Both the position numbers and the translations under genes were made by a program. The notes beneath the pieces were generated by a model. The model was not told where the DNA came from and did not search any database. It worked only from the letters and a program-made list of their open reading frames with translations. A stretch of DNA of 43,806 nt. Source: an uncultured Mycoplasmataceae bacterium. Lineage in GTDB: Bacteria > Bacillota_I > Bacilli_A > Mycoplasmatales > Mycoplasmoidaceae. The stretch covers positions 132,289 to 176,094 of the forward strand of contig CASDPP010000003.1 in the NCBI GenBank assembly GCA_949282725.1, given 5' to 3'. Positions 1 through 43,806 of this stretch are shown one piece after another; the stretch's first letter is position 1; each line of letters begins with the position of its first letter.

Positions 1-974
1 AACTGACATTTAAATTTTTTTATTTTTTGATTAACCTCTTGAATAAAATTTTTGATTGTTATGTATTCAAAACTATTTTCAATATTTTTAATTGTGAATT
101 GTTCTTGGTTAATTTTTAAGAAAAAAGAATAAATATTTTTATTATCAGAAAACAAATTAATAGAATATTTCTTAGCTGTTTCATTAACTATTTTTAACAC
201 AGAATCTTGATTAGTTTCTTTTAAACCAACAAATAAAAAATTTCCAACAAAAAATTTATTAGATTTAGTTAAATTTAAAAAAATTAAAAATTGACTTCAA
301 ACTAAAAAATATTTATCAATAAAATTTGATTTAATCATTAATGAATCTTTTTTATAAAATAATGATCAAATATTTTTAAGTATGATGGTATCAAAAATAA
401 ATAATAAAAAAGAAATAAGAATTGAAAAATATGAATCTGGGTCAAAACTTATTGATTGGAAAAATTGAACAACAACAAATGATAAAACGAAATAAATTAA
501 ATATGTAAATCAAAAAGCAAATTTTTTATCTTGTTTGAATAAAAAAGATAATGCTGAAAGAAAAGAAATTAGCAACTGATTTAAAAGAATGAATAAAAAA
601 TATGGGTTTGTTTTATCTGATGATAAAGATACAAATAATATAACATAAAAAAGATTACAAAAATTAAACGATAAACCAACATAAATGTTTAAATAACGTA
701 TTATTAAATATCCAGTAATCAAATAGACTAAAAAATTTAACAATATACGATTCTCATTTTTATAATTAATATGATATATTGCATAATAAATAATTGTTGT
801 TAAAGAAATAAAAAATCCAAAAAAGATATTTACTACAATTTGAATTGTATTATTTTGTTTAATTTTAAACTTAGAGATAAAAAACAAAACTTCATAATAC
901 AAAAATGACACGATTGTAATAAATAAAATCGATACTAATCAAAAGAAAAATAAGGATTGGTAATAAATGTTCAT
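1..974 (-). CDS. multispanning membrane protein, C-terminus beyond window
   Basis: I do not recognise this protein. At least 324 residues are visible, and the reading frame is still open at the left edge. The first roughly 200 residues hold about six or seven hydrophobic helices, beginning with MNIYYQSLFFFWLVSILF. A hydrophilic, probably cytosolic part follows. It contains a stretch around FVGNFLFVGLKETNQDSVLK and is lysine- and asparagine-rich. The layout (several membrane helices, then a soluble domain) resembles membrane sensor or signalling enzymes, but I see no GGDEF, DHH or kinase motif, so no function is assigned. The ATG shares one base with the transketolase stop codon (TAATG), so it is probably translated with tkt from one mRNA. 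Confidence 0.75.
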
Positions 975-2947
975 TATTTTTTTAGGAACTTAATAATTTT
1001 GTTAGCAATATCTAGATCTGTTAATTTAAAATATTTCAATAAATCACTTGGTTTTCCTGATTTACCAAAAGTATCAATTCCAATAGAGTAATCACAAAAT
1101 TTTGATCAATAATATGTAGAACCGAATTCAATAGAAATTTTTGGTTTATCATCTAGAATTTTTTCAATATATTTCTCATCTTGTTTTAAGAATATTTCCA
1201 TTGAATTTGCAGAAACAACACGGGCATTTATTTTGTTATCTTCCAATATTTTACTTACTCTAATAGCATTATCTACTTCTGCCCCTGAAGCAATTAGCGT
1301 AACATCATGATTATTAGTATCTTTAATGATATAAGCACCATTAACAGCATCTAAAAAATTTGAGTTGTGTTGTTTAAAATCATGTCGTGAAGTAATAATT
1401 GAAATAGGAGCACTTTGGTTGCTCATTGCATAATATAATGCTACCAAACATTCTGTTAAATTACATGGTCTAAACAATATATGGTTAGGAATCATTCTTA
1501 ATGTTGATATTTGTTCAATTGGTTGATGAGTAGGTCCATCTTCACCCACCATAATTGAATCGTGGCTAAAAACATTAATTGGTTGAATATGAGATATTGC
1601 TGCTAATCTAATTGCTGGTTTTAAATAATCTGAAAATGACAAAAATGTAGAACCAAATGCTTTAATTCCTCCATGAGCTACAATACCGTTTTCAATAGCA
1701 CACATAGCAAATTCTCTTACACCCACATTTAAAATTTGACCAGATTTAAATTTAGGAGAAAAAGGAATAGTTTTTTGAGCGGTTACTTTTGTTGAACTAC
1801 TCAAATCAGCATTTAAAACAAATACATTATGATTGTTTAAAAATACTTTTTGTAAAACATCACCAAATAATTTTCTAGTAGAAACAAGATCAGCATGTGG
1901 TGCATCGTTATATCAACTTGATAAAAAATTAAATTTATTTTGAGTAGCATTTATGATTTCATCATAAAGCTTAGTATCTACAGATTCAATTAAATTTAAT
2001 TTTTTGTTATATTCTTGTTGTTTTGAAAATCCTCTTTTAGCAAAAATTGAAACATCTTCAGTAACAGATGAATGAATTTTAAATGGTGCTACTTTATAAT
2101 TTAATTTTTTTCTTAATTCAGCAATATCATTTTCTTTTAGTGGTGAGCCATGCACACTATTAGAGTTTTTATATTGTGTTCCATATCCAATAGTAGTTTT
2201 AATTTCAATGATTGTCGGTGCATTTTTATGAGTTTTAGCTCTAGCAATAGCATTAGAAATTGCCTGATAATTATTTCCATTTGCAACTTTGATGTAATTT
2301 CAACCAACACTTTTGAATAAAGTTTTTATTTTAGTATTTGTTGAATCTTGTACCTTACCATCTAATTGAATATTATTAGAATCATATAATAAAATTAACT
2401 TATTTAATTTGTATTTACCAGCAACAGAAATAGCTTCATAAAAAACTCCTTCTTCCATACATCCATCACCAAATAAACAATAAGTGTAATGATCTATTAA
2501 ATCGCATCTTTTGTTGTATAAATGAGCTAATTTTTGTTCAGCTAAAGCCATTCCTACTGCCATAGCTACACCTTGACCTAAAGGACCAGTTGAAACTTCA
2601 ACACCAGGAAGTAAAATGTTTTCAGGATGACCAGCAGTTTTAGAATTCAATTGACGGAAGTTTTTTAAATCATCCATCTTGATTGAATCATATCCAAAAA
2701 CTAACATTGTGCTATAAAGTAATGCACTTCCATGTCCAGCCGACAGAACAAATCGATCACGGTTAAAAAAATTAGGAATTTTAGGATTAAATACAAGATG
2801 GTATTTGAAAAGAGCATACATAATTGGAGCAGCACCTAAAGCAATTCCTGGATGCCCTGAGTTAGCTACCGAAATAGCTTCAACACTTAACATTCTAATT
2901 GTGTCAATACTTAATTTAGCTATTTTTTTTGTATTTAAATTAAACAT
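974..2947 (-). CDS. tkt: transketolase
   Basis: The enzyme moves two-carbon ketol units between sugar phosphates in the non-oxidative pentose phosphate pathway, using thiamine diphosphate and Mg2+. The 657 residues match the family's usual length. Visible signatures are SGHPG (residues 30-34), the AGHGSALLYS and GPLGQGVAMAVGMA blocks, the thiamine-diphosphate motif beginning GDG at 160-162, and in the second domain NVGVREFAM, which carries the catalytic Glu. I chose the ATG at 2947 (MFNLNTKK) rather than one six codons upstream, because homologous sequence starts about here and the longer version would run into the promoter. It is divergent from the BMP transporter operon and overlaps the downstream membrane protein by one base. 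Confidence 0.97.
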
Positions 2948-2970
2948 GATTAATATATATTTCAATATAT

Positions 2971-2978
2971 ATTATAAT
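2971..2978. promoter_or_regulatory. overlapping divergent -10 elements (tkt / BMP operon)
   Basis: The sequence ATTATAAT contains TATAAT on the plus strand (2973-2978) and on the minus strand (2976-2971). The 76-base gap between tkt and the BMP gene therefore appears to hold two back-to-back promoters that share bases. The tkt start lies 23 bases past its -10; the plus-strand leader would be about 40 bases. No convincing -35 is visible, as is usual in mollicutes. This is a pattern call, not a mapped start. Confidence 0.5.
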
Positions 2979-3023
2979 ACTTATGTAATTCTAATTATCT
3001 AATTATTATTCTTTGTAGTTATC

Positions 3024-4646
3024 ATGGCTAAACAAACTCCAAAAAACAGAAATAGAATATATAAAAAACTAATCCCATTATTAATATTAATTTTGTCATT
3101 TTCATTAATTTTTGGTTTGGTAGCAGGATTATCAGGAAAAACACAATATTTAACTCTTGAACCATATAGTTCAAATAAGACTAACACTTTATCCTATGCT
3201 GACACTTCAAAAGAAACAAAGTGAATAGGTGATAGTGCCGAACCGACATCAGAAGACACTCAAACATCAATTATTCAAAAAAACAAATCAAATAATCCTG
3301 ATCAAGACATCCAAGATAAAAATTTTTTATATTCATATTGTCAAGAAGTTATCGATGGTACTACGCATCAAGTTTTAGATAAATCATTTAATAATGGTGC
3401 TTATTTAGGGTTATGTAATTGAATACATCAATATGACATTAACTGAGTACCAGGGAAAGATATGCAAATTAAAATGGAAGATTGCAAATATGAAAATCAA
3501 GGCCCTGATGTTTATAGTGCAAAAGCATCTAAACCAGCAAGTGATAGTCCACAAGGGTTTGTTAGTTCATATACAGCAGCAATTGATGATAATGTAAAAT
3601 CTCTTGTTTTACCTGGTTATATTCATGTTAACGGTTTAATTAGTTTTATGAATAATCAAGCAATTTTTTCAAAAGCAGGTTATGTTTTAATTGATTCAGA
3701 AATTGCTAATGACAATATTGCTTCTGTTAATTTTAGAAGTGATCAATGTTCATTTTTAGCAGGATTTGCTGCTTGTCAATACTTACAAGATAACTACGAA
3801 AAAGTATATTCAAAAGTAAATAATGGTGAATTGGCTGTAGGTGTTTTTGGCGGAACACCTATACCAAATGTAACAATTTTTATGGGTGGTTTTGAATGAG
3901 GAGTATATGCATACAATAAATATGTTTTACCTGAAATATCTAAAACATGAACACCCGAAGAAATAGAAAAAAGAACAGTGAAAATTATTAAAAGTGGTAA
4001 GCAATCATCTTATTTTAGTGGAACATTTAATGCTGGTGATGCTAAATTAACTGTTCAACAATTACTTGCTCAAGGAGCTGATATGATTTTACCTGTAGCA
4101 GGACCACAAACACTAGATACATGTGTAGAAATTTATAATCAACATTCACCATGTGGAGTAATTGGAGTTGATACAGATCAAGAATTAGGGGAATTAGGAC
4201 AATATACTTCAACATCACCGTTGAACGAAGGAGAAAAAATTATTAAATTCAGTGCACAAAAAAATATTGCTTATGTAGTAAGCATGATTCTACAAAGTAA
4301 TTTGTTTGGCACAAGGGGTTGATATACTACATCAGATGGACAAACTAATGAAATCCCTTATGATAGTATTACATTAGAACAAGAATCAGAAGAAATTAGA
4401 AATAGTGCAATTGGTAATTATGGATATTTAACAGTTGGAAATATTAAAAATAATTTAGTTAAATTATCTGATGCAGGAGCACAATATTTAATTAGAGCAA
4501 TTAATTCAATCCCTGGTGGTGAAGGATGTGATGATTATGCAAAAGCAATCAAATGATTAGATACAACACCATTAGTTCAAAAATCAAAAGAAGATTTTGT
4601 TACTTTATTTCAAATGATAGAGGACAATATGTATTTTACATATTAA
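3024..4646 (+). CDS. BMP-family nucleoside-binding protein, membrane-anchored
   Basis: This is the probable substrate-binding protein of the ABC transporter encoded next to it. The 540 residues begin with a basic start and one hydrophobic segment (about residues 15-36, KKLIPLLILILSFSLIFGL). The body resembles BMP/Med-type binding proteins: ASKPASDSPQGF, LAVGVFGGTPIPNVTIFMGG, a hinge region LLAQGADMILPVAG and the late IGVDTDQEL. BMP proteins bind purine or pyrimidine nucleosides outside the membrane. There is no cysteine in or just after the hydrophobic segment, so it should stay as a signal anchor or be cleaved rather than become a lipoprotein, unlike most mycoplasma binding proteins. Six bases separate its stop from the ATPase gene. 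Confidence 0.88.
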
Positions 4647-4652
4647 GATTTT

Positions 4653-6263
4653 ATGTTGTTTAAAAAAAGAAAAAATAATTTTAAAAACATCTTAGATGCT
4701 TATAAAGATAAAAAAACAAAATATGCAGTTGAAATGCTACATATTACTAAAGAATTTCAAAACGGAAAAATTAAAGCAAACCAAGACATAACATTAAAAG
4801 TTAAAAAAAATGAAATTCATGCTTTAATAGGTGAAAATGGAGCAGGTAAAACAACATTATTATCAATTTTATTTGGATCAATTAAACCGACAAAAGGAAA
4901 AATATTAATTAATGGTCTTCCTGTGAATTTTAATTCATCTAATGATGCAACACAAGCAGGTATTGGAATGGTTCATCAACATTTTAAATTAGTAAATGTT
5001 TATTCACTTTTACAAAATATTATTTTAGGAGCTGAAAAAACTAAGTTTGGATTTATTAACTACAATAAATCAAGAACTAAAATTCTTGAGTTATCAAAAA
5101 AATATAATTTAAAACTTAATTTAGATACATTAGCAAAAGATGCTTCAGTTGGTGAACAACAAAGAGCAGAAATTATGAAATTGTTATATCGAGATGTTGA
5201 TATATTAATTTTTGATGAACCAACAGCAGTATTAAGTGATGAAGAAATTAAAGGCTTTTTATTAATGCTAAAAGATTTTAAAAAAATGGGTAAGACAATT
5301 ATTATTGTTACTCATAAATTAGATGAAGTTAAAGCAGTTGCTGATAGCGCAACAATAATTAGAAAAGGATGTTTTGTGGATTATGTAAATGTTAAGAAAA
5401 AATCAAAAGAATTTTTAACAGAAAAAATGATTGGTAAAAAATTAGTTATTGCAAAAAACGACAATATTAATCAACAATATTCTAAGCAACCAATAATATG
5501 TGAAATCAATAATTTATCTGCTCCAAAAATATCTCAACCAAAAGTATTAGCATTAAATAATTTAAATTTAAAAATTCATTCTGGTGAAATATTAGGATTA
5601 GCTGGAATAGAAGGAAACGGACAAACAGAATTAACATTAATTCTTGGCGGAATTTTAAAAAATAACGTTAAAGGTAATGTAATAATTTACAACAATAAAA
5701 CAAACTCTAAAATCGAACCAATTAAAAATACTCCAAAAAAACTATATGATTTTGGTGTAATCCATATTCCTGAAGATCGATTAAAATATGGGTTAATAGG
5801 TAACGAAACATCAAAAATTAATACTGTTTTACCTCAAATAGATAAAAAACCATTTACTAATTTTGGTTTTTTAAATAATAGACAAATAGAAATTTATTCA
5901 AAAAAAATATTTAATGATTGAAATGTTCAAGGTGTTAATGGTGGTAAGACGTTAGCTAAATCTCTTTCAGGTGGTAATCAACAGAAGCTAGTTATTGGTA
6001 GGGAAATGGCAAGAAAACATTCGTTAGCTATTTTTGTTCAGCCAACTAGAGGACTAGATTTGGGAGCTATTCAAATGGTACATGAAAGAATAGTTGAAGA
6101 AGCAAAAAGAGGGATTGGTGTATTATTAATTTCATATGAATTAGATGAAATTTTTTCAATATCTTCAAGAATTGCGGTAATTAATAGAGGTAAAATTGTT
6201 TACAATAATTTGGTTAATAAAACAACTAGAGCAAAGGTTGGTAAATACTTATCAAATAGTTAG
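4653..6263 (+). CDS. nucleoside ABC transporter, tandem ATP-binding protein
   Basis: The protein has 536 residues with two nucleotide-binding domains, the RbsA/NupA layout. The first domain has Walker A GENGAGKTT, signature SVGEQQR and Walker B ILIFDEPTA. The second has a Walker A variant GIEGNGQTEL that lacks the lysine, signature SLSGGNQQK and the VQPTRGLD block. This asymmetry is normal for the family, so the gene should be functional. It powers uptake of nucleosides delivered by the upstream BMP protein through the two downstream permeases. The first half is preceded by a 35-residue lysine-rich start. The stop codon (TAG) lies inside the SD region of the next gene. Confidence 0.94.
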
Positions 6264-6266
6264 GAG
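6262..6266 (+). promoter_or_regulatory. Shine-Dalgarno AGGAG for permease 1
   Basis: AGGAG lies seven bases before the ATG at 6274 and overlaps the stop codon of the ATPase gene. It decides the start of the permease over an in-frame ATG 26 codons upstream that lies inside the ATPase gene. Confidence 0.7.
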
Positions 6267-6273
6267 AAAATAT

Positions 6274-8001
6274 ATGCAGCAATCTTTATTTGGAATGAAA
6301 TTAAAAAAAATATCACACGAATTTATCTATGGAGAAAATCGTAAAAAATCAACAAAGAATTTTATTTTCTCTGTTGCTGCCATAGTTTGTTCAATCATTA
6401 TTTCTTTATTGATTACTGAAATTATCTATGCAAACGAAGGTAGTAAATTTCTTAAAGTTATTGAGCAAATATTTCTTGCTCCATTTAGTTCAAGTAACTG
6501 AAAAAACACAATTAGTTCTATTGCCATTTTTGTTGTAGCAGGATTATCATTTATTTTTGCTAACAAAATAGGAATATTTAACATAGGTATTTCTGGTCAA
6601 ATGTTATTTGGGGCTCAAATCGGAACAGTTCTTACATGATTCATGCCAAACGTTCCTAATGGAATAGGACAAATAATCATGATTTTTATTTGCATGTTTT
6701 TTGCAAGTATGATTTCATTAATAATCATTCTTTTAAAAATTCATTTTAATGTTAATGAAGTAATATCATCAATTGTATTTAATTGAATCATTTATTTTTG
6801 TGGGGCATATTTACTAAGTACAGTTGGAAATAAAATGTCTAAAATTGATTCTAGTGGTTTAAATACACAAGGTTTATCACCAAACTTTACGTTAGCAATT
6901 TCTGGAAATTCAAATATATCAGGAAGTTGATTGATACTAACAATTATTATGTTTATTGTGATAATTTTCAGCATTTTATTACTTAATTATTCCACATTTG
7001 GGAAAAAATGTACATGTACAGGTTATAGTTTGTTTGGCTCAGAATATGCAGGCATTAATATTAAAAAGAATCAAATTATTATCATGATTATTTCTGGAGC
7101 TTTAGCTGGTTTATTAGGAGCAATGATTTATGCTGGCAAAGATAATACCATGAACGTTACTATTACAGATAAAGTAATACCACAAGATGGATTTAATGGT
7201 ATTTCTATTGGTTTAATAGCAATGAATAATCCATATGGTGTTTTACCTGTATCATTTTTATTTGGAATGATTCAAGGAGCAAAAGCTAATATAAGTCAAG
7301 TATGTGGAGTAGATATTGCTATAGCAGACTTGATGTTTGGAATAATTGTTTATGGTTCAGCAATAATCACAATATTTTATTGATTTAAACCATGAATTTG
7401 AATCAAACGAATTTTCATGGGAAAAACAAAAGTAAAAAGATATGATGATTTTATTAAACGCAATCAATCAAACATAGATGATTTAAATGATAAAGAATTT
7501 TTACTAAAAAATTATTATAAATTATTAAAAATTTATAAAAAAAACACAATTGAACAAACTGATCTTGCTAAGAATAAATTTTTTGCAAACGAAAAAGAAA
7601 AGATTAAAAAATTAGATAAAACAATTGATTTTTTACTTGATATGTATGATCAAAGTTACGATACCTTAAACACTAAGAACAAATTTTTATTTTTTAAAGA
7701 ATTTTATACTGTTCATCATAACAGATTAGCAAAAGACATTTTAATAAATATTAGTATATTTAAGTACAAGAAAACAAAAAAAACACTATATCTTAAAAGA
7801 ATCTATTATGAAATTAAATCTCGATACCTTCAGAATTTAATTAATAGCACTAGTCAAAAATTACAAGAATTAAAGATCGTTAACAAAAAAAATCATTTTG
7901 ATAAAAATCAATTAAACAATAATCTATACAAACTATATCTTCAATATATCAATAAATACAAACACAATGTAATTTTGTATCGAAAAGGAGGTAAAAAATA
8001 A
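6274..8001 (+). CDS. nucleoside ABC transporter permease 1 with long C-terminal tail
   Basis: This is a membrane component of the BMP-type transporter (BPD_transp_2 / RbsC-NupP family). The first roughly 375 residues form about nine to ten helices with family blocks such as GIFNIGISGQMLFGAQIG, SGALAGLLGAMIYAG and DGFNGISIGLIAM. The frame then reads straight on through several UGA Trp codons (YWFKPWIWIK) into about 190 residues that are hydrophilic, lysine-rich and probably helical (GKTKVKRYDD to YRKGGKK), giving 575 residues in all. Typical permeases of this family stop after the membrane part, at about 350 residues. The tail has no motif I recognise and should lie in the cytoplasm. The stop overlaps the next start (TAATG). 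Confidence 0.9.
7986..7992 (+). promoter_or_regulatory. Shine-Dalgarno AGGAGGT for permease 2
   Basis: A full-strength AGGAGGT lies eight bases before the ATG at 8001, inside the end of permease 1, where it encodes the last Gly-Gly. It suggests coupled but independently strong initiation of the second permease. Confidence 0.75.
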
Positions 8002-8921
8002 TGGCAACAACAGGAATAATATTTAATTACATGTTACTATATGGTGGAATCTTGTTATTAGGAGCGTTATGCGGATACATGTGTGAAAGAGTAGGAATAG
8101 TTAATATTGGAATTGATGGAATGATGTGTTTTGGTGCTGTGTTTTTTGGAATTTTATCAAGTCCAAAATTGGGTCTTTCATCTTCTCCTTGAGGATTAAT
8201 TATTGTTATATTTTTAACAATGTTATTAACTATGATTGTAGGAGTGCTTCATGCTTTTGCCACGATAAATCTCAAATCAAATCACATTATTAGTGGTACT
8301 GCTATTAATTTAATTGGTGTGGCTTTTGCAACATTCACAAACGCGCCATTAGCTAAAGTTTTATATGACGGCAATACAAAATTACAATCAGGATTTAATG
8401 ATTTCTTATATATCGGATGATCTGTTTATGGTTCTTCAATAATCATGTTTGTTGTTGTATTATTGATTGCATTAACTATTTGAATAGTAATGGTAAAAAC
8501 AAAAGTCGGATTAAGATATTGTGCAATTGGTGAAAATCCATATGCTGTTGATTCACAAGGAATCAATGTTACTAAGTATCAATGAATAGCAGTATTATTG
8601 GGTAGTGCATTAGCAGGATTTGCAGGAGCATTATTTTTATTTAATATTAAACAATTTCAAGGTAACACTCAAGGGTTAGGTTTCTTGTCTTTAGCAATAT
8701 TAATTATTGGCTCATGAAAAGTAGAATGAATAACATTAACAAGTATTATTTTTTCAATGTTTACTTCGTTATCTATGTCTAATGTATTAACTAATATAGG
8801 AATTCCAAGAGAAATATCATATGCAATCCCATATGTTTTAACAATATTTATTTTGATATTTTTTGCAAAATGAACTTCTCCACCAGAAAACAACGGAAAC
8901 CCTTATAAAAAAAGTGAGTAA
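8001..8921 (+). CDS. nucleoside ABC transporter permease 2
   Basis: This 306-residue membrane protein is the partner of permease 1 and is of normal length for its family. Family blocks are ERVGIVNIGIDGMMCFGAV near the start, the TKVGLRYCAIGENPYAVDS loop and GSALAGFAGALFLFN. About eight to nine helices are visible. With permease 1 it should form the heterodimeric channel through which nucleosides pass. It overlaps the upstream stop by one base. Only 20 bases separate it from upp, so uptake and base salvage are adjacent, although upp has its own -10. Confidence 0.93.
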
Positions 8922-8926
8922 ACATA

Positions 8927-8932
8927 TATAAT
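8927..8932 (+). promoter_or_regulatory. -10 element of upp
   Basis: TATAAT ends nine bases before the upp ATG, which would put the RNA start at or within a few bases of the start codon (leaderless). No SD is present. Confidence 0.45.
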
Positions 8933-8941
8933 ATAAATAAT

Positions 8942-9562
8942 ATGTTTAAAATATTAGAACATCCATTAATTAAAGTTAAATTATCAAGAATGAGAAACGT
9001 AGATACAGACTCACGAGATTTTCGTTCTAATTTAGTAGAACTTTCTCAATTCATGGCTTATGAAGTTACAAAAGATTTTGAAACAAAACAATTTCCAATA
9101 AAAACCCCTTTAAAACAAACTAAAGGATATAAATTAAAGGATCAAATTGTTTTAGTGCCAATTTTACGTGCTGGTTTAGGAATGGTTGATGGATTTAAAA
9201 ACATGATTCCTGCTGCACCAATTGGCTTTATTGGATTATATCGAAACAAAAAAACACTAAAGCCAGTTCAATACTATTGTAAAATGCCTGATTCAATAAA
9301 GGGAGCACAAGTAATTTTATTAGACCCTATGTTAGCAACAGGTCATTCAGCTGCTGAAGCAATTACAATTATTAAAAAATACAAGCCTAAAAGAATTAAA
9401 TTTGTATGCATAGTTTCATGTCCAGAAGGTGTTAATGTAATTACAAAAGCTCATCCAGATGTTGAAATATACACAGCTTCATTAGATGAAAAATTAAATA
9501 AAAAGGGATATATTGAACCAGGATTAGGAGATGCGGGGGATAGAATTTATGGAACAAAATAA
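8942..9562 (+). CDS. upp: uracil phosphoribosyltransferase
   Basis: The enzyme makes UMP from uracil and phosphoribosyl diphosphate. Its 206 residues equal the family's usual length. The loop that binds the 5-phosphate of PRPP is LLDPMLATGHSA, and the C-terminal uracil-binding part is YIEPGLGDAGDRIYGT. The motif ILRAGLGMVDG is also typical. Its place just after the nucleoside transporter points to pyrimidine salvage, expected in an organism without de novo synthesis. The last 14 bases overlap the start of the AtpI-like gene. Confidence 0.97.
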   Translation: MFKILEHPLIKVKLSRMRNVDTDSRDFRSNLVELSQFMAYEVTKDFETKQFPIKTPLKQTKGYKLKDQIVLVPILRAGLGMVDGFKNMIPAAPIGFIGLYRNKKTLKPVQYYCKMPDSIKGAQVILLDPMLATGHSAAEAITIIKKYKPKRIKFVCIVSCPEGVNVITKAHPDVEIYTASLDEKLNKKGYIEPGLGDAGDRIYGTK

Positions 9563-9971
9563 TCCAAAAAAAATTAATCGTCATAAACCATTAGTATTTT
9601 TTATTTACAACACATCTTGAATACTATTTTTAGCATATTTTATTGCTTGTTTAACATCTTCAATTGTGTTATCAAATAATGCAATTTTATATTCATCAAT
9701 AATTGTGTGTTTATCATATATGTTATCTTTTGCTTTGAGTTTTATATTTTACAATTCAATTGGAACAGAAAAAAAGAAGACATGATTTTTTGTTATTATT
9801 TCAATGTTTAGAATGTTATTATTATTTATTCCGGTTGTCATGTTATTAATTTCAATTTCATTAAGAAATAATATTTTTGACGAATACACATTAATTGCTG
9901 GAGTTTTATTGTATTTATTTTGTTTAGTAATTACCAATTCACTATTTTATAAATATAAACATGATAAATAA
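9549..9971 (+). CDS. small AtpI-like membrane protein upstream of atpB
   Basis: This is a 140-residue protein with four hydrophobic helices after a short polar start (MEQNNPKKINRHK). Residues just before atpB, size and helix pattern fit the poorly conserved AtpI/MG406-type protein that begins ATP synthase operons in mycoplasmas. That family is thought to help ring assembly or ion supply of the Fo part. I see no diagnostic motif, so the identity rests on position and topology. It overlaps upp by 14 bases and ends 25 bases before atpB. Confidence 0.7.
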
Positions 9972-9973
9972 TT

Positions 9974-9979
9974 TATAAT
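9974..9979 (+). promoter_or_regulatory. -10 element of atpB
   Basis: TATAAT lies 17 bases before the atpB ATG, in the 25-base gap after the AtpI-like gene. A second TATAAT (9991-9996) touches the ATG and is too close to serve as its own -10. Confidence 0.4.
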
Positions 9980-9996
9980 TATTAAATTCTTATAAT

Positions 9997-10809
9997 ATGC
10001 TATCTACTCCTTTACAAGAATATAATCCATATTCAGTAAGACCACAAATATTATCTATATTTGTAATTTTTTTAATACTTGCAATAATTAGTATTATTTA
10101 TTACATTAAAGTTAAGAAATTAAAACACAACCAAGCTCCTAAAGGAATAGTTTTATTAGTGCAAATTTATGTTGAATATGTAAAATCATTAATAATTGAA
10201 ATTTTAGGACCAGAATTTTTAAAAATTACTCCTTATTTTCTTTATTTAATGTCATATATTTTTCTTTCTAACATGATTGGAATTATTGGTTTAGAAAACC
10301 CTACTAGTTCATTGACAGTTACCTTATCAATGGGGATTATTACTTGGATAGGGACATTTGTTATTGCTTTTAAATATCAACGTTTATCATATTTTAAAGT
10401 ATTTTTAATTGGTGCTAAAATTAAAAATAAAAAAATTTATTTTTTAATTAATCCATTAGAAATAATTTCAGCAATTACTCCTGTTATTTCAATATCATTC
10501 CGTTTATGAGGAAACATCTTTGCCGGAAGTTTAATTACAACACTATGATTTTACTTATGATATTATGTAACAAAATCTATTCCTATTATTGGACTATTTA
10601 ATTTATTAGCTGCATTCACAATTGCTCCAATTCATATGTATTTTGACTTATTATGTGGTACAATTCAAACATTAGTGTTTGTTTTATTAACAATGGTATA
10701 TTGGACACTCCAAAAAGGCGAAGGAGAAGCAACTCAAACGAAAAAAGTTGTTGAACAAACACCAAATTTAACTGCTACAAAAATCACTTTATTAAATAAT
10801 AATCAATAA
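9997..10809 (+). CDS. atpB: F-type ATP synthase subunit a
   Basis: Subunit a forms the proton half-channels beside the c-ring in the membrane. The protein has 270 residues with five to six helices. The diagnostic helix is ISISFRLWGNIFAGSL, where Arg169 is the essential arginine facing the c-ring; PLEIISAITPVIS precedes it as usual. The C-terminal 35 residues are hydrophilic (TQTKKVVEQTPNLTATK), longer than in many relatives. The rest of the Fo and F1 genes are not downstream: they sit on the other strand at 34109-39355. Here the next gene is the sigma factor. Confidence 0.96.
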
Positions 10810-10817
10810 AAACATTT

Positions 10818-10823
10818 TATAAT
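10818..10823 (+). promoter_or_regulatory. -10 element of the sigma factor gene
   Basis: TATAAT lies 14 bases before the ATG of the sigma gene, in the 28-base gap after atpB. No SD follows. Confidence 0.45.
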
Positions 10824-10837
10824 TTAGTTAATTAGTT

Positions 10838-12247
10838 ATGAAGAAGAAAATTAAAAAAAATAATAAAAAAGCATCAAAGCAAAAAAAAGTTGTTAAAAAA
10901 ACAAAACAACCTAAAGTTAAAATTAAAAAAATAAAAAACAAAAAAACATTAAAAGCTAAAAAAGCTTCTTCTAAAAAATCTAAAAAAGTAGTTGCAAAAA
11001 AAACTAAAATCCTAAAAAAATCATCAAAAAAAGCTACTCCAAAAAAGAAAGAAAAAATAAAAAATAACAAGATAATTCAAGAATCAATTGTTAAAATAAG
11101 AAAGATTTCAGAATTTGAATTTGATGATATTATTAACAAACTTTTAGTAAAAGCAAAAAATAAGAAAAAAGGTAAAAACAGATTAACATGATCTTACGTT
11201 TTTAATACTTTTAGTAACTATGATATATCTGATGAATTAACAGAAAAAATTACAAAAATATTTACAGACAACAATATTGAAATTGTTAATGATTTAGATG
11301 ATAAAGTTTCTTCTCCAGTTAATAAAGATTTTCAAATTAATCAAATTAAACAATCTAGTAGATTATCAAAAAAAGATAAAGTAAATGATACAATTAAATC
11401 TTTCTTTGGTGCTTTATCATCATCAAAAATTTTATCAGCAGCAGAAGAAGCAGAAGTAGCTCAAAAATTAGATTCTAAAGATCCAGAAGAAAAACAATAT
11501 GCTATTAATCAATTGGTTACAAGTAACCTTCGTTTAGTTACATCGATTGCTCGAAAATTTATTAATAGTGGATTAGAATTAGAAGATTTGATTCAAGAAG
11601 GATCAATTGGTTTAATGAAAGCGATTTCAAAATTTGATTACAAACTAGGAAATAAGTTTTCAACTTATGCAACATGATGGATTAGACAAGCTATTACAAG
11701 AGCTATTGCTGATCAATCAAGAATTATTAGAATTCCAGTTCATATGTTAGATGCTATCAATCAAGTTATGAAAGCAGAAAAAAAATTGCTTCAAGATTTA
11801 GGTAGAAATCCAACAGTAGAAGAAATTAGTAATGAGTTAGGTGGGTCTGCAAAAGGATTTACTGTTAAAAAAGTTGCAAACATTAAGAAAATAAGTGTTG
11901 ATCCTGTTTCGATAGATCGACCAATTTCTAAAGGTGAAGAAAGTCATTTTGCTGAATTTATTAAAGATGATAGCATCCCTCAACCAGATAAATATGTTGA
12001 ATCAGAAATTATGAACGAACATATTGAAAAACTATTTAGCGCTGTTTTAACACCTAAAGAGGAACAAGTTATTAGAATGAGATATGGTTTAAAGCCATAT
12101 GATGCTCCAATGACTTTAGAAGAAATTGGTGAAGCACTAGGAAGAACTAGAGAACGCATTAGACAAATTGAAGCTAAAGTTATCCGTAAATTAAAACATC
12201 CAAGTAAAAGTTCTAAATTAAAATCATTTATTTATGGAGAGAATTAA
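10838..12247 (+). CDS. rpoD: housekeeping RNA polymerase sigma factor with lysine-rich N-terminus
   Basis: This is the primary sigma-70 factor, 469 residues. Region 2 (about 220-300) carries [18 protein letters not shown] and [17 protein letters not shown], which contact core enzyme and the -10 element. Region 3 starts RIPVHM. Region 4 ends with the helix-turn-helix block [20 protein letters not shown] that reads the -35. The N-terminus is odd: about 40 of the first 80 residues are lysine, with runs of KK and S/A/T, like a histone H1 tail, in place of an acidic region 1.1. The mRNA is A-rich there, but the frame is clean. The following trmK and NIF3 genes overlap in series, a gene order shared with Firmicutes such as Bacillus subtilis (sigA, trmK, NIF3). 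Confidence 0.95.
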
Positions 12248-12881
12248 ACAAATTCTCAAGCAAATAAAACCAAATTCAGTGATTGTTGACATTGGTAGTG
12301 ATCATGGTTATTTAGGTATATTAGCATTAAAAAATAATCAAGCAAAATTTATTTATAACATTGAAATCAATCAAAAACCATTAGATAACACAATCACAAA
12401 CTTAACTAAACATAATCTATTATCAAAAACAAAAAATATATTAAACGATGGTCTTAAAAATCTTGAATTAGATAAGACAATAGATTATTGTGTTATATGC
12501 GGAATGGGAGGAAACAACATTTTTAAAATATTACAAGATATTTTAAAAACAAAAAATGAAATAAAGAATTTTATTGTAATTCCTAATAACAATAGTTCCA
12601 TTGTAAGAGAATTTATTAAATTAAATGATTTTTATATAGAATATGAACAGATAATTCATTATAAAAAAAACTTTTATCCATTAATTATGTTTAATAAGAA
12701 AAAAGGACTAAAAGTTGTATCAGAAGCAGATTTATTTTTTGGACCATACAACATTCAAAATAAAACAAAAGAATTTAAATCTTATAAATTATTTCTAAAA
12801 AATAAGTTTGATAAAAACAAGAACTTATTAAGATCAACAAAAAATAAAAACATTTATAATTTAATTAATAATGAAAAATAA
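12234..12881 (+). CDS. trmK: tRNA adenine(22)-N1 methyltransferase TrmK
   Basis: The enzyme uses S-adenosylmethionine to methylate adenine 22 in tRNA. The 215 residues start with the SAM-binding motif VDIGSDHGYLG (18-28), and the family's catalytic-side motif CGMGG is at 89-93, followed by a lysine-rich C-terminal coiled region typical of TrmK. The IIVDIG-type Rossmann order fits. Its start lies 14 bases inside the end of the sigma gene, and its end overlaps the NIF3 gene by 11 bases, so all three are co-translated. Neighbour order supports the name. Confidence 0.92.
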   Translation: MERIKQILKQIKPNSVIVDIGSDHGYLGILALKNNQAKFIYNIEINQKPLDNTITNLTKHNLLSKTKNILNDGLKNLELDKTIDYCVICGMGGNNIFKILQDILKTKNEIKNFIVIPNNNSSIVREFIKLNDFYIEYEQIIHYKKNFYPLIMFNKKKGLKVVSEADLFFGPYNIQNKTKEFKSYKLFLKNKFDKNKNLLRSTKNKNIYNLINNEK

Positions 12882-13635
12882 TTTAATACTAAATTATCTA
12901 AACAAAAATTATCCTAAATCTTTAAAAGATGAATGAGATCAAGTAGGAAAGATTGTTTATTTTAATGATGATGTTGATAAAGTGTTAATCACATTGGAAG
13001 TTAATAATGAAACAATTAAATTAGTAAAGAAAAATAAAATTAAATTAATTATTTCACATCATCCTATTTTTTTAGATTCATTAAATGAAAATAAAAATGA
13101 AAAACAATACATAAATGAATTGAAGAAAAATAAGATAACATTGTTTTCTATTCATACAAATTTTGATAATGCACCATTAGGAATGAAAAAAGCATTTTCT
13201 AATCGTCTACCAAAGACATACAAACTTATTAATTCTAACGATTGTATATCTAACATTAAATTAACTAAAAAAATTTATATAGAAAAAATTATCAAGGATA
13301 TTAAACAAAATTTTAATTTTTCATATTTTAATTTTTTGCCTGAGTTAAGTAAGAAAAAAATATCAGAAATTAAAATTGTTTGTGGTTCTGGATTTAGTAT
13401 TTTAAAACAATATATCAATACTAAAAAATGAACAAATGAAACATTGTTTATTACATCAGATTTAAAATGGCACAATTGACAATTTATCAAAAATAATAAA
13501 TTAAATTTTTTAGAAATATCTCATGACATTGAAAATATTTTTATAGATTACATAGCTGATCAATTAAAAAACAATTTTAAGAATTTGAAATTATATAAAC
13601 AATATTATGATTTATATTTAATAGATAAAATATAA
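12871..13635 (+). CDS. NIF3/YqfO-family dinuclear metal protein
   Basis: This 254-residue protein belongs to the NIF3 (DUF34, GTP cyclohydrolase I type 2-like) family, whose molecular role is still unsettled. Metal-binding residues visible are the His pair in ISHHPIFL (63-64), the HTNFDNAPLGM block, and near the C-terminus the DLKWHNW segment that supplies a further ligand. It lacks the CutA1-like insert found in longer bacterial members, so it is the short form. It overlaps trmK by 11 bases; the trmK-NIF3 pair is conserved in Firmicutes and may point to tRNA-related work. The stop codon lies inside the TATAAT of the next gene. Confidence 0.88.
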
Positions 13636-13636
13636 T
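13631..13636 (+). promoter_or_regulatory. -10 element of the coiled-coil protein gene
   Basis: TATAAT overlaps the NIF3 stop codon and ends ten bases before the ATG at 13647, so the downstream mRNA would be leaderless or nearly so. Confidence 0.45.
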
Positions 13637-13646
13637 TAAATAAGAA

Positions 13647-15344
13647 ATGAATGTAGAAAAAAATGTTTTTTTAGCTTCTTTAATTGTTATATTTATTGGA
13701 TTAATTTTATTTTCAATAATATTTTTATCAAGTAAAGTACTAAAGAAAAAAGAATATTTGTTAAAAACACAATTTAATTCATTATATGCATTTGCAAATT
13801 TTGATAAATTTAAATATTTAAAAATTTTATCAGAACAAAACAAAGATTTTTTAGCATTTATTTCAAAAATTGAAAATGTAAATACTTTTTTTAAAGCTCA
13901 ATGTGATATTGTTAAAGAAAAATTAATTTTATTAACTGAAACAAATTTTAACTTCTCATTTATTAAAGCTAATAAATTAATTAATGAAATAACAAACGAT
14001 TTGAAATATTGTGATACCATTAAATATGATTTGTTATCACTAAATACCAATTTCACTAAGTATTATGATGAAATCAATAAAATTCTTTTAGAATATCGAA
14101 TTATTACTGATGAAGCAATAGAATTTTATGAACAAAATTTATCTTTAAAATATAATTTTCCAATTTTTAAAACATTAAATAATAAAATAGTAGATTCATT
14201 TTTAAAAACATACGATTCACTAAAAATTATTGATCAAGATAAATTGATAAATTGCATAAATAATCTAGACTACAATATTTCAACTTTTGTTAATACAATT
14301 CATCAGATTTATGTCTTAGATAATATCTTGTTTTATATTAAAACTAATTTAAAAAACATTAACGAATACAGAAATAATAAAGAAACAATTATTTCTTCAG
14401 GAGATATAGTTTTACTTGAACAAATTGAAGTAAATATTAAATCTAATATTTTAGAAATAGAAAATGATATTAAAACGTACAACTTTTCTACAGCAATGAA
14501 TCTATCATTTATTACAATTAATAAATTAGATGAAGGGTTAAAAATCATTAAGTATTCAGATAAATTAAATAGCTTAATTTCAACAAGTTTAAATTTCATA
14601 AAACAAAGATATAACTTTTTGAAAAAAAATGCTGAAATAATTAAGTCTAATTTTCAACAAATAGTTGACTATTTTAAGAATGATAAAAAAATGGTTAATG
14701 AATTAAATAAAATAAATATTTTATTTACATCAATTCATTTAGCACTTCAACAAATTATTTCTACTGCAGAAAATAAAAAAGAAGTTGATAAAACATTATT
14801 TCTTTCTTCACTATATGAACAATTAAATAATCTAAAAACATTATTTAATATGTTACAAGATATAGCAGCAAAAGCAAAACATCAAATTGATTTATTTACA
14901 GATCTTTATGAACAAATATCAGATTTAAAATTAATTTTATTGCAATTAAAATATATTGATAGTAATATCAATAATAAACAAGATTCTTCAGAAAAAGATG
15001 AAGTTAATAAACTTATTTTATTAAATATGCAAACATTAGAAAAAATGGAAAATAAATTATTGCATGCAGATTATAGTATTGATGGATATTTTAAACAAAT
15101 AAAAGAAGAATTAACAAACATAAATTCTAATGTTGAAATTTTAACAAGAAAAATTTCATCAAATGATTCTTTAAAAATGATTACAGAAAGATTATATATG
15201 TTTGCTAGTAAGCATCGTAATGAATCAAATGAAAACAAAGATATTCTAGAAACAGCAAAGAAACATTTTATTAATAAACAATATAAAGAGGCTTTAAATC
15301 TTTTACTAGAGTTTCTTTCACAAATTGATAATCGTTCGTATTAA
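13647..15344 (+). CDS. membrane-anchored coiled-coil protein, EzrA-like layout
   Basis: I do not recognise a specific family. The 565 residues start with one membrane helix (about residues 8-29, FLASLIVIFIGLILFSIIFL) followed directly by lysines, so the remaining 530 residues should be cytosolic. They are rich in Leu, Lys, Asn and Glu with heptad-like spacing, and the end (AKKHFINKQYKEALNLLLEF) resembles a TPR-type helix pair. An N-terminal anchor plus long spectrin-like coiled coil is the layout of EzrA, the FtsZ-ring regulator, but sequence evidence for that is weak. A structural or division role is only inference. Its stop overlaps that of feoB on the opposite strand. Confidence 0.8.
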   Translation: MNVEKNVFLASLIVIFIGLILFSIIFLSSKVLKKKEYLLKTQFNSLYAFANFDKFKYLKILSEQNKDFLAFISKIENVNTFFKAQCDIVKEKLILLTETNFNFSFIKANKLINEITNDLKYCDTIKYDLLSLNTNFTKYYDEINKILLEYRIITDEAIEFYEQNLSLKYNFPIFKTLNNKIVDSFLKTYDSLKIIDQDKLINCINNLDYNISTFVNTIHQIYVLDNILFYIKTNLKNINEYRNNKETIISSGDIVLLEQIEVNIKSNILEIENDIKTYNFSTAMNLSFITINKLDEGLKIIKYSDKLNSLISTSLNFIKQRYNFLKKNAEIIKSNFQQIVDYFKNDKKMVNELNKINILFTSIHLALQQIISTAENKKEVDKTLFLSSLYEQLNNLKTLFNMLQDIAAKAKHQIDLFTDLYEQISDLKLILLQLKYIDSNINNKQDSSEKDEVNKLILLNMQTLEKMENKLLHADYSIDGYFKQIKEELTNINSNVEILTRKISSNDSLKMITERLYMFASKHRNESNENKDILETAKKHFINKQYKEALNLLLEFLSQIDNRSY

Positions 15345-17455
15345 ATTAAACACAATCTAACGAATCAATAACCAATAATACCTAAAAAATAAGCAACCGT
15401 AAATGATGTTAATAAATTAATCATTAATAATTTATAACCACCTTCTTTTTTAATAACAGAAATAGTTGCTAAACAAGGAACATAGGTCATAAATATTAAT
15501 AAATAAGAAATTCCCAATGCTATATGATTAGAAATATAGTCATTAAATAAATTTTCACTTTGAAATAAAATATTAATATTTGATACTGCTATTTCTTTAG
15601 CGGGAATTGATGTTAGTAATGAGCACGATAGCTTTCAAGCATCTTGCTCAAAAAAACCAGCAGGATAAAGAATATAGTTAAATCATTTAGAGAAATAACC
15701 CATAAATGAACTACCGATATCTGATTCATTAATAATCATCCCTTGTGTTCCTAAATGAATTAGAAGTCAGATAATAATATTAGAAACAATAATAATTGTT
15801 GATGCTTTTTTAATAAATTCCTTTAATTGTAATCATACAGCTTTAAAAATAACAGCAAAATCTGGTCTTCTTCAATTAACCATCTCTATAAAGAAAAAAG
15901 TTTTTTGTTTTCTAAACATTGTTTTAGAAAACACTAATCCAATTAATAAAGCAATGATACCAGAACAAACAATTAAAAAAATTAACATTAATCAACCATA
16001 GACTGGTCCAAACAAAGCTTGAGAAACAAAACTAAAAACAATAATTCTTGCGCTACATGAAACAAAAGGAGTAATTAAAAGAGTAATAAATTTTTCTTTT
16101 TTTGTATGTGTAGAACGAGACATCATAACAGCTGGAACACTACATCCAAAACCTGTTAATAAATTAATAATACTTCTTCCTGTTAAACCAAATTTTTCTA
16201 ATGCTTCATCTAATAAGACTGATACTCTTGATAAAATACCTACTTGTTGAATAATATTAATTAAGAAAAACATTATTAAAATTACTGGAATAAATGATAA
16301 AACAGAAAATAATCCTTCAAATACACCATAAACAAAGAAATTTGTTCATCACTCAGGACAGTGCATTTTTACAAAAATAGAATTAATTCATTTTTCAGCT
16401 ACTATTTGATTTAAAAAATCTTCACCAAACAAATCTTTTAAACTCCCTCCCATATAAGGACCGAAAGAAATATAGTAAATTAGAATAACAAGAGCGAAAA
16501 ACAACGGAATCCCAACTCATTTTTTTAAAATTGTTGCATCAAATTTTCTTTGTTTTTCTCTAGTTTTAAAATATTGGTCTTTTTTAATTGACGAATCAAT
16601 AATTTTTTTAACATATTGATTCTTAGAATCTAAAATTTCTTTATGAAAATTTCTTTTTGAATATTTAGATAAAAGTTTTGTGATTTTTGTATACGAATCA
16701 AAATAATATTTTTTAAAAAATGATTCCACAAAATGATTTTTTTCTAAAAACATCAAGGCATAATATCTTTTAGAAATTTTAGTTTTTGGTAAATATACTG
16801 AAATTTGTTTAATTAACTTTTCAATTTCTTTTGAATACTTAACAACGTTTTCTGATACAGGAGAAGATTTTAAAATATTTTTTTGTGCTTTATCTAAATT
16901 TAATCCTTTATTAGTTTGACATAGTGTAATATTAATGTTATTTAAAAATTTAGATAATTTTTTAATATTAATTGATTTAATATTAACTTCATCAATCATA
17001 TTTAATATTAAATTACTAGCCATTCCTGTTTCAATGGTTTGAATCGATAATAACAAATCTCTTTCAATACTGCTAGCAGAAATAATATTTATAATTTTTG
17101 TAAAATTTTCATGCAATAGTTCATGGGCAATAACAAGTTCTTCATCAATTGGGTGTGATAAATTATAAATCCCCGGAAGATCAGTTATTTTAATATTTTT
17201 ATTTATTTTTAATGATGCAACATTATTGCTTACTGTTAGCCGATCTACGTTTGATACAGCAGATGTTCCGACAGAAATTTTATTAAAAAAAGTAGACTTA
17301 CCAACATTAGGAGTTCCTAATAATAAAATATTATCTTTTCCTAATATTTTAAGTTTGTTTTTCTTTCTTTTTTTATTTTGGTGTCAGTCAGTAAATACTC
17401 GACTATGACTAGTTTTTTGAACAAAATTATTATTTTTATTATTCTTATTGGACAC
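15341..17455 (-). CDS. feoB: ferrous iron transporter FeoB
   Basis: FeoB is the GTPase-coupled Fe2+ importer of the cytoplasmic membrane; this copy has 704 residues. The cytosolic G domain shows G1 GTPNVGKST (47-55), G3 DLPG and G4 NMID. A helical linker follows, then the membrane domain with the two Gate motifs, seen as NLLTGFGCSVPAVMMSR and FVSCSARIIVF in the first and SIPAKEIAVSNI in the second. A basic 46-residue extension rich in Asn and Lys precedes the G domain. The start is GTG at 17455: an in-frame stop lies immediately upstream and there is no usable ATG nearby. It overlaps feoA by 11 bases. Confidence 0.95.
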
Positions 17456-17684
17456 TTATGTGATCACAATCTTCTTCACGTAATACATATTCAACGCCGT
17501 TTATCTGAAGATGAATGAATTTTTTATTTTTATCATAATCTAGAACGTGAACTCTAGACCCTTCAACAATACCTATATTTTGCAATTTATGTAAGACATC
17601 AGGGTTATGAAAATCGACAGATTTAACAGTTACCGTTTTGCCTCTGAATTTATTAGACAATTTGACAAAATTAGATTTTGGCAT
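17445..17684 (-). CDS. feoA: FeoA-family protein
   Basis: This is a 79-residue SH3-like FeoA protein, the small cytosolic partner needed for FeoB activity. The family pattern is seen in LQNIGIVEGSRVHVLDYDK, the glycine-rich turn that follows a helix, and the closing block INGVEYVLREED where the common version has a conserved Ala-Arg-Ile. Length is normal (about 75). It has its own TATAAT 12 bases upstream of the ATG and sits 26 bases after the PTS gene, so iron uptake could be expressed separately from sugar uptake. The last 11 bases overlap feoB. Confidence 0.92.
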   Translation of the reverse strand: MPKSNFVKLSNKFRGKTVTVKSVDFHNPDVLHKLQNIGIVEGSRVHVLDYDKNKKFIHLQINGVEYVLREEDCDHISVQ

Positions 17685-17696
17685 TACTTGTATGTT

Positions 17697-17702
17697 ATTA
17701 TA
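17697..17702 (-). promoter_or_regulatory. -10 element of feoAB
   Basis: TATAAT on the minus strand ends 12 bases before the feoA ATG, in the 26-base gap after the PTS gene. No Fur-like or other operator palindrome is obvious. Confidence 0.4.
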
Positions 17703-17710
17703 TATGATAA

Positions 17711-19525
17711 TTAAATGATTGATTTAATTTCATTTTTGATACGATCTGCATCTGTACCAAATACAGCATATACAGATTGTTTAGATGGATACATTACACC
17801 TCTAGCACCTAATTCCATCAATCTTGCCTTATTAACTTTTTTAGGATCAGCAACTTGAATACGTAGTTTAGTAATACATGCATCTACGTTTTTAATATTT
17901 TCTTTTCCTCCGTATGCTTTAATTACCTCATTAGCTAAGTCACTAATTCCACTATTAGATTTAGATCCTTCTTTTTTAGCTAAATAATCTTTTTTAGTAT
18001 ACATTTTGATTTCAGCATTAGTATTTCTACCTGGTGTTTTAATATCGAATTTTATAATAGAGAAATAGAAAACAACAAAATATATTGGTGCAAAAATAAT
18101 ACCTAAAACTATTGCTCAATAGAAATTTGTTCCTGCTTTACTAATATCAGGAATAACACCATAAATAATTAAATCTAGTAATCCACCACTAAATGTCATT
18201 CCGATATGAGCACCACAAATATACATTAGCATTCCACTTAATCCACAAAATACAGCATGGAATCCTCAGAATAATCAAGGAGCTAAGAATAAGAATGTAA
18301 ATTCAATTGGTTCAGTAATACCAGTTAATAATGAAGTTAAACCAGCAGATAAAATAACAGAAGCAGCAACTTTTCTATTAGCACCTTTTGGAACTGTTAA
18401 TACCATTGCTAAAGCAGCAGCAGGTAAAGCAAAAATCATAATTGAATATTTACCTTGCATATATTGTGCAGGATAAACTCCAGGTAAATCTGATGAAAGA
18501 TTCTTAAATGTTAATCTAACAACTGTTTGATCTGCTAAAGTAATTTCTCTTCCTGCAAAGTTATTTAAAAACATTCAAATTGATTGATCACCTGAAACTT
18601 GTTTAACACCATCTCCATATTGATGGTGAAATATATATGTATATAAATCACTTCATGTACTTCCACCGTAGATACTTGCATCAATACCAACACCATTGAT
18701 AGTAATAGCACTATCTAGATTGATATTTCCACCAATATTTGTATATCATAACGGAGAGTAAAATGCATGATGTAAACCAAACGGGCATAAAGAACGAGAA
18801 ATAAAATCTTGTAAGAAACAGTTAAAACCATATGTTTTTTCTCCCATTTCACCTAGTCCAACTCCCATTCAATATAAACCTTGACCAACACCTGGTCAAA
18901 TTAATGAAAAGAACAAACTTAAAATGATAGAAGAAAGAAATGTAATAATTGGAATGAATCTAACTCCAGAGAAAAAACCAATGATTGTTGGTAATTGAAT
19001 ATTTTTATATTTGTTATATAAAAATGCTATTAAAAAACCAATACTAATACCACCAAATACAGAAGTAGATAATGATTGGATACCAACATTTGATGTAAAG
19101 ATCGCACTATACATTGCTTTATCAAATTTATAAAATAGGAAATTATATGTAGTTACTTTTGTAGCTTCATCTGTGTGAGAAATAATCAACGCACTTTGCA
19201 ATGCACAAAACACTATTCAACCAACAAAGGCACTTAATCCTGCTACACCAGCATCACCTGTAAAAGTGATAGCAATAGCAACAGCAAATAAAACAGGTAA
19301 AGCAGAAAAGACAACATTTCCTGCACCATTTAAAACACTACCAAGAATGTATAAAAAATTATCTTGTGATACATTATTAACAATTGCAGCACCAACTCCT
19401 AAAAAAATACCTGCAATTGGCAACATGGCAATTGGCAACATTAAACCACGTGATAATTTAGCAATTATTTCTTTAATTCCCCCGTTGCTTGTTTCTTTTT
19501 TTCTTTTAAAAAAACGGAACTTCAT
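17711..19525 (-). CDS. PTS EIICB, glucose/N-acetylglucosamine family
   Basis: This membrane permease of the phosphotransferase system imports a hexose and phosphorylates it. Its 604 residues have the IIC domain first (LSRGLMLPIAMLPIAGIFLG, later FALPAAALAMVLTVPKGANR and the sugar-site motif GITEPIEF at about 402-409), then the IIB domain, whose phosphorylated cysteine is Cys550 in DACITKLRIQV. No IIA domain is fused. The fold fits PtsG/NagE/MalX types. The specific sugar cannot be read from the sequence, but nanE lies directly upstream in the same operon, which suggests an amino sugar. The start codon lies in a 16-base tandem repeat. Confidence 0.93.
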
Positions 19526-19552
19526 AATTATTTAATTTCATAATTATTTAAT
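19521..19552. repeat. perfect 16-bp tandem repeat across the PTS start codon
   Basis: The plus-strand unit TTCATAATTATTTAAT occurs twice without a gap (19521-19536 and 19537-19552). On the minus strand each copy contains ATTATGAA, so the start region of the PTS gene is duplicated: the ATG in the first copy read (19541) is 16 bases upstream and out of frame, and would encode only 11 residues before a stop inside the PTS gene. Confidence 0.9.
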
Positions 19553-19564
19553 AATTATATAAGT

Positions 19565-20269
19565 CTATTTATTTATTTCAAATAAATATTTTTGAGTAAT
19601 TAGTTTTGGTCTAGTAATTGCTGAACCTACAACTAGTGCGTGAATGTTAGTTTTTTTCAATGCATTTTTTGCTGTTAAAGGATCTCAAACACCACCTTCT
19701 AAGATAATAGGAATATTTGTTTGTTTAGTACATCAACGAATAAAGCCAAAATTATTTTCAATATTATTTTTTCCTTTAGTATCTTTTGTATATCCTCTAA
19801 GTGTGGTTCCGATCATATCAAATTTCAATTTGATTGCATTTTTTACATCTTGTTCATTGCTACAGTCTGCCATGATCAATTGTTTAGGATGATTTTTTCG
19901 AATATAAGATACTAATTGTTCTAAAGATTCTTTTGGACGTTTTCTTAAAGTAGCATCTAAAGCGATTACATCAACTTTTAATGATATTAATTGTTTTACT
20001 TCTTTTAATGTTGGGGTAATATAAACATCACAATTAGGATATTTTTGTTTAATAATTCCAATTGTATTAATTTTTAGTTTATTATTTTTGATAAAGTTTT
20101 GAATACTTTTGATGTGTTGATATTGACTAAGTCTTAAGGCTTTAGCACCACCTTCAATACATGCTTTAGCCATTAATGTAATGGCTGTGACATTATTTAG
20201 TGGTTCATCATCAACTGCTTGACAAGAGACAATTAATTTTTTATAAGTATTTTTAATAAAATTATTCAT
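19565..20269 (-). CDS. nanE: N-acetylmannosamine-6-phosphate 2-epimerase
   Basis: NanE converts N-acetylmannosamine-6-phosphate to N-acetylglucosamine-6-phosphate in sialic acid and amino sugar breakdown. The protein is a 234-residue TIM barrel with family motifs VSCQAVDDEPLN at the start, GAKALRLS, DVIALDATLRKRP, LIMADCSNEQD, IGTTLRGYT and EGGVWDP, ending with LVVGSAITRP. Length is usual for the family. It lies two bases after aspS and 39 bases before the PTS gene, so it belongs to that operon. No nanA, nanK, nagA or nagB is in the window; the rest of the pathway must be elsewhere or the substrate may enter already phosphorylated. Confidence 0.93.
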
Positions 20270-20271
20270 AG

Positions 20272-22005
20272 CTATTTTTTGATTTTTAAATTTAATTCAT
20301 TAAGTTGTTTTTCACTTACGCTTGTTGGAGAAGACATCATCATGTCATATCCGTGAGCGTTTTTTGGAAATGCAATAACATCACGGATAGTTTTAGTTTG
20401 TAATAAAATCATTAATAGACGATCTAATCCTAAAGCTATTCCACCATGAGGCGGAACGCCATATTTAAATGCTTCTAAAATAAAACCAAATTTTTCATTA
20501 ATTTCTGATTTTGATAATTTAAGTGCTTCAAACATTTTTTCTTGTAGATTTGGATCTGTAATTCTTATTGAACCACCACCTATTTCATATCCATTTAAAA
20601 CTATATCATATGCTCTAGCATATGCTGTTTCAGGGTTAGTTGTAAATGTTTTAAGACATTTTTCTGTTGGACTAGTGAATGGATGGTGAGCACTAACTCA
20701 TCGGTTTTCTGTTTCACTATATTCAAATAATGGAAAGTTAGTAACTCAACAAAATTTAAGGTTATTAGGATCTTTAAGGTTTAAAATAGTTCCTAGTTCA
20801 TTTCTTACAGCACCTAAAGCAGCATTAACTATTTTTAATTTATCAGCAATAACAAAAATATTTCCTGATTTAATTTTATGTGTCTTAAAAATTTCTTTAA
20901 CAATTTTTGGTTCAATAATATTTTTAATTGATCCACCTACTTGGTTATTGAAATAACTAATTCAAATTAAATCAAATGCATGATTATCTTTTGCGTATTT
21001 TCTTAGTTTTTCAATATCAGATTTAGATATTTCTTTATCAATAATTAGGTATTTAATTACTTTTTTATCTTTTAATGCATTTTGAAAAATTTTACATTTT
21101 GAATTTTTAAATATGTTATTTCCTTCATTTAATTTAATGTCAAAACGCAAATCAGGTTTATCCGAACCATAGAAATTAATTGCTTCATCATAAGTAATTT
21201 TCATAAATGGTTTTTTAATTTTATATGAAAACATTTTATTTATTGTTTCAGTTAATAATGATTCAATTAAAGACATAATATCTTGTTCAGAAACAAAAGA
21301 CAGTTCCATATCTAATTGAGTAAATTCTGGTTGACGATCACTTCTTAAATCTTCATCACGGAAACATCTACTTATTTGAAAATATTTTAAAAACCCACTT
21401 ACCATTAATAATTGCTTATAAATTTGAGGTGATTGAGGTAAAGCAAAAAATAAATTATTATTTCTTGTAGGAACTAAATAATCTCTAGCCCCTTCAGGCG
21501 TTGTTTTAGATAAAATTGGAGTTTCAATTTCAATAAAATCATTTTTTTGTAAAAAACTACGCAATAAATGTAGATATTGAGAACGCTTAACAATTAATTC
21601 TTGGATAGGACTTCTTCTTAAATCTAAATAACGATATTTTAATCTAGTATCTTCTAATGCATCAGTAACATCATCCACAATGATTGGTGTTTGTTTAGCA
21701 TTAGATAAAACTTCAAATGAGCTTAACGAAATTTCAATATCACCATTTTTAATTTTTTTATTAGGATTAGAACGTAGCCTTGCTTTTCCTTCAATTGAAA
21801 CAACAGATTGAACAGTAGTTGATAGCACAGATTTAAAAAATTTATTTTTTTCTTCAACAACTATTTGTACAAGTCCATAACGGTCATAAACATCCATGAA
21901 AATTAGTGAACCAAGTTTTCTATTTTTTTTAACTCATCCATTAATTTTTACAGTTTTACCTATATTTTTTTTAGATATATTTCCACAATTAAAAGTACTA
22001 ATCAT
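20272..22005 (-). CDS. aspS: aspartyl-tRNA synthetase
   Basis: This class II synthetase charges tRNA-Asp; 577 residues is normal for the bacterial type. An N-terminal OB-fold anticodon domain is followed by the catalytic core with [19 protein letters not shown], motif 2 ([18 protein letters not shown]) and motif 3 ([13 protein letters not shown]). HHPFTSP and SIRITD are also typical. The central GAD insertion appears present, judged by spacing between motif 2 and HHPFTSP. The start is the ATG at 22005, which restores the OB-fold start ([13 protein letters not shown]). It lies two bases after hisS and two before nanE. Confidence 0.96.
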
Positions 22006-22007
22006 AA

Positions 22008-23288
22008 TTATTTTTTTAATAATGCAAGAATCGTTTTTGATAAGTCTTTTATTCCTACAGTTTTTTGTTCCATAGTTGTTTGATTTTTAATAATTACTTT
22101 ATTTTGTTTAAATTCTTTTTCACCAATAATAACTACTACTTGAACTCGATTTTGTTTAGCATATTTAAATAATTTTGGTAATTTAGTTGTATTATAGTTA
22201 CTTATACATGAAATCCCATCGTTTCTTAATTTTGTTTCTAATATTTTACAATTATCAAAAAGATTTTCATTCAAGCAACAAAAGCAAACTTGTGATTTCA
22301 TAACTGTTTCATCAATAATTTTATTTTCAATATTTAAACAAATCATGATTCTTTCAATTCCAATAGCAAGTCCAATACAAGAAATGTCAGGACCGCCTAA
22401 TTCTTGTGTAAGTTCATCATATTTTCCACCACCTATTAATGTTGATTGACCACTTAATTCTTTATTTTTTGAAACAATTTCAAAAACAAAATTAGTGTAA
22501 TAATCTAGACCTCTAACCAATGTTGAATCAATTGTATATTTAATTGATAATTTATTTAATAAATTAGTTATATTTTTAAAATATTTTTTTTCTTCATCAT
22601 TTAAGAATTGATCTATTTTTGGGGCTTTTTTAACAAATTCTTTTGTTCCATCAACTTTATCATCAAGAATTCTTAATGGATTTGTTTTTAATCTTCTTTT
22701 TGAATCTTCTGTTAATTGGTTTTGATATTTAGAAAAATATTTTTTTAATTCTTGAATTCATTTTTTTCTTGTTTCAATTCCGCCGATATTATTAATTAAA
22801 AGTTTGTAATTAGTAATTTTAATTGAATTAAGAAAAGTAACTGAAAATAAAACAACCTCAACAGCGTCTAAATATGAATTAGTTCCTAAAATTTCAATTC
22901 CGAATTGATGAAATTGTCTTTGCCTTCCTGCTTGAGGTCTTTCATAACGAAACATAGGACCATAATAGAAATATTTAAATGGTGTTTGTTTAATGGAAAA
23001 ATATTTAGTTTCAATTAATGATCTTAAAACAGAAGCTGTGCCTTCTGGTCTAAGAGAAATACTACGATTTGAACGATCTAAAAAAGTATATAGTTCTTTG
23101 TTTACAACATCAGTTTCTTCGCCAATAGATCTTAAAAATAAATTAGTATTTTCAAGAATTGGAGTAAAAATTGGATTAAACCCATATTGATACGAAAGAG
23201 ACGTTAAAATATTGATTACAAAAAGAAATTTTTGAGCATCATCATCTAACAAATCAAACGTTCCTCTAATTTTTTCTATTTTGTTCAT
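22008..23288 (-). CDS. hisS: histidyl-tRNA synthetase
   Basis: This class II synthetase charges tRNA-His; 426 residues is the usual size. Motifs visible are LRPEGTASVLR (HisA-type start of the active site), motif 2 FRYERPQAGRQRQFHQFG, the histidine-binding LVRGLDYYT and motif 3 GLAIGIERIM. The C-terminal alpha/beta anticodon domain (NRVQVVVIIGEKE) is intact. It is the first gene of the minus-strand operon hisS-aspS-nanE-PTS; hisS-aspS adjacency is common in Firmicutes and mollicutes. The start (MNKIEKIRGTFDLL) is the conserved one. Confidence 0.97.
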
Positions 23289-23389
23289 AAATAATTTACT
23301 TATTTTTCTAAAAATATTTAAAAATAATAATTATAATAATTCATTATAATATCTTTATCTAATTATTTATATAAAATAATAATACATCG
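23289..23389. promoter_or_regulatory. divergent promoter region hisS / secDF
   Basis: This 101-base, almost pure A+T gap lies between two divergent operons. Plus-strand TATAAT occurs at 23332-23337 and 23345-23350, and TATAAA at 23370-23375, the last 14 bases before the secDF start. The hisS side has no equally clear element close to its start. No hairpin or operator palindrome stands out. Confidence 0.4.
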
Positions 23390-26368
23390 ATGTCTGTGAT
23401 AAAAAGAAGAAATAAAATAATACAAAACCCAAAACCAAATAAAAAAATTAAAAAAGTTTTAAATTTTTTTATAGTGCTTTTTATATTATTTTTTTCATTG
23501 GGATGTTCAGCTGGATCATTGTATTATTCTTGCACAAATTATCAACTTGATTCAAAATATGAAAAATCATATGATATTAAATTTGAACTTGATTTAGAAA
23601 AAAAAGAAAATCCTAACGAAATTAATACAGACATTAAAAATTATGATGTTATAGAAAAAAAACTAAATGAATCAATTGATAATTATTACAAATATCTTTC
23701 TGATAGAGGTATTAATGTTAGCAATATTTACTCAGAAATTAAAAAAGATCAACATGATGACTATCATGCATATATTGATATAAATGTTTCTAATCAAAAA
23801 GATTCGAAAGATAAAGATTTACCACAAGCAGAAGTATATTTTAATGCTGTAAATGCATCAAGATTATCAGTTTTTTACCACAAAGGTAATGATACAAATC
23901 AAAATTTTATTTACACAAAAGAGGATCTAATTAAATCGAATGATGATATTTCTCTTTCATCAGATCAAACAAAATATGATATTTTGTTAAAAGATTCATG
24001 AAAAGATATAAGAGAAAATTTTGAAAAGAGTAAAGATTATACAGATCAACCATACATATATATAATCCGTGATCAAAACAGTTTATTAAATAGATTAAAT
24101 TACATTATTTGAACTGTTAAAAATTATCAAGATAATGGTGGAGAAATGATAGCTCCAACTAAAATTAAAGAAGATTATAACAACTTGCAATCATCAGAAC
24201 AAAACTTTGGTAAAGATTGGTTAATTGCACACGATGATACATTGGAAATAGACCCGACACAAATTATGAGTCTTGATTCAACAACTCAGTCCGAATTATC
24301 ATCTGGTTCTATTTTCTGTGATAATTTAAAAAATGAAAATTATATTAATTTTCTTGAAGATGTTTCACTAGATAAAACGACAAACAAAACAAACCATTCA
24401 GGAAATTTAAAATATACATTTTTGTCAAAATATATTTTAGGAATAATAATTAATTCAGATGATGAAAACAACAACAGATCTTATAAAAAACAAATTCCAG
24501 AAAAAAGTCCAAAAAACCCTTCAGAAAACGCAAATGATAGATGATTATCTATTCAATCTTTCGGATTAACCCAATATAACTACAAATTATATTATCGAGA
24601 AATTACCGATTATACTTTTGCTTATCCAATTAAAAATATTTGTGAATCTAATGAAACTAAAACACAAATTTGGTCAAAAATTACAGGTCACAACGAAAAA
24701 GGGACAATTGTTGAAAATCAAGAAAACTATGTTAATGTTATTAATTTAGAACTTAAGGATGGATTATTTGGTTCTATTTCAAGTATTTTATCACTATTAA
24801 TAATCTTATTAACATTAATTTTATTAATATCTATCATTGTTTCTATTTTGTATAAAATACCAGGAATTATTGCTTCATCAGCTATAGTTTTATCTACAAC
24901 ATTGTCGATAATGTTCTATGTATTAGCAGGGTTTCAAATATCAATTAATTTATTGATAGGTGTAATTATTTTATTAACTTTAGGTTTATTTTCTTCAATA
25001 GTATTTCTGGAAAAATACAAAAAAAATATCTTACGTTATGAGAATGTTATGTCTGCTGTAAAAGAAACTATTAGAAAATCTTTTTTACAAATATTTGATT
25101 TTCATATCATTACTTTTACAACAGGATTATTAATATTTTTATTATCTAAATCAATGTTTACATCTTTAGGATGTTTCATGGTTATTGGATCACTATTATC
25201 AATTGTATTCAATTGTTTTATTTTTATCCTCTTAATTTTTTCAATGTTTTTTAACAAAACAAATAACTATAATTTTTCTTCATCAATATATTCTTATCAA
25301 AAAAAACTAACATGATTTAAAAATTTACTATCTAAAAATGCTTACACACAATATTTCTCATTCACACCAGTATTAAAACAAAACTTTTGATCAAAACTAA
25401 ATATTTTCAAATGACCATTAATTGCTACATTAAGTACTATTTTAATTATTGCAATTTTAAGTCTTTCTTTGTTTTTTACATTAGGAATTCATAATTCATA
25501 TATCTTTTTTGGTGGAACAAGATTGGTGATTTATTCTAACACAAATATAACACAAGAAATGTTTAATCAAATAGTTAATAATATACCAAATTCTAGTGCT
25601 TGATATTCACCATTTTATTCTGATCACTATATTTATTTATTTACCTACAATGATTATTATTCAGGTGATCAAACAGAAATTATTTCTTTTTTAACTGGTT
25701 TAGGTTATAGTGCACAATATATTTCTTTCCAAGAAATATCAAACTCAGTTCCGTTATTATCATTAAAAAATATAATTTTTGTTTTAACCATTGTATTATT
25801 AATTATTTCTTTATTAGCATTTGTAAGATTTGGATGACAAACATTTATTATTGTTTTTGTTTCAGCATTTTTAAGTTCATTATTATCATTTGCTGTGTTA
25901 ATTGTCTGTCAAATTTATATTGATGAATATATTTGTTATTCATTAATCTTGCAATTCATGTTTAACATTTACTTGTTATTTTTAATTATTGGTGATTTAT
26001 CAAGTAAATATATTAAAAAATACGCTAAATCATTTAAAGCTATTATTCAAACATATAATGATGAAATTAAATGTCATATTAAGATTATTTCAATATATTT
26101 AGCTTTTATGATTTTGTTTAATATAGTAAATATCATAATTGGTTCAAGTTCGATAACATATTTATTTATTCCGTTATTATTAGCACAATTTGTAATTGTA
26201 ATATTTAATTTTATTTGTGTTCCAGCATTATTAGCTCCAATGTTTTTAGTTAAACAAAAATATGCTTCAAATGTAAAATTCCTTGATACTAAAGATAAAA
26301 ATCTTGATAAAGTAGATGAACAAATTATTGATGGTATAAACAAACCAATTAAACATGAAAAGTTGTAA
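23390..26368 (+). CDS. secDF: protein translocase SecDF
   Basis: SecDF is the proton-driven auxiliary subunit that helps pull secreted proteins through SecYEG. The single chain has 992 residues: a membrane helix at about 24-45, a large extracellular part up to about residue 460, a cluster of five to six helices (from SISSILSLLIILLTLILL), a second extracellular domain around SYIFFGGTRLVIYSNTNITQ and a second helix cluster, ending in a lysine-rich tail. The order matches a SecD-SecF fusion with twelve helices. Sequence conservation is low: the canonical D1 motif DLxGG is replaced by YDIKFELDLE near residues 62-71, as seen in divergent mollicute forms. It overlaps apt by 14 bases. Confidence 0.82.
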
Positions 26369-26888
26369 AAAAATTAAATTTTCTAACTATTTCAAATACG
26401 TTAAAGATTTTCCTAAAAAAGGAATAAACTTTTTAGACTGAACCCCATTAATGACTAACGGAAAGATCTATTCTCAATTAATTAATGAAGCGGTAAAATT
26501 AATTAAAGATCTTGATTTTGATATGATTTTATCACCAGAATCTAGAGGATATTGATTAGGTTGTCCAATTGCTTCACAAATGTCAAAAGGAATAGTTGTA
26601 GCAAGAAAAAAAAATAAACTTCCTCGTGAAACAATTAAACAAAGATTTGATTTAGAATATGGACAAGATTCTTTAGAAATATCTAAAAACGATATCAAAA
26701 AAAACCATAAAATTTTAATTGTAGATGATATTTTAGCAACAGGTGGAACTGTTGATGCGTTATATAAATTAGCGTTAAAATCAAAAGCAAAAGTAGTTGG
26801 TTGCTTATTTTTAGCAAGAATCCCTATTTCTGGTAACGATCAGTTTTTCAAAAAAAACAAAATCAAGCTATATATTATAGAAAAATAA
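26355..26888 (+). CDS. apt: adenine phosphoribosyltransferase
   Basis: Apt makes AMP from adenine and PRPP. It has 177 residues, and the PRPP-binding motif is ILIVDDILATGGTVDA. Family features before it are FPKKGINFLDWTPLM, SPESRGYWLGCPIA (usually ESRGF.G) and VVARKKNKLPRET. The start (MKSCKKIKFSNYF) lies 14 bases inside the end of secDF. Linkage of secDF and apt is an old Gram-positive gene order (secDF, recJ, apt), with recJ missing here. It completes base salvage together with upp. Confidence 0.95.
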
Positions 26889-26893
26889 AAAAA

Positions 26894-26914
26894 ATTCTAT
26901 ATTAGATATAGAAT
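26894..26914 (+). repeat. inverted repeat over the start codon of the C39/ABC gene
   Basis: ATTCTATA and its exact complement TATAGAAT are separated by five bases (TTAGA). The right arm ends with the first two bases of the ATG at 26913. In RNA this would be an 8-bp hairpin that covers the start codon, in a 24-base gap without an SD. Confidence 0.75.
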
Positions 26915-28742
26915 GGAAATTACTAAACAGAAAAGTAGTTTAGAATGTGGTGTTTGTGTAATTAATTCATTTGTTAAACACTATTACAATCAAAACATTA
27001 AACATGAAATTCTAGATAGTGCTAACATTACAGATAGTGGGCTTAGCATTTATGATTTTGAACTATTAGGTCAAAAATATAATTTGCTTATTGAAAGTTT
27101 TCATTGGAAAGATGAAGAATTATTAGATTTAAATAAGAACAAGTATTATGTAACAATTTTTAATGAAAACAATCTATTTCATTATGTATTTTTTAAAAAA
27201 CAAAACAACTCATTTAAGATATATGATTCAGCAAAAGGGGAATATTACTTAACAAAAGAACAATTTATTAAAAAGTATATCAACATCATTATTACAATAG
27301 ATAAAATTAAAACAAAAGTTAATTTTACATCAAATAATTTAACTATAAAACCAACGAATTTTAAATTTATTTTAGTTAACTTATTACTAAATTTTAGTTC
27401 AATTATTTTATCTACTTTATTAGCTAATGTTGTTAGTTGATCATTATCATTTGCAGTAAATATTGAATCAATAAAAAATTTAATTACTATTTTATTTCTA
27501 TTTGTTTTAATTAATTTACTAGAGCATTTAATTAATTATTTATTATCAAATTATTTGCTAATATATTTTAGGCAAAGTTTCAATATTTTGACTAACAAAT
27601 TTATTGAAATAATTAAAAATAAAAAACGCGACTTTTTTAATAAATATGAAAGAAATAATTTGTATTTAATTGAATCAGCTATTTTAACGATCACAAATTA
27701 TTACATTAAAGTTATTCCAAGTTTTATTTCCAATATCATCATGATAGTTTGTTTAACCGTTATTTTATTATTTATTAATTATTTCTTTTTATTTTTTGTT
27801 TTATTTTATTTAGTAGTTACATGTTTAACAAATTTTTTTACATATCGAATAAGTGAAAGAAATTTTAAATTAATTATCCAATATACTAGTCAAACAACTT
27901 CTTCAACATCAGAACTTATAGAAAATATTTTAAACAAATTATATCCATCACAAAAAATGAAAAATATCGAAAAATTAAAAAATAATTTTTTCAACTTTAA
28001 AACTACATATATTAAAAATCAAGCTGATACAAATCATGTCTTATTTTGAGATTATTTTTTAAAAGAATTGTGCTATTTATTTAGTGTCTTTATAGGATGT
28101 GTTTTGATTATGAACAATAAATTAAATGTTTACAATTTGTTTTTAATTTTTGCATTATTACATAATTGTATGAGTTCCATGTCAGAATTGTTTTCTTTTT
28201 TTGCAAAAAAGAATGAATACTCTAAGATGGTTGAAATATATTTAGGAGTATTAAAATTATCTAACATCAAAAATAATGAAGATCAATTGCAAATAAACGA
28301 AAAGATAAAATCACTAACTTTTAAAAACGAACAATGTGAACAAAAAATTCTTGTGGGTGATACATTATCTGATAAATTAAATATTAATGATTTATCAAAA
28401 ATAAATGATTTATCGATTACACACAATCAAAAAATAATTAATGAAAACGTTTATTTACTTGATTGAAATGTAAGGATTATGAAAGAGGATGTAATAAATG
28501 TCATAAAACATGCTGATTCACAAATCATTAATATGATTAATTTTTTTAATTTAAATATTTATGATAAACTTAATCAAAAAAATAATTTTGTTTATAACTT
28601 ACTTTATTTTAGTACTTTAAAAAATAAAATTATTATGCTTGATCAGTCAATAAAACTATTTAATGAAAAAGAAAAAAAAGAAATAAATCAATTTATTACA
28701 AATAGAATAGCAAACAAAAATTTTTTGTTCTTTATAAATTAA
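26913..28742 (+). CDS. C39 peptidase-ABC exporter with degenerate ATPase domain
   Basis: The 609 residues have the order of a peptidase-containing ABC exporter. The N-terminal C39 domain looks active: Gln6 and Cys12 in KQKSSLECGVC, His90 in FHYVFF, Asp105 in IYDSAKG. About six helices follow (roughly 150-425). The last 160 residues occupy the place of the ATPase but its motifs are gone: at the Walker A site the chain reads ILVGDTLSDKLN (482-488 lack two glycines and the Ser/Thr), no LSGGQ is present, Walker B is IIMLDQS with Gln578 for the catalytic Glu, and the H-loop His is missing. The frame is intact throughout, so this is not a simple pseudogene. Homologues process double-glycine leader peptides and export them; the substrate here is unknown. 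Confidence 0.85.
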
Positions 28743-28754
28743 TATATTTATAAC

Positions 28755-28760
28755 TATAAT
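28755..28760 (+). promoter_or_regulatory. -10 element of glyS
   Basis: TATAAT ends six bases before the glyS ATG, so transcription would begin at the start codon itself (leaderless mRNA). Confidence 0.5.
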
Positions 28761-28766
28761 AATAAT

Positions 28767-30152
28767 ATGCCTAAACTAACCCAAGAAGAAATAGTAAATT
28801 ATTTAAAAAATTACGGTTTTGTATTTCCAAGTTCAGAAATTTATAGTGGACTTGCAAACGCTTGAGATTATGGTCCATTAGGTGTTTTGTTAAAAAACAA
28901 TATTAAAAAATTATGATGAGATAAATTTGTGACTTCAGAAGAAAACATTTATGGCCTTGATTCATCAATAATTTTAAATCCATTAGTTTGAAAAGCAAGT
29001 GGGCATATAGAAAATTTTACTGATCCATTAATTGATTGTAAAGAATGTAAAAATCGTTTTAATGCAGAAAAATTAATTAATTCACTTAATCTTAAAGGAA
29101 TTAAAGTAAATGAAAGCACAGACCTTAAATTATTAGATAAAATCATTAATGATAATAAGATTGTTTGTCCTATATGTGGTAAATTCAACTGAACTCCAAC
29201 AAGAAGATTTAATTTATTATTTCAAACATATCAAAGTGTAATTAATGATGAAAAAAATAAATTGTATTTAAGACCAGAAACAGCACAAGGTATTTTTATT
29301 AATTTTAATTCAATCCAAAGAACAACTAGATCAAAAATTCCTTTCGGGGTAGCTCAAATTGGAAAAGTATTTCGAAATGAAATAACACCAGGAAATTTCA
29401 TTTTTAGAACAAGAGAATTCGAACAAATGGAATTAGAATTCTTTTGTGAACCAAAAACTGATAATCAATGATTTGAAAATTATTTAGATAAAATTGAAAA
29501 ATTTTTAACAAATGATTTAGGTATTAAAAAAGAAAATATTAAATTAGATGAACATGATAAAGATGATTTATCGCATTATTCTACTAGAACAGTAGACTTT
29601 TCATTTAATTTTCCACACAAATGAAGTGAATTATGAGGAATAGCTAATAGAACAGACTATGATTTAAAAGCACATTCTAAACTTTCAAATACTTCATTAG
29701 AATATTTTGATCCTATTAAAAATGAAAAATTTGTTCCTTATGTAATAGAACCTTCAGTTGGTATTGAAAGATTATTTTATGCAATAATATGTAATTCGTA
29801 TGAAATAGAAAAGTTAAAAAAAGATGAAGAAAGAATTGTTTTAAGACTTCCATACAAACTAGCTCCTTATAAAATAGCTTTTTTACCATTAACTAATAAA
29901 TTAAAAGATGAAGCACATAAATTGTATTTAAAAACTATTAAAAATAACATTTCTTGTATATTTGATACAACAGGAACAATTGGAAAAAAATATCGTCGTC
30001 AAGATGCAATCGGCACAAAATATTGTGTAACAATTGATTTTGATTATTTAGAAAACAAAACATTTACGATAAGAGAAAGAGATTCGATGAAACAAAAAAG
30101 AATTAACTATGATGAACTATTAGAGATAATCAAAAAACATGAACAAGAATAA
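28767..30152 (+). CDS. glyS: glycyl-tRNA synthetase, dimeric type
   Basis: This class II synthetase charges tRNA-Gly. The 461 residues are of the alpha2 type found in mollicutes and archaea, not the alpha2-beta2 form. It starts [20 protein letters not shown], has a zinc-ribbon-like insert with the pairs CKEC and CPIC, motif 2 region [18 protein letters not shown], the [11 protein letters not shown] block, [12 protein letters not shown] as motif 3, and the C-terminal anticodon domain with [15 protein letters not shown]. It overlaps dnaG by 14 bases, a pairing (glyS-dnaG) widespread in mollicutes. Confidence 0.97.
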
Positions 30153-32085
30153 CAATGATTTTAATCAAATAGATAAAATAAAAGACCAAGTTGATATTGT
30201 TAAAACGATTGGTTATTTTTTAACATTAAAAAAAGCAGGTGTTAATTATTTTGCTTTATGTCCTTTTCACACAGATCACAATCCTTCATTATCTATATCT
30301 CCGAAGAAAAAAATATGAAAGTGTTTTGTTTGTGGGGAAAAAGGTGATGCTATTTCATTTATTCAAAAATATAAAAAAATACCATATATTCAAGCCTTTC
30401 AAGAAGCATGCAAAATTAATGGCATTGAAGTACCAGATTATATAAATTCAATAAAGACAAATCAAATTTTAGATGCTAACAAAAAATATCATGATGCCAA
30501 CAAATTAGCATGTGATTATTATCATCAAGTAATTTATAAAAAAGAAAATGAAAAAATAGTTAATTACTTAGCAACAAGAGGAATTGATCAAAAAATAATT
30601 AATAAATTTAAAATTGGTTATGCTGATGAAAATAAAGATATGATCTATCAGATATTAACTAACAAAAATAATATTTTAGGAAACAATGAAAACATATCAA
30701 CAACATGATCAACTAAGGAATTAATTGATTTATCATTAATAAAAATTTCTGAATCTGGAACGCCATATGATTTTTTTCACAAAAGAATTATTATTCCTAT
30801 TTTTGATATTTATGATAATGTAGTAGGATTTAGTGGAAGATTAATTGAATCAAGTTCGGATAGTATCTCTAAATATTTAAATATTTCTGAAACACCAGTA
30901 TTTAATAAAGGACAAACTTTTTTTAATTTAAATAATGTCTTAAAAACTCATACAAACTCATTAATTATTACTGAAGGTTTTATGGATTGTATTTCTTTAT
31001 ATCAAAAAGGAATAGAAAATGCTGTTGCATTAATGGGAACTGCATTAACAAATTCACATATTAACTTATTATTATTGAAAAATTTTAACAAAGTTACTAT
31101 GTGTTTGGATAATGATAAACCAGGAATTGATGCGACAATTAATAATGCAATTAAGTTAATAAAGAGAGGGATCGATGTAAATATCTTTTTGTTTGATAGT
31201 GATAAATATAAAGATATTGATGAATTAATTCAAAAAGAAAAAATAGATGATTTTAAACTTTACTTTGAAAAACATATTGTAGATTTTATTACATATGTAA
31301 TTTCTAAACTTATTACTAAAGATCATAATAAGTTAAATGAGTTAGAAAAAATTAAAAAAGTTTTAAATTTAATATGCGAATATGGTGAACAATTACTATT
31401 AAATGATTATTTCAAATTAATTTCATTAAAAACAGGAATTGAAGAAGATTTAATTAAAAAGGAATATTTAAAAATAGAAAAACAAATTAATAATATAGAA
31501 GAACAAAAAATTTTTAATTATATTAATAGACATGTTGTTTCTATTTCAGAAAATTTATCTGAAAATCAAAATAAATATTATAACTCTAATCAATCAGTAA
31601 AAATAGATTTAGAAGAAGTATTTAAAAGAAAAATTGATAAAAATACAAAAGAATTACAAAAGGTTTTACAAAATTTAATTATTTTTTTATTCAATAATAA
31701 TGAATTTGTTCCAACTGTTGAAGAAAAATTGTCTCTTTCAACTATGGAAGGGTTTGTAGAAATTGAAATTTTAAAATCAATATTTTTCTTTTATGAAAAA
31801 AATAACATTTTAAACATTGATCAATTTATAGAATATTGACAAGATAAAAAAAAACAAGATCCAAAAATAATTAATTATTACAAATCAAAAGTGGATTATC
31901 TAAATCCTCCCACTAAATCATTAATGTCTAAAAGAAACGTTTTAGATTCATTATTAAATAAAATTTTTTTATTGAAAAGAGGATATGTTATTTATAAAAA
32001 TTGTAAAAAAATATCTTCTTCAAAAACATCAAAAGAAGAAAAAAATGAAGCTTTGATGGACATTAATAATTTACCAACAAAGTAA
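30139..32085 (+). CDS. dnaG: DNA primase
   Basis: DnaG lays RNA primers for DNA replication. In its 648 residues the N-terminal zinc finger is complete (Cys41 and His44 in CPFH, Cys62 and Cys65 in CFVC). The catalytic core shows RIIIPIFDIYDNVVGFSGR, the TOPRIM acidic residues Glu279 (ITEGFMD) and Asp324/Asp326 (LDNDKPG). The C-terminal helicase-interacting part is poorly conserved and lysine-rich. It overlaps glyS by 14 bases and ends one base before the opposite-strand trmH stop, leaving no room for a terminator. The old dnaG-rpoD pairing is broken: the sigma gene is about 18 kb away. Confidence 0.96.
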
Positions 32086-32086
32086 T

Positions 32087-32785
32087 TTATTGCATAGTAA
32101 TTTTTTGTAATAAAATTCCTGTAGCCACACCTACATTTAATGATTGAGTTTTTCCAATTGTTTTAATGTGAATTAAAAAATCAGAATTTTTAATAATTAA
32201 AGATGATATACCTTTATTTTCATTACCAACAACTAGACAAGTACGGTTAGAATATCTAATCTTGTTAAAATCTTGTGACTGATTACTAATATATGAAGAA
32301 TAAATTCAAAAGCCGTATTTTTTTAATTTGTTTATTGCATCAATTAAATTAGTAACTTTAAAAATATTTAAATTATTAACAGCTCCCATACTAATTCTTG
32401 AAACGGTATCAGTAATATCAACTTGATTATCTTTTTTAAATATTACACCATTAACTCCAAAAGATTCTGCTGTTCTTAAAATAGAACCTAGATTATTTGG
32501 ATCTTGAATAGAATCTAAAAGTAAAAATGTTAATTTTTTATCATCATGTGATTTTAAAAATTCATCAAGGGTAGAATTTTTATTATCAATAAGTTTAATG
32601 ATTATATTTTGGTGATTGATTTTTGAAAATTTTTTCAACAATCCTTTATTTATTTGAAATGAATATTTAATATTATTTTCATTCAATATTTTAACTAAAC
32701 TGTCATCTTTTTTATTTAGATAAACTATTTCAATATTGCTATTATTTAAATTATCGTATAAAGCTTTTTTACCAAATAAATACAT
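32087..32785 (-). CDS. TrmH/SpoU-family rRNA methyltransferase (RlmB-like)
   Basis: This 232-residue SPOUT enzyme is a SAM-dependent 2-O-ribose methyltransferase with a trefoil knot. An N-terminal substrate-binding domain (MYLFGKKALYD) precedes the catalytic part. Motif 1 is LDSIQDPNNLGSILRTAESFG, motif 2 is LVVGNENKGIS, and motif 3 is IHIKTIGKTQSLNVGVATGI (normally IPM.G...SLNVSVA). The N-terminal domain and linkage to cysS, as in Bacillus, favour RlmB (23S rRNA Gm2251), but a tRNA target cannot be excluded. It starts one base after the end of cysS. Confidence 0.9.
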
Positions 32786-32786
32786 A

Positions 32787-34106
32787 TTAAATTATTCCTT
32801 TTGAAATTAGTTCATTTCTGATTCTATCAGATTCAGGATAATTTTTTTGTTCCAGTGCATCTTTTCATTTAGAAATTAATTCATGTTCTAATTCAAGTGG
32901 GTTTTTATATTCTATACCTAAAATTTGTAATTCATTAACTTGATATACAATAATTTTACTTAAATCAATATAATTTTTTTGTTTTATTAAACTTGAAATA
33001 CTTTTATTTTGTTCAATAAATTCTTTTATTGCATTAGGAAAATCTAAATCATTATTTAAATGAAAAGAAAATTTTTCATCTAAAGCATTGTTATATTCAA
33101 TTACTGATGCATCAACTTGATGAGAAGATAAGAATAAATTAATAATACCCAAATTAATATTTTTTTTAATTTTAATAAAATCTTTTTTTATTTGTTCTAA
33201 TAACTCATATGAAAAATTAATTGGATTTTCATATTTTGTTTGGTAAAAAAATCATCTAATAATTTCATACGAATAAACATTTAATAAGTTTTTTACCAAA
33301 ACAAAATTATTAAGAGATTTGGACATTTTTTCATTGTTTATTGTTACATGGCCAACATAAACTCAATTTTTAGCTAGATTTTTATTTGTTAAAGCAACAT
33401 TTTGAGCATTTTCATTTTCATGATGAGGAAATTTTAAATCTACTCCACCACCATGAATTGTAATTTGTTCTGCTAGATGCTTGTTAATAATAGAAACACA
33501 TTCAGTATGTCAACCAGGTCTACCTTTTGATCACGGACTTTCTCAATTTAATCCAACATTAGTTTTTTTTCATAAAACAAAATCTAATGGAGATTTTTTA
33601 TGAATTGAATTATCAATTCTTACATTTTTAATTAAAGAATCGATGTTTTGTTTTGATATGCAACCATAGTCTTTATATTTTTTAACTGAAAAATAAACAT
33701 CACCATTTTTAACATATGCATATCCCGCATCAATTAATTTTTGAATAATTGAAATAATATTTTCAATATTTGTAGAAACTTTTTCAAAGGGAATTTCCAA
33801 AATATTTAAAGAACGTAAAACATCAACATAGTTTTTAAAATAGTGTTCAGAAATTTCTGGTTCAGTTTTATTAGTTTCTTGCGCAACTTTAATAATTTTA
33901 TCATCAATGTCTGTAATATTAGATAAAACAATAACTTTTCTCCTTTGTTGAAGTAAAAAGCGGTGTAAAACATCGAAAGTTATCGCTGGTCTAATATTTC
34001 CTATATGAACATCGTTATAAACTGTTGGACCGCAATAATAAATACTAATTACCTCATCATCAGGTAATTTATTTATTTTTCCTGTCAATGCATCATATAT
34101 CTTCAT
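32787..34106 (-). CDS. cysS: cysteinyl-tRNA synthetase
   Basis: This class I synthetase charges tRNA-Cys. Its 439 residues are slightly short for the family (about 460). The zinc that selects cysteine is bound by Cys25, Cys203, His228 and Glu232, all present. The HIGH motif reads HIGN (34-37) within [17 protein letters not shown], and KMSKS is at 260-264. The C-terminal helical domain is reduced but ends with the usual [20 protein letters not shown] block. It begins two bases after atpD, exactly where atpC would be expected, and is followed one base later by the methyltransferase. Confidence 0.96.
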
Positions 34107-34108
34107 AT

Positions 34109-36410
<2,302 letters not shown>

Positions 36411-36412
36411 AA

Positions 36413-37915
36413 TTAAGATTTTAATTTAACATATTGGTTGATAAATTTTTGCATTTCTTTTTTTAATTCATCATACGTTTTATCTGTTAATTCTTTTGCT
36501 TTGATAATTTCATTTTTAATTTTTAATTTGTTAAAGTGATTTAATAAAGCAATTTTAAAGTTAAAGATGTCATCAACTGCAATGTATTTAATAAATTTTT
36601 CTTTAATAGAAAATAAAAGAATAATTTCTTCATATTGACTATAAGGTTTGTTTTCTTGTTGTTTAATCATTTCATTAACTCTTTGCCCATGGTCTAGAAC
36701 CTTTTTAGTTTCTGCATCTAAATCACTACCAAATTGACTAAAAGTATTTAGTTCAGAATATTGAGCCAATTCTAATTTTAACGAACTTGATGTTTGTTTG
36801 ATCGCTTTAACTTGAGCAGCAGATCCAACCCGTGAAACTGATAAACCGGCACTTATTGCAGGACGATTACCGGCATTAAACATATCAGTATCCATAAATA
36901 ATTGTCCATCAGTAATTGAAATTACATTTGTAGGAATATAAGCAGAAATATCCCCTGCTTGAGTTTCAATTATTGGTAAAGATGTAATAGAACCACCACC
37001 ATTAAATTTATTCATTCTTCCAGATCTTTCTAATAAACGAGAATGAAGATAAAAGATATCACCAGGATAAGCTTCTCTTCCCGGAGGTCTTTTTAATAAT
37101 AAAGAGATAGTACGATAAGCAACAGCGTGTTTAGATAAGTCATCATAAACAATTAAAACGTCTTTTCCATTAGCCATTCATTCTTCACCAATAGTTGTTG
37201 CTGTATAAGGAGCAATATACTTTAAAGCAGGTAAATCACTAGCTGAAGCCGAAACAATTGTTGTATATTTCATTGCATCATGTGATTCAAGAGTTTTAAC
37301 TAATTGAGAAATAGAAGAGTTTTTTTGTCCTATTGCAACATAAATACAATGTACATTTTTTCCTTTTTGATTAATAATAGTATCTATTGCTATTGTTGTT
37401 TTACCTGTTTGTCTATCACCAATAATTAATTCTCTTTGTCCCTTTCCAATAGGAAACATTGAATCGATAGATAAAATTCCTGTTTCTAATGGTTGGTTAA
37501 CTGTCATTCTTGTCATAACACCAGGAGCAACCTTTTCAATAGGCATCATTTTTTTTGTTTTAATTGGTTCTTTACCATCAATTGCTATACCTAGAGGGTT
37601 TAGAATTCTTCCAGTTAATTCATCACCTACAGGAACAGAAATAATTTGGTTAGTTCTTTTTACTATTGATCCTTCTTGAACATCTTGATATTCACCTAAT
37701 AATACAACACCAACAACATCTTCTTCAAGGTTTAGCGCTAAACCATATAAACCATTAGAAAATTCAACTAATTCATTTAACATGACGTTTTTTAAACCAC
37801 TAACATATGCAATACTATCACCAATAGAAATAACTTTTCCTTCTTCACTAAAAGAAACGTTAGATGCATATTTTTGAATTCTTGCTTTTATGATTGAACT
37901 AAAATTATTAGACAT
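36413..37915 (-). CDS. atpA: F-type ATP synthase subunit alpha
   Basis: This is the non-catalytic nucleotide-binding F1 subunit, 500 residues, close to the family's 500-515. The P-loop is GDRQTGKTT, Walker B is [16 protein letters not shown], and the arginine finger lies in [34 protein letters not shown] is the usual middle block. The end ([17 protein letters not shown] onward) is typical. It starts five bases after atpH with a GGAGG ribosome binding site and ends two bases before atpG. Confidence 0.97.
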
Positions 37916-37920
37916 ATTTT

Positions 37921-38445
37921 TTAACCTCCATATTTAATATTGTTAATTTTTGTTTTAATGGTATTATCGATAGTAAATGAATCAGAAACAATTTTTACAC
38001 CGCCAATTAAATTTTTATCAATAGCGAAAGTGTATTTAACATTCATATTAGTTTTTTTATTTAATATGTTTTTAATGTTGTTTAATTGTTTAGAATTTAA
38101 TGGAAAAGCAGAATAGATTTTAACAAGTTTAGTTTTTGTATATTCAAAATATATTGAAATAAATTTATTTAAGATATTTAGAATGCTTTTTGTTTGATTC
38201 AAATCAATTACTGTTCAAATAAAATAAATAAAAAGATTATTAAATTTTTTGTTGAATATTTCTTGAATAACTTTTTTCTTTTTGTTTTTATCAATTGATA
38301 AATCTATAAGAAATTCATTAAACATTTGATTAGATTTTACAATGTCCAATAAAGTTAATGAATTACGATAAAAAACATTTAATAATTTTTGATTTAAACC
38401 AATATCAAAAAGGGTTAAAGAGAATTTTTCATAGTCATTATTCAT
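37921..38445 (-). CDS. atpH: F-type ATP synthase subunit delta
   Basis: Delta links the b stalk to the top of F1. The 174 residues form a helical N-terminal domain and a small C-terminal domain ending [20 protein letters not shown], the family's most conserved block. Conservation elsewhere is low, as usual for delta. I chose the ATG at 38445 over one six codons upstream (38463), because a run of five G on the mRNA lies six bases before it and the overlap with atpF is then eight bases. The order F-H-A supports the call. Confidence 0.9.
37925..37929 (-). promoter_or_regulatory. Shine-Dalgarno GGAGG of atpA
   Basis: GGAGG on the mRNA lies nine bases before the atpA ATG and encodes the last glycines of atpH. 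Confidence 0.65.
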
Positions 38446-39058
38446 ATTTATCCCCCTTTTCATTGTTAATAATTGTTAATATTTCATCAACAAATTTATC
38501 ATTATCTTTTTTAGATATTTTCTTTTGTAATAATTTTTCTGTTGCATCTAAAGCAATAGAAACAATTTCGTCATGCATATTTTTAGATATTTCTTTTTTA
38601 AGGTTTTCAGCATCTATCAATGCATTTTCAGAAATAATTTGAGCATTTTTCTTTCCTTCAGCTTCTAACTTTTCTTTAATTTCATACGCTTGAACATTTG
38701 CATCATCAATAATTTGTTGTGCTTGATTAATAGCAGTAACTTTTTCTTTTTGTGCTTCAGCTAATTTTTTAAGTGCCTCATTACGAGATTCTTCAGCTTC
38801 TTTTATTTGTCCTTCAATATAATCATGTCTTTTTGATATACTATCTTTTGTTGGTTTTCAAACGAATCAAGCCATAATGATTATTAAAATAATTGTGGCA
38901 ACGATATGTGATACAAAGACTCATAAATTTGGGAAAAGATTGTTAATAATTTCTGACGAGTCTATTGGTGCGCAACTAGTAAGGAAAAAAAGTGAAAAAC
39001 CTAATAACAAAGTTATTAGTAAAAATTTACATAAAAATTTTTGTATCTTTTTTTCCAT
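38438..39058 (-). CDS. atpF: F-type ATP synthase subunit b, lipoprotein form
   Basis: Subunit b is the peripheral stalk that holds F1 to the membrane. The 206 residues start with a signal peptide ending in the lipobox FFLTSC (Cys29), then a membrane helix (about 44-66, ending IMAWFVWKPTKD), then a long charged coiled coil. A lipid-modified b subunit is known from Mycoplasma pneumoniae, so the extra N-terminal part is a group trait rather than an error. The coil residues YIEGQIKEAEESRNEALKKL are typical. It overlaps atpH by eight bases. Confidence 0.95.
38452..38456 (-). promoter_or_regulatory. G-rich ribosome binding site of atpH
   Basis: The mRNA reads AAAGGGGGAU, with the five G six bases before the ATG at 38445. 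It is weaker than GGAGG but supports this start over 38463. Confidence 0.5.
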
Positions 39059-39068
39059 TATTAATTAA

Positions 39069-39085
39069 AATAAAATGTTGTTTTA

Positions 39086-39087
<2 letters not shown>
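39069..39087 (-). repeat. short stem-loop between atpE and atpF
   Basis: AATAAAA and TTTTATT are separated by five bases, giving a 7-bp A+T stem that overlaps the atpE stop codon. It has no following T run on the minus strand, so it is not a terminator. Confidence 0.4.
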
Positions 39088-39395
<308 letters not shown>

Positions 39396-39415
39396 TATAT
39401 TTAATAAAAAATAAT

Positions 39416-40621
39416 TTATTTTTTATATTTATCTGTATATAGCTTTGCAAGACCACCAAGACTTGTTTCACGATATTCAGGTTTTAGATCTTCCCCTGTT
39501 TTCTTCTCTACTTTAACAATATCATCTAAATTAAATACATCATGAATTCCATTAGTTAAAATAGATTGATTAGCTGCATCAATAGCTCTTACAGAAACAC
39601 TTGCGTTTCTTTCTATACAAGGACAAAATACATAACCTAAAACCGGATCACAAGTTAATCCTAAATGATGTTCAATACCGATTATTGCTGCAGTTTCAAT
39701 TGCATTGATATTACCACCTAATAAATAAGCATAACCAGCTGCCGCCATTGAACAAGCAACTCCAATTTCCGCTTGACAACCACCCGTAGCACCCGCCACT
39801 AAACCGTTTGTTTTAAAAATATTACCAATTACCCCAGCAACTGCTAAAGCTTCAATAATTTTATTATCTTTAAATCCTTTATGTTTTTTTGCATAATAAA
39901 AAACAGCAGGGATAATTCCTGTTGATCCTAATGTTGGAGCTGTAACAACTTCACCACCAATAACATTTATTTCACTTACAGCATAAGCATACGCCATAGT
40001 GTAATAAACTGAATTTTTATCATATTTTTTCTTTTTCAAATTTTCTAAAAATAAATGTGCTTTTCTATGTAATTTAATTGGTTTTTTGAATGACTCTTTT
40101 TCTTTTAAACCCTTTAAAATTCCTGATTGCATTACATTTCAAACAGTAGATAAATATTTAAATCCATTAGGATCAAAATATTTAACATATTCAACTAAAT
40201 TTTTCTTTTTAGAAAGACATCATTTTTTAATTTCTTCAAAGTTTTTTTGTGGATAAACATTTAAATTTTTTGGTTCTTTTTCACCTTCTATTTTAATAGC
40301 TCCACCACCAACAGAATAAGCTCTAATTTCAGCTATTTTTTTCTTTTTCTTAAAACCAATAACATCCATTGTATTAGGGTGATTACACTTAGTTTTAATA
40401 TCAAAAATAATGTTTGTTTTAATTTTATTAGTAACTGATAATATTGCTTGGTCGGTATGGTGTCCTTTTCCTGTTAATGCCAACGATCCATATAAAATAA
40501 CTTTAATTTCATCAACATCTTTGTATTTAGAAATAAAGAATTTCATTATTCTAAATGGTCCAATTGTGTGTGAACTACTAGGTCCTTTGCCAAAACGATA
40601 TAATTCAGATAAAGTTTCCAT
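39416..40621 (-). CDS. sdaA: L-serine dehydratase, iron-sulfur type
   Basis: The enzyme converts L-serine to pyruvate and ammonia. This is the single-chain form with the beta domain first (ELYRFGKGPSSSHTIGP, GSLALTGKGHHTD) and the alpha domain second, 401 residues. The cluster cysteines are Cys282 (GATGGCQAEIG), Cys324 (GLTCDPV) and Cys335 (PCIERNA), with the same 42- and 11-residue spacing as in Escherichia coli SdaA. The window also holds feoAB, which would supply iron. It is divergent from acetate kinase, with a palindrome in between, and 60 bases ahead of the atp cluster. Confidence 0.95.
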
Positions 40622-40625
40622 AAAA

Positions 40626-40649
40626 ATAATCTATCATATAGATTATAAT
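40626..40649. promoter_or_regulatory. palindrome and overlapping -10 elements, sdaA / ackA
   Basis: ATAATCTAT and its exact complement ATAGATTAT are separated by three bases (40626-40646). The 37-base gap between the divergent genes is mostly this palindrome. TATAAT for ackA (40644-40649) ends nine bases before its ATG, and TATAAT for sdaA (40647-40642, minus) lies in the same place. A dimeric regulator bound here would block both promoters. Confidence 0.6.
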
Positions 40650-40658
40650 TAATTTTAT

Positions 40659-41870
40659 ATGAGTAATGTTAATATTTCTAAAGATAAAAAAATCTTAATT
40701 ATAAATGCCGGAAGTAGTTCAATAAAATTTAAGGTATTTAATCAAAAAAACTTTAAAGTTATATCATCTGGAATTTGTGAAAGAATTGGTATTTCTGGAC
40801 ATTTTACAATTAAGTATTATAAAAACAGTAAATTAGAAATATATAGTAAAGATATTGATTTACCTAATTACGAAGTATCTATCAAATTGGTTATTGATTC
40901 ATTAATTAAATATGGTGTTATTAAAAATATTAATGAATTTGTAGGAATCGGTCACCGAATTGTTCAAGGTGGAGATACATTTAAAGATAGTGCAATAATT
41001 GATGCTAAATCAGCTAAACAAATAGAAAAATTTATTAGATTAGCTCCTTTACATAATAAGCCAGAATTAGATGTAATTAATGTATTTAGAAAACTATTAC
41101 CAAAAGTTAAAAACGTTGCTGCATTTGATACATCATTTCATACTACTATTCCAAAAATTAATCACACATATCCAATTAATGTTGAAGTTGCTAAAAAACA
41201 TGAAATTAAAAGATATGGAGCTCATGGAACATCTTATAAGTATATAAATCAAGAAATGCAAAAAATTCTTAAAAAGAAAAATGTTAACTTGGTTGTCTGT
41301 CATATTGGAAATGGTGCTTCTATTTGTGCTATTAAAGATTCTAAATCATATAATACTTCAATGGGTTTAACACCATTAGAAGGATTAATGATGGGTACAA
41401 GATGTGGAGATATTGATCCATCTATTATTATTTATTTAATTCAACAAGGAATGAATGTTAATGAAGTAAATGATGTTGTTAATAAAAAATCAGGTTTATT
41501 AGGCATGGTAAAAACTAATGACATGAGAGATATTTTACAAAAAATTAAAAAAGGAAATCAATATGATTTTGCAGTTGAATTATATACCAAAAGAATCGCT
41601 GATTACATCATTAAATATGTTAATGATTTAAATAACAAAGTAGATGGAATTATTTTTACTGCTGGAGTTGCTGAAAATAATTTAGTTATAATTAAAAAAG
41701 TAATTGAAAAAATTAATTTATTCAAATTAGATATCAATTCAAAACTAGATAATAAGTACGATTTTTATCGTTTGATTTCAACACCTAAATCAAAATTTAA
41801 AATTTATCAACTAAGAACTGATGAAGAATTAATGATTGCAAAAGATGTAGTTCGTTTAAGCAAAAAATAG
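40659..41870 (+). CDS. ackA: acetate kinase
   Basis: Acetate kinase makes ATP from acetyl phosphate, the last step of pyruvate fermentation to acetate. The 403 residues are normal in length. Motifs: ILIINAGSSSIKFKVF at the N-terminus, GHRIVQGGD, the AFDTSFHTTIP block, RYGAHGTSYKY with the active-site His, MGTRCGDIDPS, and the C-terminal TAGVAENN (usual form TGGIGEN). The Gly in that last block is replaced by Ala twice, a mild change. Its stop abuts that of pgi on the other strand. Confidence 0.97.
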   Translation: MSNVNISKDKKILIINAGSSSIKFKVFNQKNFKVISSGICERIGISGHFTIKYYKNSKLEIYSKDIDLPNYEVSIKLVIDSLIKYGVIKNINEFVGIGHRIVQGGDTFKDSAIIDAKSAKQIEKFIRLAPLHNKPELDVINVFRKLLPKVKNVAAFDTSFHTTIPKINHTYPINVEVAKKHEIKRYGAHGTSYKYINQEMQKILKKKNVNLVVCHIGNGASICAIKDSKSYNTSMGLTPLEGLMMGTRCGDIDPSIIIYLIQQGMNVNEVNDVVNKKSGLLGMVKTNDMRDILQKIKKGNQYDFAVELYTKRIADYIIKYVNDLNNKVDGIIFTAGVAENNLVIIKKVIEKINLFKLDINSKLDNKYDFYRLISTPKSKFKIYQLRTDEELMIAKDVVRLSKK

Positions 41871-43152
41871 TTATTTTTTGTTTAATAAACTAAACATATT
41901 CTTTTTGTATGCTTCTACACCAGGTTGATTGAATGGATTGATTTTTAATAAATAACCACTCATCATTGCTGCTTTTGATAATCACATAAATAAATAACCA
42001 TAGTGATATGCATCTGATTTGTCAATTTCGATAATTAAATTATCAATTTTGCCTTTAGTAGAATGAGCACTAATAGTTCCTTTAAATGCCATTTTATTAA
42101 CATCATTTAAATTTCAACCGTCAAGATATTTTAATTTATCTACATTATCTTTAATTTTTAAATTAACCTCATGTTTAGGTTTATTAACTCATAGAGTTGT
42201 TTCTACAAAGTTTTTATTACCTTCTTGTAAGTATTGACCAATAGAGTGCAAGTCTGTTGTGAACAAACTTGTTGTTGGGTATAAAGCTTTATTGTTTTTT
42301 CCTTCTGATTCACCAAAAATTTGTTTTCATTGCTCACCAATGAATTGTAAACTAGGATCATAAACAATAAAATTTTCAATTTTTTTCTTTTTTTCAGTGT
42401 AGAAATAATAACGATAAACAGCATATAAAAAAGCAGAGTTTTCTGAAAGATTAAATGACTTTGTATCTGCTAAAGCTTGCGTTGCTCCTTTTAGTACTTC
42501 TCGAATGTTAATGTCTGCTAAGATCATTGGAAAAATTCCTACTGGAGTTAAAGTAGAAAATCTACCTCCAATATTATTTGGTATTACAAATCTTGTTCAA
42601 TTGTTTTTAATAGCTAGATCATGTAGACAACCAGAATTAGCATCAGTAATAGCAACAATATGATCGTTGGTATATTTAGCTTTAAAATTTTTAAGCATTA
42701 AATTTCTTAGTAAGTTAAAACAAATAGCAGGTTCTAGTGTGGTACCTGATTTTGAAATAACAACAATGACAAATTTTGATTTATTAATTTTTTTCATTAT
42801 TTCATATACATAAGAACTTGCCATGTTATGAAGATAATAAAAATTTATTTTTTGATCAACAATTCCATTACACATTTCAATTGCCGCTCTAATACCAAGA
42901 TATGATCCACCAATTCCTATAAGGACAACATTTTTAATTTTTTCTTTTTTTCATGAATTAGCCTTTTTAATCATTTTGTTTAATTCAGAATTATCAAAAA
43001 AATTGGTTGGGTCAGTTCATCCTGCCATTTCTAAACCAGGAAGATAATTTTTTTTAATTCCCTCACCAATACTAAAAACTTGTTTTTTATATTTTTTTAT
43101 TAATTTTACTTCTGAGGTAGAAAGACAACTATTAGTTATAAATTTCAACATT
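41871..43152 (-). CDS. pgi: glucose-6-phosphate isomerase, start codon unresolved
   Basis: Pgi interconverts glucose-6-phosphate and fructose-6-phosphate. The body is intact, with [40 protein letters not shown] and [15 protein letters not shown], ending [20 protein letters not shown]. The start is a problem. The homologous N-terminus ([18 protein letters not shown]) is in the main frame but has no ATG or GTG before it; the in-frame stop upstream is at 43176-43178. An ATG at 43152, correctly placed about 25 bases after a TATAAT, reads MLKF and then leaves the frame at a TTTT run, reaching a stop two codons later. Removing one T would join them. Either an indel in the sequence, a frameshift, or a non-AUG start explains it. 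Confidence 0.9.
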
Positions 43153-43177
43153 TTAAAATTATTTTATGTATTAATTA

Positions 43178-43183
43178 TTATAA
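43178..43183 (-). promoter_or_regulatory. -10 element of pgi
   Basis: TATAAT on the minus strand ends 25 bases before the ATG at 43152. Between here and the T tract at 43344 the 160 bases are A+T-rich and hold no other recognisable gene or site. Confidence 0.45.
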
Positions 43184-43343
43184 GACAATTAACAATTAGA
43201 CTATAAAATATTTAAGTTTTTTGATAATTTTATTACTTATTGTTGAAGTTTCGCAAAACATGAAATTAAACACACAGAAAATAACAATATAAAATATATT
43301 AAGTTAAATAAGAAAATAACGTTATTTTTATATCTCTTTTGCG

Positions 43344-43364
43344 TTTTTTTTTTTTTTTTTTTTT
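43344..43364 (+). repeat. 21-base homopolymer T tract upstream of the BspA-like gene
   Basis: An uninterrupted run of 21 T directly follows GCG at 43341-43343 and ends 31 bases before the ATG at 43396. It is by far the longest homopolymer in the window. Tracts of this length change size during replication in mycoplasmas, which lack full mismatch repair. Its position covers the -35 region or the -35/-10 spacer of the downstream gene. Confidence 0.95.
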
Positions 43365-43366
43365 GT

Positions 43367-43372
43367 TAAAAT
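43367..43372 (+). promoter_or_regulatory. candidate -10 of the BspA-like gene
   Basis: TAAAAT lies two bases after the T tract; a second candidate, TATAAA, is at 43378-43383. With the first, the T tract fills the whole spacer; with the second, the -35 falls inside the tract. There is no SD before the ATG at 43396. Confidence 0.4.
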
Positions 43373-43395
43373 ATTTATATAAATCAAAAGAAAAT

Positions 43396-43806
43396 ATGAA
43401 AAAAATAAAAACAATTAATAAATTACTAAGTTCATTAACATTATTAAGTCCTTTAGCAGGTATTGGATTTAATAATCAAAATCAAAATACACAAAACGTT
43501 ATTACTGAAAATTACAACAATTCATTGAATAATTATTTTTCATCAAATGAACAAATACAAATGGGTGATATTACTGTTACTGTTGATGGAACAATAATTA
43601 CTAAATATTTTTCAGGAGAAGGTACATTGAAAGTGGATTCTGACATTACTGAAATTGCTACAAACGCTTTTAGTGAATCCATTAATCAATATCATATATT
43701 TTCACTAGATTTATCTCAAGCCACAAGTTTAACTACTATTAGACAAAATGCTTTTAAAAGCACTGAAAAATTAGCAGGAACTATTTCAATTCCTTCTTCT
43801 GTCACA
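43396..43806 (+). CDS. BspA-like leucine-rich-repeat surface protein, N-terminal part
   Basis: The first 137 residues are visible and the frame is open at the right edge. Residues 1-25 (MKKIKTINKLLSSLTLLSPL) look like a signal peptide or anchor without a lipobox cysteine. An Asn/Gln-rich linker follows. From about residue 70 the sequence shows the TpLRR/BspA (LRR_5) pattern: ITEIATNAFSES, then LTTIRQNAFKSTEKLAGTIS and IPSSV, the typical alternation of I..NAF and SIP..V. Such proteins mediate adhesion to host cells or other microbes, and are known from Bacteroidetes, Treponema and Trichomonas. The T tract upstream suggests variable expression. Confidence 0.85.
   Translation, partial: MKKIKTINKLLSSLTLLSPLAGIGFNNQNQNTQNVITENYNNSLNNYFSSNEQIQMGDITVTVDGTIITKYFSGEGTLKVDSDITEIATNAFSESINQYHIFSLDLSQATSLTTIRQNAFKSTEKLAGTISIPSSVT

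What the first reader, a model, noticed from the sequence alone, without database searches (positions are those of the whole stretch)
26913..28742. C39 peptidase-exporter with a dead ATPase domain but an intact protease site
The peptidase residues Gln6, Cys12, His90 and Asp105 are all present with normal spacing, and the six-helix membrane part is there. Yet Walker A has lost two glycines and the Ser/Thr (GDTLSDKL), no LSGGQ is seen, the catalytic Glu is Gln578 and the H-loop His is gone. The frame has no internal stop over 609 codons, so the loss looks selected or tolerated while the protease is kept. This may be a membrane-bound double-glycine protease without ATP-driven export, or one half of a heterodimer whose active partner is elsewhere.
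Basis: partly seen in the sequence, partly recalled or inferred. Interest (0 to 1): 0.72.

Follow-up and report, generated by a model that had tools for sequence, protein, structure and literature searches.

The report
Peptide exporter with ATPase permanently dead
A whole genus of gut mycoplasmas keeps a working-looking protease fused to a peptide exporter whose ATP motor has lost every catalytic motif, which suggests the protease is the part of this machine that must be kept.

Summary
Window 26913-28742 (code 4, 609 aa) has the intact C39 residues Gln6/Cys12/His90/Asp105, a six-helix exporter domain, and a C-terminal domain without Walker A, signature, catalytic Glu or H-loop. It is the ortholog of the Mbov_0121 family (NF045998), single-copy in 227 of 298 Mycoplasmatales genomes sampled. 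It is not recent damage. All 29 complete or near-complete orthologs from other species of the genus are ATPase-dead with an intact triad. The C-terminal part is a true NBD remnant (hhalign 98.9%, E 1.5e-17), still open and under purifying selection (omega 0.11-0.28). A sister genus and a separate trio of species are also dead, so there were probably two losses. All 28 sampled orthologs from other families keep the motifs. Two species in another genus show the reverse: protease dead, ATPase motifs intact. The small MAG1140-family neighbour gene is kept in 31 of 36 genomes. No unpaired ABC half-transporter and no convincing Gly-Gly peptide was found in this genome. Best reading: a pseudo-ABC peptidase, with the NBD remnant as scaffold and docking site for the protease. 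ATP-free processing is inferred, not shown. It is a new variant of a known kind.

The parts
26913..28742 (+). whole gene: ATPase-dead peptidase-containing ABC exporter (Mbov_0121-family ortholog), 609 aa, code 4
26913..27317 (+). Peptidase C39 domain (residues 1-135)
   Evidence: Pfam 1e-17; AlphaFold pLDDT about 85-92
26928..26930 (+). Gln6 codon (oxyanion)
   Evidence: invariant in 31 of 31 aligned
26946..26948 (+). Cys12 codon (nucleophile)
   Evidence: invariant in 31 of 31 aligned
27180..27182 (+). His90 codon
   Evidence: invariant in 31 of 31 aligned
27225..27227 (+). Asp105 codon
   Evidence: invariant in 31 of 31 aligned
27360..28256 (+). six-helix exporter transmembrane domain (about residues 150-448)
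   Evidence: AlphaFold helices; Foldseek and VIA-align to PCAT1/ComA/HlyB; ABC_membrane weak
28263..28739 (+). pseudo-NBD (residues 451-609), NBD remnant without catalytic motifs
   Evidence: hhalign to intact NBDs 98.9%, E 1.5e-17; shuffled columns no match; motif table
28641..28646 (+). former Walker B end: D577 then Q578 in place of the catalytic Glu
   Evidence: 0 of 30 genus members have Glu here; D577 in 17 of 30

Best explanation
This is a peptidase-containing ABC exporter (PCAT, Mbov_0121 family) that lost its ATPase in the common ancestor of its genus and a sister genus and has since been maintained as a pseudo-ABC peptidase. Shown: protease residues intact, exporter fold kept (by prediction), NBD homologous but without ATP-binding and hydrolysis motifs, all three parts still under purifying selection, and the small MAG1140-family partner gene still present. 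Inferred: the C39 domain still cleaves leader peptides at the membrane. [quoted passage not shown] without ATP binding the core would sit in the inward-facing, protease-docked state all the time. The TMD and pseudo-NBD would then be a docking scaffold and cradle for the cargo, and the cleaved cargo would leave passively, insert in the membrane, or be released into the cell. The substrate is unknown.
For: C39 residues QCHD intact in every ATPase-dead ortholog whose N-terminus is covered, in genus g1, genus g24 and three g20 species. Single copy; 34 of 36 genus genomes and 11 of 11 near-complete ones have it; 29 complete or near-complete orthologs besides the window's, all with open frames. In the genus the order of conservation is C39 0.44 > TMD 0.29 > C-term 0.25, while in other families C39 0.25, TMD 0.18, NBD 0.25. 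C-term omega 0.11-0.28 in g1 pairs, upper 95% bounds 0.42 or less. NBD homology by hhalign with shuffle control. Tree: two losses of motifs; a single origin has AU p 0.032. AlphaFold/Foldseek: best matches are PCAT1, with the C-term aligned to PCAT1 residue 678. MAG1140-family partner kept in 31 of 36 genus genomes, in this genome at C1:219778-220176 beside ybeY. All 20 further orthologs checked in other families have intact motifs, as do the 8 first ones.
Against: No double-glycine peptide found: 0 strict, 3 weak free-standing relaxed matches. The C-term evolves faster than the rest in dead lineages (dN ratio 1.5-4.1, against 0.85-2.4 in living ones, so the ranges overlap). In the g20 pair the C-term omega is 0.86 (0.53-1.27), compatible with near-neutral drift. 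Without energy input a TMD of this kind is not known to move cargo, so retention of the TMD needs the docking idea, which was not tested here. The genus genomes are MAGs.
Confidence: 0.55

Rival explanations
1. The protein is the catalytically dead half of a heterodimer and borrows an active ATPase half from another ABC protein.
For: Heterodimeric exporters with one degenerate site are common; the fold search also matches TM287/288, TmrAB and BmrCD. The genome has one other exporter pair.
Against: That pair is adjacent, each half has Walker A, signature and a DE Walker B, so it looks self-sufficient. The other NBD genes inspected sit beside their own permease. Degenerate halves keep ATP binding; here Walker A is gone as well. 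The assembly is about 93% complete, so a missing partner is not excluded.
Confidence: 0.1
2. The gene is simply decaying; the ATPase went first and the rest will follow.
For: Faster C-term; one species has a shortened C-term (G004, 546 aa); g20 pair near neutral; a frame break between TMD and NBD in the other-genus genome G036.
Against: At least 29 species with intact frames at 22-34% identity to the window protein, triad invariant, omega far below 1; the dead state predates the split of two genera.
Confidence: 0.1
3. The C39 domain no longer works as a leader protease but as another thiol enzyme, for example the transamidation or lipoyl-peptide uptake proposed for JCVI-syn3A gene 0401 (PMC6609329).
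For: No double-glycine substrate found in syn3A or in other mycoplasmas (PMC6609329, citing Dirix 2004) nor here; the catalytic residues are kept.
Against: Import by an ATPase-dead protein is harder still to power; C39 specificity features other than the triad were not tested.
Confidence: 0.15
4. The NBD still binds or uses nucleotide through replaced motifs.
For: A Walker-B-like strand persists.
Against: The D577 equivalent is Asp in only 17 of 30, Glu never at 578, no P-loop, no H-loop.
Confidence: 0.05

Closest known systems
Mbov_0121 family peptidase domain-containing ABC transporter (NCBIfam NF045998)
   Same: Orthologous: best family hit, single-copy in the order; in some other families and in G036 it also lies near glyS, as here
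   Different: Score 201 bits against cut-off 500, matched only to position 475 of 673; NBD motifs lost
PCAT1 (Clostridium thermocellum), ComA, LahT/AMS exporters
   Same: C39 triad, six-helix TMD, overall fold
   Different: Those have active NBDs and known double-glycine substrates
HlyB-type exporters with C39-like domain
   Same: Decoupling of the two activities within one architecture
   Different: HlyB keeps the ATPase and loses the protease; here the reverse. The g23 genomes resemble HlyB in this respect
Heterodimeric ABC exporters with a degenerate site (TM287/288, TmrAB, BmrCD)
   Same: Non-consensus NBD in an exporter
   Different: Those keep Walker A and an active partner; no partner seen here
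JCVI-syn3A 0401 (PMC6609329)
   Same: Mycoplasmal C39 exporter with no known substrate
   Different: Annotated as a sublancin-transporter homolog; its NBD was not examined here

Membership tests
Peptidase C39 (PF03412) | Gln, Cys, His, Asp catalytic residues | tested here: met
PCAT / ABC exporter | C39 fused to six-helix exporter TMD | tested here: met
PCAT / ABC exporter | NBD with Walker A, LSGGQ, Walker B Glu, H-loop | tested here: not met
PCAT / ABC exporter | C-terminal domain homologous to an NBD | tested here: met
PCAT / ABC exporter | encoded double-glycine leader substrate | tested here: inconclusive
Mbov_0121 equivalog (NF045998) | score over curated cut-off 500 | tested here: not met
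   201 bits; orthology rests on the tree, single copy and context
Mbov_0121 + MAG1140 gene pair | MAG1140-family gene next to it | tested here: not met
   not adjacent in genus g1 but present elsewhere, beside ybeY in this genome
Heterodimeric exporter with degenerate site | unpaired active half-transporter in the genome | tested here: not met
   assembly about 93% complete
PCAT / ABC exporter | ATP-dependent peptide export and leader cleavage | not testable with these tools
   needs biochemistry

The most novel reading that the evidence does not exclude
An ATP-independent, constitutively docked membrane leader-peptidase made from a PCAT, in which an NBD remnant is kept as a scaffold, evolved at least twice in gut mycoplasmas, with the converse (ATPase kept, protease lost) in a related genus.
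Probability: 0.45. Interest if true: 0.7.

Novelty: new variant of a known kind. Interest (0 to 1): 0.55.

Why it matters
Mycoplasmas, including the minimal-cell line JCVI-syn3A, carry C39 exporters with no known substrate. A lineage that drops the motor in two separate places but never the protease, and another that does the opposite, separates the two activities by natural experiment and says which can be dispensed with. It also offers an ATP-free PCAT core in which the idea that ATP binding switches the protease off can be tested directly.

Tried and rejected
Sequencing error or recent pseudogene: rejected by the genus-wide dead state. True motifs elsewhere in the C-terminal part: none found. 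First thought that the MAG1140-family partner was lost in g1 because it is not adjacent: wrong, it is elsewhere in the genome. First thought that G036 had lost the NBD because its frame ends at 487 aa: it has an otherwise intact NBD in another frame after a break. Conserved neighbour genes in g1 as a functional clue: mostly housekeeping genes such as valS, glyS and aspS. Double-glycine peptide scan: nothing convincing. PDB sequence search with the MAG1140-family alignment: no match. AlphaFold of that protein: low confidence, one helix then beta strands. Papers on Mbov_0121: only lists of virulence-factor look-alikes (PMC10748157, PMC5426083).

Full report
What is there. The frame at 26913-28742 is real, read with TGA as Trp, and lies after a divergent SecDF-like gene and apt and before glyS and dnaG. 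It has a C39 peptidase domain with all four catalytic residues and six exporter helices. Its last 159 residues hit no ABC model.

Is the C-terminal part an NBD? Yes, a remnant. A profile of 29 genus C-terminal parts matches intact NBDs from relatives with 98.9% probability (E 1.5e-17), while five column-shuffled versions and the peptidase domain give nothing. The match starts after the P-loop and runs to just before the H-loop. There is no P-loop, no signature, and no Glu after the former Walker B in any of 30 genus members; the Walker B Asp is present in 17 of 30. The model (pLDDT 80.6, pTM 0.68) has the whole PCAT fold, with PCAT1 as the best match and the C-term aligned up to PCAT1 residue 678.

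How old is it? The C39-exporter is single-copy in 227 of 298 genomes sampled across the order, 27 of 46 genera. All genus orthologs are dead; the organisms named are metagenome bins labelled Mycoplasmataceae, Mycoplasmatota or Ureaplasma, several with rumen codes; that most are gut bacteria is my reading of the isolate names. In the same family, motifs are intact in g18, g19, g21, g22, g25, in two g20 species and in broad outline in g17, but lost in g24 and three g20 species. A tree without the C-terminal part groups g1 with g24 (support 89/90) and puts the g20 trio apart; one common origin fits worse (AU p 0.032), which is modest evidence. Twenty further orthologs from other families are all intact. 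Two g23 genomes show the mirror image: protease residues lost, NBD motifs kept.

Is it selected? Pairs within g1 and g24 give C-term omega 0.11-0.28, with C39 and TMD mostly lower; living NBDs give 0.05-0.34. So the C-term is constrained in g1, though somewhat faster relative to the rest than most living NBDs. The g20 pair is not clearly constrained. dS is near saturation in several pairs, so those values are rough.

Partners. In other genera a single-helix protein of about 120 aa, NCBIfam MAG1140 family, overlaps the end of the exporter gene. In g1 the exporter gene has moved, but the small gene is kept, in this genome between valS and ybeY. Both parts staying after separation suggests they still work together; that is an inference. 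The genome has one other exporter pair with its own motifs and the other NBD genes inspected have permeases beside them, so a heterodimer partner is not seen.

Mechanism. In PCAT1, cleavage needs the transporter core, and ATP binding undocks and inhibits the protease (PMC6959990). A core that cannot bind ATP should stay docked and cleavage-competent. This gives a reason to keep TMD and pseudo-NBD and to lose the motor. Cleavage itself, the substrate and the route of the cargo are not shown. JCVI-syn3A 0401 is a related open case: a C39 exporter with no identified substrate (PMC6609329).

Noticed in passing
L166 (G173), L167 (G263): g23 orthologs keep NBD motifs but have lost the C39 catalytic residues, the mirror image of this finding.
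   Followed up: partly
L142 (G111), L143 (G140), L146 (G231), L147 (G245): The C39 Asp is replaced by Cys in four orthologs of two genera, all with intact NBD motifs.
   Followed up: no
L068 about 6430-6583 (G036): A frame break separates the TMD from an NBD with otherwise intact motifs; error and real break cannot be told apart.
   Followed up: partly
window 23390-26368 (+): Very divergent SecDF-like protein, 85 bits against a 500-bit cut-off for NF046001.
   Followed up: no
window 13647-15344 (+): 565 aa protein without any Pfam or NCBIfam match.
   Followed up: no
this genome C1:219778-220176 (outside the window): MAG1140-family small membrane protein kept between valS and ybeY after the exporter gene moved away.
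   Followed up: yes
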